DNA of 64,000 bases, from NCBI RefSeq assembly GCF_000970325.1, contig NZ_CP009518.1, positions 992,001-1,056,000 on the forward strand. Direction: 5' to 3'. The notes under the pieces were generated by a model. The model had not been told where the DNA came from, searched no databases, and worked only from the letters and a program-made list of their open reading frames with translations. The position numbers and the translations under genes are program-made. The DNA is from Methanococcoides methylutens MM1 (GTDB lineage: Archaea; Halobacteriota; Methanosarcinia; Methanosarcinales; Methanosarcinaceae). Below, one piece after another: positions 1-64,000 of this stretch (positions are counted from its first letter, which is position 1; every line of letters begins with the position of its first letter).

Positions 1-1275
1 ATGAATATTCAGGAGCAGGAGCGTGATGCTGCAATTGTTGACAGCACTGATATAAAAGGTCTTGAGGACTTTGCCTGCAAGGTTGTTATCCCGCCTGCTA
101 TCAAACACGAGGTTGGTGCTGATGCTCTTGCACTGATCGTAAAATCTGGTATGCTGGACTCCGACGATATCGCCATCGCAACTGATTATGGGACCAATGC
201 GGAAATGGCCCTTAAGGTTGGTAATGTGATCTATACAGGCTCAGCAGCTGCTGGTCCTGCACTTGAAGGTCAGGAAATTGGGGATGGCAGTATTGCACGT
301 CCTTTTGTTATATCAGATATAGAGTTCAATGATGGTGACCTTCGAAACTTTGTCCTTGATGAGGAGATGAACACTGTGCCTGGATCTCTTGTGAACTACA
401 AGAATGGCAATGTGGTCGAAGAAGGTTCCATTACCGCATCCGGAATCACAGGTACCGGTGTCATCGCTCTTATAGACGAAGCCATGAATAACGGAATCAT
501 CCAGTTGCCCAGTGTTAACACAAGAGACAAGATGCTCTATCTGCAGGATGGTGTCAAATTCACGGAAAAAGATCTTGCAGAAGCCGGAAGGGCCATTGGT
601 GCCATACGTGCAGGGCATGTTACTCTCTGTAATGCTGCAGATATATCAATGGAAGATGTCCAGATAGCGTACATGTCCGGTGCAGCAGGAACATACATGG
701 ATGCATTGAAAGCACATCGTATCGGTATGATCCCCTACAACGTTGCAAATGTGTGCCAGATCGGAAATACTTCCCTGACAGTTGCAAAAGAGATCCTGCT
801 ATCGGAAGACAGGTTATGGGAACTCCAGAACATAGCAAGGGAGATCGTTGGTACTCATGTGATGTTCGCAACAGATGAGGCATTTAAAGAAGCTTACATC
901 CTTGAACTTTCTTACTGGAACGAAGGAATGCCTTTCAAGGCCCTGAAAAAGTTCCTGAAGAAAAAAGGCCTTCCGACACTTGATGTTGTAAAGTCTACTC
1001 CTGAGGTAGAAAAGCGTGTTGTAAAAGATATTCCTGACCTTGGTGATGAGGGTCTGCATGTTCTTGAACAGGTTGGCACCTATCTCAGGATGGAAGTAGA
1101 GGGATGTATCGATTGTCACAAGTGTATGGAAGTCTGTCCAAACGATGCCCTTGAAGAAGAGGATTGCAATGTCAGCATACGAACTGATCTTTGTGACGGA
1201 GCACATTGCCAGAAATGTATCCATGCATGTCCTGAGGATGTTCTTGACTGGAATAAGCTCAATGTGATAGGCTAA
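1..1275 (+). CDS. ramA: RamA-family corrinoid protein reductive activase (5' truncated by window edge)
   Basis: This is the C-terminal 424 residues of a RamA-type ATP-dependent activase, which reduces the inactive Co(II) corrinoid of methylamine methyltransferase corrinoid proteins back to Co(I). The ASKHA-type core is visible in the DYGTNAEMAL and SAAAGPALEG motifs and in GITGTGVI. The C-terminus carries two ferredoxin-like cluster motifs, CIDCHKCMEVCP and CDGAHCQKCIHACP; the second has the wider CX4CX2CX3C spacing known in RamA. Family members are near 540 residues, so roughly 115 N-terminal residues lie upstream of the window. The ATG at position 1 is probably an internal methionine and not the true start. 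It could be a paralogue dedicated to another substrate, and its nearest intact methyltransferase genes here are for methanol. Confidence 0.9.
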   Translation: MNIQEQERDAAIVDSTDIKGLEDFACKVVIPPAIKHEVGADALALIVKSGMLDSDDIAIATDYGTNAEMALKVGNVIYTGSAAAGPALEGQEIGDGSIARPFVISDIEFNDGDLRNFVLDEEMNTVPGSLVNYKNGNVVEEGSITASGITGTGVIALIDEAMNNGIIQLPSVNTRDKMLYLQDGVKFTEKDLAEAGRAIGAIRAGHVTLCNAADISMEDVQIAYMSGAAGTYMDALKAHRIGMIPYNVANVCQIGNTSLTVAKEILLSEDRLWELQNIAREIVGTHVMFATDEAFKEAYILELSYWNEGMPFKALKKFLKKKGLPTLDVVKSTPEVEKRVVKDIPDLGDEGLHVLEQVGTYLRMEVEGCIDCHKCMEVCPNDALEEEDCNVSIRTDLCDGAHCQKCIHACPEDVLDWNKLNVIG

Positions 1276-1306
1276 ACCTAAGTAAAACTAATAGATTTGA
1301 TTATAA

Positions 1307-1397
1307 GCTCACATCTATAAGGTACTCTGTACTGGATATTGATCTAAAAGTAAAGGATTGGATCGAAGGAAGCTACTATAGATCATTAGATGTGAGC
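1307..1397. other. Nested inverted repeat / candidate structured RNA after ramA
   Basis: The 306-base gap between ramA and the PAS protein contains a perfect 11-bp inverted repeat, GCTCACATCTA at 1307-1317 and TAGATGTGAGC at 1387-1397. Inside it lie a small hairpin (GTAC-TCT-GTAC near 1322-1332) and a second arm pair, GATCTA at 1341-1346 with TAGATC at 1379-1384. This forms a three-way-junction shape of about 91 nt. No T-run follows, so it is not a typical terminator. It could be a 3' UTR structure, a small RNA or a tiny palindromic mobile element, but no target-site duplication is evident. The rest of the gap is AT-rich with a TATA-like stretch near 1541-1550. Confidence 0.5.
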
Positions 1398-1581
1398 AAT
1401 TTAATTTATTCGTTAATTTAAGATAACCCTTTCGTTTAGATAACTCTTTCGTTCATTTGTCAAATATATATGAAAACGAAGGTACATCAGATTGGAGTTA
1501 TTTTTAAAATTGCTATTCAGGATATATTGAAAAATCCAAAGCAATAAATACGTTAGTCTTCACATTAACAACTAAAAGTCC

Positions 1582-4500
1582 GTGAAGCAGGAAACATCAC
1601 AAAAACGTGCAAAACGGGAGATGTATACTATATACAATTCCAGAGTTAATGCGGGCTTTAAGCCTGCTGAAAAGGAGTCAATCTTAGCAGCGCTGGGCAG
1701 TATGCCCGAATTCAATAGCGAAGGCTCTGTCTTTTTCTTATGGGATCTTGAGAATGGCTGGAAGATCCTGGATGTTTCTGAAAATGTATCACTTTTCGGA
1801 TATAGTGCTGAAGAATGTGTGGCGGAGGATATTTCGTATTCAGATCTTGTTCACCCTCATGACCTGAAGCGTATAGTTTCCGAAATAGATGGTTATCGGG
1901 AAACTAAAGGAATCTCGTCGTTTGTCCAGAGTTACAGGATACTGGCAAAGGATGGCTCTATAGTGCAGGTAAGGGTTCTTACCAGTCTTGTAGTTGATGC
2001 TGATGGTTCTATCGGATCTGCCTGTGGTTTTATGATCGAAATGCTTGATCTGTCTGGTTTCGGTCATGCAAACTGTCGTTTTGAGCCGATCGTAAGTTCC
2101 CTAAAGGAGTCTCTTTTGGTGGTGAACAATGATCTTGAAGCGACCTATGCGAACGATTCATTCTATGAAATGTTCAAAGTCAGGTCGGAAGACATAATTG
2201 GTAAAGAGGCGGAAAAACTTGCTGAGTTCTGGGAGAATTCTCCTGATTTAGTTTCCAGATTCAAAGAGGTTTGTTCGCAAGGCAAAATTCTCAGAGATTT
2301 TGAATTCACATATACATTCAGCGGTGTTGGTACACGTTCCATTTCACTGAATGCAAGTCGTATATCTTTGATGGGAGATGATGAATGTCTGGTGCTTTTA
2401 GCATTTGAAGACATCACTGAACTGAAAAAAGCAGAGGAACTGATATCATCTGAAGAGAAATATTCTACCCTCGTTGAAAAAGGAATTGAAGGTATCATTG
2501 TTGTTCAGGATAATCTTATTAAATATACTAATTCAAAGTTCTGTGAACTCAGAGGCCTGTCAAGGGAAGATGTCATAGGTTCGGACCTGCTATCACACCT
2601 TCCTACTGAATATCAACGTATGGTCTCAAGAAGGGTCAAAAAATGGCTTTCTGGCAAAAAGGACCCTAAAAGTTATGAAGTGAGCCTTTTTTCAAAAGAT
2701 AATGAAATCATCCCTGTGGAAATAACCGGGTCAGTTGATGACTATGAGGGAAAACCTGGTCTTATTCTTAGCATTAATGATATTCGGGAAAAAAGGAAGG
2801 CAAAAGAAGCTCTTGTAGATACTGAGAAGAACTTCAGGCTTCTCTTTGAGAAATCCCCTATGGGGATTGTACGTTTCGATCAGCAAGGTATCATCATCAA
2901 CTCAAACGAAGCATTTGGTGAATTGTTTGAAATCTCTTCTGAAAATGCTATTGGAAAGAGTCTTTTTGATCTCCTGAAAAACCACGAGGTCAGTGAAGGG
3001 ATCAATAAGATCCTTAAAGGAAGATCAAACACATTTGAAGCTGAAACACAGCTTCCAAAAAGAAACGGCTCTCTATTGCTTCGTTTGAATGTAAGTTCAT
3101 TAATCGTAGATGGTTTCCCTCAAGGTGGCATGGCTCTCTTTGACGATATAACCCTGCACAAGGTGGGTGAGGAGTCCCTCCAGCAGAACGAGTCCCGTCT
3201 GAAAATACTTCTTGAACTCAGCCAGATGGAAGGTCAGGAGGTATCCAGTATTACCCGATTTGCTCTTCGTTCGGCTCTGGATCTCACACAGAGTAATAGT
3301 GGTTATCTTGTAAGGATGGGGGATAATGAAATACCCAGTAAGGTCCTGTGCCTTTCAAAAGACGAGCAAGGTCAGTATTCATTTACTGAAGATATCCATG
3401 ATTGCTCTTCTGAGCTGAAAAAGGACTTTTTGAAGCGCATTGCAAAAAGTGTGCCTTTGTATTCTAACATTATGGAAGAATACGATTACCCTGATGGTCT
3501 GGGAAAAGATGTCAAACTACTGGAAATCCCATTCTACGAGGGTGGTTCCATCCGTTTTGTTCTGGGGATTGGTAAGAAGGATAAAGCATATAGTTACTTT
3601 GATACACATAATATTAAGCTGCTTCTTCAGGCCATGTGGGAACTTATTGTTCACAAGGAAGCGGATGAAGCGCTCAGGGCATCCGAGGAGAAATATTCCA
3701 CGCTCATTGAAAAAGGAAATGATGGTGTTGTCATAGTTCAGGGAGGTATGCTCCAATTTGTAAATACAATGTTCTCTGAGATCGTGGGGATATCCCGCGA
3801 TAAGGTGGAGGGCACAAAATTTTCAGATTATCTGGTACCTGAATACAAAAGAATGATCGAAAAGCTATTCTCAAAGGTACTTGAAAGGAAAAAGAGTATC
3901 AATCGCAGGTCTGAAGTTCTCCTTCTGGGAAAAGGTGGAAAGTCTGTTCCTGTTGAGATTATGATCTCCCACATTGAACACAAAGGGATGCCTTCGGTCA
4001 TGGCTATTATTCATGATATTACCGAGCAGAAAGAAAAAGAACAGAAACTGCTGGAAGCATTAGAGGTCCAAAAGCTCCTTCAGGAAGTAATAAAGACGAG
4101 TCCTGCTGTTGTTTTCTTCTGGGGTTCTGATCCGGAATGGCCTGTAGAGTTCGTGTCTGAAAATATCGAAAAGCTTGGTTATTCTCCAGATGATTTCCTT
4201 TCGGGAGAGTTGAACTACAGTGACATTATTCACCCTTCTGATTCTGAAAGGGTACATGCATACTTTGCTCGAAAGCACGCTGAAGGTGCTTCTGAGTATC
4301 GTGTAGAGTACCGTATAATAACAAAATCCGGAGATATTCGATGGGTGGAGGAAAGAACGACTCCGAAATATAATGAGGAAGGCGAGCTTACAAATTTGCA
4401 GGGTATAATCCTTGACATAACCGAGCGTAAAAGGATTAACCAGTTCCTTAATATTGAGTCCGAGGTGGGAAATTTCTTTACTCCATCTGGTGATCTTCAG

Positions 4501-5280
4501 GAAACTTTTGACCAGCTTCTGGAGTTTTCTTTACATACAGAGGGTCTTGATTGTGGTGCTCTTTATATCGTAGACAAGAACAGTGGCGATCTGAATCTTG
4601 TATCACATAATGGTTTGTCTGACGATTTTGTTAAGACGAACTCCCACTTTAGCTCCGACTCCATACAAAGCAGGTTCTTCCTGGCGGGCTATCCGGTCTA
4701 TAAGCTTTATTATGAAATTTTCCCATTGACCCGTCATGATGATCGTGTGGATGAAGGGCTTCTTGCTACTGCAATTGTCCCTGTGAAGTACAGGGAAGAG
4801 ACCGTGGCAGTTCTATTTCTTGGATCCCATCTTGAGTATGATATGCCCTATGATGTTCATACATCAGTGGAGACAATTGCCGGGCAGATCGGATCCATAA
4901 TAGGTCGTGTTGAGACCGAGGTTGATCTGCAGAAGAACCAGAACGACCTGAAATTGCTTCTTGACAGCATCGAAGACCTGATATTTGTTCTTGATAATGA
5001 GGGCTGCGTTCTATATACAAATGAAAGCGTGACAAAAAGACTTGGTTATTCAAAAGAGGAGATTACCGGTATGAATTTCATAAAAATGCATCCTCATAAT
5101 AAAGTGCTGGATGTAGCAAACCATTTTAGTGATGCTGTTTCAGGTAAGGGAGCACTTTTCTCACTTCCTTTGCTAACCAGTAACGGGATGGTGGTTTCTG
5201 TTGAGACACGGTTGGCAAAAGGTAGCTGGAACAAACAGGATGCATTGGTCGCTACCTGCCGTGAGTTGAACAGAACCTGA
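1582..5280 (+). CDS. Multi-PAS/GAF sensory protein lacking a visible kinase domain
   Basis: This is a 1232-residue soluble protein made almost entirely of sensory modules. Approximate order: PAS (55-155), PAS (175-280), PAS (295-405), PAS (415-530), GAF-like (540-700), PAS (710-820), PAS with PAC (845-955), GAF-like (960-1110) and PAS (1125-1230). No HisKA, HATPase, GGDEF or HTH output domain is seen, and the protein ends shortly after the last PAS. There are no transmembrane segments. In Methanosarcina, multi-PAS/GAF proteins (for example MsmS) sit near methyltransferase genes and their regulators; the position upstream of mtaCB1 suggests a similar role, which is inference. The GTG start has no clear ribosome site; a TATA-like element about 35 nt upstream would make it nearly leaderless, and ATG 1621 is an alternative. 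Confidence 0.8.
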   Translation: MKQETSQKRAKREMYTIYNSRVNAGFKPAEKESILAALGSMPEFNSEGSVFFLWDLENGWKILDVSENVSLFGYSAEECVAEDISYSDLVHPHDLKRIVSEIDGYRETKGISSFVQSYRILAKDGSIVQVRVLTSLVVDADGSIGSACGFMIEMLDLSGFGHANCRFEPIVSSLKESLLVVNNDLEATYANDSFYEMFKVRSEDIIGKEAEKLAEFWENSPDLVSRFKEVCSQGKILRDFEFTYTFSGVGTRSISLNASRISLMGDDECLVLLAFEDITELKKAEELISSEEKYSTLVEKGIEGIIVVQDNLIKYTNSKFCELRGLSREDVIGSDLLSHLPTEYQRMVSRRVKKWLSGKKDPKSYEVSLFSKDNEIIPVEITGSVDDYEGKPGLILSINDIREKRKAKEALVDTEKNFRLLFEKSPMGIVRFDQQGIIINSNEAFGELFEISSENAIGKSLFDLLKNHEVSEGINKILKGRSNTFEAETQLPKRNGSLLLRLNVSSLIVDGFPQGGMALFDDITLHKVGEESLQQNESRLKILLELSQMEGQEVSSITRFALRSALDLTQSNSGYLVRMGDNEIPSKVLCLSKDEQGQYSFTEDIHDCSSELKKDFLKRIAKSVPLYSNIMEEYDYPDGLGKDVKLLEIPFYEGGSIRFVLGIGKKDKAYSYFDTHNIKLLLQAMWELIVHKEADEALRASEEKYSTLIEKGNDGVVIVQGGMLQFVNTMFSEIVGISRDKVEGTKFSDYLVPEYKRMIEKLFSKVLERKKSINRRSEVLLLGKGGKSVPVEIMISHIEHKGMPSVMAIIHDITEQKEKEQKLLEALEVQKLLQEVIKTSPAVVFFWGSDPEWPVEFVSENIEKLGYSPDDFLSGELNYSDIIHPSDSERVHAYFARKHAEGASEYRVEYRIITKSGDIRWVEERTTPKYNEEGELTNLQGIILDITERKRINQFLNIESEVGNFFTPSGDLQETFDQLLEFSLHTEGLDCGALYIVDKNSGDLNLVSHNGLSDDFVKTNSHFSSDSIQSRFFLAGYPVYKLYYEIFPLTRHDDRVDEGLLATAIVPVKYREETVAVLFLGSHLEYDMPYDVHTSVETIAGQIGSIIGRVETEVDLQKNQNDLKLLLDSIEDLIFVLDNEGCVLYTNESVTKRLGYSKEEITGMNFIKMHPHNKVLDVANHFSDAVSGKGALFSLPLLTSNGMVVSVETRLAKGSWNKQDALVATCRELNRT

Positions 5281-5417
5281 TATTCATATTCCGGAAGTTA
5301 TCACTTTAAATAGTTCAATAAAGTATTTATTGTATCTGACATCATGATTTATTAATCTGAATTCATTAATTATTATTGGATGGACCATGGCCATTGATAT
5401 TTATGGAGGAGTAATTT

Positions 5418-6182
5418 TTGATTGACATAAATCCTCAACGTACCCTGGTACGGTACAATGTAAGGATAGAGCAGGAAATGACGCCTGAAGAGGTTGCAGA
5501 GGGCTTGTTCCCTGCAGATGAAGCTATACGTGAGGTCGCAAGGGCGGTTTTTAATGGCGATGAAGATGAAGTTGTGGAGAGTCTTAAGAATGCCATTGAC
5601 AAAGGTAAGGACCCTCTGTCTCTGATAAATAATGCACTTATGGTAGGGATGGAGGTAGTTTCAACACTTTATGATGATAATATGCTTTACCTTCCTGATG
5701 TTATTATCTCAGCCCAGGCAATGATCGAAGGAATTGAGTTCTGTAAGGAGCAGTCGGGAGAGGAACACGAATACAAGGGTAAGATAATTTCATATGTTGT
5801 GGAGGGTGATATTCACGACATCGGCAAGAAGATCGTAACAGTGCTTCTCAGGGCAAAAGGGTATGAGGTCATTGATCTTGGAAAGGATGTTCCTGTCGAA
5901 GAGGTTATATCTGCTGTGAAAAGAGAGAAACCTATCATGGTTACCGGAACTGCTCTTATGACAACTACAATGTCTGCATTCAGTGATGTAAATTCACGTC
6001 TTCTTGATAGTGATATTAATGTTCCCGTGGTATGTGGCGGGGGTGCAGTTAACCAGGATTTCGTTTCCCAGTACGATCTTGGTCTCTATTGTGAAGAAGC
6101 AGCGGATGTTCCGAAGATCGCAGATGCTATTCTGAAAGGATTTGATATTGAAAGCCTCAGGAAGGAGTTCCACAAACATTGA
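5418..6182 (+). CDS. mtaC: Methanol-specific corrinoid protein MtaC, copy 1
   Basis: This 254-residue corrinoid protein accepts the methyl group of methanol from MtaB and passes it to the CoM methyltransferase MtaA. The N-terminal half is a B12-binding cap helical bundle. The C-terminal half is a Rossmann B12 domain with the DXHXXG signature EGDIHDIGKK, whose His is the lower cobalt ligand, and with GTALMTTTM and CGGGAVN. The start is TTG with a strong ribosome site, GGAGGAG at 5405-5411. mtaB begins 13 bases after the stop, so the two are co-transcribed. This copy is clearly more diverged than copies 2 and 3, especially in the first 60 residues, and it lacks the long conserved leader of those copies. 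Confidence 0.95.
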   Translation: MIDINPQRTLVRYNVRIEQEMTPEEVAEGLFPADEAIREVARAVFNGDEDEVVESLKNAIDKGKDPLSLINNALMVGMEVVSTLYDDNMLYLPDVIISAQAMIEGIEFCKEQSGEEHEYKGKIISYVVEGDIHDIGKKIVTVLLRAKGYEVIDLGKDVPVEEVISAVKREKPIMVTGTALMTTTMSAFSDVNSRLLDSDINVPVVCGGGAVNQDFVSQYDLGLYCEEAADVPKIADAILKGFDIESLRKEFHKH

Positions 6183-6195
6183 TGGTGGTTTATTC

Positions 6196-7581
6196 ATGGA
6201 TATAAAACGCTACACAAAAATGGCATATGATGATTTTGAGGACATGGTCTTCGGACATTGTCCTAATCCTCTAAGTACGGGTTTTGATCTGGAGATCGGA
6301 GCTGGTTACACTTCTGCAGAGGTGAATTATGCACCCAGACCTTCATCAGGAAAGTCTAAAGAAACGCTTGTTGCAGAATATGAGAAGATCACAACTGACG
6401 TCCTTCAAAGGATGGTTCAGGTGGGTTTCCCTTCTGTGGTGCTTGAGACCGAACATGTTCTTCCAATGACAATGAACCCTGAGTGGGGAGCAGAGATATC
6501 ACATGCTCAGAAGGCAATAATGGAAGAATATTATGATGAATACGGTATCAAATGTGCATTGCGTACTACTCTTGCTGACATCCGTGGAGGTCGTGAGACC
6601 CTTGACCTGCGTGGTGATCACTATGATATTCTTATGGAATCGTTTGATCAGGTAGCATCCAGTGGTTCCGATATGCTGTCCATTGAATCGCTTGGTGGGA
6701 AGGGTGCTTTTGACAATGCAATTCTCCATAATGACATTCCGGGAATCTTGTTCTCCATAGGAATTCTTGGAACTCTTGATGTTGAATATCTCTGGTCTGA
6801 GATTAGCAGTATTGCAAAAAAGCACAATGTGATCGCCGCAGGAGATACTGATTGTTCCCAGGCCAATACTGCAATGTTCATCGCAGGAGGTCTTCTTGAC
6901 AGGAAACTCGCACATACTATGGCTATAGTGGCAAGAGCAATCTCAGCACCAAGATCACTCGCAGCATATGAAGCAGGAGCTGTAGGACCCGGTAAGGATT
7001 GCGGATATGAAAACACGATCATAAAAGCAATTGCTGGTGTACCTATCTCGCAGGAAGGAAAAGCTTCAACCTGTGCACACTCTGATGTCATGGGTAACCT
7101 TGTCATGCAGTGCTGTGATCTCTGGTCCAATGAGTCCGTGGAGTACCACGGTGAATTTGGTGGAACGAGCGTCCAGTGCTGGGGTGAAACATTATCCTAT
7201 GATTGCTCTATGCTGAACACGGCTATTGAAGCCGGTTATACAAAAGTCTTCAGGGATGTGCTAATGGCCTCGGACAGATATCGTGATCCTCAGTCCTTCA
7301 TACTTGCATTTGATAATGCGTACAGGATCGGAGAGGCCATTGTAAAGGATGGTGACGACATCTACCTCCGTTCAAAGAACGCTGCAATTAAAGCCTGCGA
7401 GCTTGTTGAGAGGGGTTCAAGGGGTCAGCTGGAGCTTTCCAGGTTCGAGAAAGCATCTCTGACAAAAGCTATCAAGGCGCTTCACTCTATGACTGATGAA
7501 AAGGATGCTTTCATTGATGAGCAGATGGAAATATTCAAGGCTTCAATGCCTGAATTCAGGCCCGAAAATTATGGTTACTGA
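6196..7581 (+). CDS. mtaB: Methanol:corrinoid methyltransferase MtaB, copy 1
   Basis: This 461-residue zinc enzyme cleaves the C-O bond of methanol and methylates Co(I)-MtaC. The zinc ligands known from the Methanosarcina barkeri enzyme (Glu164, Cys220, Cys269) have counterparts here in SIESLGG, GDTDCSQ and STCAHSD. I chose ATG 6196 because it gives the same N-terminus (MDIKRYTKMAY) and the same length as the other two copies; a longer in-frame start at 6142 would overlap mtaC. It is more diverged from copies 2 and 3 than they are from each other, so it may be an isozyme for different growth conditions. Confidence 0.95.
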   Translation: MDIKRYTKMAYDDFEDMVFGHCPNPLSTGFDLEIGAGYTSAEVNYAPRPSSGKSKETLVAEYEKITTDVLQRMVQVGFPSVVLETEHVLPMTMNPEWGAEISHAQKAIMEEYYDEYGIKCALRTTLADIRGGRETLDLRGDHYDILMESFDQVASSGSDMLSIESLGGKGAFDNAILHNDIPGILFSIGILGTLDVEYLWSEISSIAKKHNVIAAGDTDCSQANTAMFIAGGLLDRKLAHTMAIVARAISAPRSLAAYEAGAVGPGKDCGYENTIIKAIAGVPISQEGKASTCAHSDVMGNLVMQCCDLWSNESVEYHGEFGGTSVQCWGETLSYDCSMLNTAIEAGYTKVFRDVLMASDRYRDPQSFILAFDNAYRIGEAIVKDGDDIYLRSKNAAIKACELVERGSRGQLELSRFEKASLTKAIKALHSMTDEKDAFIDEQMEIFKASMPEFRPENYGY

Positions 7582-7610
7582 GAAGATATCTTCTCATATT
7601 TTACTTTTTG
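7580..7610 (+). terminator. Hairpin plus T-rich tail at end of mtaCB1
   Basis: A perfect palindrome, GAGAAGAT/ATCTTCTC at 7580-7595, overlaps the mtaB stop codon and is followed by a T-rich tract. It fits a terminator or a processed 3' end of the mtaCB1 transcript. Confidence 0.55.
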
Positions 7611-7704
7611 TTCCTGCTGTTCTGGATTATTTGTTTGTCAGGATTTTTCTTGAAATATCTGAATATCTGATTCATTGTGCCATTAAAACAAAGAGGGATT
7701 ACTA

Positions 7705-9636
7705 ATGCAATATAGTCTGGGCATTGATGCGGGTGGAACATATACGGATGCAGTGATCATTAGGGATTCGGACGGGGGAGTGGTAGATGCAAAAAAAGCT
7801 TTTACCACATATCCCGATCCTCTGGGAGGAATAAAAAATGTACTGGACTCCCTTGATAAAGAATATTTAAGAGATGTAAGTCTTGTATCCGTTTCCACCA
7901 CTCTCTCGACCAACTCTCTCCTTGAAGGGACCGGTGACCCTGTGGGGCTTATACTTGTGGGTGACCATCCTGTTGAAAAAGAATTTCCAACCAGGAATGT
8001 GATTTTAGTATCCGGTGGGCATGATCATAACGGGGAGGAGCTAACACCTCTGGATATAGATACAATCCGGGATTTTGTTCTGTCAACAAAGGACGACGTA
8101 GCAGCCTATGCAGTCTCAGCTAATTTCGGAACCCGTAATCCGGAGCATGAACTTCAGACAAAGGACCTGATACGGCAATTAACCTCCATGCCTGTGGTAT
8201 GCGGGCATGAACTCTCCCAGGAACTAGGAGCATATGAAAGGGCAGTGACAGCTTTCTTGAATGCCCGTCTAATACCTATAACTACGATTTTTGTTAATTC
8301 TGTGACCTCTGACATAAAAAGGAGGGGTATAGATGCCAGGATGCTGATACTAAGGTGTGATGGTTCCGTGGCTAATGTGGAGGATGCCCTTAACAAACCT
8401 ATTGAAACAATATTTTCGGGTCCCGCTGCAAGCCTGTTAGGCGCTTCCCATCTTTCACGCAAAGATACCTGTGCAGTCATTGATGTAGGCGGGACGAGCA
8501 CTGATCTCTTATCCATTTACAATGGTGTTCCGGAGATAAGCAAATCCGGGGCCATTGTTGGTGGCTGGAAGACTCGGGTGAAAGCCATAAAGATGGAAAC
8601 TTCGGCAATGGGAGGAGATAGTCATGTATGGGTAAAGGGGGGAATGGTACACATAGGCCCCAGGAGGGTAATGCCTTTGTGTGTTGCTGCTGTGCAGTAT
8701 GCTGGTTTCCTTGAAAAGCTCAGGCATAACAAGATGTTATCCCGGGAAGATCTGAACGAGAGTTACCAGCAGACCAAGTTCTTTGTAAAGACCGGATATG
8801 AGGCATTTGGAATTGACAATTCAGAGAAAGAAGTGCTGGTTTTCATTGACTATGAACCCACATCTATCAACGATATCTCAAGACTGCTTAAAAGAACACC
8901 ATCCAGTTCCGTCCTGGAATCCTTAACTCAAAAGAGATTGATACAGGCTATCGGTTTTACTCCCACGGATGTACTGCATGTAAGAGGGGAGTACGATGCC
9001 TGGGACGATAATGCAGCCCATAGGGGGGCGGAGATGCTTTCAAAAATGGTTCGGATGGGTAAATACGAATTCTGCGATCATATAAAGGACATGGTTACGA
9101 AGAATATGGCGTTGAACCTACTGTCTTTCACACTGCCAGATACGCCTAAGAATGCAATAGAGAACATTCTAGGGGGCAAATATCCGGTAAAATTTAAACT
9201 GGAGATCCCGGTTGTGATGATAGGTGGACCCGTTAGTTCATATCTTGATGAACTGAAAAGGGTAATAGAAGCCGAGATCATAGTTCCTGATCTTGCCGCC
9301 GTTGGGAATGCCATGGGGGCACTGGTTGGAAAAGGTATCAAAAGGGTCGAGATCAACATTAGGCCATTCTCTTTAATGTCACCTGATGAAGATTTCCTTG
9401 TATTCTCCCCTGTTGGAAGGGAACGTTTTGAAAACTATATCGAAGCACTGGACTTTGCCACTGATATGGGAAAGAAACTTGTCAGGGATTATGTAAGCAA
9501 ATGTGGAATTCCAGATAGACAGATACATATCTCCACAACCAAAAAAGTCATTTCTCCTGATGGGTGGAGTCACTATCCTATGGAAACGAAATTGGTTATT
9601 GTAGGAGTTGGGACACCTTTACTGGCATTGAAATGA
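7705..9636 (+). CDS. Hydantoinase/oxoprolinase-family ASKHA protein linked to mtaCB1
   Basis: This 643-residue protein has the hydantoinase_A architecture of the ASKHA ATPase fold. Phosphate-1 motif GIDAGGTYTDAV lies at the N-terminus, phosphate-2 motif VIDVGGTSTDLL near residue 260, and the adenosine-type motif GNAMGALVGKG near 530. Family members hydrolyse ATP to open lactam or hydantoin rings, but no partner B subunit is present. A paralogue of similar length lies at 18316-20232, beside the third mtaCB copy. RamA and other corrinoid activases are also ASKHA proteins, so a role in ATP-dependent reactivation of MtaC is plausible; this is inference. There are no ferredoxin-type cysteine motifs. 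The ATG start is preceded by GAGGGA. Confidence 0.75.
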   Translation: MQYSLGIDAGGTYTDAVIIRDSDGGVVDAKKAFTTYPDPLGGIKNVLDSLDKEYLRDVSLVSVSTTLSTNSLLEGTGDPVGLILVGDHPVEKEFPTRNVILVSGGHDHNGEELTPLDIDTIRDFVLSTKDDVAAYAVSANFGTRNPEHELQTKDLIRQLTSMPVVCGHELSQELGAYERAVTAFLNARLIPITTIFVNSVTSDIKRRGIDARMLILRCDGSVANVEDALNKPIETIFSGPAASLLGASHLSRKDTCAVIDVGGTSTDLLSIYNGVPEISKSGAIVGGWKTRVKAIKMETSAMGGDSHVWVKGGMVHIGPRRVMPLCVAAVQYAGFLEKLRHNKMLSREDLNESYQQTKFFVKTGYEAFGIDNSEKEVLVFIDYEPTSINDISRLLKRTPSSSVLESLTQKRLIQAIGFTPTDVLHVRGEYDAWDDNAAHRGAEMLSKMVRMGKYEFCDHIKDMVTKNMALNLLSFTLPDTPKNAIENILGGKYPVKFKLEIPVVMIGGPVSSYLDELKRVIEAEIIVPDLAAVGNAMGALVGKGIKRVEINIRPFSLMSPDEDFLVFSPVGRERFENYIEALDFATDMGKKLVRDYVSKCGIPDRQIHISTTKKVISPDGWSHYPMETKLVIVGVGTPLLALK

Positions 9637-9980
9637 TAGAATTTCTAGTTCGGATAGATGTTCTGCTAATATTTAATTTCAGCTTTTTTAGAAAAGTATA
9701 AAAATGTAATTAAGTTCAAATTCGATTTGAAATTGTATCTAATACTTTTAATATGGAGCTTGGGCCGGGGCTTATTGTAAGGCCATCTGATGATTTACAA
9801 AGGAATATGTTTTTGGTCCAGTAGGTTTCTGTGATGTAGAGGGATAATCAATAATTAGTTGGTTTAAGCCTTAACGAATAACTGTTCATATCAAAAATGT
9901 CTGACTTTCCTTTCCGATGTCTACTTTTTCTCTTTAGAATGGGTTAATATTTGTCCTCATCCAAGTGCGGCACAAAGCAA

Positions 9981-10043
9981 TTTTCCTGTTGTAGGGACAT
10001 TTGTTTGTTGAGGTATGCGTTGCACAGAATGTTTATATTTAAG
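9981..10043 (+). promoter_or_regulatory. Conserved promoter block of mtaCB2
   Basis: TATA-like TTTATATTTAAG at 10032-10043 is preceded by GTTGCACAGA (10019-10028), TTTGTTGAG and TTTTCCTG (9981-9988). The same words in the same order and nearly the same spacing occur at 13471-13534 before mtaC3. The TATA-to-ATG distance is about 653 bases here and 656 there. The upstream words are candidate activator sites, since Msr-type regulators control mta operons in Methanosarcina. Confidence 0.7.
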
Positions 10044-10591
10044 TGATTTGACATTTGAATGTATAAATAATAATAAATTTTTATTATATATTCTATTTTA
10101 TGTTATGATCTTCTCCTTATCTTTGATATTTTATGACAAAACAATTTTTGATTATCTCTTTTTATTTTAATTAATTGTGTTGTTTGATGCTGCTTTTCTC
10201 TTCTGTTCTTAAAAGCTTATTATGTTATCCCATATATGAAAGTTTCTATTTTGATGTGTATGCTTTTTCCGCTATTGTGTATTTTCTAAATTAGTAATCA
10301 AAATCATTAGAGCTATTATAATTTTAATTAAAAAATAATCTTATGTTATATTATCGATTTCTTTTTATATCAGTTTAGAATGAGCACAAATCATTGATAT
10401 TATATAAGTATATTCATACCAAATTAACTTATTATTTTAAAATTGTTGTTAATTAAAAGATATTTTCGATATCAATAAGACTAATTATTATAAATTTTCT
10501 CTGTTAAATCTTATTTTATAAACCCAATATGTATATATACTAAAAAAAGTCAAACCAAACATTTATATATTATATTTCAAAACGGTTCTTT

Positions 10592-10657
10592 GGGTTTCAG
10601 AATGAATCCCACTGATTGGATCGATGACGATTTTCTAACTGGATGAATGATCGTCTC
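10592..10657 (+). promoter_or_regulatory. Conserved leader RNA element of mtaCB2 with two exclusive hairpins
   Basis: This block (GGGTTTCAGAATGAA... to ...CGTCTC) is strongly conserved with 14085-14150, while most of the remaining leader is not. Two hairpins compete for the same CGAT segment. One is GATCG-ATGA-CGAT(T); the other pairs GACGAT (10626-10631) with ATCGTC (10650-10655). In the copy 3 leader a base change in the second arm is absorbed by a G-U pair. The ribosome site GGAAG follows about 20-25 nt downstream. Confidence 0.6.
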
Positions 10658-10688
10658 TATATTTAGAAAAAAATAAAGGAAGTAGAAA

Positions 10689-11459
10689 ATGACCAGTTTC
10701 GATTTAGACCCCAGTGAAATTCTGGTAAGGTATAATGTAAAAATGGAAAAGGCCATGACGCCTGAAGATGCAGCAGCTGAACTCTATCCAACCGAGGAGT
10801 TATACAGGCCAATTGCAGAAGCGATCTTTGAAGGTGAGGAAGACGACGTTATTGAAGGTCTTGAGGCTGCTATCGATGCAGGTAAGGACCCAATTGCATT
10901 GATCGACGATGCTCTTATGGTAGGTATGAAGGTTGTTACAGATCTGTATGACCAGGGTATAATTTTCCTGCCAAATGTCATGATGTCTGCAGACGCAATG
11001 CTTGATGGTATTGAGTTCTGTAAAGAGCAGTCCGACGAAACACCTGTTGCAAAGGGCAAGGTCGTCTGCCACGTAGCAGAAGGAGATGTACACGATATCG
11101 GAAAGTCCATTGTAGCTGCACTTCTCAGAGCAAACGGATACGAGGTAGTCGACCTTGGCCGTGACGTTCCTGTAGATGAAGTTATTGAGGCTGTCAAAGC
11201 TGAGAACCCAATCATGCTTACAGGTACTGCACTGATGACAACAACAATGTATGCTTTCAAGGCTGTCAACGACAGGCTTCTTGAAGCAGGAATAAAAATC
11301 CCATTCGCCTGTGGCGGTGGAGCAGTTAACCAGGACTTCGTAACTACCTACGAGCTTGGTGTCTATGGTGAGGAAGCAGCTGACGCACCAAAGATCGCAG
11401 ATCAGATCGTTGCTGGTGCAGCTCTTGATGCACTGAAAGAGGAATTCCACAAACACTGA
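10689..11459 (+). CDS. mtaC: Methanol-specific corrinoid protein MtaC, copy 2
   Basis: This 256-residue corrinoid protein has the cobalt-ligand motif EGDVHDIGKS with His135 and the B12-fold motifs GTALMTTTM and CGGGAVNQDF. It differs from copy 3 at only about a dozen positions by my reading, all outside these motifs. The ribosome site AAAGGAAGTA precedes the ATG. mtaB starts 12 bases after the stop. Codon use is strongly biased and AT-poor compared with the flanking leader, as expected for an abundant protein. Regulation probably acts through the conserved promoter block and leader upstream. Confidence 0.96.
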   Translation: MTSFDLDPSEILVRYNVKMEKAMTPEDAAAELYPTEELYRPIAEAIFEGEEDDVIEGLEAAIDAGKDPIALIDDALMVGMKVVTDLYDQGIIFLPNVMMSADAMLDGIEFCKEQSDETPVAKGKVVCHVAEGDVHDIGKSIVAALLRANGYEVVDLGRDVPVDEVIEAVKAENPIMLTGTALMTTTMYAFKAVNDRLLEAGIKIPFACGGGAVNQDFVTTYELGVYGEEAADAPKIADQIVAGAALDALKEEFHKH

Positions 11460-11471
11460 GGAGTGAGAAAA

Positions 11472-12857
11472 ATGGCAATCAACAGATACACAAAAATGGC
11501 ATATGGCAGTGCAGATGAATTGATGTTCGGTAAGTCCAAGTTCCCTGTAAAAGCAGGACTTGACCTTGAGATCGGTGGTGGATACACTTCCCCTGAAGTT
11601 AACTATGCTCCAAGGCCGGAAGCTGGTGAATCTAAGGAGAAGCTCGTCAAGGAATACCAGAGGATCACCACAGATATCATGAACCGTATGGTCCAGGTAG
11701 GTTTCCCATCTGTAGTACTTGAGACAGAACACGTCGAACAGATGACCAACAACCCAACCTGGGGAGGAGAGGTCGCACACGCACAGAAAGAAATCATGGA
11801 AGAGTTCCACGATGAATACGGCATCAAATGTGCATTAAGACACACCCCTGGTGACATCCGTGAAGACCGTGACTACCTTGGACTCAGGGGCGACAAGTTC
11901 AACGTCCTTATGGAATCCTTTGAAGAAGTAGCAGCAAACGGTGCAGATCTTCTTTCAGTTGAGTCAATGGGTGGTAAGGAGATCTTCGACTATGCTATTC
12001 TGAGGAACGATGTTCCAGGTATGCTCTATGCAATCGGCTGTCTCGGTACCATGGATATGGACTTCCTCTGGCAGGAGATCGCAAGCGTTGCAAAGAAGAA
12101 CGGTGTAGTTGCAGCCGGTGACACAGACTGTTCCGAAGCAAACACTGCAATGTTCATTGGTGGCGGTCTTCTTGACAAGAACCTTGCACACACACTTGCA
12201 ATCATTGCAAGGGCAATCTCAGCACCAAGATCACTCGCAGCATACGAGGCAGGAGCTGTAGGTCCAGGTAAGGACTGTGGATATGAGAATCCTATCATAA
12301 AGGCGATCACAGGTATGCCAATGACACAGGAAGGTAAGAGCTCAACCTGCGCACACTCTGATGTCATGGGTAACCTCATCATGCAGTGCTGTGACCTCTG
12401 GTCCAACGAGTCTGTGGAATACCACGCTGAGTTTGGTGGTACATCCGTACAGTGCTGGTCAGAATCCCTTGCATATGACTGTGCTTTGATGAACACTGCA
12501 CTTGTAACAGGTCAGGACAAGGTTCTCAGGGATCTTATGGTACTCTCTGATAAATACAGGGACCCACAGGGCTATGTTCTTGCATATGACAACGCATACC
12601 GCGTTGGTGAAGCAATCGTCAAGGACGGAAACGACATCTACCTCCGTGCAAAGAATGCTGCACTTGAGTCTGTAAAGATCATGGAAGAAGGCGCTGCTGG
12701 AAAGCTCGAGCTCACAAGGTTCGAGATGGGTGCACTTAATGATGCAAAGAATGCACTTGAAGCACTTACAGACGATCAGGAAACCTTTATGAGTGACTGC
12801 ATGACAAAGTACAAGGAAGAAGTCAAGGTGTTCCTGCCTGAGAACTACGGTCTCTAA
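11472..12857 (+). CDS. mtaB: Methanol:corrinoid methyltransferase MtaB, copy 2
   Basis: This is a 461-residue zinc methyltransferase. The zinc-ligand contexts SVESMGG, GDTDCSEANT and STCAHSDVMG are intact. I chose ATG 11472 over the upstream in-frame GTG 11463, because the ribosome site GAGGAGTGA sits at the correct distance from the ATG and all three copies then have identical length. The gene ends just before a strong terminator. Near-identity with copy 3 over the whole CB cassette, the terminator and part of the 3' flank shows a recent duplication or ongoing gene conversion. Confidence 0.96.
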   Translation: MAINRYTKMAYGSADELMFGKSKFPVKAGLDLEIGGGYTSPEVNYAPRPEAGESKEKLVKEYQRITTDIMNRMVQVGFPSVVLETEHVEQMTNNPTWGGEVAHAQKEIMEEFHDEYGIKCALRHTPGDIREDRDYLGLRGDKFNVLMESFEEVAANGADLLSVESMGGKEIFDYAILRNDVPGMLYAIGCLGTMDMDFLWQEIASVAKKNGVVAAGDTDCSEANTAMFIGGGLLDKNLAHTLAIIARAISAPRSLAAYEAGAVGPGKDCGYENPIIKAITGMPMTQEGKSSTCAHSDVMGNLIMQCCDLWSNESVEYHAEFGGTSVQCWSESLAYDCALMNTALVTGQDKVLRDLMVLSDKYRDPQGYVLAYDNAYRVGEAIVKDGNDIYLRAKNAALESVKIMEEGAAGKLELTRFEMGALNDAKNALEALTDDQETFMSDCMTKYKEEVKVFLPENYGL

Positions 12858-12890
12858 GCAGACTACTGAAAAGTTTTTCCAGACGTGGAC

Positions 12891-12920
12891 AGTAGCCCCG
12901 GTCCCCTCGGGGCTACTTTT
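12891..12920 (+). terminator. Terminator of mtaCB2
   Basis: The stem AGTAGCCCC with GGGGCTACT, 12891-12917, is followed by TTTT. The same stem is found after mtaB copy 3. Confidence 0.8.
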
Positions 12921-12941
12921 CATTACCTTGAATAATTATTC

Positions 12942-13070
12942 TTGTGTTACAGACATTTTCAAGAACTTTATCACTAATGCGGTTACATCCTTCCATAAAA
13001 ACAAAAAAACGATAAATAAACAAATCGGAGGTGATATCCAGGAATTTACAAACTCCTTTAACTCCTTTCC
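12942..13070. repeat. Conserved block downstream of mtaCB2 terminator (copy 1)
   Basis: Past the terminator, two sub-blocks match the sequence after mtaCB3: GTGTTACAGACATTTTCA and, about 65 bases later, GGAGGTGATATCCAGGAATT followed by TACAAACTCCTTTA. The second sub-block resembles an extended ribosome site (complement of the 16S rRNA 3' end), yet no start codon follows. GGAG can pair with the following CTCC. It may be part of the duplicated unit or a small RNA. Confidence 0.55.
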
Positions 13071-13470
13071 ATGATGATATCTATTTTCAATGAGTAAATG
13101 TTACTTGTTTATGTGTTATTATGATTTCTACTGTTCAACTAGCTAGGTAGAAAAAAGATTGAATCTAGTATCATAATTCCTGTTTTTGCTGACGTTAACT
13201 TCTCTCTGATCTGCCCGATGAGTCCTTCCTTGTTTTCTTCTCTGTTTGAATGCAGCGTTTTGAAATTACGTCCAAGCAATTGTCTTTTCTACTGATGTGG
13301 TAAGAAACCTGTCATTTAATATGGAATCATATGTGTAATTCCGATAAGCCAGACACAGATTATCATAATCAAAACGTTTATCACACCGAAGGGTGGGGTC
13401 ATCCTCTCATGGGAGAAAGGTTGTTTATTGTAGGAATTTTCCTGCTCTCTAATGATGTGATACGATGCTA
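13071..13470. other. Intergenic region upstream of the mtaCB3 promoter
   Basis: No convincing gene. On the minus strand a short open stretch near 13143-13290 encodes a hydrophilic segment without a start or ribosome site, perhaps a decayed gene end. The rest is AT-rich. Confidence 0.4.
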
Positions 13471-13534
13471 TTTTCCTGCTGCTCCGGGTTCAGTGTTTGT
13501 TAAGACCGAGGTTGCGCAGAGTAGTTATATTTAA
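13471..13534 (+). promoter_or_regulatory. Conserved promoter block of mtaCB3
   Basis: TTTTCCTG (13471-13478), TTTGTTAAG, GTTGCGCAGA (13511-13520) and TATA-like GTTATATTTAAG (13523-13534) match the block before mtaCB2 in order and spacing. The predicted transcription start is near 13555, giving a leader of about 630 nt. Confidence 0.7.
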
Positions 13535-14084
13535 GTGTTTTGTCATCTGCTAAATATAGTAAAAATAAGCTGCAATTATATTATTCGCCTAATATTTTTG
13601 ATCTAATCTGGCACTTCCTAGTTTTTTTACTATTCACTACGCAACTTGTTTTTTGTGTTTTGGTTAATTATCTCTATCGCTTACGATTTCTCTATCTTCG
13701 TTTTAATTTTTTTAAAGTATTGTAGTATATATAAATTTCGACTTTCATATATATGTTATTTCTAATATTGTCTTTTTTAATATTTATTATCAAGATCAAT
13801 AGGTGTATTTTTTTGTATGAAATTAACTTGAATCAATATTTCATTATGAGTTATCTTTTTATATTGTATTAAATTTAGTGATATTTATTAATCTTATATA
13901 AGAATATGTATACAATAACATCCTTTTTTATGCTAATGACTTTTTTTGTTATTAATTTTCAATATCAGTAAGCTGTTTTATTTTTGAAAAAGTCTATTAA
14001 AATAAATTTTAATTATCCGTTTTGTTTTTATATTAGAATACAGTTTTAGAAATATTTATATACTAGCATACTAGACGTCTTATC
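13535..14084 (+). other. Variable AT-rich part of the mtaCB3 leader
   Basis: About 550 bases of extremely AT-rich sequence between the inferred transcription start and the conserved hairpin block. Short open stretches occur but none has a ribosome site or protein-like composition. It matches the mtaCB2 leader in length but only patchily in sequence. Confidence 0.5.
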
Positions 14085-14150
14085 AGGGTTTCAGAATGAA
14101 ATCCTATGGATTGGATCGATGACGATCTTCTAGCTTTAGAATGGTCGTCT
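14085..14150 (+). promoter_or_regulatory. Conserved leader RNA element of mtaCB3 with two exclusive hairpins
   Basis: This is the counterpart of 10592-10657. Hairpin one is GATCG-ATGA-CGATC; hairpin two pairs GACGATC (14121-14127) with GGTCGTC (14143-14149), a 7-bp stem including one G-U pair. The two share the CGATC segment and cannot form together. The ribosome site AAAGGAAGTAAAA follows at 14170-14182. Confidence 0.6.
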
Positions 14151-14183
14151 CAAATATCAGTAAAAAAACAAAGGAAGTAAAAC

Positions 14184-14954
14184 ATGACCAGTCTTGACAT
14201 AGACCCCAGTGAGATTCTGGTAAGGTACAATGTACAAATGGAAAAGGCAATGTCTCCTGAAGACGCAGCAGCTGAACTCTATCCAACCGATGAGTTATAC
14301 AGGCCAATTGCAGAAGCGATCTTTGAAGGTGAAGAAGACGACGTTATCGAAGGTCTTGAAGCTGCTATCGATGCAGGTAAGAACCCAATTGCATTGATCG
14401 ACGATGCACTTATGGTAGGTATGAAGGTTGTTACAGATCTGTACGACCAGGGTATAATTTTCCTGCCAAACGTCATGATGTCTGCAGATGCAATGCTTGA
14501 TGGTATCGAGTTCTGTAAGGATCAGTCCGACGAAGCACCTGTTTCAAAGGGTAAAGTTGTCTGCCACGTAGCAGAAGGAGATGTACACGACATTGGTAAG
14601 ACCATTGTAGCAGCACTTCTCAGAGCAAACGGATACGAGGTAGTTGACCTTGGCCGTGATGTTCCTGTAGATGAAGTTATCGAAGCTGTCAAAGCTGAGA
14701 ACCCAATCATGCTTACAGGTACTGCACTGATGACAACAACAATGTATGCTTTCAAAGCTGTCAACGACAGGCTTCTTGAAGCAGGTATTAAGGTCCCATT
14801 CGCCTGTGGCGGTGGAGCAGTTAACCAGGACTTCGTAACAACATATGAACTTGGTGTCTATGGTGAGGAAGCAGCTGACGCACCAAAGATCGCAGATCAG
14901 ATCGTTGCTGGTGCAGCTCTTGATGCACTGAAAGAGGAATTCCACAAACACTGA
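14184..14954 (+). CDS. mtaC: Methanol-specific corrinoid protein MtaC, copy 3
   Basis: This 256-residue MtaC is almost identical to copy 2. The His ligand motif reads EGDVHDIGKT. Differences from copy 2 are conservative and cluster in the first 25 residues and around residues 112-122. It is translationally linked to mtaB, which begins 12 bases downstream. The leader has the same length and the same hairpin block as copy 2, so both are probably under the same control, although small promoter differences may separate their timing. Confidence 0.96.
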   Translation: MTSLDIDPSEILVRYNVQMEKAMSPEDAAAELYPTDELYRPIAEAIFEGEEDDVIEGLEAAIDAGKNPIALIDDALMVGMKVVTDLYDQGIIFLPNVMMSADAMLDGIEFCKDQSDEAPVSKGKVVCHVAEGDVHDIGKTIVAALLRANGYEVVDLGRDVPVDEVIEAVKAENPIMLTGTALMTTTMYAFKAVNDRLLEAGIKVPFACGGGAVNQDFVTTYELGVYGEEAADAPKIADQIVAGAALDALKEEFHKH

Positions 14955-14966
14955 GGGGTGAGAAAA

Positions 14967-16352
14967 ATGGCAATAAACAGATACACAAAGATGGCATATG
15001 GCAGTGCAGATGATATGATCTTCGGTAAGTCAAAGTTCCCGGTAAAAGCAGGACTTGACCTTGAGATCGGTGGCGGATACACATCTCCTGAAGTGAACTA
15101 CGCTCCAAGACCTGAAGCTGGTGCATCAAAGGAGAAACTTGTTAAAGAATACCAGAGGATCACCACAGATATCATGAACCGTATGGTTCAGGTAGGTTTC
15201 CCATCTGTAGTACTTGAGACAGAACACGTTGAACAGATGACCAACAACCCAACCTGGGGAGGAGAGGTCGCACACGCACAGAAGGAGATCATGGAAGAGT
15301 TCCACGATGAATACGGCATCAAATGTGCATTAAGACACACCCCTGGTGACATCCGTGAAGACCGTGACTTCCTTGAGCTTAGAGGTGACAAGTTCAACAC
15401 CCTTATGGAGTCATTTGAGGAAGTAGCATCTAACGGTGCTGACCTGCTTTCCATTGAGACAATGGGTGGTAAGGAAGTATTCGACTATGCTATCCTGAGG
15501 AACGATGTTCCTGGTATGCTCTATGCAATTGGCTGTCTTGGTACCATGGATATGGACTTCATCTGGCAGGAGATCGCTAGTGTTGCAAAGAAGAACAATG
15601 TCGTTGCAGCTGGTGATACCGACTGTTCCGAAGCAAACACTGCAATGTTCATTGCAGGTGGTCTGCTCGACAAGAACCTTGCTCACACACTTGCTATCAT
15701 TGCAAGGGCAATCTCAGCACCAAGATCTCTCGCAGCATACGAGGCAGGAGCTCTAGGTCCAGGTAAGGACTGTGGATATGAGAACACCATCGTAAAGTCA
15801 ATCACAGGTATGCCAATGACTCAGGAAGGTAAGACATCCACTTGCGCACACTCTGATGTCATGGGTAACCTTGTCATGCAGTGCTGTGACCTCTGGTCTA
15901 ACGAGTCTGTGGAATACCATGCTGAGTTTGGTGGTACATCCGTACAGTGCTGGTCAGAATCCCTCGGTTATGATTGTGCTTTGATGAACACTGCACTTGC
16001 AACAGGCCAGGAGAAGACCCTCAGGGATCTTATGGTACTCTCTGATAAATACAGGGACCCACAGGGCTATGTACTTGCATATGACAACGCATACCGTGTT
16101 GGTGAGGCCATTGTCAAGGACGGAAATGACATCTACCTCCGTGCAAAGAACGCTGCACTCAAATCCATCGAGATCATGGAAGAGGGAGCTGCAGGTAAGC
16201 TTGAGCTCACAAGGTTCGAGAAGGGTGCACTTGCAGATGCAAAGGAAGCACTGTCCGCACTTACAGACGACCAGGACACCTTCATGAGCGATTGCATGGC
16301 AAAGTACAAGGAAGAAGTCAAGGTATTCCTGCCTGAGAACTACGGTCTCTAA
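14967..16352 (+). CDS. mtaB: Methanol:corrinoid methyltransferase MtaB, copy 3
   Basis: This 461-residue enzyme keeps the zinc-site motifs SIETMGG, GDTDCSEANT and STCAHSDVMG. ATG 14967 is preferred over in-frame GTG 14958 for the same ribosome-site reason as in copy 2 (GAGGGGTGA). Differences from copy 2 are scattered and mostly conservative. Its downstream neighbours are an AceTr-family transporter and an ASKHA protein, so this cassette together with copy 1 brackets a methanol-metabolism neighbourhood. Confidence 0.96.
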   Translation: MAINRYTKMAYGSADDMIFGKSKFPVKAGLDLEIGGGYTSPEVNYAPRPEAGASKEKLVKEYQRITTDIMNRMVQVGFPSVVLETEHVEQMTNNPTWGGEVAHAQKEIMEEFHDEYGIKCALRHTPGDIREDRDFLELRGDKFNTLMESFEEVASNGADLLSIETMGGKEVFDYAILRNDVPGMLYAIGCLGTMDMDFIWQEIASVAKKNNVVAAGDTDCSEANTAMFIAGGLLDKNLAHTLAIIARAISAPRSLAAYEAGALGPGKDCGYENTIVKSITGMPMTQEGKTSTCAHSDVMGNLVMQCCDLWSNESVEYHAEFGGTSVQCWSESLGYDCALMNTALATGQEKTLRDLMVLSDKYRDPQGYVLAYDNAYRVGEAIVKDGNDIYLRAKNAALKSIEIMEEGAAGKLELTRFEKGALADAKEALSALTDDQDTFMSDCMAKYKEEVKVFLPENYGL

Positions 16353-16385
16353 GCAGTTTGACGAAGAGTTTTTCCAAACGTGGAC

Positions 16386-16414
16386 AGTAGCCCCATTCCC
16401 CTTGGGGCTACTTT
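16386..16414 (+). terminator. Terminator of mtaCB3
   Basis: AGTAGCCCC (16386-16394) pairs with GGGGCTACT (16404-16412), followed by TT. The stem is identical to the mtaCB2 terminator while the loop differs, as expected if the structure is selected. Confidence 0.8.
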
Positions 16415-16433
16415 CATCACCTAGAAAATTACC

Positions 16434-16547
16434 TTTGTGTTACAGACATTTTCATGAACCTTTTCACTAACTAAGGAAACTCTTACTAAAACAAACGAAT
16501 ATATGGGAGGCGATATCCAGGAATTTACAAACTCCTTTATCTCCTTT
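16434..16547. repeat. Conserved block downstream of mtaCB3 terminator (copy 2)
   Basis: This matches 12942-13070: GTGTTACAGACATTTTCA and GGAGGCGATATCCAGGAATT with the following TACAAACTCCTTTA. It lies in the 329-base gap before the AceTr gene; the remainder of that gap is AT-rich and should hold the AceTr promoter. Confidence 0.55.
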
Positions 16548-16681
16548 GAATAATTAGTTTTTATTTTCATTGAGTATGTGTTTACTCTATTATATATTAT
16601 AATTTATAAACTTTTGAATATTTATGATTGATTAGTAGTTTACAACATCTATTATTACAATAAAACAGGAAGTGATTATAT

Positions 16682-17299
16682 TTGACAAATAATGAAGAGA
16701 CTCCAGAGAACTGTGTTTTATGTAAGCCTGAGAATGAATTTCACATAATTGATAAAACATCAGATCATGCACCACTCGGATTCATGGGACTTGGTCTTGC
16801 TGCTACAATGCTTGGCCTGATGGGGTCAGGATTCTTTGCAGATGCTACAATGGTAGTATCAATGTCTATTTTCCTTGGTGGATTTGCACAGGTATTTGCA
16901 GGCATTGAAGGTTGGAAGAAAGGAGATGTGTTCGGAGCAACAGCATTCTCAGCCTTTGGCCTGTTCTGGTTCTCCTTTGCGTTCATACTAATGTCTACTG
17001 GAATCGCAGAAGGAGTTCTCGGTGCAGCCAGTGCAGCATCCGTTGGTTTCTACCTTCTGATATGGGGTATAGTTTCCCTTGTATTATTGCTTGTTACATT
17101 TAAGATTGGAATCAAGGCAATAATTGTGGTATTCATCGCACTTACACTGACATTCTTCCTGAATGCAGCAGCAAACCTTGGAATAGGTGTAGGATCACTT
17201 GCAGGTTACGTAACTTTGATACTTGGTATTTCTGCATTGTACACTTCACTCGCACTTGTGGCAAATTCCGTGTTTGGTAAGACAATTGCACCTCTGTAA
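16682..17299 (+). CDS. AceTr (GPR1/FUN34/SatP) family transporter
   Basis: This is a 205-residue membrane protein with about six transmembrane helices after a 35-residue polar N-terminus. The family signature near the start of helix 1 is present as HAPLGFMGLGL (consensus NPAPLGL), so the Asn-Pro is altered. Characterised members move acetate, succinate or ammonium. The location directly after mtaCB3 suggests expression during methylotrophic growth; the substrate is unknown, and acetate or a small C1 compound are both possible. The TTG start is preceded by AGGAAGTGAT. The N-terminal CVLCKPENEF segment has two cysteines of unknown use. Confidence 0.8.
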   Translation: MTNNEETPENCVLCKPENEFHIIDKTSDHAPLGFMGLGLAATMLGLMGSGFFADATMVVSMSIFLGGFAQVFAGIEGWKKGDVFGATAFSAFGLFWFSFAFILMSTGIAEGVLGAASAASVGFYLLIWGIVSLVLLLVTFKIGIKAIIVVFIALTLTFFLNAAANLGIGVGSLAGYVTLILGISALYTSLALVANSVFGKTIAPL

Positions 17300-17325
17300 A
17301 ATTACGGTATAAGGTACGTATTTCC

Positions 17326-17360
17326 AGGTTTTAGGCCGGTATTCTGGCCGGCTGAAACCT
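17326..17360 (+). promoter_or_regulatory. Long hairpin between AceTr and CDF-like genes
   Basis: AGGTTTTAGGCCGG (17326-17339) pairs with CCGGCTGAAACCT (17348-17360), about 13 pairs with one bulge and one G-U. No T-run follows. It may terminate or stabilise the upstream mRNA; the ATG of the next gene is 26 bases away. Confidence 0.55.
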
Positions 17361-17386
17361 CATGACTGAAAAATGAAGGGATCAAT

Positions 17387-18232
17387 ATGTGGACAATATA
17401 TTCAGTAAAGGGAATATCATTTGCGATCTTCTTAGCTTATCTGGCAATTGCAGTACTGGAGCTAACGATAGGAATCTATGCAAACCTCTCTGCAATTGAA
17501 TCAATTGGATATTATTCTCTTTTTGTCTGTATTATAGGATCTGCCAGAATATTCGTTCCACAGGTAGTTTCACAGTATACTGACAAAGATCACCCCTATG
17601 GTTACACAAAGTATGGATCATTGATGTCTCTTTTTGTTGCCTTTATGTTTATTCTGTTTGGCATCTTCATTCTAAAAACGATGATTCCAGCCATATCAGT
17701 TGATAATTATTATAAATTTTATTCATTTGTGATTGCAACATTAGCTGTTGCAATTATGTTGGATATTTTAATATTGAGAACGAAAAAAGAGGATTCGTTC
17801 TTAGGAATAAAAGACATTTTCACTCCTTCTCTTGTAGAGATCAACCTTTTATTATCTATTATAGTTGCAGGGGTTCTGATATTTGGAACAATCTATCCTC
17901 TGGCAGAAATTCTTGTAGTATTTCTGATTGTTGCATTCCTTTTTAAGGAGTGTGCATCTATCATTGTAGAATCCGGAAATACACTATGTGATGCATGCAG
18001 GCTTGACGAATCAGCAGTATGCAATATAGTGAATTCGATAGATGGGGTGGAGGATTGCTATATGGTGCGTGCACATGGAGCTTCACAGAGTCTCTTTGTT
18101 GATCTTCGCATAAAGGTAATGTCTGATATGCACATCAGGGATACACAACGGTTGGTAGCACGCATTGAAAGTGATCTAAAAAGAACGTATAGAGGGGTTT
18201 CGGATGTATTTGTCCATCTCGAACCTCTATAA
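17387..18232 (+). CDS. Cation diffusion facilitator-like membrane protein lacking metal ligands
   Basis: This 281-residue protein has a CDF layout: about six transmembrane helices (residues 8-200) and a cytosolic C-terminal ferredoxin-like domain (about 205-281). The loop motif HPYGYTKYGSL matches the family HPxGHxRxE region. However, the helix 2 metal site, normally built around an Asp and a H/DxxxD, reads ESIGYYSLFVC here, and the helix 5 HxxxD equivalent reads SLVEINLLL. The usual transport-site aspartates are therefore absent. It may not move divalent metals, or may act as a regulator or partner. It sits between the AceTr gene and the second mta-linked ASKHA gene, 83 bases upstream of the latter. 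Confidence 0.65.
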   Translation: MWTIYSVKGISFAIFLAYLAIAVLELTIGIYANLSAIESIGYYSLFVCIIGSARIFVPQVVSQYTDKDHPYGYTKYGSLMSLFVAFMFILFGIFILKTMIPAISVDNYYKFYSFVIATLAVAIMLDILILRTKKEDSFLGIKDIFTPSLVEINLLLSIIVAGVLIFGTIYPLAEILVVFLIVAFLFKECASIIVESGNTLCDACRLDESAVCNIVNSIDGVEDCYMVRAHGASQSLFVDLRIKVMSDMHIRDTQRLVARIESDLKRTYRGVSDVFVHLEPL

Positions 18233-18315
18233 CATTTATTTTTGTAATGTGAAATATCGACTCAATTGGATGAGGGATAGTCCTATCTTGTCGGTAGAAA
18301 GAACGGTGATTAATA

Positions 18316-20232
18316 ATGCAATATAGTTTGGGTATAGATGCAGGTGGAACGTATACGGATGCTATCCTGGTGAGGGATTCGGACAGGCTGGTTGTAACTT
18401 CCAATAAGGCCTTGACCACATATCCTGACCTGATCGAGGGAATTAAGAATGCCATAGATGGTATCGATGAGAGTTATCTGGAAAAAGTGAAACTTGTATC
18501 GCTTTCTACAACACTTGCTACAAATACTGTTCTGGAAGATACAGGTTATCCTGTAGGTCTTATTCTTGCGGGTGACCATAATGTCGAAAAAGATTTTCCG
18601 ACAAATGATATCCTTTTTGTTTCAGGTGGCCATGATCATATGGGTGAAGAAATGGCGCCACTGGACGTCGAGTCGGTGAAGCATTTTGTGCAGCGGGTTC
18701 AGGACAACGTATCCGCATTTGCCGTGTCTTCACATTTCAGCATACGCAATCCTGAGCACGAATTGCGCGTAAAAGAACTTATCATGAAACTTACCGATAA
18801 GCCGGTGGTATGCGGCCATGAACTTTCCCAGGACATTGGTGCCTATGAAAGATCGGTGACAGCTTACCTGAATGCACAGCTGCTTCCAGTTGGAAAGCAT
18901 TTCATAAACGCGATCATAGCCGAGATGAAGAGAAGACGAATGAATGCCCGGCTTATCATGCTCAAATGTGATGGCTCGGTGGTTGGTATCAGGGATGCAC
19001 TTGAAAGACCCATTGAGACTATCTTCTCAGGACCGGCTGCGAGCCTGATAGGTGCATCCTATCTTGCTGAAATAGGCACCTGTGCTGTTGTAGACGTTGG
19101 TGGAACGAGTACTGATGTTTCCATGCTTTATGAAAATGTACCGGACCTTAGTGATGCAGGAGCAGTTGTTGGTGGATGGCAGACAAAGGTAAAGGCTATT
19201 CACATGGAGACCTCTGCAATGGGCGGAGACAGTCATATCTGGACAAAAGACAAAAAGGTCTACATAGGACCGAGAAGGGTGGAACCATTATGTCTTGCTG
19301 CTGTTAAATACAAAGGATTTCTTGAAAAACTAAAGAGGACAGTGGTTCCTTCACGCAGGCTTTTTGATGAGAACATCCAGCCAACCAAGTTCTTTGTGAG
19401 GACAGAACATGAGATCGTTGACCTGACGGAGAATGAGGAGATGGTCTTATCAGTAATAGGTTCAGATCCCGTTTCCTTCGATGAGATGTCCACAGTATTG
19501 AAAAAACCTCCATCTTCCTTTGTGTTGAGTTCCCTGATAAAGAAAAGGCTTATTCAGGCGATCGGATTTACCCCTACAGATGTATTGCATGTTCTGGGCG
19601 AGTATGACGAGTGGAACTCCGAGGCCTCCAAGCTGGGTGCGGATGTCATTGCAAAGCTCAATAACACAGGCAAGTATGAGCTTTCAGCTTCCCTGAAAAA
19701 AAGGTTTGCCAGGAATATGGCTTTCGGACTGATGTCTTATCTCCTGCCAGGGGTGGATGGGTCTGGCATTGAAATGATAGTTGATGGGAAGTTCAAGGCA
19801 AAGTTCGATGTGGAAGTTCCGGTGGTTCTGTTGGGTGGTCCTGTAATTGCTTACAAGGACGATGTCAGGTCCTTCATAAATGCTGAGGTAATTGTTCCGG
19901 ATCATGCTGAAGTTGGAAATGCGGCAGGAGCACTTTTTGGAAAAGGCATCAAGAGGATCGAGATAATGATAAAGCCCGAATCTGTGAACAATCCTGACAG
20001 GGACTTCTTTGTCTTCTCTCCCGACGGAAGGCTGAAGTTTGATACGTATGTGCAGGCATTATCGTTTGCCAATGACCATGGCAGATCGCTTACCTATAGT
20101 TACATGAGTGAATGTGGCATCAGGGAAAGTAACGTTAACGTGACGGTGACAGAAAAGCATGTTTCACCTGAAGGATGGCGTCATCCTCCGATGGAATCTA
20201 AACTAACCTTTGTTGGTGTAGGTATAATCTGA
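18316..20232 (+). CDS. Second hydantoinase/oxoprolinase-family ASKHA protein
   Basis: This 638-residue paralogue of the protein at 7705-9636 shares the same N-terminus (MQYSLGIDAGGTYTDA) and the motifs VVDVGGTSTDVSM, ETSAMGGDSH and GNAAGALFGKG. By eye the two are similar over their full length. Each follows an mtaCB cassette, directly or after two membrane-protein genes. No hydantoinase_B or other catalytic partner is nearby. I infer a methanol-related ATP-dependent function, possibly corrinoid protein activation; a genuine ring-opening amidohydrolase remains the main alternative. The ribosome site is GGTGAT. Confidence 0.75.
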   Translation: MQYSLGIDAGGTYTDAILVRDSDRLVVTSNKALTTYPDLIEGIKNAIDGIDESYLEKVKLVSLSTTLATNTVLEDTGYPVGLILAGDHNVEKDFPTNDILFVSGGHDHMGEEMAPLDVESVKHFVQRVQDNVSAFAVSSHFSIRNPEHELRVKELIMKLTDKPVVCGHELSQDIGAYERSVTAYLNAQLLPVGKHFINAIIAEMKRRRMNARLIMLKCDGSVVGIRDALERPIETIFSGPAASLIGASYLAEIGTCAVVDVGGTSTDVSMLYENVPDLSDAGAVVGGWQTKVKAIHMETSAMGGDSHIWTKDKKVYIGPRRVEPLCLAAVKYKGFLEKLKRTVVPSRRLFDENIQPTKFFVRTEHEIVDLTENEEMVLSVIGSDPVSFDEMSTVLKKPPSSFVLSSLIKKRLIQAIGFTPTDVLHVLGEYDEWNSEASKLGADVIAKLNNTGKYELSASLKKRFARNMAFGLMSYLLPGVDGSGIEMIVDGKFKAKFDVEVPVVLLGGPVIAYKDDVRSFINAEVIVPDHAEVGNAAGALFGKGIKRIEIMIKPESVNNPDRDFFVFSPDGRLKFDTYVQALSFANDHGRSLTYSYMSECGIRESNVNVTVTEKHVSPEGWRHPPMESKLTFVGVGII

Positions 20233-20326
20233 AATCGAATGTGTCTTCCAAAATAGGAGTTAATTTCCATACTTTCCATTTTAGTTCACAGAATTAATTT
20301 AATCCTGTATTGAAATAAAATAAATA

Positions 20327-20352
20327 GCTCCTGATATTCATCTTTCAGGAGC
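20327..20352 (-). terminator. Terminator of the COG0523 GTPase gene
   Basis: GCTCCTGA at 20327-20334 pairs with TCAGGAGC at 20345-20352. Reading on the minus strand, the stem is followed by a T-rich run (A-rich on the plus strand, 20312-20325). Confidence 0.7.
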
Positions 20353-20376
20353 CCTGAATAAATGAAGGTCACCATC

Positions 20377-21540
20377 TTAATGATGGTGTGAATGTCCGTG
20401 TTCATGGTGGTGATGTGGGTCAAGCTTCTCAATGGCAATTCCATAGCTGTTGAATACATCTGTTGCGAAGTTGTCCACGATCTTCATAAGATCATCTTTT
20501 TCCATGTTTGAGATCGCTGAAAGTATCTTCAACTTGAATGTCTCATTCTCGCCTGTTTCGATCAGTTCCAGTTGTGGTTCTTCAAAGTATGCGGTAACGT
20601 TCATCTTAACTGTATCCGCATCAGAATCAAGGAACATCTTGATGTGGCCTATGAACTCAGGACTATGCTTCATAACCTCTGCCTTTATTTTGGTCATGAT
20701 GTCCCTGGCTATCATCTTTGATCTTTCGATATCTGTTCCATCTTTGATCTTATATTCTGCAGCATAGGTCGCAACACCTGATGCATCGATAGAACTTTCT
20801 GTTTCCTGCTCGTCCTTTATGAGATCCATGTGTTCCTTGCTGACAAGTGAGATTCCATTTGCAGGTGCAATGGATGATTTTCCTGCTTCAGCAGCTTTAG
20901 TTTGCTGAATTTCAGCGCCCGATGACCCATCCCGTATTTCTTCCGGAAATACCATATCCATGAAATCATAGAATTTCTCATCTCTGTCATTTCCGGAGAT
21001 GCGTATCACTTTTGCTTTTTTATTAAGCTGTTGTACGGATTCTTCTATGATGGGTATTTGCAGATTGTCCATAAGGTCGACCTTATTGATGGCAAGAATC
21101 TCTGCATCTTCGATCTGACGTGTTGAGAAATGTTTCATCTCTTTTAGAAGGTGCTTGAACCTGCTTCCATCGATCAGTGTCACAAGTGGTGCGATCTCAG
21201 CTCCCTCTCCCAGGTCCATCAGTTCGATCTCTCTTTTGATAACGTTGGGGAATGCAATTCCGGTAGGCTCAATTATAAGGATATCCGGGTTGTAGGAATT
21301 GTAAAGCGTTATCACTGTTGAGCGTAGTCCCATCTTGAGCGAACAACAAATACATCCGTTAGTGATCTCTTTTGTATCGAAACCGAATTTATTGATGATA
21401 TCACCATCGATCCCGATCTCTCCTATCTCGTTAACAATAATGGCAACCTTGTGCCCTTTGTCCACGAGATACTTTCCAGTATTGATTATCGTGGTGGTCT
21501 TTCCGCTTCCGAGAAAACCGCCAACTACAAGTGTTAGCAT
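20377..21540 (-). CDS. COG0523 (G3E) P-loop GTPase with His-rich tail
   Basis: This 387-residue protein belongs to the CobW/YeiR/Nha3 group of G3E GTPases, several of which are metal chaperones for zinc or cobalt. Visible motifs are Walker A GGFLGSGKTT (7-16), the metal-binding GCICC (Cys63, 65, 66), EPTG, and NKVD. The protein ends in a His-rich stretch (HHHHEHGHSHHH), typical of metal storage or delivery. A Ser/Ala/Glu-rich linker near residues 205-250 separates the GTPase core from the C-terminal domain. It converges on the second ASKHA gene, in a region full of zinc-dependent MtaB genes, so metal delivery to methyltransferases is a reasonable but unproven guess. Confidence 0.85.
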   Translation of the reverse strand: MLTLVVGGFLGSGKTTTIINTGKYLVDKGHKVAIIVNEIGEIGIDGDIINKFGFDTKEITNGCICCSLKMGLRSTVITLYNSYNPDILIIEPTGIAFPNVIKREIELMDLGEGAEIAPLVTLIDGSRFKHLLKEMKHFSTRQIEDAEILAINKVDLMDNLQIPIIEESVQQLNKKAKVIRISGNDRDEKFYDFMDMVFPEEIRDGSSGAEIQQTKAAEAGKSSIAPANGISLVSKEHMDLIKDEQETESSIDASGVATYAAEYKIKDGTDIERSKMIARDIMTKIKAEVMKHSPEFIGHIKMFLDSDADTVKMNVTAYFEEPQLELIETGENETFKLKILSAISNMEKDDLMKIVDNFATDVFNSYGIAIEKLDPHHHHEHGHSHHH

Positions 21541-21683
21541 TTTAGTAGCTCCTCTTTTCTTTTTCAGTAACGTGTCATCCGATCCAAAAATGATACGTTC
21601 TCTCTTTATATGTTCGATATTACTTGTTATTATAGCTTTTGATATTAATTTCAGCTAAAGGAACTGTTATACGAAAGGCGTTG

Positions 21684-22808
21684 TTAATTCGTATCTTGTT
21701 CCGGGGAACGATTAAAAAATAGAGTTGCACCAAACAGCATCCCGGTAGCTATGAATATCGTTACGGTATCAAAAATCCCTGTAAATGCTCCTGCTATAAG
21801 CGGCATCAATGCCAGACCGGCATAAATACAGGTGTTATAGATCCCCATTGCTATCCCATGTTCGATCTTTATGTCAGTGATCGCCAGTGGAAGTCCGAGG
21901 AGCATTATTCCTGACCCAAGACCGATCACCGTGAATCCTGCCATAGGGTAATAGATGGTTAAGAGTATCCCGATCGTCGCTATAATGATCCCTTTTTTGA
22001 TCAGCTCATAATAACTATAGTTAAAGCGTGCTATTGTGAGCGATGAGAACATCGTTGAAATATATAATAGTGATATGGCTATCCCCAGTTCTGTTTTTGT
22101 AAGGGTCCCAATGCTATACTCAGGATAGAGGGAGACCAAGACACCGCTTGACCCTGCAAGCAGGAAAGAGATGATCCATATACTGAGGGAACTTCTGCTG
22201 ATAATGAATGAAAGATAGGCTCTTGCTGACAACACATCTTTTCCTGATAATTCTTCTGAATTCTGTATTCTGGTAGGGCAGACTAGGTAGTAGAATGCGA
22301 AAGCAAGAGTGAAAGCTGTCAGTATAACGAACAGATATATTCCGTATTTGATACCTATCTGCGCAAGATACCCTGTGACCGCGACACCTGCAGCAAGTCC
22401 TCCGTTGAGAAGGAAATTGAACTCTCCTATATAGCGCATCTTTTTTGTGAACAGTGCCAGCCTTGAAAATGCAGCAGGGAAGAATGCACCACAAGATGCT
22501 CCTTCAATAAAGCGTGCCAGCACAAGTATAGTGAAATTGTTCGAGACAGAAATAAAGATTCCTGAGATGAATGAAAGCATCAATCCAAATATAACAAATT
22601 TCATGCTGCAAAACCTGTCACTGAGAATCCCGAAAGGTAGCATGGTGAAAAGTGCCCCCAGAAAAAAAGCTGAATATAAAAGGCTGGTTGATGTAACAGA
22701 TGTTGTCTGGTCTGTAGCTGCGAGCTCTGGCAGTACTGGTACAACTGCATTTGAAAGCCCCATTATGACAAAAACGGAAGAATAGAGTAAGAACCTTTCA
22801 TGATTCAT
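21684..22808 (-). CDS. Major facilitator superfamily transporter
   Basis: This 374-residue protein has about 11-12 hydrophobic helices. The MFS loop 2-3 signature appears as FGILSDRF near residues 58-65, and another motif is RFIEGASCGAFFPA. The substrate cannot be predicted; drug/H+ antiport-like exporters look similar. Its upstream region (22809-22971) shows no relation to the methyltransferase operons. It is transcribed alone, 140 bases after the GTPase gene start on the same strand. Confidence 0.8.
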   Translation of the reverse strand: MNHERFLLYSSVFVIMGLSNAVVPVLPELAATDQTTSVTSTSLLYSAFFLGALFTMLPFGILSDRFCSMKFVIFGLMLSFISGIFISVSNNFTILVLARFIEGASCGAFFPAAFSRLALFTKKMRYIGEFNFLLNGGLAAGVAVTGYLAQIGIKYGIYLFVILTAFTLAFAFYYLVCPTRIQNSEELSGKDVLSARAYLSFIISRSSLSIWIISFLLAGSSGVLVSLYPEYSIGTLTKTELGIAISLLYISTMFSSLTIARFNYSYYELIKKGIIIATIGILLTIYYPMAGFTVIGLGSGIMLLGLPLAITDIKIEHGIAMGIYNTCIYAGLALMPLIAGAFTGIFDTVTIFIATGMLFGATLFFNRSPEQDTN

Positions 22809-22971
22809 GATATTGCCTGTTATTTACAGAGAAGCTAGATAAGCTTTTACATATCATGTTAATGCTTTAAAAAAGCTTTAGCTATTTTTGGAATCAGGCA
22901 CTTTCCAATATAAAGTCTTCACTAAGCGTGTATAGCAATTCATTGTTAGTGGAGTGCCATTTGAAATCTTT

Positions 22972-23196
22972 TTAGCGTAATATCTCGTATTTCTTGTTGA
23001 ATACATATGATCCGATTATGGAAATCATGCCGCTTTTGTGTTTAATTACATAATCACCGGCTTTTCCTTTTAATATTCCCACTGGAGTCCTTACGCTAAA
23101 ATCAGTTTCCATGCGTAGAGCATGGCCAATAGGTGTCTTTATTTTCTGCCTGGCGGCAGAGAGGTTACCCTCAAGACTTTCCTTGAACTGATCCAT
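22972..23196 (-). CDS. Small PGDYG-like domain protein
   Basis: This 74-residue protein has a central segment GKAGDYVIKHKSGMISIIG followed by VFNKKYE. It resembles the small PGDYG-type domain often found in proteins annotated as phage or phosphatase-linked hypotheticals. The function is unknown. The start ATG is preceded by GGGAGGAT on the minus strand, a good ribosome site. It is a stand-alone gene. Confidence 0.65.
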   Translation of the reverse strand: MDQFKESLEGNLSAARQKIKTPIGHALRMETDFSVRTPVGILKGKAGDYVIKHKSGMISIIGSYVFNKKYEILR

Positions 23197-23299
23197 CTGA
23201 ATCCTCCCTTATATATAACAGTATTTTTTAGATAAATACATTGCGTCATATTCAGCCGAAATTATAATAAATTTTGAAATTTAATCTGTTCTTCTATAT

Positions 23300-23725
23300 T
23301 CACATCAAATATCTCAGATCCAGTATGATCGAGATCATTATTGCTATCATCGAGAATATGATGATTATAAGGTAGTTCAGGCGTTCCTTTGAAACTGAAA
23401 GGCTCCACATGATGTACTTTAATCCATCAATGTCCTTTTTTGTAAGTGTCTCATGCTTTTCAATTTTGTCCAGTAGCTCAAGCTCATTCAGAACGCTTGC
23501 ACGACGCTTTGCTATACGATAGCGGTGAGCAAAGAATGCCATGTATCCTATAACTCCGAGATAGAACAGCATGCGTGCAACGTAATCGTTGTAGTAGTCG
23601 GCTATAATTATCACCCTCAAAGCTATTGCAGACACAAGGCCAACCCAGAAATACAGCTGGATGGTTCTGTTGCTATAGCCTTTTGGAATCTTTACATTTG
23701 AGAGGTTTATTTTATAGCTGCACAT
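23300..23725 (-). CDS. Hypothetical membrane protein, three helices
   Basis: This 141-residue protein has predicted transmembrane segments at about 26-44, 50-68 and 117-138, with a charged cytosolic stretch of about 45 residues between the second and third. I do not recognise the family. The length and clean boundaries support a real gene. Neighbours are a PGDYG-like gene downstream and, divergently, a shikimate-kinase-like gene. Confidence 0.6.
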   Translation of the reverse strand: MCSYKINLSNVKIPKGYSNRTIQLYFWVGLVSAIALRVIIIADYYNDYVARMLFYLGVIGYMAFFAHRYRIAKRRASVLNELELLDKIEKHETLTKKDIDGLKYIMWSLSVSKERLNYLIIIIFSMIAIMISIILDLRYLM

Positions 23726-23922
23726 AGGGTTAACTATACTCTCATTCTATATCAGTTTAACCCGCATATTTATATTATACTATTAAGGAAAGCACTTTCC
23801 TTTTACCTTTTATAATTTCTAATGAGTCGAAATCGGTTGTAAATTATCAGTTACTCTCTCTTTTATGAAAATTATTTATCATATCCTGATAATCTTTCAG
23901 GAAATCATTAACGAGTCAAAAC

Positions 23923-24435
23923 ATGAACATCACGCTTATTGGAATGTCGGGTGCCGGCAAGACAACAATTGGGAAATTACTTTCAAAGAAGCTTGGATAT
24001 GGCTTTATTGATATAGACGATCTAATCAAGAAAAGGATCGGCACCGAACTTCAATCATTCATTGACAGTTCCGGAGAGGAAGCATTTCTTGAGGTGGAAG
24101 GACAGGCAGTACTTGACCTAACTCCATCAGGAAACTGTATCATCTCAACAGGAGGAAGCGTGGTTTATTCAGAAGGCGCTATGGAGCATCTGAGTGATAT
24201 CTCAACCATAGTTTACCTTGATGCTCCTTTTGGTAGAATTTCGCGCAGGATTGACCCGTCCAAGAGAGGTGTTGTAGGATTTAAAGACAAGTCTCTAAAG
24301 GAGCTGTACCAGGAGCGTAAGGTGCTTTATGAAAAGTATATGGATGTACATATCAAAGTAAAAAAAGGTGAGCTTAAGGATGCTATTGCAGATCGAGTAA
24401 TTGAAATGTGTTTTAAGGAAAATATGATCTGCTAA
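23923..24435 (+). CDS. Shikimate kinase-like P-loop kinase with altered substrate site
   Basis: This 170-residue protein has the AroK fold: Walker A GMSGAGKTT (7-15), DIDD (31-34), STGGS, a LID-region Arg in SKRGVVG, and ERKVLYEKY. Compared with AroK enzymes, the substrate-binding Arg of the FRxxE motif is replaced by Leu (EEAFLEVE), and the third Gly of GGG is Ser. Many archaea use an unrelated GHMP-type shikimate kinase, so this protein may phosphorylate another small hydroxyl substrate. It is a single gene, divergent from the hypothetical membrane protein and convergent with the UPF0210 gene. Confidence 0.75.
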   Translation: MNITLIGMSGAGKTTIGKLLSKKLGYGFIDIDDLIKKRIGTELQSFIDSSGEEAFLEVEGQAVLDLTPSGNCIISTGGSVVYSEGAMEHLSDISTIVYLDAPFGRISRRIDPSKRGVVGFKDKSLKELYQERKVLYEKYMDVHIKVKKGELKDAIADRVIEMCFKENMIC

Positions 24436-24507
24436 TCCTTTTGCTCTTCGTTATTGTTCCGTTTCTTCTTGCCTTTCGAATTTATGATGTTTCTTCGTTC
24501 TTCTATA

Positions 24508-25869
24508 TCAGTTTGTGAGTGCCTGTATCGGTGCAGGTATCCTTCCACCTCTTCCGATGAACTCATCTGAACTGAATTCGGAAACGGACATTACAGGTGC
24601 ACGTCCCAGAAGTCCACCGTATTCAACATTGTCACCAACTTTCTTTCCGGGTGCAGGTATCAGACGCACAGCGGTTGTCTTCTTGTTGATCATGCCGATT
24701 GCCATCTCATCTGCAATTATTGCTGATACCGTGGATGCACTTGTATCTCCTGGAATTGCTATCATGTCAAGTCCCACAGAGCAGACACTTGTCATAGCTT
24801 CCAGCTTTTCAAGACTTAATGCACCGATCTCCACAGCATGTATCATGCCTGCGTCCTCACTTACCGGTATGAATGCACCACTCAGGCCACCAACATATGA
24901 TGATGCCATAGATCCGCCTTTTTTCACGGCATCGTTGAGAAGGGCAAGGGCTGCTGTTGTCCCGTGGGTCCCGCAGTTCTGGAGTCCCATTGCTTCAAGG
25001 ATAGCGGCCACACTGTCGCCTATTTCCGGTGTAGGTGCCAGGGACAGGTCCACAACTCCAAATTCCACATTTAGACGACGTGAAACCTCCCTTCCAACCA
25101 TCTCTCCCATCCTTGTGATCTTAAAAGCTGTCTTCTTGATGGCTTCCGATATTTCCCCCAGATCAGGATCTTTGAGTTCCCTGATGGTGGAGTTAACTAC
25201 TCCGGGGCCGCTTACTCCAACATTGATCACACAATCAGGTTCACCCACTCCGTGGAATGCACCAGCCATGAACGGGTTATCCTCCGGTGCATTTGCAAAT
25301 ACCACAAGTTTGGCACAGCCGATTCCATCATCATCTTTTGTTGCATCAGCGGTCTTTTTGATTATCTTGCCCATCATTGCCACAGCATCCATGTTGATGC
25401 CCGCCTTTGTTGTAGCCACGTTGATAGATGAGCAGACCTTATTTGTGGTTGCAAGTGCCTGAGGAAGTGAATTGATGAGCTTTATGTCTCCGGGTGTTGC
25501 TCCCTTATGCACAAGGGCGCTGAATCCGCCAATAAAATCGATACCCAGATCTTCTGCTGCACGGTCCAGTGTCTTTGCGATTGATACATAGTCATCCGTA
25601 TCACAACTTTCAGCAACAATGGCTATGGGGGTGACAGCTATGCGCTTATTGATTATTGGTATTCCGTAGAGGTTCTGGATCTCCTCTGTGGTCTTCACAA
25701 GATCCTTAGCATAGCCGGTGATCTTCTCATATATCCTCTCGTTGAGCACATCGATGTTATTGTGAGAGCAACCAAGAAGATTGATCCCCATTGTAACGGT
25801 TCTGATATCGAGATTCTCCGCTTTGATCATTTGGATTGTCTCAAGTATCTCTTCCGGATGGACAAGCAT
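24508..25869 (-). CDS. UPF0210 (DUF711/PFL-like) family protein
   Basis: This 453-residue protein is a close match to the UPF0210 family, which has a glycyl-radical-enzyme-like barrel but no known reaction. Recognisable stretches are [10 protein letters not shown] near the N-terminus, [12 protein letters not shown] and GDTSAST near the C-terminus. It is paired with an ACT-domain gene of the UPF0237 family 13 bases upstream; this pair is conserved across many bacteria and archaea and suggests an amino-acid-responsive unit. The function is unknown. Confidence 0.9.
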
Positions 25870-25882
25870 ATGTCAACCTCCC

Positions 25883-26161
25883 TTAGATCCTGTGCATGAA
25901 GCGGAATGCATCCTCATGCTGTACACGTACTTCCACTCCGAGTTTTTCACCTTCTTCTGACATAGCTTTCTGGAATGCAGTGAGGTCGAAGTTCTCATCC
26001 TTTGCGCCTGCCAGCATTATCATGGTGAACAGGTCTTCCATAAGGGTCTGGCTGATATCAACGATGTTCACATTGAAATCTGCCATTACCTTTGTGATAT
26101 TAGCAACAATGCCTATCTTGTCTATACCGATAACAGTGATTATGAAGCGGGTTGAGGTCAT
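25883..26161 (-). CDS. ACT domain protein, UPF0237 family
   Basis: This 92-residue protein is essentially a single ACT domain (VIGIDKIGIVANITKVMADF at the start), a fold that binds amino acids and regulates metabolic enzymes. It is first in a two-gene operon with the UPF0210 gene. The ATG is preceded by GAGAAGGATAGAG on the minus strand. The ligand is unknown. Confidence 0.9.
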   Translation of the reverse strand: MTSTRFIITVIGIDKIGIVANITKVMADFNVNIVDISQTLMEDLFTMIMLAGAKDENFDLTAFQKAMSEEGEKLGVEVRVQHEDAFRFMHRI

Positions 26162-26351
26162 ATCTCTATCCTTCTCTTAAATGATTGATCGAATGCGATT
26201 CTGAGGACTATACAATGTGATTGATTATAGTTCTTTACCTTTTACAGGGAAAAGTATTCTAAAAATAGCGTAATGGTTTTTCATAAATTCAAGAAGGAAA
26301 TAAAAAATAAATGAATATGTCAGATGATACTGGCATATTCACAAAGCAATT

Positions 26352-26798
26352 TTATTGTTCGGCCATGTCAAAGGTCATGACCTGACCGTTCTCATCAGTA
26401 ATCTTCATGGTTCCATCGATGATTGACATCTCTGATTTGACATTTCCTGAAGCATCATAGCTGGTCCAGATTACCGTTTCACCTTCTTCTGACCAAAGGT
26501 ATTCCACCTTTGCAATATCCTCAGTAACAGGCTCGATATCGACAACTGCTTTGCATAGTGTTACGCCATTAACGACCTCAGTTCCAACGACTTCCATTTC
26601 CAGACTTTCTCCTGTCTGGGGGTTTGATGCCTGCCAGGTAGTTCCCACAGGACACCATTGTTCTTCAGCATCTGTAGGTGTTGTCACAGTTACTTCATAC
26701 TCATCGTCTGTGTAGGTCGTTGTCTCTGAGTCATCTCCTGAACATCCTGCTGCTATCATAGTGATAGCGATCAATAATATTAGCCACAATTTCCTCAT
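26352..26798 (-). CDS. Predicted lipoprotein, unknown function
   Basis: This 148-residue secreted protein has a signal peptide and lipobox (ITMIAAGC at about 12-19), then a Thr/Asp/Glu-rich linker and a beta-rich domain. The domain has two cysteines (EQWCPVG and TLCKAV) that could form a disulfide. The composition suggests a cell-surface domain tethered through the lipobox cysteine. There are no operon partners; an A-rich 110-base gap separates it from the antiporter gene. Confidence 0.65.
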   Translation of the reverse strand: MRKLWLILLIAITMIAAGCSGDDSETTTYTDDEYEVTVTTPTDAEEQWCPVGTTWQASNPQTGESLEMEVVGTEVVNGVTLCKAVVDIEPVTEDIAKVEYLWSEEGETVIWTSYDASGNVKSEMSIIDGTMKITDENGQVMTFDMAEQ

Positions 26799-26908
26799 AA
26801 TAATTCCTCACAAAAAAAATTATGTTTGTTATAATTTAAGCATTGTGGGTTCAGAGTGCACCCCCTCATTTTATGGGAAATAAGGGTAATGCGTGCAATC
26901 GATCCTTT

Positions 26909-27856
26909 TTAATTGTAGAACATGAAAAGGCCTGCAATATAGGCAAAATATGTGATCATGATGACTCCGCCTTCCCACCTTTCAAGCTTCTTCCCTGTAA
27001 TTCCAAATATCACAAGCATTAGCATGATAAGGATCATGACCGGAAAGTCATAGCTAAGGGACTGGTCCAGAATAGGGAGTGTGCGTATCTGTGAAGAGAA
27101 TCCAAGTATCATTGCAATATCCATTGTGTTTGCTCCCAGGATATTGCCGATCGAAAGGTCCTGATGTCCTTTCAAAGTTGCAGAAACAGCAGTTATGAGT
27201 TCAGGAAGGGATGTTCCAAGGGCTACCAGTGTCAGGCCGATGATCATCTCGGGAATGCCTAACCAGGTTGCGATCTCTGTTCCGCTGTCCACAAGTAAGC
27301 GACTGCCGATGACCACACAGGCTGAACCGATCACAAAATAAAATATATCGGTCTTCATTTCTTTCAGGGATAGCTTTTCCCTTTTCTTTTCCGATCCGTT
27401 GAATATTGCGGACTGGAGGCGGTAGTTGTAGTAAAGGAAACCAATGAAGATCACAAGCAATAGCAGGCCATCGATTGCTGTAAGTTCTTTATCCAATGTT
27501 AGAACTATAAGTGTGAGTCCGGAAATGAGCATGATGAAACCTTTATGAATAAATGCCCCATCTTCTATTGGTATTGCCTTGATTGATATGACAACTCCAA
27601 GTGCCAGACCGATATTACATATGGCAGAACCAACTGCATTTCCAATGGTGAGGTGAGTGTGATCCATATATGCAGCGATCGCAGAAACGGTGAATTCTGG
27701 AGCAGTTGTGGCAAAGCTTACAATGGTTGCACCAATGATGATCTTCGGGAGTCCGCTCTTGGTTGAGATCGATACTGCGGACTCGATGAACCAGTCCGCT
27801 CCTTTGGTAATAAGAATAAGGCCTAAAAGGAAAAGTAATAAAGTCGAGATCACCAT
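26909..27856 (-). CDS. Calcium/sodium antiporter, CaCA (YrbG) family
   Basis: This 315-residue integral membrane protein has about ten helices in two inverted repeats. The two alpha-repeat motifs are clear: SFATTAPEF with GNAVGSAICN, and ALGTSLPEL with GNILGANTMD. These Glu and Asn residues bind Ca2+ and Na+ in the family. It probably exports Ca2+ in exchange for Na+, in keeping with a salt-requiring organism. It stands 41 bases downstream of the Usp gene start side and may be cotranscribed with it. Confidence 0.88.
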   Translation of the reverse strand: MVISTLLLFLLGLILITKGADWFIESAVSISTKSGLPKIIIGATIVSFATTAPEFTVSAIAAYMDHTHLTIGNAVGSAICNIGLALGVVISIKAIPIEDGAFIHKGFIMLISGLTLIVLTLDKELTAIDGLLLLVIFIGFLYYNYRLQSAIFNGSEKKREKLSLKEMKTDIFYFVIGSACVVIGSRLLVDSGTEIATWLGIPEMIIGLTLVALGTSLPELITAVSATLKGHQDLSIGNILGANTMDIAMILGFSSQIRTLPILDQSLSYDFPVMILIMLMLVIFGITGKKLERWEGGVIMITYFAYIAGLFMFYN

Positions 27857-27897
27857 GGTCTCCTCTATAGCTTTCCATTACATTTAAATTGAATGTC

Positions 27898-28338
27898 TTA
27901 ATCCTCGCTGGTGATAACAAGAACGGGACCTACGTCCGCTGCAATTATCCAGCGTGTGAGGCTGCCAAGAGGATCTCTCCTGAGGGATTCGGAACCCATT
28001 ACAGTAAGGTCAACATTTTTTTCTTCTGCAACTCTTATCAGGTCACCAGCTATGTCATCGCTGTTGAGTATTATCTTTTCAGCTGCAATACCTGCTTTTT
28101 TAGCTTCAGCCATTGCATATCCCATATTAACTTCTATGTTCTCCCGGACAACCGCCAGCATTTTCTCAGAGAGCTCTTTTGGATAGATGGATTCAATTCC
28201 TTTCTTATCTTCCACATAGATCACTATCAGGTTGCCACTTTCTATTTCTGCAACATGAAGTGCATGATCAACAACCCTTTTTGACATTTGTCTTTCATCT
28301 ATCGGAACGAGGATGTTCCTGTATGATATATCCCCCAT
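27898..28338 (-). CDS. Universal stress protein UspA family
   Basis: This 146-residue single-domain Usp shows the ATP-binding type motif in the C-terminal half: MGSESLRRDPLGSLTRWI, close to the G-x2-G-x9-G(S/T) pattern although the first Gly pair is changed to G-S-E-S. It starts VPIDERQMSK after the first beta strand. It lies upstream of the antiporter gene on the same strand and downstream of a VIT1-like gene. The role is a general stress or energy-state protein; the partner is unknown. Confidence 0.85.
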   Translation of the reverse strand: MGDISYRNILVPIDERQMSKRVVDHALHVAEIESGNLIVIYVEDKKGIESIYPKELSEKMLAVVRENIEVNMGYAMAEAKKAGIAAEKIILNSDDIAGDLIRVAEEKNVDLTVMGSESLRRDPLGSLTRWIIAADVGPVLVITSED

Positions 28339-28391
28339 AGTAATATCTCCATTAGCTAATTCGTTTTCTACCTATTTACAGGATTCGCCGT

Positions 28392-28916
28392 TTATTCAAG
28401 TCCGAGCATTGTAACAGCAGCAACGATCAGTATACCAAGCCCTACCATTCGCACAGCATGTTTGATCGCACTTTGCTTGGCAATCTTCCCTGAGTATATC
28501 CCAAGTACTGCAAGGACTGAGATGCTCAATACTACTGATACTTCAAGGGCCATTTCGTCAAGGAGTACGAATGGTGAGATCGGGACAAGGGATCCGATGA
28601 AGCTTGATCCTCCATGAGCTATGGAATCGTTCCATATCTTCTTCTTTGTCTGAGCTTCCAGTTTTGTAGATTCCAGACTTCTTAGTAATGGTTTTTCAAG
28701 CTCAGCAAGATGGCCGTATTCGACTGCACTTTCTGCAAGGTATGATCCGATACCGTTGGTCATGGCCAATGCAATAGCACCTCCAAGAGCAGCATTAATG
28801 ATAATTGAAGGATCATCAACAACATGAGATGTCCCGATCACTACACCAAGCACGGCCAGAAGACCATCTATACTACCGAGAATAATATACCTGCCCTGTT
28901 CCTTATTGAATTTCAT
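28392..28916 (-). CDS. VIT1/CCC1-family membrane protein
   Basis: This protein of about 174 residues has four or five helices and the family's N-terminal motif LGSIDGLLAVLGVVIG. Charged residues in EYGHLAELEKP form the cytoplasmic loop expected in iron/manganese vacuolar-type transporters. Members export Fe2+ or Mn2+ from the cytosol. I prefer the ATG at 28916 over 28922 because it gives MKFNKEQ after a good upstream site; two start methionines are two codons apart. A TATA element on the minus strand near 28986-28998 fits its promoter. Confidence 0.8.
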   Translation of the reverse strand: MKFNKEQGRYIILGSIDGLLAVLGVVIGTSHVVDDPSIIINAALGGAIALAMTNGIGSYLAESAVEYGHLAELEKPLLRSLESTKLEAQTKKKIWNDSIAHGGSSFIGSLVPISPFVLLDEMALEVSVVLSISVLAVLGIYSGKIAKQSAIKHAVRMVGLGILIVAAVTMLGLE

Positions 28917-29068
28917 ACTCAAAGTTCCTTTAATGTCTTTGAACTTTCATAAGCGATCAGAAGAGAAAGGCATCTACACCCTCACCCGATATTTATATTG
29001 TATTTGTAAGTACATAGACTTTACCAGAGATATATCAGGACATCTGTGTAGTAATTAAAAGATCTAAA

Positions 29069-29200
29069 GGGGGGTGTGGGGTGGGAGAAGATGGGGGAGT
29101 TAATTGGGGGGTAACATAAGGTGGTTCTTCTGGGGAGAAAAGATTTGGTGACTCTAGGTCACCGTGGAAGTTCCACGGATTTCTCCCACCCGGGAATATA
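29069..29200 (-). ncRNA. Candidate structured non-coding RNA / G-quadruplex locus
   Basis: This is a non-coding stretch of unusual composition in the 651-base gap before the response regulator gene. An 11-bp pairing GGGTGGGAGAA (29079-29089) with TTCTCCCACCC (29181-29191) encloses two hairpins, GGTGAC/GTCACC (29147-29163) and CCGTGGAA/TTCCACGG (29162-29178). The plus strand carries many G-runs of 3-6 bases (29069-29134). A TATA box on the minus strand (29221-29229) predicts a transcript starting near 29200. The remaining gap, 29230-29573, holds only doubtful short open frames. Confidence 0.55.
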
Positions 29201-29220
29201 GCTCCTCCCTCTACGCAATA

Positions 29221-29229
29221 TTATATAAA
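29221..29229 (-). promoter_or_regulatory. TATA box for the candidate ncRNA
   Basis: On the minus strand it reads TTTATATAA, with an A/G-rich BRE-like segment upstream (CCGAAATG). It lies about 25 nt before the start of the structured region. Confidence 0.5.
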
Positions 29230-29573
29230 CATTTCGGACAAAAAGTAATTTAACGTGAAATTTTAATGAAATTCTCTTAAGATATTGTAGATCAAATTAG
29301 TTGAAAATGGTGCATTTGATTTTGCCAGGAACAATTCAAACTCTTAGTGGTATATCGCAACATCCTGATTGTTATGTATTCCAGGTATGTAATGACATTT
29401 GGATGTATTATTCTGAAAAATAGAGGTTGTTGTGGAGCTGAGGTCATTGATGCAGAGATCATTTCGGGTAGCAAGGTCAATGAATTATTCCGTACAAACC
29501 TCTGCTCGTGGCCTAAGCTCCACGTATTACACGATAAGCAGTATCTTATATGTTATAATCAACAGGAATGATG

Positions 29574-29987
29574 TTAAGCAGATATATCCTGGGCCATCTG
29601 CTTAAACGCCGGACTTTTGGCTTTGCAGAAGGCTGACTCAATAACATATTCCAGTTCCTCATCCATGAATGGCTTTTGCAGGTACCCGACAGGATTCGCA
29701 ATGGATGCTTTTGTTCTTGTCTCTTTTGATGAGTCGCCTGTAAGAAAGATAATCGGAACAACATATGATTTGAGTATTTCACTTGCAGCATCAATACCAT
29801 CCATTTTCCCTTTAAGGAATATGTCCATGATAATAAGGTCAGGCTTAACTTCTTTTACCATTTTGATCGCATCTTCCCCGGTTGTGGCATGCCCTGCAAA
29901 TCCGTATCCCATATCCAGAAGTTTAAGTTTGATCATCATTGCAACGATCATCTCATCTTCTACTATGAGGATATTCATTTCTTTCAT
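29574..29987 (-). CDS. Stand-alone response regulator receiver domain
   Basis: This 137-residue protein is a single CheY-like receiver domain: acidic pocket VEDE, phosphorylation site Asp in LIIMDIFLKG, Thr in FLTGDSS, and Lys in LQKPF. There is no output domain, as is usual for many archaeal receivers. I chose the start at 29987, because the longer frame runs through the terminator of the upstream gene and a GGGAG ribosome site precedes this ATG. It resembles the receiver at 35296-35706 in its first half and could be a target of the same kinase. Confidence 0.9.
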   Translation of the reverse strand: MKEMNILIVEDEMIVAMMIKLKLLDMGYGFAGHATTGEDAIKMVKEVKPDLIIMDIFLKGKMDGIDAASEILKSYVVPIIFLTGDSSKETRTKASIANPVGYLQKPFMDEELEYVIESAFCKAKSPAFKQMAQDISA

Positions 29988-30031
29988 AGCTCCCTCTCTT
30001 GAAATTGAATACCACTTTTCAAAATTAGAAA

Positions 30032-30049
30032 TGCCGGGAGGCCCCGGCA
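30032..30049 (-). terminator. Terminator of the superoxide reductase gene
   Basis: TGCCGGG and CCCGGCA form a stem, read on the minus strand as TGCCGGGGCCTCCCGGCA and followed by a T-rich tract. Confidence 0.75.
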
Positions 30050-30091
30050 CTCATGATGTATACCCCATACATCAATTCAAAAATTGTTCAA

Positions 30092-30565
30092 TCATGCATG
30101 CCAGCGGCATTCTTTACCTTCGCCAACTTTCTTTGACATGATCTCGACTTGTTTTGAAGATTCCCAAAGGCCATGTACATTGCAGCTTGCCAGTGCTTTA
30201 AGCTTCATGATAACAGCTTTTGTTCCGCAGTCCCCGCAAACATTAACACCGCGGATGTGGCATATCTCATATGCACGGATTCCAACGATCTCTTCCGTAG
30301 GTTCTACAGTAAATATTGCTTCTGCCTTCTCATCTGAGGGTGAAAGCTCCACTCTTCCGATCTTAATGTCTCCCAGATGCAGTTCGATCCACTCTATGTA
30401 GTGGTCATCCTGCATAACATGCGGAACTTCTCCCAATGTCACAGTGACTTTAAATTTACCCTCTGCTGTCATGACATCATCAGATTCAATTACAGGAACG
30501 TGCTTTTGTTCTGTTTCTGTGATATTCTCCGGATCTTTCAGACGGTTAATTACCTGTTCGGTCAT
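30092..30565 (-). CDS. Desulfoferrodoxin-family superoxide reductase (neelaredoxin type) with extra CxxC
   Basis: This 157-residue protein has the superoxide reductase iron site: His22 (KHVPVI), His49 and His55 (PHVMQDDHYIEWIEL), Cys128 and His131 (CNVHGLW). It reduces superoxide to hydrogen peroxide without making oxygen, protecting an oxygen-sensitive cell. The Lys of the catalytic E-K-H loop is present, but the Glu position reads Gln (EQKH). There is no N-terminal desulforedoxin domain. Odd is a CXXC (Cys110, Cys113) in VNVCGDCGTK before the active-site cysteine, which ordinary neelaredoxins lack by my recollection. It lies just downstream of the methylamine permease genes. Confidence 0.85.
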   Translation of the reverse strand: MTEQVINRLKDPENITETEQKHVPVIESDDVMTAEGKFKVTVTLGEVPHVMQDDHYIEWIELHLGDIKIGRVELSPSDEKAEAIFTVEPTEEIVGIRAYEICHIRGVNVCGDCGTKAVIMKLKALASCNVHGLWESSKQVEIMSKKVGEGKECRWHA

Positions 30566-30609
30566 ATGATCACTCCTTAATTTAGTATTTTATTTACGAT
30601 TTAAAATAT

Positions 30610-30634
30610 AGTTGCCAGCAGCTTGCTGACAACT
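30610..30634 (-). terminator. Terminator of methylamine permease operon 1
   Basis: AGTTGCCAGCA at 30610-30620 pairs with the facing arm ending TGACAACT at 30634, followed on the minus strand by an A/T-rich stretch. Confidence 0.65.
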
Positions 30635-30644
30635 TTTCACATGT

Positions 30645-30890
30645 TCAGAACTTGTAATTCTTCACCGAGTGATACAGGATTACAGTGAAGAACACAATTA
30701 TTACAGCCAGGAGGCCGAAATATGAGACCGGGTCCCATACAAACTGCATTCCGCCTGTTCCTTCCCATCCCACAAGGACTGTTCCCTGAAGGATTACCGG
30801 AGTTACAACGCAAACACCTGCTAATATGAAAATGAACAGGATATCCACGATCTGTCCCAACATGCCTCTTTCTTTTACTTCTTCAGCCAT
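30645..30890 (-). CDS. Small two-helix membrane protein of permease module 1
   Basis: This 81-residue protein has two predicted helices (about 11-33 and 56-74) joined by an acidic Gly/Trp-rich loop that should face outside. Its homologue in module 2 lies at 39728-39955; both end in VILYHS/VILHHSxKNY. It is the last gene of the module, 12 bases after the 87-residue gene. The family is unknown to me. It is probably an accessory subunit of the APC permease. Confidence 0.75.
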   Translation of the reverse strand: MAEEVKERGMLGQIVDILFIFILAGVCVVTPVILQGTVLVGWEGTGGMQFVWDPVSYFGLLAVIIVFFTVILYHSVKNYKF

Positions 30891-30902
30891 GTTATTTCCT
30901 CC

Positions 30903-31166
30903 TCAGTCATAATATTCAAAGTCGAACATGTGTTCCTTGATGGAGTTGTAGACCCTTACACATCCGATCGTTTCTATACCCAGCAACAGCAGGTAGAATA
31001 CGATGTATATTGGCCAGATCATACCAAGTTCAGGAACTTCACCCCAAAGGGTTGACAGGATATTGTAGACAATGTACGTCTCAGAGAAATACAGCAGTCC
31101 CAATACAACCAGGATAACTCCTGCATCCTGTTTCAATTTGTTATGATACAATGCTTCATCTGCCAT
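30903..31166 (-). CDS. Small two-helix membrane protein with IETIGC motif, module 1
   Basis: This 87-residue protein has two helices (about 13-35 and 48-70). The second ends in LLLGIETIGCVRVYNSIKEH, conserved in module 2 as LLLSIETIGCITVYKSIKEH, and both end MxDFxYYD. It is 15 bases downstream of the permease gene and certainly cotranscribed. No known domain was recognised. The Glu inside a helix and the conserved Cys are notable. Confidence 0.78.
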   Translation of the reverse strand: MADEALYHNKLKQDAGVILVVLGLLYFSETYIVYNILSTLWGEVPELGMIWPIYIVFYLLLLGIETIGCVRVYNSIKEHMFDFEYYD

Positions 31167-31181
31167 TTTATCTCCTCCTGT

Positions 31182-32558
31182 TCATCTCCTGTGTGCAGGT
31201 TCAGGCCATCCAAGGTCTTCTCCCCAGTCGTGCTTTGATTCTATACTTCTGTATCTCCAGCTGAAGTAGAAGTATGCTACTACATAGAATACCAGTCCGA
31301 AGACGAGGTTGTAGCTGTAACCCCAGTTCAGTGTTGACATGATCACGATCGCAAGGAAGATTGTGAAGTATGCAAGGTAAGGCTGTAGTGGTCCGACAAA
31401 TGGACGTACCTTTTGTGTGTGTTCCGGGAACATCTTCCTGAAGCGTATCAGGGAGAATGGGATCATCACATAACATACCAGTCCTGATGTGATCGAGAAC
31501 GTAATGACCTGGTCAAGGAAACCACTGAATGCAAATGCAATTGCAATTGGCATTGTGAAGATAACTGCCCTGTATGGCGTGCTGTACCTTGGGTGTACTG
31601 CTGAGAACCATGGTGTAAGGAAGTGGTCCCTTGAAAGGGCGAACCATGATCTTGATGAGTCACAGACAGTACCATTAGCACTTGCCAGACAGGTAAAGAG
31701 TGTACCTACTGCAAGGAATGCTATAAGGAACTTTACTCCGCTTTGTGTTGCTGCTTCATAGAGTGGGTAGGCAGAAACACCAAGCATCTCTGTTGGAATA
31801 AATCCTGCACAGGTGTAAAGTGTCATACCTGCTGCAAGCAACAGTGTGATCATACCGGCCTGCTGTCCCAGTGGGATAGCTCTGGTAGGGTGCTTACATT
31901 CTTCTGCACACATTGCTGCTCCTTCGATACCAAGGTAGAACCAAGGACCGAACTGCAATGCTGCGAATATTCCTACAAATCCGTTTGGCATAGCACCTGA
32001 TATCAGATTTGCAGGGTTCCATGCTCCACCAGCTGCTCCTGCAATGTTCATAAAGAAGAACACAATAATTGCCAATAATGCTGTGAATGTTAAAGCAAAG
32101 TTAAGATTTAATGCCGCTACAACTCCGCGGTAGTTCATAAATGTCAATGCTGCGATAACAAGCAATGTGACCGGGAACGTTTGTATCTCCGGGAATATCG
32201 ATTGCGCTATCCATGCTACGACAATAGCATCAGCAGCTTCCAGAGCAATATACTCCATATATACGGCAAGACCAACAATAGCGGCCGCACCCGGCCCTAC
32301 GAATAATCTCGCCCAATCATAAGGTCCTCCTGCAAGTTTAGTGGATGAACCCAGTTCACTAGCACACAATGAAACCATTACATACATGGTACCGGCAACC
32401 AGGAGTGCAAAGAGTGATCCCATAATACCACCTTTTGCAACTGTAAAGTTCCAACCCATGTATTCACCGACCAACACGATACCGACACCAAGTGCCCACA
32501 CATGGTATGGACGTAGCGTCTTTACCAGTTCGATCGGTTCATTCGAATTTTCAGACAT
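31182..32558 (-). CDS. APC-family permease, probable methylamine transporter
   Basis: This 458-residue protein has about 12 transmembrane helices and APC features near the N-terminus (GVGIVLVGEYMGWNF) and in EGAAMCAEECKHPTRAIP, typical of amino-acid/amine permeases. Location directly behind mtmCB and presence of a parallel copy behind the second mtmCB point to monomethylamine uptake, as proposed for MtmP in Methanosarcina. The copies are clearly homologous but more diverged than the mtmB genes, mainly in exposed loops. It lies in an operon with one tiny upstream peptide gene and two small membrane protein genes. Confidence 0.88.
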   Translation of the reverse strand: MSENSNEPIELVKTLRPYHVWALGVGIVLVGEYMGWNFTVAKGGIMGSLFALLVAGTMYVMVSLCASELGSSTKLAGGPYDWARLFVGPGAAAIVGLAVYMEYIALEAADAIVVAWIAQSIFPEIQTFPVTLLVIAALTFMNYRGVVAALNLNFALTFTALLAIIVFFFMNIAGAAGGAWNPANLISGAMPNGFVGIFAALQFGPWFYLGIEGAAMCAEECKHPTRAIPLGQQAGMITLLLAAGMTLYTCAGFIPTEMLGVSAYPLYEAATQSGVKFLIAFLAVGTLFTCLASANGTVCDSSRSWFALSRDHFLTPWFSAVHPRYSTPYRAVIFTMPIAIAFAFSGFLDQVITFSITSGLVCYVMIPFSLIRFRKMFPEHTQKVRPFVGPLQPYLAYFTIFLAIVIMSTLNWGYSYNLVFGLVFYVVAYFYFSWRYRSIESKHDWGEDLGWPEPAHRR

Positions 32559-32581
32559 TGATCCTCCTCCATCTTATCAAT

Positions 32582-32680
32582 TTATTTACTGGATACTCTA
32601 CTAGCGTCTAGCAACATCCAACCTATCAAGGCAAAGCATATCAGGTAAATAACCCCGTTTATTATAGTCCACATATCCAT
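32582..32680 (-). CDS. 32-residue membrane peptide upstream of the permease
   Basis: This tiny gene encodes MDMWTIINGVIYLICFALIG then WMLLDASRVSSK, one hydrophobic helix with a positively charged tail. It is 23 bases upstream of the permease start with AAAGGGGGCT before the ATG. A homologue of 31 residues occupies the same position in module 2, at 41645-41740, with the same WTIINGxIYLxCFALIGWML core. Position, size and conservation strongly support translation. I see no match to a named family; it may be a permease subunit. Confidence 0.8.
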   Translation of the reverse strand: MDMWTIINGVIYLICFALIGWMLLDASRVSSK

Positions 32681-32765
32681 ATCTAAAGCCCCCTTTGGCA
32701 TTTTTTTATGCTGATGGACACCGATTTGTCCTTTAAAATAGTGACAAATGCTGAATAAAAAAAAT

Positions 32766-32785
32766 GTCAGCGATCTCTCGCTGAC
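32766..32785 (-). terminator. Terminator of mtmCB copy 1
   Basis: GTCAGCGA (32766-32773) pairs with TCGCTGAC (32778-32785). On the minus strand it is followed by a long T-run. Some read-through into the permease genes is possible. Confidence 0.85.
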
Positions 32786-32812
32786 AAAACCATCGGTGTA
32801 CGTAAATTAGTC

Positions 32813-34189
32813 TTAGAATGTAAGACCGAACTCTTCGAGTTTCTTCCTTGCACCCTCGTATACCTTGACATACTCGTCGGTTGGTGTGACGGTTGCAACG
32901 TCGTAGCATTCCTGGAAGGTCTTACCCTGTGGTGCATTTGCGTAGTCGCCCTCGTATGATGCGACAAGCTTGTCGAGTACAGCGTTGACGGAGTCGATGT
33001 CCATACCTGCTGTTGCACGTGCGACTTCTCCCATCATCCTTGCTTCCATACCGGTTGTCTTGTCGGTGATAACACCCTTTGCGGATGCGACACCTGAGAG
33101 GATCTCACGGCCGGATGCTGTGTCAGTTACTGACTGTGCTGCTGCTTCGAGGAGGCACATCTCTGTGCATGGTCCTGCGCATGGGTAGTACTGGTTACCG
33201 GTCATAAGGTCTGTGAACTCACTGATTGTTGCACATGCCCATCCTGCGATCTGGAGGGTTTCTCTGGTGTTGGTGGATCCCCATCTGATGTGGACAGGAC
33301 CATCAAGGTGCCAGCTTGCACTGCTCATGATCATGGAGTTAATGCTAGTTGCAACATCTACGATTGTTGTTTCTTCAATACCACCAGCGTATCCGCCGAA
33401 GATTGGCATCTGCTCGTCCATGATTATGTCACTGTTGCCCTTGTAGTGAGCCATGACTGCAATTGCATCGAGGTCGATCTTAAGCTCGTTGAGCTGTGAT
33501 ACTTCGTGGCTGTCACTTGTGATCTGGCCGCCGACACAGTCGGAAGCGATGTTACCCTGAGCGGACAGGGATGTCTCTGGTCCCTAAACAGCCATACCTG
33601 GCCTACCAGCCATTGCTGCTGCGTTCTTGATGATCCTTGTTTCGGACTTTGATGCGAGAACTTCGTATGGGCTGCCTGGTATAGGTGGCTTACCACGAAC
33701 CGTCATCATAACACCATTTACAATTGTGTCAACTTCTTTCTCGAGTGCATAGCTCATGTGAACTGCAGAGAACACCTCTTCTGAGATTGGGGAGCCGGTT
33801 GGACCACCCTGTACTATAGGCTTTCTCTTGTCGCCTACTTCTCTCTTCTTCATCTGTACTGCATCTCTGCCGGTACCGAGCTGGAATGCTGGCATTGGGT
33901 TGTTGATTGCATCCCAGAGTTCTTCTTCTGTGTATTTGACGATCCTCTTTGTGTCGGTACAGTAGATACCGCACTCAAGGAGCATGTCGAAACCTGCTTT
34001 GAAGAGTCTCTCCATCTGGTCCTTGTCGGTTGGAACGAACTCGTTACCAAAGTCAAGGTTGTATTTCTGCTTGAGTTCCATTGCCTTCATTGGAATGGTC
34101 ATCAAGTCCCAGTCATCCTGAGTTGTCTTTTCTCCGGTCTGTGCACGGTCATAGAAATCAAAGCAAGTTACTGATTTTGTGAATGTCAT
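32813..34189 (-). CDS. mtmB: Monomethylamine:corrinoid methyltransferase MtmB copy 1 (pyrrolysine protein)
   Basis: This is a 458-residue enzyme that transfers the methyl group of monomethylamine to MtmC. The reading frame is interrupted only by a TAG at 33584-33586, codon 202, the same position as pyrrolysine in Methanosarcina barkeri MtmB. Sequence on both sides is typical MtmB (GRPGMAV before, GPETSLSAQG after). It is read through as Pyl, the catalytic electrophile that binds the amine; this is established for the family. It is 15 bases downstream of mtmC. It differs from copy 2 at about a dozen residues. The tRNAPyl and PylS/PylBCD genes are not in this window. Confidence 0.97.
33584..33586 (-). 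other. In-frame amber codon read as pyrrolysine (codon 202, mtmB copy 1)
   Basis: TAG on the minus strand lies between GRPGMAV and GPETSLSAQG. The context matches the known Pyl202 site and the frame stays open for 256 further codons. Confidence 0.96.
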
Positions 34190-34204
34190 TTTTGATTCCC
34201 CCGA

Positions 34205-34858
34205 TTATGCGCTCATAAGTTCAAGTGCTACTCTGGCTGCCTCTGCTGCATTTTCGGCTGTGCCGTCTGCACCGATCTCTGCTATCCATTCGTCTGTGAC
34301 TGGTGCGCCACCGAACATGATCTTGACCGCATCCCTGAGGTTCTCTTCTTCAAGTAACCTTACTACGTCCTTCTGGCCGAGCATTGAGGTTGTCATAAGT
34401 GCGGAACCTACAAGGATCATCTTCTTACCCTTGTTCTTTGCAATTGCCTCGACAACATCCTCATTTGGAATATCTGTTCCGAGGTCCAGGATGTCAAATC
34501 CGTTTGCACCGAGCATAGTTGTGACAAGACGGTGGCCGATATCGTGAATATCTCCTTCCTGTACGAATGTTACAGCCATTCCCACACCTTCTCCGGTCTT
34601 CTCTTCAGCGAGGATAGGTTCAAGGATCTCCATTGCACCGTTCATTGCCTTTGCAGACATCATGATCTGTGGGAGGTAGATCTCTGCTGCTTCGAATTTG
34701 TCACCGACGATCTTCATACCTGGTGCTAATCCCTGGTTGATAATGTCGAATGCAGATATTCCTGCATCGAGTGCTTCCTGAGTTGCTGCCGGGCATCCGT
34801 TGATGTCCTGGTTTACGATTGCATCCTTAAGTTTGTCAAAAAGTTCCTGATTTCCCAT
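34205..34858 (-). CDS. mtmC: Monomethylamine corrinoid protein MtmC, copy 1
   Basis: This 217-residue corrinoid protein carries the methyl group between MtmB and the CoM methyltransferase MtbA. It has the cap helical bundle and the B12 domain with EGDIHDIGHRLV (His is the cobalt ligand) and SALMTTSMLG. I chose ATG 34858 and not the GTG at 34867, because AGGTGA lies at proper ribosome-site distance and overlaps that GTG. It is the first gene of the mtmCB operon; a TATA element lies about 85 bases upstream. Confidence 0.95.
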   Translation of the reverse strand: MGNQELFDKLKDAIVNQDINGCPAATQEALDAGISAFDIINQGLAPGMKIVGDKFEAAEIYLPQIMMSAKAMNGAMEILEPILAEEKTGEGVGMAVTFVQEGDIHDIGHRLVTTMLGANGFDILDLGTDIPNEDVVEAIAKNKGKKMILVGSALMTTSMLGQKDVVRLLEEENLRDAVKIMFGGAPVTDEWIAEIGADGTAENAAEAARVALELMSA

Positions 34859-34943
34859 TTGTTTCACCTTTTTATGTTACTCACTTTAGTGATAGTCAAT
34901 GCCGGATAATCTCAGGCATTACTATTTACTACTCGTGCTCAAA

Positions 34944-34953
34944 ATTATATAAC
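34944..34953 (-). promoter_or_regulatory. TATA box of mtmCB copy 1
   Basis: On the minus strand it reads GTTATATAAT, about 90 bases before the mtmC ATG. The predicted leader is about 55-60 nt, much shorter than in the mtaCB operons. The rest of the 437-base gap up to the response regulator gene (34859-35295) shows no other clear signal. Confidence 0.6.
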
Positions 34954-35295
34954 CTAGCCGATAGCGTTTTTGGGAACTGCATTAAAATCTGACCACTGCT
35001 TCTGAACTGACAATCCAGACACAATTGGGCAAAACATGGTCATTTTTACACGATCAATCAAATGTACGTTTTAACCTTAATTGACAAAGGTTTCAAAAAA
35101 GACAATGGCTTTAAAATCGACAAAGAAACGATATCATTTGAATGCTTACTATTTATATTAAAAACAAAATGAGCGACTTAAGCCTTCCTTTCAAAATATG
35201 TTTGGCTAAAATTTCTATTATTGGTGATCATTTAATGATCAAAAAAAAGTGTAGAATAAGAAGTAAATATAAAAACAAGGTAAGGGCCAAAAAAA

Positions 35296-35706
35296 TCAAA
35301 TGTCTTTGTCAGCGTTCTCTTTTTCTTTTTCCCTGAGATGCTTGTGTATCGCTATCTCTATATTACTGCTCAGGTCTCTTTCTGTAAATGGTTTGAGTAT
35401 GTATCCGTATGGCTCTGTCTGCTTGGCTCTTTCAAGGGTATTTTCGTCGGAATGTGCTGTTAGATAGACTACCGGTATAGAGAAACGCTTTCTGATCTCT
35501 TCGGCCGCTTCGATTCCATCCATATCACCTTTCAGCATTATGTCCATAAGTACAAGATCGGGAAATGTTCCTTCTACTTTTGTAATTGCGTCCTTGCCAG
35601 TAGCGGCAACTCCTGAAACGCTATAACCAAGGTTCATAAGTCTCTTTTTGATCACCATTGCTACGATAGCTTCATCTTCAACTACGAGTATCCTGGCAGC
35701 TTTCAT
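35296..35706 (-). CDS. Stand-alone response regulator, partner of the adjacent kinase
   Basis: This 136-residue receiver domain has VEDE acid pocket, phospho-acceptor Asp in LVLMDIMLKGD, Thr in YLTAHSD and Lys in ILKPF. It starts 9 bases after the histidine kinase stop, so the two are translated together. It has no DNA-binding or other output; signal may pass to the Msr-like regulators encoded just upstream, which is inference. Confidence 0.92.
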   Translation of the reverse strand: MKAARILVVEDEAIVAMVIKKRLMNLGYSVSGVAATGKDAITKVEGTFPDLVLMDIMLKGDMDGIEAAEEIRKRFSIPVVYLTAHSDENTLERAKQTEPYGYILKPFTERDLSSNIEIAIHKHLREKEKENADKDI

Positions 35707-35715
35707 GTTTACACC

Positions 35716-37896
35716 TTATTTGTTCTCACGGAAAGTTAATTTGAATTTGGTTCCATTGGTCTTATCAAGCTCGATCTCACCATCTATCTGTGCTGTCAGG
35801 TTTGTTACGAGCTGTAGTCCGAGTGATTCTGTATTCTTAAAGTCTATATCTTCAGGGAATGGTTCTCCCGTGTTGCTGATCACAAGTTCGAACACATCGT
35901 TCTCTTTATGGAAATCGATCCTTATTTCCCCCTTTTCGTTATTTCCAAAGGCATGTTGCAATGCATTCGATGTCAGTTCATTGATGATTATTCCAAGAGG
36001 GACTGCTGAATCCATTCCAAGGAAAACATCCTCTACATTCAATACCAGCTTAACATTTTCCTCTTCGACATTATATGAATGGAATAGGTGGTCTGTTAGG
36101 TTTTTGATGTAATCAGCAAAATCCAGGCTCACAAGATCCTTTGACTGATATAGTTTCTCATGTATCAGTGCAATGGAACGTACGCGGTTTTCACTGTCAC
36201 GGAATGAATCGATCACTTCCTGGTACTTGAACTTCAGGGATTCAAGGTAAAGCATACCTGAAACGACCTGAAGGTTGTTCTTTATGCGGTGGTGAATTTC
36301 TTTTGTCCTTACATCTTCCATAGCCTTGAGGCTTTCTTCAGCCTCAACACGTTCAGTAATGTCAAGTATTGTTCCCTGGAAGTGTGTGATATTTCCTGTC
36401 TCATCACGCTGGATGTATGTGTCTTCATGTACCCAGAGGATATTCTCGCTTTTTGTTATTATCCTGTAATCCTTGTTGAAATTTCTTTTTCCTTCTTTTG
36501 CGCAGGTCTGCAGTTCTTCCCAGACGATCTTCCTGTCTTCAGGATGTATTATGTTACCATAGAGCACTTTTCCGGAATTGAATTCTTCTGTTGAATATCC
36601 AAATTGTATAATATTATCTGAAACGAATTCTACAGGATAATCTTCATCATTCTTCCACCAGAAAACAACAACCCTGCTACTGTTAACAGCCGCTTCCATT
36701 TTACTGATGAGCTCATATGAATTCTGGAGTTCTTTAGAATAACTTGTAAGGGCATCGAGGATCTCATTCAAACCTTTAGGTATCAGATTCAGATCAACCT
36801 CTACATCAGTATTTGCCCTTGCATCGAAATCACCTCGGATGGCTGCTCCTGAGATGTTCTTGAAATCGGCTACGATCTCATCGATTCTGTTTGTGAAGGA
36901 AGAGGCTATGAAAAAGGCCATTAATCCCATGAATACTATGGAGAACAGGTAAATTGAGACCAGATCCGATCTTATGGAATTGACCCCGGCAAGCATTTCT
37001 TCAGTAGGTACTACAAGTACAATAGCATAATTCCCGGTTTCGATCGGTTCATAGAACATGACAACTTCTTTTGAGGTTACAGGATCTTTAGTTTCAATAT
37101 GGCCTCCAATACCATTTCTTATATCTTCGGCAGCAATTTCGATATGGGGAACTTCAAAATCGTATAGTGATGCAGTTCCTATCCAGTCTTTATTAACCGG
37201 ATGTGATACAAGAGTTCCTTCTTTGCTTACCATGAAAAGATATCCAGTGTCAAAGGCTTTTACACTGCTAACTGCTTCATCTACGTAGTTAAGGGATACA
37301 TCAACACCACCGATACCGACGAACTCTCCGTCCCTTATAATAGGGGCATCATAGCTTACCATCAGTGCTCCCTGGTAGAGGTATGGTTCAGTAACTACAT
37401 TCTGCTTTAGGTTCTTAGGACCCTGATAATACTCTGAGGTCTCATAATCTACCAGTGGCTCAACACTTATGTGTCCATTTATCGTGTTCCACCATGGTAC
37501 GAACCTTCCGGTATCGTCGTGACCTTCAGTTCCTATGAAATCTTCGTCCCTTCCATCAAAGGCATTCGGTTCGAATCCAACATATGCTCCAATCAAGTGT
37601 GGATTCTCTATCAATAGTTCCTTTAGCATCTCATTTGTTTCAGTACGATCAGCTGATTCATACTGGACCATCAGTGCGGCCAGTGAACTTGCAATTGCCA
37701 TATTGGCCTTCATGTCTGCATTGTATTGGTGAGCAAAACTTTTTGCATTCTGGATGGAGTCATGGTATGCAAGCTGTTCTTCCTGTTCTGTGACTGTGGA
37801 AATGATAACGATCGATGAAGCTGAAAGTATGAATGAGATTCCCACTACTATGTAGAGTACCAGTTTAAATTTCAATGACAGGTCTTTCCATTCCAT
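35716..37896 (-). CDS. Membrane sensor histidine kinase (dCache-HAMP-PAS-HisKA_2)
   Basis: This 726-residue protein has an N-terminal helix (about 12-34), an extracellular double-Cache region (about 40-315, with YQGPKNLKQNVVTEPYLYQG, typical of ligand-binding Cache), a second helix (about 318-342), HAMP (about 343-395), PAS/PAC (about 410-520), and a HisKA_2 dimerisation domain with the phospho-acceptor EIHHRIKNNLQ followed by HATPase_c (about 620-720, with GIIINELTSNALQHAF). Cache domains bind small metabolites, amines included. It sits between two methylamine operons and its receiver follows at once, so sensing of methylamines or a related signal is likely but not shown. Confidence 0.92.
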   Translation of the reverse strand: MEWKDLSLKFKLVLYIVVGISFILSASSIVIISTVTEQEEQLAYHDSIQNAKSFAHQYNADMKANMAIASSLAALMVQYESADRTETNEMLKELLIENPHLIGAYVGFEPNAFDGRDEDFIGTEGHDDTGRFVPWWNTINGHISVEPLVDYETSEYYQGPKNLKQNVVTEPYLYQGALMVSYDAPIIRDGEFVGIGGVDVSLNYVDEAVSSVKAFDTGYLFMVSKEGTLVSHPVNKDWIGTASLYDFEVPHIEIAAEDIRNGIGGHIETKDPVTSKEVVMFYEPIETGNYAIVLVVPTEEMLAGVNSIRSDLVSIYLFSIVFMGLMAFFIASSFTNRIDEIVADFKNISGAAIRGDFDARANTDVEVDLNLIPKGLNEILDALTSYSKELQNSYELISKMEAAVNSSRVVVFWWKNDEDYPVEFVSDNIIQFGYSTEEFNSGKVLYGNIIHPEDRKIVWEELQTCAKEGKRNFNKDYRIITKSENILWVHEDTYIQRDETGNITHFQGTILDITERVEAEESLKAMEDVRTKEIHHRIKNNLQVVSGMLYLESLKFKYQEVIDSFRDSENRVRSIALIHEKLYQSKDLVSLDFADYIKNLTDHLFHSYNVEEENVKLVLNVEDVFLGMDSAVPLGIIINELTSNALQHAFGNNEKGEIRIDFHKENDVFELVISNTGEPFPEDIDFKNTESLGLQLVTNLTAQIDGEIELDKTNGTKFKLTFRENK

Positions 37897-37926
37897 GCTT
37901 GAACCATGCGATATTTATAATGGGTC

Positions 37927-38712
37927 TTATTTGTTGATGGGTTGAGAAACCCCTGTGTAGTACGAGAAGAGTTCCCTGCACCAGCCAATTGCACTATTTT
38001 CATGGGTGATAATGTCCTGATGGTCATATCTTCCCTGAATGTTAAAGAAGGTTATATATGCACATTTTTCGGTGACATTGAATGTTGGGGGTTTAAGTTC
38101 ATCATTGCAGACGAGAAACGTCGTATTTTCCGCATTCATGATGGAATTCATTTCTTCTTCATAGTCATTTTTCATCCTTTCAAATACGGAATCTGTGACT
38201 ATCAGGTCGAGGGCAACTCCCCTGTTGGCCAGTTCTTCATAGAACCGTGGAAAATCCGGATGGAAGAACGATACCAATGAGCTCATTTCCTGAGATTCCC
38301 GAGTATTGCTTATCAATTGTTCCGGGATCTCATACATGTGGTCCAGATCAGGTGTGATCAGTTCTATGTTTCCAAGATCTCCTATATTATTGCGAAGCGT
38401 TTCAGGAATGGTGTTCAGTTCACGCTCATCCCAGTAGGTATCGGATTTGTCAAAGACCTTCAGCATGCCTGAAAGTGGTTTCATGTTCTCGACGATAAGT
38501 TTTCCGATGGTTGTCAGTTCATAGATCCCATTATCATCCTTGTGGACAAGTCCTGCTTCCCTGAGCTTCTTTATCTGTGGAAGTATGGAAGAAGATGTCA
38601 CATCCAGTGTTGAGTTTATCTTCTTTATATCTGAAGGACCATCAAGGAGAAATATCAATAAATTTTCCCTTTTTTCAGAGAGGAAGAGGGTTTCGATAAG
38701 TTCTTCGCTCAT
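37927..38712 (-). CDS. Msr-like winged-helix regulator (DUF1724 family), distal
   Basis: This 261-residue protein has an N-terminal HTH (about 8-75; SSSILPQIKKLREAGLV is the recognition-type stretch) and a C-terminal methanogen regulator domain of the DUF1724 family. Related Msr proteins in Methanosarcina are activators specific for methyltransferase operons. Its ATG lies within the end of the upstream homologue (ATGA-type overlap of 4 bases), so the pair is translationally coupled. The likely targets are the flanking mtmCB operons; this is inference. Confidence 0.85.
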   Translation of the reverse strand: MSEELIETLFLSEKRENLLIFLLDGPSDIKKINSTLDVTSSSILPQIKKLREAGLVHKDDNGIYELTTIGKLIVENMKPLSGMLKVFDKSDTYWDERELNTIPETLRNNIGDLGNIELITPDLDHMYEIPEQLISNTRESQEMSSLVSFFHPDFPRFYEELANRGVALDLIVTDSVFERMKNDYEEEMNSIMNAENTTFLVCNDELKPPTFNVTEKCAYITFFNIQGRYDHQDIITHENSAIGWCRELFSYYTGVSQPINK

Positions 38713-39515
38713 TGTGCCTCCCTGGTCTCATCAATGTCCTTTATTTCTACAGATTGTTCCAGATAGTGGTCGAACAGTTCGGAGCACCATGTCAATGCAC
38801 TTTCATCAAAGCTCATTATGTCATTGTGGTCATAGCTTCCGTTCTCATTAAAAAAACTGATATACATGAACCATTCGGAAACATCAATCGCCGGAGGTCT
38901 TGCTTCGCCTTCATATAGTAGTACCTGTGTGTTCTCTGCTGATAAAAGGAAATCCAGTTCTTTCATACGGTTGCTTTTCATTCTTTCAAATGCAGCCTTT
39001 GAAAGTATAAGTGTAAGGCTGTCTGCCTTTTCTGCAAGTTCTGAATAGAATTTCGGGTATTCAGGGCGGTAAAATGAGATGATTGATTTTATTTCCCTGG
39101 ACTTAAGGAGATTTTCTGTAAACTCCTTAGGTATTTCAAAAGTATAGTGAAGATCCGGTTCAAGAAGCAGGTAATTGCCGAGCTCATGGAGACGCTTGAA
39201 AAGATGTGGTGGCAGGATGTTTATGTCATGCTGTTCCCAGTACTCTTTGTTCTCGTTTATCATGCTTAGTGTGTTGATAAGTGGAAGCATGTTCTTTACG
39301 ATGAGCTCTCCAATGTTGGATAACCTATAGTGGTCATTCTCTTCGACTATCAGGTGTTTCTCCTTGAGCTTCTTTATTTGTGGCATCATTCCCCTTGATG
39401 TCACATTAAGGGATACCTTAATCTGTTCGATATCCCTTGGTCCTTCCATAAGTAACAAAAGCAGGTTTGTCCTTTTTTCAGAAAGCCAAACATGGTCTGT
39501 CAGTGATGACGTCAT
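38709..39515 (-). CDS. Msr-like winged-helix regulator (DUF1724 family), proximal
   Basis: This 268-residue paralogue of the downstream regulator has HTH residues at about 10-78 (SRGMMPQIKKLKEKHLI) and a similar effector domain; the two share the pattern LSEKRTNLLLLLMEGP / LSEKRENLLIFLLDGP. They may form a heterodimer, as suggested for paired Msr regulators MsrA/MsrB. A TATA element near 39560 on the minus strand gives a short leader. No effector residues can be named. Confidence 0.85.
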   Translation of the reverse strand: MTSSLTDHVWLSEKRTNLLLLLMEGPRDIEQIKVSLNVTSRGMMPQIKKLKEKHLIVEENDHYRLSNIGELIVKNMLPLINTLSMINENKEYWEQHDINILPPHLFKRLHELGNYLLLEPDLHYTFEIPKEFTENLLKSREIKSIISFYRPEYPKFYSELAEKADSLTLILSKAAFERMKSNRMKELDFLLSAENTQVLLYEGEARPPAIDVSEWFMYISFFNENGSYDHNDIMSFDESALTWCSELFDHYLEQSVEIKDIDETREAQ

Positions 39516-39692
39516 TATCCCCCTTTATCCAGAAATATTGCTGATGATATATTTCAGCTTTTATTTATAACAGCATAATGCTTGTTTGTTAGATAAGTAG
39601 ATTTCTATTTATTAGTATATCTAACAGAAATTAACTTATAATTATCTTATAGAAATTGAATGTTAATGGCAGTAAAAAATAAAAAGGGGAAG

Positions 39693-39712
39693 TTGTAGCA
39701 TTTAAGCCACAA
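39693..39712 (-). terminator. Terminator of methylamine permease operon 2
   Basis: TTGTAGC at 39693-39699 pairs with GCCACAA at 39706-39712 (one G-U), followed on the minus strand by a T-rich run. Confidence 0.65.
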
Positions 39713-39727
39713 CAATTTGAAGTCAAT

Positions 39728-39955
39728 TTAGTATATGTAATTCTTAATAGAGTGGTGCAGGATCACCGCAAAGAATACAAGGATCACTGCCACCAGACCA
39801 AAATATTCGAAAGGATTCCAGTCGAACACTACAGGTCCGGTATCAGCTCCAAGTATAAGTACGGGAGCAATTACACAAATACCTGCGACAACGAAGATGA
39901 ACAGGATATCTGCGATCTGCATGATCATGCTACCTTTTTCTTCAGATTTTGCCAT
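39728..39955 (-). CDS. Small two-helix membrane protein of permease module 2
   Basis: This 75-residue homologue of the protein at 30645-30890 has the shared core MIMQIADILFIFVVAGICV / MLGQIVDILFIFILAGVCV and the shared C-terminus VILHHSIKNY. It has two helices, with a shorter acidic loop. It begins 12 bases after the 87-residue gene and closes the module. Confidence 0.75.
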   Translation of the reverse strand: MAKSEEKGSMIMQIADILFIFVVAGICVIAPVLILGADTGPVVFDWNPFEYFGLVAVILVFFAVILHHSIKNYIY

Positions 39956-39967
39956 ATTTCCAGCTCC

Positions 39968-40231
39968 TTAATCGTAATAGTTAAAGTCGTACATGTGTTC
40001 CTTGATCGATTTGTACACAGTGATGCAACCGATGGTCTCGATGCTGAGCAGGAGTATCAGGAACAGCAGGTAGACCGGAAATATGGTCTGAACTTCAGGC
40101 ACTGCATCCCATAGAGTTGAAATTATTTTGTAAAAGACAAATATCTCTGAGAAGAACATGAGTCCCAATACAACAATAATAACGCCTGCGTCTTTTTTGA
40201 GGTCGTTGTGATATTTAATCTTGTTTACCAT
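39968..40231 (-). CDS. Small two-helix membrane protein with IETIGC motif, module 2
   Basis: This is an 87-residue homologue of the protein at 30903-31166 with identical length and gene order. The IETIGC-xVY-SIKEHM motif and the YYD C-terminus are kept. It starts 13 bases after the permease stop. I interpret it as a dedicated permease subunit; no known family was recognised. Confidence 0.78.
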   Translation of the reverse strand: MVNKIKYHNDLKKDAGVIIVVLGLMFFSEIFVFYKIISTLWDAVPEVQTIFPVYLLFLILLLSIETIGCITVYKSIKEHMYDFNYYD

Positions 40232-40244
40232 TTATCTTCCTCCA

Positions 40245-41621
40245 TTATCTCCTGTGTACAGGTTCAGGCCATCCGAGATCTTCGCCCCAATCGTGATTTA
40301 TCTCAATACTCTTGTACCTCCACGAGAAGTAGAAGTATGCTATTACGTAGAACAAGAGTCCGAAGATCAGGTTGTAATTGTAACCCCAGTTAAGGGTAGA
40401 CATGATCACAATGGCAAGGAATATCGTAATATATGCAATTATTGGCTGCAGAGGGCCCACAAACGGGCGGACCTTGTTGCTGTGCTCCGGGAATAACTTC
40501 CTAAAGCGGATCAGGGAAAATGGGATCATTACATAACAGATTAAGCCTGATGTAATTGAAAAGGTGATGACCTGATCGAGGAAACCACTAAATGCAAATG
40601 CGATTGCAATAGGCATTGTGAAAATGACTGCCCTGTAGGGGGTGCTGTAACGTGGATGCACGTCAGCAAACCAGTTTGTCAGAAATTTATCCCTTGAAAG
40701 GGCAAACCATGACCGTGATGCGTCACAAACTGTACCGTTTGCGCTTGCAAGGCAGGTGAAAAGTGTACCGATACCCAGAGCTGCAATGAGGAACGTCGAA
40801 CCTGTTGCTGTTGCTGCTTCAAAGAGTGGATATACTGAAGAACCGAGTTCTGCGGCTGGAATAAGACCTGAACATAAGTAAAGTGTCATACCTGAACCGA
40901 GAAGAAGGGTTATCATACCTGCTTGCTGTCCTAGAGGAACTGCTCTTGTTGGATGTTTGCATTCTTCTGCACACATTGCCGCTCCTTCGATACCAAGGTA
41001 GAACCAGGGTCCAAATTGCAGAGCTGCGAAAATACCTATAAATCCATTAGGTATAGCTCCTGATATGAGGTATTCCGGATGCCATGTACCGGCAAATCCG
41101 GTAATGTTCATAAAGAAGAATACTATGATAGCTAACAATGCTGTGAATGTGAGTGCAAAGTTAAGATTAAGAGCAGCTACGACTCCACGATAGTTCATAA
41201 ATGTTAAGAATGAGATAATTAACAATGTAACCGGGAATGTTTCTATTTCCGGGAAGATCGAATTTGTGATGGATGCAACGACAATAGCGTCAGCAGCTTC
41301 CAGGGCAATGAATTCCATATATACTGCAAGACCCACAAGTGCAGCTGCACCGGGTCCAACGAATAATCTCGCCCAATCATAAGGTCCACCTGCAAGTTTT
41401 GTGGATGATCCTAATTCACTAGCGCATAAAGAAACCATTACAAACATGGTGCCTGCAACCAGCATTGCAAAGAGTGAACCAAGTATTCCACCTTTTGCAA
41501 CCGTGAAGTTCCATCCCATGTATTCGCCTACCAGAACAATACCTACTCCAAGCGCCCATACGTGATAGGGGCGAAGCGTTTTTACGACATCGGCATGTCC
41601 TGAATTTGTATTTCCAGACAT
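40245..41621 (-). CDS. APC-family permease, probable methylamine transporter, copy 2
   Basis: This 458-residue protein is the same length as copy 1 and highly similar (CAEECKHPTRAVP, YMGWNFTVAKGGI). The differences lie mainly in loop regions and in helix segments near residues 125 and 250-290, leaving room for different affinity or amine specificity. It is preceded by its own 31-residue peptide gene and followed by two small membrane protein genes. Unlike module 1, about 750 bases separate it from mtmB, so it probably has its own promoter. Confidence 0.88.
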   Translation of the reverse strand: MSGNTNSGHADVVKTLRPYHVWALGVGIVLVGEYMGWNFTVAKGGILGSLFAMLVAGTMFVMVSLCASELGSSTKLAGGPYDWARLFVGPGAAALVGLAVYMEFIALEAADAIVVASITNSIFPEIETFPVTLLIISFLTFMNYRGVVAALNLNFALTFTALLAIIVFFFMNITGFAGTWHPEYLISGAIPNGFIGIFAALQFGPWFYLGIEGAAMCAEECKHPTRAVPLGQQAGMITLLLGSGMTLYLCSGLIPAAELGSSVYPLFEAATATGSTFLIAALGIGTLFTCLASANGTVCDASRSWFALSRDKFLTNWFADVHPRYSTPYRAVIFTMPIAIAFAFSGFLDQVITFSITSGLICYVMIPFSLIRFRKLFPEHSNKVRPFVGPLQPIIAYITIFLAIVIMSTLNWGYNYNLIFGLLFYVIAYFYFSWRYKSIEINHDWGEDLGWPEPVHRR

Positions 41622-41644
41622 TTAACTCTCCTTAAAAACTATAA

Positions 41645-41740
41645 TTATTTTGAGACTTTACTGGCATCAAATAACATCCAACCGATAAGAGCAAAACAGG
41701 TCAGATAGATGATCCCATTAATAATAGTCCATGTATCCAT
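41645..41740 (-). CDS. 31-residue membrane peptide upstream of permease copy 2
   Basis: It encodes MDTWTIINGIIYLTCFALIG then WMLFDASKVSK, matching the peptide at 32582-32680 with conservative changes. It is 23 bases upstream of the permease start, the same spacing as in module 1. A GGTG ribosome site precedes the ATG. Synonymous-type differences between the copies support selection on the peptide. Confidence 0.8.
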   Translation of the reverse strand: MDTWTIINGIIYLTCFALIGWMLFDASKVSK

Positions 41741-42439
41741 TTTTCTACACCTTTATTCTTAGTAAGATAATTTACTATGTAATCGACACTGACAATCCTT
41801 TGTAGGACAGGAATTTGTCTGGTGTGCTAAATTTGTGCCACACATTACATTATCTTATTTATATTTTTTGTATATGCAGTAACCGGAATTTACCTGCCGA
41901 ATTTAAAAATATATATATTTTTTGTTATTTACTAACTAAAAAATATATCATTTGGATATACAGTTTTCAATATTTTTATTTAATCGATAAGCTCTGGCAT
42001 TGCAAAATATCTTTTATATATATTTTGTGTATGTACAAAAAAAGGTTTTGTAGGCAGTTTTACAATGTTGCCGCACGTCCTTTTAATTTAAAAATAATTT
42101 TATTTTAAGTATAATTTTATATTTTTTATATTCAGAACAATGTATTGTGTATGTAATAGGTTTACTTCAAACACATGACCTGGCATAATTCCTTTTGTGA
42201 AAATTAATGTAGTATATTCGATCAAATAAGATGAGAATATACTTTCTTCTATCTAATAGGATAGACGCATTTGTAGGTTGCAGGCTCTAAATTTATTAGT
42301 TGAGATCAATTTTGTATGGGTGCGGGTTGATGTGTGAATTTATGTTATTATCTAATGACATCTCTGACACAAATGTCTGTCTGGGATCTAGCAAAATAAT
42401 AGCTGAGTCTAATATATAGGTAGTAAAAAGAGAAAAGAG
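41741..42439. other. AT-rich gap between permease module 2 and mtmB copy 2
   Basis: About 700 bases without a credible gene; short open frames here are AT-driven and lack ribosome sites. It should contain the promoter of the permease operon. In module 1 the same gap is only about 85 bases, so this is an insertion or a deletion in one copy. Confidence 0.6.
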
Positions 42440-42460
42440 TGCCAGCAGATCCTGCTGGCA
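42440..42460 (-). terminator. Terminator of mtmCB copy 2
   Basis: TGCCAGCAG (42440-42448) pairs with CTGCTGGCA (42452-42460), followed on the minus strand by a C/T-rich, T-rich tract. The stem is unrelated in sequence to the mtmCB1 terminator. Confidence 0.85.
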
Positions 42461-42486
42461 AAAAGGATTTTGTAAAGATTTTAGAT

Positions 42487-43863
42487 TTAGAATGTAAGGC
42501 CGAACTCTTCGAGTTTCTTCCTTGCACCCTCGTATACCTTGACGTACTCGTCGGTTGGTGTGACGGTTGCAACGTCGTAGCATTCCTGGAAGGTCTTACC
42601 CTGTGGTGCATCTGCGTAGTTACCTTCGTATGATGCAACAAGCTTGTCGAGTACAGCGTTGACGGAGTCGATGTCCATACCTGCTGTTGCACGTGCGACT
42701 TCTCCCATCATCCTTGCTTCCATACCGGTTGTCTTGTCGGTGATGACACCCTTTGCTGCTGCGACACCTGAGAGGATCTCACGGCCGGATGCTGTGTCAG
42801 TTACTGACTGTGCTGCTGCTTCGAGGAGGCACATCTCTGTGCATGGTCCTGCGCATGGGTAGTACTGGTTACCGGTCATAAGGTCTGTGAACTCACTGAT
42901 TGTTGCACATGCCCATCCTGCGATCTGGAGGGTTTCCCTGGTGTTGGTGGATCCCCATCTGATGTGGACAGGACCGTCAAGGTGCCAGCTTGCACTGCTC
43001 ATAATCATGGAGTTAAGGCTAGTTGCAACATCTACGATTGTTGTTTCTTCAATGCCACCAGCGTATCCGCCGAAGATTGGCATCTGCTCGTCCATGATTA
43101 TGTCACTGTTGCCCTTGTAGTGAGCCATGACTGCAATTGCATCGAGGTCGATCTTAAGCTCGTTGAGCTGTGATACTTCGTGGCTGTCACTTGTGACCTG
43201 GCCGCCGACACAGTCGGAAGCGATGTTACCCTGAGCGGACAGGGATGTCTCTGGTCCCTAAACAGCCATACCTGGCCTACCAGCCATTGCTGCTGCGTTC
43301 TTGATGATCCTTGTTTCGGACTTTGCTGCGAGAACTTCGTATGGGCTGCCTGGTATAGGTGGCTTACCACGAACTGTCATCATGACACCATTTACAATTG
43401 TGTCAACTTCTTTCTCGAGTGCATAGCTCATGTGAACTGCAGAGAACATCTCTTCTGAGATTGGGGAACCGGTTGGACCACCCTGTACTATAGGCTTTCT
43501 CTTGTCGCCTACTTCTCTCTTCTTCATCTGTACTGCATCTCTGCCGGTACCGAGCTGGAATGCTGGCATTGGGTTGTTGATTGCATCCCAGAGTTCGTCT
43601 TCTGTGTACTTGACTACTCTCTTTGTGTCGGTACAGTAGATACCACAGTCAAGGAGCATCTCGAAACCTGCCTTGAAGAGTCTCTCCATCTGGTCCTTGT
43701 CGGTTGGAACGAACTCGGTACCAAAGTCAAGGTTGTATTTCTGCTTGAGTTCCATTGCCTTCATTGGAATGGTCATCAGGTCCCAGTCATCCTGGGTTGT
43801 CTTCTCCCCGGTCTGTGCACGGTCGTAGAAATCAAAGCAAGTTACTGATTTTGTGAATGTCAT
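42487..43863 (-). CDS. mtmB: Monomethylamine:corrinoid methyltransferase MtmB copy 2 (pyrrolysine protein)
   Basis: This 458-residue enzyme is about 97 percent identical to copy 1 by my count, including the amber codon at position 202 (43258-43260) and its nucleotide surroundings. Substitutions are conservative (for example Ile/Val near 215). It is 16 bases after mtmC. The near-identity contrasts with the diverged permease modules and terminators, a sign of gene conversion between the coding regions. Confidence 0.97.
43258..43260 (-). other. In-frame amber codon read as pyrrolysine (codon 202, mtmB copy 2)
   Basis: TAG on the minus strand, in the same context as in copy 1; the frame continues for 256 codons to a normal stop. 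Confidence 0.96.
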
Positions 43864-43879
43864 TTTATTTTCCCCCTAT

Positions 43880-44536
43880 TTATGCGCTCATAAGCTTAAG
43901 TGCTACTCTAGCTGCATCTGCTGCGTTTTCGGCTGTGCCGTCTGCGCCACATTCTTCGATCCATTCGTCTGTGACAGGTGCGCCACCGAACATGATCTTG
44001 ACTTCGCCTCTGAGGTTCTCTTCTTCGAGTAACCTTACTACGTCCTTCTGGCCAAGCATTGAGGTTGTCATAAGTGCAGAACCTACAAGGATCATCTTCT
44101 TACCCTTGTTCTTTGCAATTGCTTCAACAACGTCCTCGTTTGGAATGTCTGTTCCGAGGTCGATGATGTCAAATCCGTTTGCACCGAGCATTGTTGTAAC
44201 AAGACGGTGGCCGATATCGTGAATATCTCCTTCCTGTACGAATGTTACAGCTGTTCCGACACCTTCGTCGTCACCTTTCTCTTCTGCGAGGATTGGCTCA
44301 AGGATTTCCATTGCAGCGTTCATTGCCTTTGCAGACATCATGATCTGTGGAAGGTAGATTGTTGCTGCTTCGAAGTTGTCACCGACGATCTTCATGCCTG
44401 GTGCTAATCCTTCGTTGATTATGTCGAAAGCAGAGATTCCTGCATCGAGTGCTTCCTGGGTTGCTGCTGGGCAACCGTTAATGTCCTGGTTTACTATTGC
44501 ATCTCTAAGTTTGTCAAAAAGTTCCTGATTTCCCAT
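43880..44536 (-). CDS. mtmC: Monomethylamine corrinoid protein MtmC, copy 2
   Basis: This 218-residue corrinoid protein has His-ligand motif EGDIHDIGHRLV and SALMTTSMLG. I chose ATG 44536 because AGGTGA lies in the proper position; upstream ATG 44542 and GTG 44545 overlap the ribosome site. It has one residue more than copy 1 in the Glu/Asp-rich linker (EEKGDDEGVG against EEKTGEGVG). It is divergent from the HTH gene, sharing a 157-base intergenic region. Confidence 0.95.
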   Translation of the reverse strand: MGNQELFDKLRDAIVNQDINGCPAATQEALDAGISAFDIINEGLAPGMKIVGDNFEAATIYLPQIMMSAKAMNAAMEILEPILAEEKGDDEGVGTAVTFVQEGDIHDIGHRLVTTMLGANGFDIIDLGTDIPNEDVVEAIAKNKGKKMILVGSALMTTSMLGQKDVVRLLEEENLRGEVKIMFGGAPVTDEWIEECGADGTAENAADAARVALKLMSA

Positions 44537-44545
44537 TTTCATCAC

Positions 44546-44702
44546 CTTTTTTTAATGCAGTTTCCCAGCCCTTCCGGAATGATTTTCTCCCTGAAAGGTC
44601 GTTTGTCCTGTTCAACTGCAATTAATCCTTGCCAATACTCGTATTTAAAGCTTTCTTAGTAAAAACCAATGTATTTATACTTTTAAAGCAATATCAATAG
44701 AC
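44546..44702. promoter_or_regulatory. Divergent promoter region, mtmCB2 and HTH gene
   Basis: On the minus strand, CTTTAAATAC (44640-44655 region) is a TATA candidate about 100 bases before mtmC2. On the plus strand, TATTTATACTTTTAAAG near 44670-44687 is a TATA candidate that would start the HTH transcript close to its ATG. Both promoters are close enough to share a regulator. Confidence 0.5.
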
Positions 44703-45113
44703 ATGGTAAAAACAGAAATGATTCCAATTCAAAAAAAATTGACTCACAAGGAATTGAATAAAAGAATCCGGTATATTGAAACACTGATCAAGGTTCTTGA
44801 TCGTTTGTACTTTATTCGTTACAGGTATATGGGCGATTCTGTCGAGGAAGCTGCAAAGAAGGTTGGTGTTACAAAAAAGGTAGCTTATGTGTGGCAAAAA
44901 CGGTGGAATAAGGATGGTTATGCAGGTTTGCTACCCAGGCACGGAGGGGGTCGTCCTTCTAAACTCAGTGAGGAGCAGAGGGATGACCTCCGGTTATATC
45001 TGAGGTTGCATAAGGATGTTAAAACTTCCCAGGTTGCAGCTCTGATCAAGGAGAAATTTGGTGTGGAGTACTCACTAAAACAAGTAAGAATTATTCTTAA
45101 ATCATTGGATTAA
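44703..45113 (+). CDS. Orphan HTH protein resembling the N-terminus of IS630-family transposases
   Basis: This 136-residue protein contains two helix-turn-helix units: EEAAKKVGVTKKVAYVWQKR (about 49-68) and a winged-helix-like second unit with QVAALIKEKFGVEYSLKQVR, linked by GLLPRHGGGRPSKL. In IS630 transposases a DDE domain follows; here the protein stops exactly there, and no DDE remnant is visible downstream. It could be a decayed element or a domesticated regulator. Its divergent position beside mtmC2 makes the second option worth considering. Confidence 0.7.
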   Translation: MVKTEMIPIQKKLTHKELNKRIRYIETLIKVLDRLYFIRYRYMGDSVEEAAKKVGVTKKVAYVWQKRWNKDGYAGLLPRHGGGRPSKLSEEQRDDLRLYLRLHKDVKTSQVAALIKEKFGVEYSLKQVRIILKSLD

Positions 45114-45449
45114 AAGATTACTTTGTTTTGTTCGTTTTATTTGCTTTTCTTTTCTTATACGCTTTTTGTCGAACCTAATTATGGGGGATGCATAAGCATA
45201 TATATAATATGTCAAAATAGGAAATTAATATTATATAATATTTAATTTATTTCCTTTTTGTGATATTATTTTCTTTTTTATAATACCTTTTATTAAGTTT
45301 CATTTTAGCCGGAAATGCCTTTCCGCTTATGCTGATGCCGTGACTGGTCAAAACCGGTATTCAGAGTTAAACTTATGTGTATGGTGTCTATTTGATACAT
45401 CCATCTGTTAGTGGCATTAATTAATATCACAACTTAAAGGGCTAAAATA
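45114..45449. other. Intergenic region with a small hairpin
   Basis: AT-rich, 336 bases. The only structure noticed is CGGAAA-TGCC-TTTCCG near 45310-45325. No gene is seen. Confidence 0.4.
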
Positions 45450-46325
45450 ATGAAAATGGATCCAAGATGTACATATTGCCTTCTCTCAAGGGTACACTAT
45501 GAAGCACAGCTTTCAACAGATGATGAAGATCTAATATACAGGACGATGCAGGCAGGTCTCGATGTGCTTAAAGAGACCTACAAGCCCGGAGTGGCGGCAG
45601 GCGTTGTATCTACTGCGATCCATAGGAAAGCTTATGAGATGCTTGATGATGAGGATCCCTATGTTGAGCTCAGGAAATTAAGCAACAGGATCGCAGAAAA
45701 AGTGTATCCTTATGCCCACTCTCTCGTCTATGAGGGATCCCCTTCCGACGAGGAGATGTTCAGGCGGGCCGTACTTGCTTCCGTCATCGGAAACTTCTTT
45801 GATTTTGGCATCATGGGATTTGATGTTGGTGAAGATGTCTTTGACAGGACATTTGCGGAAATATTCAGGAAAGGTCTTGATGTGGACGATACCTCCGAGA
45901 TGTTCGGAATGCTCGATGATGTTGTCTATGTGGTCGATAACTGTGGCGAGATAATCCTTGATACTCTTGTCTTTGATATAATCAGGAAGGTCGGCGGCAA
46001 GATCACACTTGTTGTGCGTGGTGCTCCCATGCTTACTGATGTTACTATGGAGAACGTTCATGAGCTTGAGCTTGATAAAAAGGTGGATCGGGTGCTGACC
46101 ACAGGATCAAATGCAGTAGGTGTCTGCTTTGATGAAGCTCCTGCTGAGTTCATAGAGGCCCTTGAAAATGCAAGCCTCATCATAAGCAAAGGCATGGCCA
46201 ATTATGAAACGATGTCCGAGGAGAACTTTGGGTCTATTGCATATCTGCTTCGTACAAAATGTGAAGCCGTAGCAGAGGATATGGGTCTTGAGATGGGATG
46301 TTCCGTGGCAAAACTTGTCAGGTGA
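45450..46325 (+). CDS. DUF89 (ARMT1-like) damage-control phosphatase family protein
   Basis: This 291-residue protein belongs to the DUF89 metal-dependent phosphatase family, archaeal subgroup with N-terminal CTYC motif. The active-site type motif VVDNCGEIILDT (about 162-173) carries the conserved Asp, Asn and Glu, and KGMANYE is a second conserved stretch. Characterised relatives dephosphorylate damaged or over-phosphorylated metabolites. It is followed after about 130 bases by the CooT-like gene. The substrate is unknown. Confidence 0.85.
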   Translation: MKMDPRCTYCLLSRVHYEAQLSTDDEDLIYRTMQAGLDVLKETYKPGVAAGVVSTAIHRKAYEMLDDEDPYVELRKLSNRIAEKVYPYAHSLVYEGSPSDEEMFRRAVLASVIGNFFDFGIMGFDVGEDVFDRTFAEIFRKGLDVDDTSEMFGMLDDVVYVVDNCGEIILDTLVFDIIRKVGGKITLVVRGAPMLTDVTMENVHELELDKKVDRVLTTGSNAVGVCFDEAPAEFIEALENASLIISKGMANYETMSEENFGSIAYLLRTKCEAVAEDMGLEMGCSVAKLVR

Positions 46326-46452
46326 GATCTGTAATTTCGTGTGAAAGTAGTTATCTATTATTAGAACATATTAATGCGTGATCTAAAGCATATACTTAGT
46401 TCATGTAGTTTCACCGGTGGTTGTGACCATCATAATATTAGAAGGTGCAAAT

Positions 46453-46641
46453 ATGTGCGAACTGAATGCAATAGTTGTCAAAGGCGATGAAAGGGAATTG
46501 GTGATGGAATCCGTCACAAAGATGTTGGTTGATGGTGATTCCATAGAGCTTACGGGGATATTTGGGGAAAAGACGATCATCTTCGGTACAATAAAAGAGG
46601 TCGATTTTTCAAAAGGGGAAACTATAATTATTGGAAATTAA
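46453..46641 (+). CDS. CooT-like small nickel-binding family protein
   Basis: This 62-residue protein starts MCELNAI, matching the CooT family N-terminus MCxxxV whose Cys2 takes part in nickel binding, and continues with two beta-rich repeats ending GIFGEKTIIFG. I chose ATG 46453 over 46417 because the family begins at the Met-Cys pair and AGAAGGTG precedes it. A nickel accessory role would suit a cell with Ni-dependent CODH/ACS and methyl-CoM reductase; the CODH/ACS operon lies 7 kb away. Confidence 0.75.
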   Translation: MCELNAIVVKGDERELVMESVTKMLVDGDSIELTGIFGEKTIIFGTIKEVDFSKGETIIIGN

Positions 46642-46647
46642 ATTAAA

Positions 46648-46711
46648 GGGGCAACAGGGGCCATTTGGATGGCTGCAGGAGCCATATCGTTCCTGCGGGC
46701 ATGTAAGCTCC
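46648..46711. ncRNA. G/C-rich three-way-junction RNA candidate downstream of CooT-like gene
   Basis: A G/C-rich 64-base block in AT-rich surroundings. GGGGC (46648-46652) can pair with GCTCC (46707-46711), enclosing hairpins GCCAT-TTGG-ATGGC (46660-46673) and GCAGGA/TCCTGC (46675-46696). It ends before the GAPDH promoter (TATA-like ATACTTATACTG near 46730-46742). It may be a 3' UTR element, a small RNA, or part of a leader; strand is unknown. Confidence 0.5.
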
Positions 46712-46783
46712 GACGCCGGATTATCATTCATACTGATATACTTATACTGAAATGTGTCAAATTCGTAATGGAAGGTACATTAA

Positions 46784-47791
46784 ATGACTAAAGCTAAAGT
46801 TGCAATAAACGGATACGGAACCATTGGTAAAAGAGTTGCAGATGCTGTGATGCTTCAGGACGACATGGAGATCATAGGTATTGCAAAGACCCGCCCTAAC
46901 TTCGAGACCGTAATGGCACAGGATAAGGGATATCCTGTCTATACTCTTGCTGACAGGGTCGGCTCCATGGAGGAAGCTGGCATTGAAGTTGCAGGTACTG
47001 TTGAGGAAATGGTCGAAGCAGCCGATGTTGTGGTTGACTGTACGCCAGGTAAAGTCGGTGTTACCAACAAGGAACTTTATGAAAAGGCAGGTATCAAGGC
47101 CATCTGGCAGGGCGGTGAGGCACACGAGCTTGCAGGTTGCTCCTTCAACGCTGAGACCAACTATGAAGAGGCCCTTGGAAAGGACTTCGTCAGGGTAGTT
47201 TCCTGTAACACAACCGGACTTTGCCGTGTCCTTTCACCACTTAACAATGAGTTTGGAGTGAAGAAGGCACGCATAACCCTTATGAGAAGATCTGCTGACC
47301 CAAATGACATCAAGCACGGTCCTATCAATGCGATCGTCCCGAACCCCATCAAGTTGCCATCACACCACGGTCCTGATGTGAAGACCGTCATACCTGGCAT
47401 TGACGTTGCAACAACAGCCGTCAAACTCCCTACAACATTGATGCACCTGCACACCATCAACCTTGAGCTTGAGAAGGAATGCACTGCGGAAGATGTAGAG
47501 AGCATTCTTGCAGAGCAGAGCCGAGTAAGGTTCGTCGGACAGGGCATAACATCCACCGCTGAGATCATGGAGCTCGCAAAGGACCTTGGAAGGCCAAGGG
47601 GCGACATGTGGGAGAACTGCGTGTGGAACGAATCCATCACAATGTATGAAGGAGAACTTTACTTCTTCCAGGCCATTCACCAGGAATCAGATGTCATACC
47701 TGAAAATGTGGATGCCATTCGTGCAATGATGGAGCTTGAGAGCGACGGACAGAAGTCCATTGCTGAAACGAACGCTAAGATGGGCATCTGA
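46784..47791 (+). CDS. gap: Type II glyceraldehyde-3-phosphate dehydrogenase
   Basis: This 335-residue archaeal GAPDH has the N-terminal NAD(P)-binding GYGTIGKRVADAV, the substrate-cysteine motif SCNTTGLCR and the type II pattern HHGPDVKTV. It interconverts glyceraldehyde-3-phosphate and 1,3-bisphosphoglycerate, mainly for gluconeogenesis in a methanogen. The ribosome site is GGAAGGT. It is followed closely by the phosphatase and NAD kinase genes, forming a likely central-carbon and NADP cluster. Confidence 0.95.
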   Translation: MTKAKVAINGYGTIGKRVADAVMLQDDMEIIGIAKTRPNFETVMAQDKGYPVYTLADRVGSMEEAGIEVAGTVEEMVEAADVVVDCTPGKVGVTNKELYEKAGIKAIWQGGEAHELAGCSFNAETNYEEALGKDFVRVVSCNTTGLCRVLSPLNNEFGVKKARITLMRRSADPNDIKHGPINAIVPNPIKLPSHHGPDVKTVIPGIDVATTAVKLPTTLMHLHTINLELEKECTAEDVESILAEQSRVRFVGQGITSTAEIMELAKDLGRPRGDMWENCVWNESITMYEGELYFFQAIHQESDVIPENVDAIRAMMELESDGQKSIAETNAKMGI

Positions 47792-47808
47792 TCTGCCCAT
47801 TATTTTTC
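47780..47808 (+). terminator. Hairpin and T-run overlapping the gap stop codon
   Basis: ATGGGCA (47780-47786) pairs with TGCCCAT (47794-47800), followed by TATTTTT. The structure overlaps the stop codon of the GAPDH gene. Confidence 0.7.
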
Positions 47809-47817
47809 CATCTGAAT

Positions 47818-48618
47818 ATGATATCCTTCCCGGAGGCACTGGAATTCTGCGACCGTCTCGCAGATGCAGCTTCAAAAGCGATCTCTGAGCTTGTAGATAC
47901 TTCTGAGGCCTTCGAAACGGTCTATGTGGGTGCCGATGGTACGGACACCAAGCTTATTGATGATGTTTCTGAACAGGCTATTCTTGATGTCCTTCGTGAA
48001 GATGGCCGCTCCATGAGGATCCTCACTGAGGAGTTCGGAGAGGTCAAACTGGGCGAGGATCCTGAATTTTCCATCGTTCTGGATCCGCTTGATGGTACCT
48101 ATAATGTGGCCAACGGTATTCCTGTTTACAGTATTTCCATTGCAATTGGCGAACCGGACGTATCCTCTTTTTATTTTGGATATGTGAGAAACCTTGCAAA
48201 TGGTGATACATTCCATGCAGGGCTGGGGAATGGTGCATATTTCAATGGTAAAAAGATCACTCCTTCCGGAAATTCTGTGCTGCATAGTTTCTGTGTGAGC
48301 CTGTATGGATATCGCAGGCATGTGGAACGGACAGTGAGCCTTTGCAAGGCTGTTAGAAGGATCCGGATATTTGGAAGTGTGGCCCTTGAACTATGTTATG
48401 TGGCAGCAGGCCGGACCGATGCATTCGTTGATGTACGCGGCTCCCTGCGTCTTGTGGATGTTGCCGCCGGTAAATTGATCATAGAAGAAGCCGGAGGTAA
48501 AGTTACTGATGGTGAGGGTGGGCCGCTTAAATTAAAGGGCAGTGTGATAAATCCATTTTATATGGTAGCTTCGAACGGACATGCGCATTCTGATATATTG
48601 AAGCTTATTAGGAGGTAA
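47818..48618 (+). CDS. Inositol-monophosphatase-family phosphatase (IMPase/FBPase or NADP phosphatase)
   Basis: This 266-residue protein has the three metal-binding motifs of the family: TEEFGE, VLDPLDGTYN and VDVAAGKLIIEEAGG. Archaeal members act on inositol phosphate, fructose-1,6-bisphosphate or NADP+. It ends two bases before the NAD kinase gene. In Methanocaldococcus jannaschii, MJ0917 joins an IMPase-like NADP phosphatase and NAD kinase in one chain; here they are separate but adjacent, which supports an NADP phosphatase role. No ribosome site was noted at the ATG, so translation may depend on the upstream transcript. Confidence 0.88.
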   Translation: MISFPEALEFCDRLADAASKAISELVDTSEAFETVYVGADGTDTKLIDDVSEQAILDVLREDGRSMRILTEEFGEVKLGEDPEFSIVLDPLDGTYNVANGIPVYSISIAIGEPDVSSFYFGYVRNLANGDTFHAGLGNGAYFNGKKITPSGNSVLHSFCVSLYGYRRHVERTVSLCKAVRRIRIFGSVALELCYVAAGRTDAFVDVRGSLRLVDVAAGKLIIEEAGGKVTDGEGGPLKLKGSVINPFYMVASNGHAHSDILKLIRR

Positions 48619-48620
48619 TT

Positions 48621-49457
48621 ATGACCATCAAAAAGATCGGGATCGTATCAAGATGTGACCATGAGGATGCACTTGATATGGTCCGGGATATCGTTGAACA
48701 TTTCAAGTCTCAGGTCGATATTGCTGTTACTTCTAACACAGCTGACCCCCTGGACCTGCAGGATGTGGAGGTCATCGCTATAGAAGAGATGAGGGACAAA
48801 GGCGTTGAACTTCTTATCTCGGTGGGCGGCGATGGTACTGTACTTCGCACTATTGCCCGTATGGATGATCCGCTTCCGATATTGGGAATAAACATGGGAA
48901 CTCTTGGATTCCTTGTTGATGTGAATCCTGCGGATGCTATTAAGGCCATCGGGGAAGCTCTGCAGGGGTTCAAGTATACGGAACGTTCCAGGCTTAACGT
49001 TAAACTTAACGGGGAAAAGATACCTCCGGCAACCAATGAGGTCGTGCTTACAACTGCAAGGCCTGCAAAGATACTGACCTTCAGGATCACTATCGATGAC
49101 CGGGAAGTGGAGGATGTCCGTGCTGATGGTGTTGTTATCGCAACCCCTACCGGCTCGACTGCTTATGCAATGAGCGCAGGAGGGCCGATCATCGACCCGA
49201 ATGTCAATGCTACTTTGATCGTACCTCTGGCACCGTTCAAGTTGTCCTCAAGGCCTTGGGTAGTACCTGCAGACAGTCTTATCAAGGTCGAGATGATAAT
49301 TCCGGAAAAGGAAGCGGCGCTTGTTGTCGATGGCCAGTACACTCATACTATACAGGAAAATGATGTTGTCACATTGACAAGGTCTAATTTCCCTGCAAGG
49401 TTTGTGGAAACCTCTGCAAGCGGTTTCTATGAGAGGGTGCAGAGCAAGCTCAGGTAA
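48621..49457 (+). CDS. nadK: NAD kinase
   Basis: This 278-residue enzyme phosphorylates NAD (ATP or polyphosphate donor) to NADP. Motifs: SVGGDGTVLRT (GGDG), PATNEVVL (NE/D), ATPTGSTAYAMSAGGPI. The ATG is two bases after the phosphatase stop, with AGGAGGTAATT as ribosome site inside the upstream gene end. Coupling of the two genes would balance NAD and NADP pools. Confidence 0.95.
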   Translation: MTIKKIGIVSRCDHEDALDMVRDIVEHFKSQVDIAVTSNTADPLDLQDVEVIAIEEMRDKGVELLISVGGDGTVLRTIARMDDPLPILGINMGTLGFLVDVNPADAIKAIGEALQGFKYTERSRLNVKLNGEKIPPATNEVVLTTARPAKILTFRITIDDREVEDVRADGVVIATPTGSTAYAMSAGGPIIDPNVNATLIVPLAPFKLSSRPWVVPADSLIKVEMIIPEKEAALVVDGQYTHTIQENDVVTLTRSNFPARFVETSASGFYERVQSKLR

Positions 49458-49526
49458 CCGGATATCAGGTTCAAAACCTACATATTTATATATTGCTTTC
49501 TCGAACAACCAGTGGGAATCAATACT

Positions 49527-50705
49527 ATGTCTAATACTGATGATTATTCCAGAAATGAACTTATGAGCTTCCTCGATATGAAACCCCTTGACATCGAGAT
49601 ATGTGATGTGACCTTAAGGGATGGTGAGCAGACACCTGGTGTAGCTTTCACAAAGGAGGAAAAATTCGATCTTGCACGTGAGCTGGATGCTATAGGTGTT
49701 GAGGTCATCGAAGCCGGATTTCCTGTTGTCTCCAGTTCTGAGAAAGAGATTGTTAAAGAGATTAGCAATCTGGGACTGGATTCGAATATCTGTTGTCTTG
49801 CACGCTCTGTCATAAGTGATGTTGATGCAGCAATAGATTGTGATGTTGATATTGTCAGTATCTTTATTGCAATGTCAGACCTTCATTTGAAGTTCAAGTA
49901 CCATAAGAGCTGTGCAGATGTTTTCAGTTGTGCAATGGGTGCTATCGAACATGCAAAGGACCATGGCCTTAAGGTGAGGTTCGCAGCGGAGGACGGTACC
50001 CGGACTGACGTGGAAACTCTCAAAAAAGCGTTCCTCGCAGCAGAGGAATATAAAGTTGATTACGTAAGCATTGCAGACACAATTGGTATTTTAAGTCCTG
50101 CAACTACTCATTATCTGGTATCTGAGATCAAGAAGGTCGTCAATACTCCGATCTGTATCCACTGCCACGATGATCTGGGGATGGCAACCGCAAATACCCT
50201 TGTAGCTGCAGAGGCTGGAGCAAAGCAACTTCATACCACGGTCAATGGAATTGGTGAAAGGGCAGGTAATGCTTCTCTTGAAGAGCTTCTGGTTGCTTTA
50301 AGGGTACAGCATGGTATTGACAGGTATGATACCACAAAACTGACTGCAATTTCAGGTAAGCTTCAGGAATATTCCGGATTACCTATTGCTGTGAACAAGT
50401 CAGTAGTTGGCAAGCATGCTTTCACTCACGAGTCTGGCATTCATGTAATGGCGATCCTTGAAGAGCCACGTACCTATGAGCTTTTCAGTCCTGAGATGGT
50501 TGGTGGGAAGCGTAACCTGATAGTAGGCAAACACACTGGAAAGAAGGCCCTCAGGGGAATTGTGGAGGATCTTGGTTATCATCTGGACCACGATGAGCTT
50601 TGCACTCTCATTGGAAAAGTAAAGAACTGTACGGAAGTCAAAAAAGGCTTATCTCGTGATAGGCTTGAGTCTCTTATACAGATGGTGCAGTTGCATCAGG
50701 AATAA
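49527..50705 (+). CDS. aksA: Homocitrate synthase-type enzyme of the LeuA/AksA family
   Basis: This 392-residue acyl-CoA/alpha-keto acid condensing enzyme has the signature DVTLRDGEQTPGVAF, the HCHDDLGMATANT metal site and NGIGERAGN. The archaeal AksA branch makes homocitrate and its homologues for coenzyme B; isopropylmalate or citramalate synthase are alternatives. I chose ATG 49527 over in-frame GTG 49512 because a TATA-like ATATTTATATAT at 49482-49493 places the transcription start near 49515, giving a short leader. Confidence 0.85.
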   Translation: MSNTDDYSRNELMSFLDMKPLDIEICDVTLRDGEQTPGVAFTKEEKFDLARELDAIGVEVIEAGFPVVSSSEKEIVKEISNLGLDSNICCLARSVISDVDAAIDCDVDIVSIFIAMSDLHLKFKYHKSCADVFSCAMGAIEHAKDHGLKVRFAAEDGTRTDVETLKKAFLAAEEYKVDYVSIADTIGILSPATTHYLVSEIKKVVNTPICIHCHDDLGMATANTLVAAEAGAKQLHTTVNGIGERAGNASLEELLVALRVQHGIDRYDTTKLTAISGKLQEYSGLPIAVNKSVVGKHAFTHESGIHVMAILEEPRTYELFSPEMVGGKRNLIVGKHTGKKALRGIVEDLGYHLDHDELCTLIGKVKNCTEVKKGLSRDRLESLIQMVQLHQE

Positions 50706-50763
50706 CTTTTCAGGTACAGGTTTCGATTCAAAAAAAGAAATAATGTAAGGTCTTGTTTTGTGA

Positions 50764-50788
50764 CTGCATGCATATCATTTGCATGCAG
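50764..50788. terminator. Bidirectional terminator between aksA and the NYN gene
   Basis: CTGCATGCA (50764-50772) pairs with TGCATGCAG (50780-50788), followed by an A/T-rich run on both sides. The two flanking genes converge here. Confidence 0.75.
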
Positions 50789-50814
50789 AAAATAATTTTT
50801 TATGTTTTTGGACT

Positions 50815-51360
50815 TCAAATTGAAGTGGATGTCCTGAGAACATGTGACCTTTCGTTCTCTTCCTCTTCATAATAGTTCATCTGGTTGTTCTCAAGTATTA
50901 CAACATAATCTGAAGAGTTACGCAGAGCTGTTGAGAATCCGGGTTCAACACCAAAGATTATGGTCTCTTTGCCATGTTCGTTGGCCTTGGTCAGAAGTGG
51001 CTTAAAATCAGCATCTCTTGTGACCAGTGCAATTGTGTCAATTGTTGGATTGTATACCAGTTCCATTCCTTCCACTGCAAGACGAACATCAACATCACTG
51101 GAGCAAATTATAGGTTCAAAGCCATTGTTCTCGATTGCTTCTACCAGTTTATCGGATGCATACTGGTTCAGGAAAACCCTTCCTATCTTTACATTGCCAT
51201 ATTCCTTTAATACATCACGTATCTCTTCAAGGTTTACATTAAACTCTTTTCGCAGTACGTTAGGGCCGTCAACAAGGAGTCCTATGCGTCTCCTGTCGGT
51301 TTCCTTTTTTGTACTAAGATACTTGACAATGGAATTGAATCCAGTTTTAACGTTCTGCAT
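50815..51360 (-). CDS. NYN-domain protein (TIGR00288/LabA-like)
   Basis: This 181-residue protein has the PIN-like NYN fold with acidic residues in LLVDGPNV, DVDVRLAVEGMEL and LVTRDADFKPLL, typical of metal-dependent ribonucleases. It is a member of the archaeal family often next to RNA-modifying genes. It is probably an RNase or an RNA-binding relative. The C-terminus is rich in Asn, Tyr and Glu. It stands alone, convergent with aksA. Confidence 0.85.
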   Translation of the reverse strand: MQNVKTGFNSIVKYLSTKKETDRRRIGLLVDGPNVLRKEFNVNLEEIRDVLKEYGNVKIGRVFLNQYASDKLVEAIENNGFEPIICSSDVDVRLAVEGMELVYNPTIDTIALVTRDADFKPLLTKANEHGKETIIFGVEPGFSTALRNSSDYVVILENNQMNYYEEEENERSHVLRTSTSI

Positions 51361-51613
51361 GCTTCCCTCAAATTTTATTATTATAATATTTCCTTATGAA
51401 TTATAATTATTATGTTTCATGTATGAAGCGTTCATGAACTAATCACAAGTGATTAATCTACGTTGTGGTTCCCCTCTACCCCTTCCTTTTAAGAAATGAG
51501 CATATATTATTTAGTATCTCCGCTTGATTCTGTTACCCATTTGTTCCCGATGTGTTCTGCTGAAGAGCACAATAAATACTTTACTAGCTGCAAAATTTAT
51601 GAAAAAGAGGGTG

Positions 51614-52036
51614 TCATAATATATCCATTAGGGTACTTTTTTTCGCACTCACTTCAATATTTTTATCTTCAAGCCTGAAGTGATTTATGTTTCTTTTCCC
51701 CTTTTTGATCCTTGTATAACGCAATTCTCCTCCGTACAGGAGGAAGTCGTTCAGAACGTCTTCGAACTGGATCCTCTCTGTGTGCGACAGTTCTATTATA
51801 CTGATCCCATCCAGAAACCAGTTGTATACTTTGAGGAGGAATACCTCGCGTACACGCTTGAGCTTTTCGGGATCATAATTGCATGGCGCTGTAAGGTAGA
51901 TGGTCTTTTTAAGTTCAGGTGACCATCCTGCGATCCTCTCTTCCATTTCAATGAACTGTATGGGGATCTCTTCCCCTTCTTCAGGTCTTGGGCGGTATCG
52001 TGCAAGGTGGGATACGTCAGCTTTCAGCTTCACCAC
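51614..52036 (-). CDS. Hypothetical protein, overlaps the rhomboid gene
   Basis: This 140-residue, soluble, basic-charged protein has no recognised domain. It overlaps the upstream rhomboid gene by 7 bases in another frame, so the two are translationally coupled and expressed together. The segments MVKLKADVSHLARYRPRP and GGELRYTRIKKGKRN give it a nucleic-acid-like charge pattern, but this is weak evidence. It probably belongs to a Methanosarcinales-restricted family. Confidence 0.65.
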   Translation of the reverse strand: MVKLKADVSHLARYRPRPEEGEEIPIQFIEMEERIAGWSPELKKTIYLTAPCNYDPEKLKRVREVFLLKVYNWFLDGISIIELSHTERIQFEDVLNDFLLYGGELRYTRIKKGKRNINHFRLEDKNIEVSAKKSTLMDIL

Positions 52037-52953
52037 CTTCGTGTATCGTACCCTGTTCTCCTGCGCTGTTTGCCAGAGCTTTTAATCCTGAATCCCATGT
52101 AAAGGCCCACAAGAACTCCACTTAGGTGTGCAGTATGGGCGACCATGTCGTTTGCTCCTATCAGCGCAAAATCGAGTAGTGCAAAGAGCAGGAGTGCATA
52201 CTTGATTCGCATTGGTATGAAATACACATAGACCTGCATTTCAGGTGCCAACACTGTGAGCGTTGCGAAAACTCCCATGATGGCACCACTGGCTCCGATC
52301 ATAGGTAATCCGGTATTGCTGGTAAGTGCATATCCAAGAGCTGCTACTATGCCTGATATGAAGTAAACATAGAGGAACATGTCCTTTCCTATGCGTCTTT
52401 CAAGTTCCCTTCCGAAGAAGAACAAGACAAGCATGTTAAAAAAGATGTGTCCAAAGCCACCATGCAGGAACATATGTGTGATCATTGTCCATGGTCTTGC
52501 GAAGATCATGCTCGGGACCAGTTGGAATAGTTCTACGTAACCCGGTATAAGTTCCAGGAAGAATGATATTATGCAGATGAATATTATTGCCATTGAAGGA
52601 CTTGTCGATATCGATGACCTTGTCCGGTAAACCGCACCTGTAGCAGCTCCTTTTGCAGCAGTCTTTGCCGCATCTTTCATCATGTTCTTAATTGCCTCAT
52701 CCACTTCCGGACCGTATGACTGGCCGCCTGTGTAGGTCCTGTTGTAGTTACCTGAAGTTCCCGATGTCCCTGAGGAATATCCTGCACCCCGTTCAAGACC
52801 CTCGCAGGCGTGTCTCTCAGGAAGCCGGTGGTCTGAGCAGAATGTTTTTCCGCAATGACGGCAGGTGAACATCATGGGTTCCTGTTTGCCACATATCCAG
52901 CATTTATTGTCCAATGTATCCTCCCGATCAGAAATAACAATATTTCGATCCAT
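52030..52953 (-). CDS. Rhomboid protease with N-terminal AN1-type zinc finger
   Basis: This is about a 307-residue protein. An AN1-type zinc finger (CWICGKQEP...CRHCGKTFCSDH, near residues 14-45) is followed by a Ser/Gly/Tyr linker and a six-helix rhomboid domain. The catalytic Ser is in GASGAIMG and the catalytic His in HTAHLSGVL. I chose ATG 52953 because a TATA-like element lies about 40 bases upstream; longer frames start at 53016 (ATG) and 53022 (TTG). Zinc-finger/rhomboid fusions occur in some archaea; the substrate is unknown. Confidence 0.85.
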   Translation of the reverse strand: MDRNIVISDREDTLDNKCWICGKQEPMMFTCRHCGKTFCSDHRLPERHACEGLERGAGYSSGTSGTSGNYNRTYTGGQSYGPEVDEAIKNMMKDAAKTAAKGAATGAVYRTRSSISTSPSMAIIFICIISFFLELIPGYVELFQLVPSMIFARPWTMITHMFLHGGFGHIFFNMLVLFFFGRELERRIGKDMFLYVYFISGIVAALGYALTSNTGLPMIGASGAIMGVFATLTVLAPEMQVYVYFIPMRIKYALLLFALLDFALIGANDMVAHTAHLSGVLVGLYMGFRIKSSGKQRRRTGYDTRRW

Positions 52954-53022
52954 TATGTCAATATCTGCTATCAAATAAAATGATTTCTGATATATGATTT
53001 TTGACAAACTGCTCATTGGCAA

Positions 53023-53401
53023 ATAGCTTTTAACAAATGAATTTCTAAAGATTTGTCTGGTACTTTGTCTTTAATGTGTAATATTCAATGAAATGGTCAG
53101 TTTGATAATGGTTAGATTGTTAACATTGTTACTTATGTTATGGTGTGTCATGATTTTGTATATTATGCCGCCTTAGCATTGTGTTTTCATATTCTGTAAC
53201 GGTGTAAACTCACAAAAGAATTATCTAGTATAATCATGATAAATTATCAAAACACTTATATAGGAGATATACATACTACATCCAACATTCCAAAGACTGT
53301 ACGTCAGTTATTACGTTTTATTTAATTCGTAACACCCGTGGGAAATAGTCTATATAATCATTTAAACTATGAAATGTTCAATCCAGGAGGAGAGAAAACA
53401 T
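53023..53401 (+). promoter_or_regulatory. Upstream region and promoter of the CODH/ACS operon
   Basis: This 379-base stretch is AT-rich with no gene. TATA candidates are CTTATATAGG near 53256-53265 and TCTATATAAT near 53349-53358. The second would start transcription near 53380, giving a leader of about 20 nt. An extended frame upstream (ATG 53369) overlaps this leader and is not used, because AGGAGGAGAG at 53385-53394 is the ribosome site for ATG 53402. Confidence 0.6.
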
Positions 53402-55810
53402 ATGAGTGAGCTAACTACAGGTAGTTTTTCTATCGACGACCTCGAAAATGTTCAGATCACCATCAACAACATTGTAGGTGCTATTGAAAAAGAAGCAGAA
53501 AGCAGTGATGTTGAGATGGGGCCAACAGTTAAGCCCGGAGTCTCATCACTAAGAGATTGGGATCACAATGTTCTTGACAGGTACAACGCCGTCTACACTC
53601 CAATGTGTGACCAGTGCTGTTACTGTACTTTCGGACCATGTGATCTTAGCGGTAACAAAGAAGGAGCTTGTGGTATAGACCTTGCAGGTCATAATGCACG
53701 TGAGTTCATGCTTCGTGTCATCACAGGTGCAGCAGCACACTCCGGACACGGAAGACACCTTCTTCATCACCTGATCGGCCTTTATGGCAAGGATCACCCA
53801 CTTGATGTTGGTGCTACTAATATCATTGCTCCAAACGTCCAGCTTGTTACAGGTGTCCAGCCAAAGACACTTGGTGACCTTGATGATGTTCTCAGTTATG
53901 TTGAAGAACAGATCACACAGTTGCTTGCAGCCGTCCACATGGGTCAGGAAGGAGCAGCTATTGATTTCGAATCAAAGGCGCTTCATGGCGGTATGATCGA
54001 CCATGTTGGTATGGAGATCTCAGATATCGCACAGATATCCTGTCTTGAGTTCCCTAAGGCAGATGAGGAACCACCTCTTGCTGATATCGGAATGGGTTGC
54101 ATTGATTCATCCAAGCCAACACTGATCGTTATCGGACACAATGTTGCAGCGATCACTGACATCATTGATTACATGGATGAGAAAGGTCTCAATGAAACGA
54201 TGGAGCTTGGAGGTCTGTGTTGTACTGCACTTGACATGACCCGTTACAAGGCAGAGGACAGGACAGCTCCACAGGCAAAGATCGTCGGTACCCTTGCAAA
54301 GGAACTGAAGACCATCAGGTCCGGAATTCCTGATGTTATCGTCGTTGATGAGCAGTGTATCCGTGCTGATGTTCTTGAAGAGGCAAGCAGACTCATGATC
54401 CCTGTCATCACTACCAATGATAAGGTCATGTACGGACTTAAGGACCGTTCCAATGATGATATCGAAGACATTATTGAAGACCTTACTACCGGAAAGGAAA
54501 AGGGTGCACTCATGTTTGATTACGAGAAGCTCGGAGAACTTGCACCACGTCTCACAATAATGATGTCCGAGATCAGGAAACAGAAAGGCATTAAGGCACT
54601 TCCGGAAGAAGGGGACCTTAAGGCAATTGCAGACACCTGTGTTCACTGTGGTGCCTGTGAAGTTGCATGTCCTGACAGCCTTCCTATCAGTGAGGCATTT
54701 ACTCGCCTTAGTGAAGGTGACCTGACAAAGTTCGAGTGGATCCATGACAAATGTATTGCATGTGGCCGTTGCGAATATGCATGTCCTAAGGACATCGATG
54801 TCGTTGACGTCATCGAGAAATGCTCACAGAGCCTGATTAGTGAGGAAGTCGGAAAGGTCCGTGCAGGAAGAGGACCTATCAGTGATCCTGAGATCAGGGA
54901 AGAAGGTGTCAACCTTGTTCTTGGTACCACCCCTGGTATCGTTGCACTGGTCGGATGTTCTAACTATCCTGATGGAACAAAAGATCTCTACACAATTGCA
55001 GATGAGATGCTCAGAAGGAACTACATCGTTGTTGTTTCCGGTTGTTCAGCAATGGACCTCGGTATGTACAAGAACGAGGATGGCCTCACACTTTATGAAC
55101 AGTATCCATCAAGGTTCAGGAGCGGTGGCCTGATGAACACCGGTTCATGTGTTTCCAACTCACACATCACAGGTGCGGTTATCAAGGTCGCAGCAATCTT
55201 CGCACAGAAGAATATCTCCGGTAACTACGAGGAGATCGCAGATTACACACTCAACCGTGTTGGTGCTGTTGGTGTTGCATGGGGTGCATATTCCCAGAAA
55301 GCAGCTTCCATCGGAACAGGCTGCAACAGACTTGGTGTCCCTGTAATCCTCGGTCCTCATGGTTCAAAGTACCGCAGGGCACTTATTTCAAAGCCATATG
55401 AGGAAGATAAATGGAATGTCTTCGATGCAAGGGATGGAAGCGAGATGAAGATCCCGGCAGCTCCGGACTATCTGCTTACCACCGCTGAGACCGTTGAGGA
55501 AATGATGCCAATGCTCGCAAAGAGCTGTATCCGCCCAAGTGACAACAACATGGGAAGGATGATCAAGCTGACACATTACATCGAGCTTACCCAGAAATAT
55601 CTCGGCGTCATGCCCGATGACTGGCATAAGTTCGTCAGGACCGAGACAGACCTTCCGCTTGCAAAGCGTGAAGATCTTCTGAAGATCCTGGAAGCAGAGC
55701 ACGGATGGGAAATTGACTGGAAGAGAAAGAAGATCCTTTCCGGACCAGCAATGAAATCCGATGTTTCAGCACAGCCAACCAACCTCAAGAGACTTTGCAA
55801 GGAGGCTTAA
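53402..55810 (+). CDS. cdhA: CO dehydrogenase/acetyl-CoA synthase alpha subunit (CODH)
   Basis: This 802-residue nickel CODH interconverts CO and CO2 and passes electrons to ferredoxin. Cys-rich N-terminal [12 protein letters not shown] binds the shared Fe-S clusters B and D, and two ferredoxin motifs ([12 protein letters not shown] and [12 protein letters not shown]) add clusters typical of the archaeal alpha subunit. Further Cys and His motifs of the C cluster are present (for example [31 protein letters not shown]). It begins the operon cdhABC-cooC-cdhDE, whose gene order matches that of Methanosarcina. Confidence 0.97.
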
Positions 55811-55812
55811 TC

Positions 55813-56328
55813 ATGGTAGATGTTATCAAGAACACCCAGATGCACTGCACATACGGTTGCAAGACCTCAAAGGCAGTGCAGCCAAATGTCGCTGGAAAGA
55901 TGATCTCAAAAGCAAAACGTCCTCTTCTTATTGTAGGATCCCAGGTCCTTAAGGATGAAGAGCTGTTGAAGCGTACCATCGAGATCGCAAAGAAAGCAGA
56001 TTTGCCGGTAGCAGCTACCGGCCATTCTATTAGTGGAATGGTTGATTCAGGTGTCAATGCAAAATACATCAATGTGCATTCACTGGCAACATATCTTTGT
56101 GATCCTAACTGGAAGGGACTCGATGGCGAAGGTCAGTATGATACCGTAATTATGCTGGGACATATCAAATACTATGTCAACCAGGTACTCTCCGGTCTCA
56201 AGAGCTTTTCCAATCTCAAGACCATTTCAATTGAAAGGTTTTACATTCAGAATGCGACCATGTCCTTCGGGAACATCACTCCTGAAGTACACGTTGAAGC
56301 ACTGGATGAATTGATCGAGAATCTCTAA
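55813..56328 (+). CDS. cdhB: CODH/ACS epsilon subunit
   Basis: This 171-residue subunit binds the alpha subunit to form the CODH component. It has the flavodoxin-like fold expected for CdhB, with [11 protein letters not shown] and [12 protein letters not shown]. The ATG lies two bases after the cdhA stop with CAAGGAGG upstream. A 66-base gap then leads to cdhC. Confidence 0.93.
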
Positions 56329-56394
56329 GACTGACTGACAAAATCACATAAATCATATTACAAACATTAGATGACCATAAACGGAGGATAAAAT

Positions 56395-57801
56395 ATGGCA
56401 GAAGAATTCCCCTTTGAGATTTCCCCTATGTTCGAAGGGGAAAGGATTAGAAAGGACGGCATGCACGTCGAACTCTCAGGACCGAAATCAAAAGGATATG
56501 AGCTTGTAAGAGCTACACCTATGGATGAGATAGAGGACGGTAGGTTCACACTTATCGGCCCTGACCTTTCAGAGATGGAAGAAGGTTCAAGACACCCATT
56601 CGCAATGATCTACAAGATCGCAGGAGAACTTGTGGAAGAAGACCTTGAGTCCATTGTCGAACGTAGGAACCACGATTTCCAGAACTACATCCAGGGTATG
56701 ATGCACCTGAACCAGCGCTACGATGTGTGGGTTCGTATAAGCAAGGATGCTGTGTCCAAGGGCTTAACATCCTTTGAACCTATCGCAAAAGCTGTTATGA
56801 TGCTTTTCAAGAACGAGCTCCCATTCATTGAGAAGGTCGAAGCTGTCTATGTAACAGACCTCGCTGAGATCGAGAAAGAGATGGACGCTGTAAAGGCAGT
56901 CTATCAGTCAAGGGACGACAGGACCCGTGACCTGCATGAGGAAGATGTTGACACATTCTACGGATGCAGTCTCTGTCAGTCATTTGCACCATCCAATGTT
57001 TGTGTAATTACACCAGACAGGATCTCACTTTGTGGTGCTATCAACTGGTTCGACGGCCGTGCAGCAGCAAAGGTCGATCCTGAGGGACCACAGTTCGCTA
57101 TTCCTAAAGGCGATGTGATCGATGTAGAATCCGGTGAGTTCACCGGTGTGAACGAGATCGCAAAGTCACTTTCAAGCGGTGAATATGACCGTATCAAGCT
57201 TCACTCATTCTTCGAATATCCACATACATCCTGTGGTTGCTTCGAGGTAGTAGGTTTCTACATACCTGAGGTCGATGGTATTGGCTGGATAGACAGGGAC
57301 TATGCAGGCACTGCACCAAACGGTCTTCCATTCTCCACAATGGCAGGTCAGACAGGTGGTGGAAAGCAGGTTGCCGGTTTCCTTGGTGTAGGTATCAACT
57401 ACTTCAGGTCACCAAAGTTCATCCAGGCAGATGGCGGATGGGGCCGTGTTGTATGGATGCCAAAGAACCTGAAGGACCGTGTACTTTCTGATATTCCGGC
57501 TGAGATCGCTGATAAGGTCGCAACCGAAGAAGATGCAGCAGACCTCGATTCATTGAGGAATTTCCTTACTGACAAAGCTCATCCTATCGTCGAGAGATGG
57601 GAAGCAGAGGAAGAGCCTGAAGAAGAGGAAGAGGTAAAGGAAGAAGCAGCAGCTGCAGCACCAACAATGATGCAGGCAGCAATACCAATGCAGGGTATGC
57701 CAATGATGATGCCATCTTCATCCGGTACCGGCGGTGTCAAGATCATCCTCAAGAACGCAAAGGTCAGCATAGACAAAGTGATAATCCAGAAAAAGGAGTA
57801 A
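56395..57801 (+). CDS. cdhC: Acetyl-CoA synthase catalytic subunit (beta)
   Basis: This 468-residue subunit carries the A cluster (Ni-Ni-Fe4S4), where the acetyl C-C and C-S bonds form. Cluster ligands are visible as Cys191 and Cys194 (YGCSLCQ), with Cys203 following, and Cys280 and Cys282 (TSCGCFE), in the same pattern as the Methanosarcina protein. It ends in an acidic/Ala/Met-rich flexible tail (EEEPEEEEEVKEE, then MMQAAIPMQGM), characteristic of archaeal CdhC. The ribosome site is GGAGGAT. Confidence 0.97.
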   Translation: MAEEFPFEISPMFEGERIRKDGMHVELSGPKSKGYELVRATPMDEIEDGRFTLIGPDLSEMEEGSRHPFAMIYKIAGELVEEDLESIVERRNHDFQNYIQGMMHLNQRYDVWVRISKDAVSKGLTSFEPIAKAVMMLFKNELPFIEKVEAVYVTDLAEIEKEMDAVKAVYQSRDDRTRDLHEEDVDTFYGCSLCQSFAPSNVCVITPDRISLCGAINWFDGRAAAKVDPEGPQFAIPKGDVIDVESGEFTGVNEIAKSLSSGEYDRIKLHSFFEYPHTSCGCFEVVGFYIPEVDGIGWIDRDYAGTAPNGLPFSTMAGQTGGGKQVAGFLGVGINYFRSPKFIQADGGWGRVVWMPKNLKDRVLSDIPAEIADKVATEEDAADLDSLRNFLTDKAHPIVERWEAEEEPEEEEEVKEEAAAAAPTMMQAAIPMQGMPMMMPSSSGTGGVKIILKNAKVSIDKVIIQKKE

Positions 57802-57813
57802 ACGAGGTCTTCT

Positions 57814-58566
57814 GTGGCTAAAGTAATTGCAATAACAGGTAAGGGTGGAACAGGGAAGACTGCAATAACCAGTCTTCTCATCCGCCATCTTACAAAAACT
57901 GACAAACTGGTCCTTGCCATCGATGCAGATCCGGACACCAATCTTCCGGAGACCCTCGGTTGTGAGACCATCAAGACTGTCGGTGATATGAAACAGTTCA
58001 TGCAGGACGAAAGGGACAACTTCCCTCCTGATGTTAACAAGGAGACCATATTCGAGTCAAAGATCTATGAGATCCTCGAGGAGATGGACAATTACGACCT
58101 TATTGTAATGGGCCGTCCGGAAGGTTCCGGATGCTACTGCTATGTAAACAACCTGCTCCGTGGCATCATGGACAAGGTCGTAAAGAACTACGATGTTGTC
58201 ATCCTTGATACAGAAGCAGGGCTTGAACATTTCAGCCGCAAGATCATCCGTGATGTCGATGACCTTATCGTGGTCACTGATGGTTCAAGGCGTGGTCTGA
58301 GGACTGCAGAGCGTATCAGGGAACTCACCGAGGAACTTGAGACCAATGTCAAAAACATCTACGTTGTTGCTAACAAGGTCACAGATACCAATAAGGATGC
58401 GATCAAGAAAACCGCAGAAGGTCTTGATCTCGAACTTATCGGCACTGTTCCAATGGACAGCATGATTGCAGAAAGGGATCTGGAGGGTCTTCCCCTTTTC
58501 GATCTTTCTGATGATTCCGATGCTGTACAAGAGGTCGCAAAGATCGCGGAGAAACTTGGTCTATAA
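57814..58566 (+). CDS. cooC: Nickel-insertion ATPase CooC for CODH
   Basis: This 250-residue MinD-type ATPase has a deviant Walker A GKGGTGKTA (9-17), Walker-B-like VILDTEAGLEHF and a nickel-binding CYC (Cys107 and Cys109 in GSGCYCYV). It delivers nickel to CODH clusters using ATP. The GTG start is preceded by CGAGG. It lies between cdhC and cdhD, as in Methanosarcina. Confidence 0.94.
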   Translation: MAKVIAITGKGGTGKTAITSLLIRHLTKTDKLVLAIDADPDTNLPETLGCETIKTVGDMKQFMQDERDNFPPDVNKETIFESKIYEILEEMDNYDLIVMGRPEGSGCYCYVNNLLRGIMDKVVKNYDVVILDTEAGLEHFSRKIIRDVDDLIVVTDGSRRGLRTAERIRELTEELETNVKNIYVVANKVTDTNKDAIKKTAEGLDLELIGTVPMDSMIAERDLEGLPLFDLSDDSDAVQEVAKIAEKLGL

Positions 58567-58606
58567 GAACTTTCATTACTTCATTTAAGAAAATGGTGGA
58601 ATTCAT

Positions 58607-59923
58607 ATGTCAAATAAGATGAAATTATCAGGTCTTACTGATCTTCTCAAAGACCTTGATGTCGATTCACTCGAAGGAGTTACTATCGAGGGAGACATCG
58701 AGCTTGATATCAGTGGAGGCGGAGGTCTTAATCCTGCTATGGCCTATGCACTTGGTCATGAGGCAGCACAGATCTCATTACATGTCGCAAATATCGCAAG
58801 GATGCTGGGATACCCTATTGACCAGCTTTTCGCTGCGTCCATGGGCGGCTTCCCACAGGCTCCAATCGCTGGCCAGTCTAGGATAGAAGAGCTTATTCCT
58901 GCAAAGTTCGATGTTGCAAACATGAGCGAGTGGGCAACTCCTATTCAAGAAGTGACACTTGGTGCCACATCAGCAGACGGTGGTTCCAGGAAGAACACCA
59001 TCACCCTTGGTGGCGAGAATGCACTTCCTTACTACTTCGATGCTGAGATGCCACACCGCAACTACGTTACAATGGATGTCTTCGATATGCCTATCGGAAT
59101 GGCAAAAGCTGTTAAGGGCAACTATGAAGATGTCATCAACGACCCTGCAGAATGGGCAAAGAAGGTCGTACGTGACTTCAACGCAGACATGGTCACAATA
59201 CACCTTATCTCAACAGATCCACTTATCAACGACACTCCTGCAAGGGAGGCAGCAAAGGTCGTAGAGGATGTCCTCCAGGCAGTTGACGTACCTATCGTCA
59301 TCGGTGGTTCAGGTAACCCACAGAAGGACCCTGAGGTTCTTGAAAAGGCAGCTGAGGTCGCAGAAGGCGAGCGCGTGCTTCTTGCATCCGCAAGTCTCAA
59401 CCTTGATTATGAAAGGGTTGCAAAGGCTGCAACAGACTACGGTCATGCAGTACTTTCCTGGACACAGCTTGAGATCAATGCTCAGAAGGAGCTTAACAGG
59501 AAGCTCATGAAGCAGTGTGGAGTCCCAAGGGACAGCATTGTAATGGACCCTACAACCGCAGCACTTGGTTACGGTCTTGACTATGCTTACACTAACATGG
59601 AGCGCATAAGGCTTGCAGCTCTCATGGGTGATGATGAACTGACATTCCCAATGTCCTCCGGTACCACCAATGCATGGGGTGCCCGTGAGTCATGGATGAA
59701 GGAATCACCACTCAGCCAGGATTCTGACTGGGGTCCACGTGAGTACAGAGGTCCTATCTGGGAGATTGTCACAGGTCTTACACTCTCACTCGCAGGAAAT
59801 GACATGTTCATGATGATGCATCCAACATCTGTACAGGTGCTCAAGGAGATCACACAGACACTCTATGGTTCCATTGAGGCAGATGAGATCGACATTACCA
59901 ACTGGATCGGAGCGGAGGTGTGA
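58607..59923 (+). CDS. cdhD: Corrinoid Fe-S protein small (delta) subunit
   Basis: This 438-residue TIM-barrel subunit pairs with CdhE in the corrinoid iron-sulfur component. It takes a methyl group between tetrahydrosarcinapterin and the corrinoid. Recognisable stretches are [12 protein letters not shown] and [11 protein letters not shown]. The ribosome site is GGTGGAA. It is separated by 3 bases from cdhE. Confidence 0.95.
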
Positions 59924-59926
59924 AGA

Positions 59927-61336
59927 ATGAAAATAAACAGCCCTCTTGAAGCTTATAAGTTCCTTCCGGGCACCAACTGTGGTGAGTGTGGTGAAACATC
60001 CTGTATGGCATTTGCATCCCACCTTATCGATAGGTCAAAGAAAGCTACTGATTGTATCCCTCTTGTGAACGAGGAGAAATACAAGAAGAAGTATGCTGAA
60101 CTTGAGGCACTTCTTGCACCTGAGATCAGGGAAGTTGTTATCGGTGTTGGTGAAAAGGCAGTAAGCATTGGTGGCGATGATGTATTGCACCGCCATAAGC
60201 TCACATTCTTCAACAAGACCGCATTCGCATACGATGTCTGGGACACCATGGATGAGAAGGACCTTGTTGAAAGGGTCAACAAGATACAGGACTTCAAGAA
60301 GTTCTATGTCGGAGACTTCCTGACACTCGACATGATCGCAGTGCGCAGCATCTCAGATGATCCTGCAAAGTTCGCAGCAGCAGTAAAGAAAGTAATGGAA
60401 ACCACTGATTTCCCAATGGTCCTCTGTTCATTCAACCCTGAAGTTCTCAAAGCAGGACTTGAGGTGGCAGCAGAGAAGAGACCACTTCTTTATGCAGCTA
60501 ACAAGGACAACTGGCAGGAAGTCGCAGCTCTTGCACAGGAATACAATGTTCCTGTGACAGTGTTTGCACCAAATGACCTTGACCTGCTCAAGTCACTTGC
60601 AAAGACCTTCTCTGAGAATGGCATTGAGGATGTTGTCCTCGATCCGGGAACATTCCCAACAGGAAAGGGACTGAAGACCACCTTCCAGAACTTCCTGAAG
60701 ATCAGAAGGGCAGGTATCAACGGTGACCGTGACATTGCATTCCCGATCATGGCAGTACCTCTTACAGCATGGATGGCACACGATGACGAGGTCAGTGCAT
60801 CCTACTGGGAGACCGTGGTCGCATCAGTGTTCACTGTCAAGTACGGCGATATCATGATACTCCACAGTATCGAGGGATACGCACAGCTTCCAGAAGTTCA
60901 CATCCGTGACACCATCTACACTGACCCACGTAAGCCGGTCACAGTAGATCCGGGAGTTTATGAGGTAGGTTCACCAACAGCAGATTCACCACTGCTTGTC
61001 ACAACCAACTTCGCCCTTACATACTACACTGTAGAGAGCGACCTGTCATCCAATGGCATTGACTGTTACCTCACAGCTATCGACACCGACGGTATTGGTG
61101 TAGAAGCTGCTGTAGCAGGCGGTCAGCTCACAGCTGCAAAGATCAAGAAGGGACTCGATGAAGCAGGCTTCGACATGAAGGAGAAGCTCAACAACAACGT
61201 AGTTGTACTTCCGGGCCTTGCAGCACGTCTCCAGGGTGATGTGGAAGACGAGACTGGTGCCGCTGTTATGATCGGTCCGGCAGATTCAGGAAGACTTCCT
61301 GGCTGGATGGAACAGAACTGGCCACCACAGAAATAA
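59927..61336 (+). CDS. cdhE: Corrinoid Fe-S protein large (gamma) subunit
   Basis: This 469-residue subunit carries an N-terminal [4Fe-4S] cluster bound by Cys18, Cys21, Cys26 and Cys43 (NCGECGETSCMAF), then a TIM barrel and a C-terminal corrinoid-binding domain. It is the last gene of the operon, followed by a strong terminator. The start codon is close to the cdhD stop (TGAAGAATG), with GGAGGTG as ribosome site. Confidence 0.96.
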   Translation: MKINSPLEAYKFLPGTNCGECGETSCMAFASHLIDRSKKATDCIPLVNEEKYKKKYAELEALLAPEIREVVIGVGEKAVSIGGDDVLHRHKLTFFNKTAFAYDVWDTMDEKDLVERVNKIQDFKKFYVGDFLTLDMIAVRSISDDPAKFAAAVKKVMETTDFPMVLCSFNPEVLKAGLEVAAEKRPLLYAANKDNWQEVAALAQEYNVPVTVFAPNDLDLLKSLAKTFSENGIEDVVLDPGTFPTGKGLKTTFQNFLKIRRAGINGDRDIAFPIMAVPLTAWMAHDDEVSASYWETVVASVFTVKYGDIMILHSIEGYAQLPEVHIRDTIYTDPRKPVTVDPGVYEVGSPTADSPLLVTTNFALTYYTVESDLSSNGIDCYLTAIDTDGIGVEAAVAGGQLTAAKIKKGLDEAGFDMKEKLNNNVVVLPGLAARLQGDVEDETGAAVMIGPADSGRLPGWMEQNWPPQK

Positions 61337-61350
61337 ACCAATTTATCCTA

Positions 61351-61386
61351 TCCGTGTCATCTCTGGCACGGAAAACCTTTTTTTTA
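61351..61386 (+). terminator. Terminator of the CODH/ACS operon
   Basis: TCCGTGTC (61351-61358) pairs with GGCACGGA (61365-61372) with one G-U, followed after six bases by TTTTTTTT at about 61378-61386. Confidence 0.85.
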
Positions 61387-61408
61387 TTGTGCTACCTTTT
61401 GTTTAGTT

Positions 61409-62359
61409 ATGGCTAAAACCAAACAAAATCAAACCAGGTCAAAGAGCACATTCCTTAAACGTCACAATAACGTTGTACTCCTGATCGGTGTTTCACTGCT
61501 ACTCGTAGGCTTTTACGGTGTCTTCTACAGCGGGCAGGAAGATCCATGGACAATGACGGACGACGGCCTGCTGTCATATCCGGAACGCGAAGAACTTGAC
61601 TATTCTGTAATTGATGTTGATGATTCAAACCCCGGTTATGTCGTGAAGACCATCAGTTACACAAGCCGGGAGGCAGAGGTTGAGTCTCTTTTAACGTTCC
61701 CTGCAAAAAATGGCAATAACAGTGATCCTCTACCTGCTGTTGTGATCCTGCCGGGTGCAGGAGTTACCAAGGAGAATGAACATAGCCTTTCCGTACTACT
61801 GGCAGATATGGGCTATGCATCTATTGTCATCGACCAGCGTAATCTTGGTGCGATAAATGTTGAAAACGACATCATGCTTTTCAGGAACGGTGCTGAACCG
61901 ATACAGTTCCTCATGGTATATGATGCCCTGATGGCCTCCGATGTGCTGCGTGACCAGCCAGAGATCGATGGTTCAAAGATAGCAATGCTGGGGTCAAGTA
62001 AAGGAGGCAGGTTCGCGATAATTGCAACATCCATCGATGATTCCATCGCCGGTGTTGTCGGCATAAGCACAAGCGGGTATGATTCCGCTTCCCTGAGCAG
62101 GGAGGATGTCGTCGATCAGGCAGCTTATGACTTCTTCATATCCATTGATCCTGACAACTATCTGGATTCAATATCACCACGTCCTTTTGTGATGATACAC
62201 TCTCTCAATGATACCATCATTCCTTATGACAACGCTTTGAAGACTTTCGAGAAATCCGAAGATCCAAAAATTTTTGGAACCGTCGATGGCGAATCTCATG
62301 GTTATACTGAAACGATGTATCCACATCTGAAAAGTGGTCTGGAAGATATCTTTGCCTGA
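61409..62359 (+). CDS. Membrane-anchored alpha/beta hydrolase
   Basis: This 316-residue protein has a cytosolic basic N-terminus and one signal-anchor helix (about 22-42), then an alpha/beta hydrolase domain outside the membrane. The nucleophile elbow is GSSKGG (G-x-S-x-G), with acid and His likely in DTIIPY and ESHGYTE. The substrate is unknown; dienelactone-hydrolase- or peptidase-like activity is possible. It stands alone after the CODH/ACS operon. Confidence 0.82.
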   Translation: MAKTKQNQTRSKSTFLKRHNNVVLLIGVSLLLVGFYGVFYSGQEDPWTMTDDGLLSYPEREELDYSVIDVDDSNPGYVVKTISYTSREAEVESLLTFPAKNGNNSDPLPAVVILPGAGVTKENEHSLSVLLADMGYASIVIDQRNLGAINVENDIMLFRNGAEPIQFLMVYDALMASDVLRDQPEIDGSKIAMLGSSKGGRFAIIATSIDDSIAGVVGISTSGYDSASLSREDVVDQAAYDFFISIDPDNYLDSISPRPFVMIHSLNDTIIPYDNALKTFEKSEDPKIFGTVDGESHGYTETMYPHLKSGLEDIFA

Positions 62360-62674
62360 TTAACGCAAGCGGTTAATGAGTTCTATTATAGGATGCAATA
62401 AGAAATTCAGGCGTTCATTTGAGGACGCCTTCATTTTGTATATTCTTATATTTTGTACTCATAACTCATGATGGTTAAAAGAAACTAAATATGTGTCTTT
62501 TCATATTTTATAATTAGAAAGCAATTCACAAAAATAGTATTTTCACAATCATTCCACTACATTGTTCTTGAAAATTCTCTTATTCAAAGCAAGAGAGTAT
62601 GAATCTTCTTGTTGGAAAAGGGTAAACTGTTGTGTTCATAAATATTGTCTGTGTAATGTAATTGAGCTTACCTT
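62360..62674. other. Intergenic, AT-rich
   Basis: 315 bases between the hydrolase and the acyltransferase stop. No gene or clear regulatory signal is seen. Confidence 0.5.
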
Positions 62675-63109
62675 TTATTTCCAAACTCCCGTAACTGTAG
62701 CACCTTCTGGAACATCTTTTAATACAATAGCACCAGCACCAATTTTTGCACCATTTCCTATTTTTATATCGCCCAAGATGCACGCAGTAGGACCAACAAA
62801 AACATTGTCCCCTAATACAGTATTACAACTGCCGCCAAGACCTCTACAACCGATTGTAACATTCTGCCGGATGATACATTTTTCACCAAATTTTACATCT
62901 CTATGCACAACAATCCCAATTGGGTGGTGAAAAGATGTAGATCTTGGAAATTGTGATAAATCCAAATCACAAAGAATCAATTTGAGAGATTTACATTGTA
63001 ACAAACAGATGTATATATTCTTTATTGTTGCTGTCGTAGCTCGTATCATTTTAGAAAAAGCTAACATGCGCATAATTTCCCCTTTTATTTGTCGATCTAA
63101 ATTCCCCAT
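62675..63109 (-). CDS. Hexapeptide-repeat acyltransferase, CysE-like C-terminal type
   Basis: This 144-residue protein has a left-handed beta-helix region, seen in FGEKCIIRQNVTIG and GDNVFVGPTACILGDIKIG, with an active-site-type His in HHPIGIVVHRDV. The organisation resembles serine O-acetyltransferase or colanic-type acetyltransferases, but the N-terminal helical domain is short. Low GC and lone position suggest recent transfer. The acceptor is unknown; surface sugar or serine acetylation is possible. Confidence 0.72.
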   Translation of the reverse strand: MGNLDRQIKGEIMRMLAFSKMIRATTATIKNIYICLLQCKSLKLILCDLDLSQFPRSTSFHHPIGIVVHRDVKFGEKCIIRQNVTIGCRGLGGSCNTVLGDNVFVGPTACILGDIKIGNGAKIGAGAIVLKDVPEGATVTGVWK

Positions 63110-63366
63110 TCCTGTATTTGTAGTATCTTTAGATATATTTTCGCATTATTAATTTTTTTTGTAGGATATGCCTGACATGCTCCATAGAATTCGATGATGT
63201 TTATGGTAAATTGAGTAATCTACTAGTACAAGATTTTTCCTAAAAAACGTTTTGAAATGGGTATACATTTTGCTTATATGCATAACATACTCTTAAATAA
63301 AATAAATCAGTTCTATCATCGTTCCTGATCTGTGGAAATAACTATCAGGACCTTTGGAGCAATATT

Positions 63367-64000
63367 ATGAAAGACCGGTATGATGTGATCGTTGTAGGAG
63401 CCGGACCGGCTGGTTCGATAGCAGCAACAAATGCTGCCAGAAAAGGACTTTCCGTTCTTCTTGTTGAGAAGCGACAGGAGATAGGTGCACCTGTAAGGTG
63501 TGCCGAAGGTGTGAGTAAACTGAGGCTCCAGCAGCATATTGAACCGGATGAGAGCTGGATCTGCTCTGAGGTCAGGGGTGCACAAATCATAGCTCCTAAT
63601 GGCATTACTATTACCATGTCCGAGGAGAATGCCGGCTCTGAGGTTGGTTATGTCCTTGATCGTAAGGTCTTTGATCGTGCACTTGCAGAGCAAACTGCGG
63701 AAGCCGGTGCTGAAGTGCTTGTGAAGGCAAGGGTTACCGGATTGATCATTGAGGACGATAGTGTATGCGGTGTAAACCTGATGTATCACGGTGAAATGCA
63801 TACTATTCGTTCAAGCATTGTTATCGGTGCAGACGGGGTTGAATCCAAAGTTGGCAGGTGGGCAGGCATTGATACATCCCTGAAACCTTCACAGATCGAA
63901 ACATGTGCACAGTTCCTTGTAAGTGGTACCGGAATAGACCAGCAATTCTGTTATTTCTACATTGGAAATGAGGTTGCACCTGCGGGATACGTCTGGTTGT
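63367..64000 (+). CDS. Geranylgeranyl reductase family flavoprotein (3' cut by window edge)
   Basis: This frame is open to the end of the window (211 residues seen). It has the FAD-binding [10 protein letters not shown] (about 11-20) after a beta strand, the [12 protein letters not shown] motif with RCAEG, and the family [12 protein letters not shown]. It belongs to the geranylgeranyl reductase family that saturates the isoprenoid chains of archaeal ether lipids. ATG 63367 is preceded by TTGGAGC. Neighbours add no clue. Full family members are near 400 residues, so about half is missing. Confidence 0.88.

Follow-up and report, generated by a model that had tools for sequence, protein, structure and literature searches.

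The locus lies in a window of 64,000 nucleotides (positions 992001-1056000) in a 2.39-Mb genome of the genus Methanococcoides, between a response-regulator gene and a VIT1-family gene, both of which are encoded on the minus strand. Genomes are referred to below by label where needed, with G000 being the window genome, G008 its sister genome, G004 M. vulcani SLH 33, G002 M. alaskense and G010 M. seepicolus. The features of the intergenic region and its borders are the following:

29574-29987, minus strand: response-regulator gene (Pfam Response_reg)
29232-29236, minus strand: BRE-like CGAAA, just upstream of the TATA box, also in G008 (CTCGAAAG)
29221-29229, minus strand: TATA box TTTATATAA, seen in the sequence and conserved in G008
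29077-29197, minus strand: predicted small RNA gene (extent of model R3), based on folding z, R3 members and conservation in G008
29057-29068, minus strand: T-rich stretch TTTAGATCTTTT after a C-run, a possible 3′ end judged from sequence only
28986-29026, minus strand: separate conserved promoter of the VIT1 gene, GTAAAGTCTATGTACTTACAAATACAATATAAATATCGGGT, from comparison with congeners
28392-28922, minus strand: VIT1-family gene

No open reading frame of at least 60 aa overlaps the RNA locus, in agreement with the initial annotation, which had found that no coding explanation fits. No tRNA was found at the locus and no Rfam match was obtained there, either at the gathering threshold or with E up to 1, and a literature search returned no published description of this RNA family. 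The annotated minus-strand TATA box is present 30 nt upstream of the closing stem described below, and CGAAA together with TTTATATAA would place the RNA start near 29200. The minus-strand product is likely about 120-135 nt long, with a predicted transcript span from about 29200 to 29057. The words TTTTTGTCCGAAA and TTTTCGGACAAAAA recur near these RNAs (at 29232-29244 in the window and in intergenic regions of L107, L117 and L050) and also elsewhere between genes in the genus, in some cases as closely spaced repeats (G007); they are possibly a regulator site. Elsewhere in the window, two PYLIS_1 elements (pyrrolysine insertion sequence, Rfam RF01982) are found at 33487-33586 and 43161-43260 on the minus strand.

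The folding of this locus is strand-specific. Relative to shuffles, the minus strand gives z = −4.96 over 146 nt and −4.74 over 121 nt, whereas the plus strand only reaches −1.80 and −2.52, respectively, suggesting that the structure belongs to a minus-strand RNA. The 11-bp pairing recorded earlier between 29079-29089 (GGGTGGGAGAA on the plus strand) and 29181-29191 (TTCTCCCACCC on the plus strand) is an exact inverted repeat, and it forms the closing stem of the common fold obtained from a three-sequence alignment of G000, G008 and G004. This fold consists of P1 (11 bp), P2/P3, P4, about 25-30 unpaired nt and P1′; every pair holds in this alignment, with one C-G to U-A change. Its elements, in the direction of the RNA, are:

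29181-29191, minus strand: 5′ arm of closing stem P1, reading GGGTGGGAGAA on the minus strand
29167-29176, minus strand: 5′ strand of P2/P3, GUGG-AA-CUUC, from the family fold
29147-29163, minus strand: apical hairpin P4, GGUGAC-CUAGA-GUCACC, kept in all five family members (GGUAA/UUAUC in one)
29121-29130, minus strand: 3′ strand of P2/P3, GAAG-AA-CCAC, from the family fold
29090-29120, minus strand: C-rich 3′ strand between P2′ and P1′, predicted to be single-stranded in the family fold
29079-29089, minus strand: 3′ arm of P1, reading TTCTCCCACCC on the minus strand

Both inner hairpins of the initial annotation (CCGTGG/CCACGG and GGTGAC/GTCACC) are predicted, and a local CCGUGG/CCACGG hairpin gives the lowest-energy fold of the window RNA, −37.3 kcal/mol vs. 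−30.5 kcal/mol for the P2/P3 fold. However, M. vulcani cannot form the CCGUGG/CCACGG hairpin, which leaves P2/P3 as the fold that is conserved. The RNA might switch between the local hairpin and P2/P3, although nothing supports this.

A DNA search of 60 relatives with the window RNA returned matches only in G008 (96%) and G004 (73%), so that conservation in the closest genomes, on which the initial annotation had made its reading depend, was found. Both copies are syntenic, lying between the same response-regulator and VIT1 genes; in five congeners (G002, G003, G006, G009 and G010) these two genes stand about 115-135 bp apart and the RNA is absent. Between G000 and G008, 3 of 131 positions differ in the RNA (97.7% identity), all of them in loops or single strand, vs. 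24 of 270 in the flanking non-coding DNA (about 91% identity; p = 0.011), suggesting with modest significance that the RNA diverges more slowly than its flanks. A covariance model of the conserved fold, termed R3, was built from the window, G008 and G004 orthologs, and it finds two previously unseen paralogs that were left out of model building, G005:C4:224612-224738 (39.2 bits, E = 1.2e-6) and G004:C12:162117-162236 (33.4 bits, E = 3.7e-5), with E-values calculated genome-wide. Both adjoin unrelated genes. Across the five R3 members, which are the whole set and whose alignment was fitted to the model, 95.8% of cells are paired and 7 of 24 pairs are changed on both sides, a level reached by 0 of 500 shuffles, while slid controls are 44-54% paired. 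Five of the 11 pairs of P1 are altered on both sides among these members, with most of P1 altered yet its pairing kept in the G004 paralog. P2/P3 (8 pairs) has 92.5% of cells paired in the same five-member set, with one pair changed from C-G to U-A in two members. The window RNA thus appears to belong to a family of independent members with compensatory changes, which is defined here as R3. Among 112 genomes of the family, no convincing R3 member was found outside the genus. The homology and covariation search proposed at the outset has yielded compensatory changes and two new paralogs, and nothing convincing beyond Methanococcoides.

These data bear on whether the structure arose by chance or is a relic in decay, within intergenic DNA prone to duplication. 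Exact stems of at least 11 bp with arms 50-130 nt apart occur at 7 start pairs in 5 distinct places in the window, whereas the same search in shuffles gives a mean of 1.7 and a maximum of 6, so that the 11-bp stem alone is only mildly unusual; moreover, some copies of the related R2 family described below (L089 and L096) look degenerate. The covariation and the significant independent paralogs speak against chance or decay, as does the slower divergence of the RNA (modest as its p-value is), and this explanation is considered unlikely.

The position of the RNA on the same strand as the VIT1-family gene, about 150 bp upstream of its start, would also suit a structured, riboswitch-like 5′ leader of that gene. 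However, GTAAAGTCTATGTACTTACAAATACAATATAAATATCGGGT, which lies between the RNA and VIT1, is near-invariant across G000, G001, G004, G005, G007 and G008, and comprises a promoter plus a probable regulator (metal?) site, so that VIT1 has its own conserved promoter and the RNA is not its leader. In G001, G004, G005 and G007, long sequence or other genes separate the RNA from this promoter and from VIT1, the two R3 paralogs adjoin unrelated genes as noted above, and the five congeners lacking the RNA still carry VIT1. The leader reading was rejected on the separate promoter and the intervening sequence, and we regard it as very improbable. The reading of the initial annotation, a non-coding minus-strand RNA with its own TATA box, instead gains support from the strand bias of the folding, from conservation and synteny, and from covariation and the significant paralogs, all of which are computed from sequence.

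In G001, G005 and G007, the gene slot is occupied by another RNA, which shares the layout of the window RNA but is of a second type, R2. Seven copies were used to build a first model, R1, whose 26 matching loci with E up to 0.1 among 60 genomes all fall in Methanococcoides. A second model, R2, rests on 23 copies and locates 27 loci with E up to 1.3e-4; they are spread over 6 of the 11 genomes of the genus, although the majority of these loci also trained the model. Among the 23 members, 16 of 26 pairs show double changes (0 of 500 shuffles), and the scores are strand-biased, 109 vs. 21 bits. P1 is wholly replaced and still pairs in L098 and in the R3 paralog L161. Near one gene pair, which we take by eye to encode an ABC1-kinase-like protein and a phenylacetate-CoA-ligase-like one, the orthologous R2 copies of G000, G001, G005 and G007 differ considerably in P1 sequence, showing that the stems turn over while the pairing is kept. 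In the 112 family genomes, R2 has one weak match beyond the genus (E = 0.067); the weak matches L134, L165 and L166, which the models gave there, were unconvincing on inspection. The R2 copies share an upstream motif, AACCAnAGCCGTATTTA, about 20-37 nt before the stem and with its end about 20 nt from P1, which was not found outside the genus as a multicopy signal; its position suits a promoter of the archaeal kind, at 20-25 nt or so from the start, and in M. psychrophilus the distance from promoter to start is 19-22 nt (PMC5378194). In L076 (G004:C12:57779-57818), the R2 upstream motif and the first bases of the stem lie ahead of a short ORF that resembles a lipoprotein, an arrangement to be expected if a protein gene had taken over the RNA promoter. 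A degenerate R2 subgroup (L107 4130-4230 and 5527-5627; L117 3815-3916 and 5662-5762) is oriented divergently to paralogous genes beginning MQMK, at about 125-130 bp from where these start, as if RNA and gene had been duplicated together; by their look, several of these genes presumably encode surface-repeat proteins.

These RNAs also occur in tandem. An array in G005:C5 comprises four units in about 600 bp, namely one R3-like unit (19.7 bits), two R2 units and one of a third type, and in G010 an R2-like and a third-type unit lie together. The third type, seen in G005 and M. seepicolus (L109 4181-4289 and L127 1711-1816), has the stem ATGGGTGTGGGAGC/..CTCCCATGCCCAT and an inner CAAGAAUGCUGCUAAACGGUAGUAUUCUUG hairpin, with apparent compensatory changes. 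Upstream of the window RNA, the same slot seems to hold a further structured element:

29430-29523, minus strand: likely second structured RNA, in tandem with the window RNA (z = −5.06)
29511-29522 and 29432-29443, minus strand: its arms, GTGGAGCTTAGG/CCTCAGCTCCAC

This first RNA of the slot aligns across G000, G008, G004, G001, G007 and a G005 array, and it is likely a tandem sibling of the window RNA.

The multicopy R2 units with their terminal inverted stems raise the possibility that the feature acts as DNA, either as a G-quadruplex or i-motif or as a MITE-like hairpin, rather than as RNA. The G-runs annotated on the plus strand are in place, and they provide the only quadruplex motif of the window:

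29069-29097, plus strand: G3+N1-7 quadruplex motif, the only one in the window (0.37 expected in shuffles)

The annotated quadruplex is a sequence motif only. It recurs in the M. vulcani ortholog, but its G/C-runs are lost or broken in the two paralogs L158 and L161, so that it looks like a by-product of the C-rich RNA strand. A DNA element is also at odds with the compensatory changes and the G-U pairs, which add to the score of a single strand, with the wholesale replacement of a P1 that still pairs, and with copies that occupy orthologous places but have diverged in sequence, unlike fresh insertions. We consider this explanation quite improbable.

A known class of guide RNA, in particular H/ACA, was considered since CCC-ACA follows the stem immediately in many R2 members, a likeness to archaeal H/ACA guide RNAs that extends to CCCC-ACA after P1 in the window RNA. 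However, the ACA is missing in several other members, no K-turn is recognisable by eye, there is no Rfam match at E up to 1, and the long single-stranded 3′ strand with a closing stem of 11-18 bp is unlike the H/ACA layout, which makes this assignment extremely unlikely.

How the window RNA relates to R2 can be judged from several observations. Against the R2 model, it scores only 3.8 bits (29077-29192, minus strand), which does not reach significance, and the upstream motif AACCAnAGCCGTATTTA is absent in the window and G008, although a degenerate form may precede the G004 copy. However, it shares the layout of a long P1, a short linker, a two-part inner helix, a 3′ single strand of about 25-30 nt and P1′. 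The M. vulcani ortholog is weakly matched, precisely in the slot, both by R1 (17.7 bits, E = 0.047 in 98 kb) and by R2 (20.7 bits, with a genome-wide E of 0.4). A common origin of the window RNA and the R2 family is likely in the light of the slot, the layout, this M. vulcani ortholog and the tandem neighbours, and in view of the low R2 score the window RNA is called a separate type, R3, of a probable superfamily. This wider set of RNAs, including the window locus, was not visible to the initial annotation. Tentatively, the superfamily would comprise at least three types (R2, R3 and the third in G005/G010), with closing stems of 11-18 bp, tandem arrangement, own promoters, and stems and strands that change quickly while the scaffold is held, and it could serve as a small regulatory system, perhaps responsive to cold, that is confined to the genus and diversifies fast, or else supply the RNA of an unknown ribonucleoprotein.

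By analogy, the closest precedent appears to be a group of nine highly conserved sRNAs of Methanolobus psychrophilus R15, which share an upstream 'cold box' and are all cold-induced (PMC5378194). These are likewise multicopy, conserved intergenic sRNAs with a shared upstream motif, in a sister genus, and the R2 copies share AACCAnAGCCGTATTTA; however, in the window RNA this motif is missing and an ordinary BRE/TATA takes its place. The likeness is one of description only, and an indirect search with R2 in 26 genomes of genus g4 (taken to be Methanolobus) gave nothing significant (best E = 0.10). A second precedent is sRNA162 of Methanosarcina mazei, an intergenic, genus-restricted RNA with stem-loops and a variable single-stranded linker that masks a ribosome-binding site in trans (PMC3510493). 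Compared by description, the window RNA is likewise intergenic and genus-restricted, with stem-loops and a variable single strand, whereas sRNA162 has 191 nt, several stem-loops in series, no enclosing closing stem and a single gene.

We therefore favour, with a probability of roughly 0.6, an independent minus-strand sRNA gene of about 120-135 nt at this locus, which would combine a stable scaffold with targeting by the C-rich strand. The R3 and R2 members adjoin unrelated genes, which argues for free-standing, trans-acting RNAs, and the window RNA probably regulates other RNAs. Transcription would start at about 29200 from its own BRE/TATA, and P1 and P2-P4 would form a scaffold protecting the RNA. 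The exposed strand at 29090-29120, a candidate target-binding segment, would pair with target RNAs, most simply at G-rich ribosome-binding sites, and repress their translation on the model of the sRNA162 linker (PMC3510493). Pairing of this strand with translation starts in the window is no better than that of its own shuffled versions, and the C-runs are not kept in paralog L161. Divergence of stem and strand among the copies may fit each of them to targets of its own, and a common environmental cue such as cold may control them.

Taken together, the locus is a predicted small-RNA gene outside Rfam that is lineage-specific, strand-assigned and supported by covariation, with a mechanism that we infer; the G-quadruplex takes second place to this reading. 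To our knowledge, few archaeal sRNA families have covariation support, and fewer have tandem-array paralogs. The boundaries of these RNAs are defined, their scaffold is conserved and one strand varies, which makes the set directly testable in cold-tolerant methanogens that can be cultured; there may also be a connection to the cold-induced sRNAs of Methanolobus, which are themselves unexplained.
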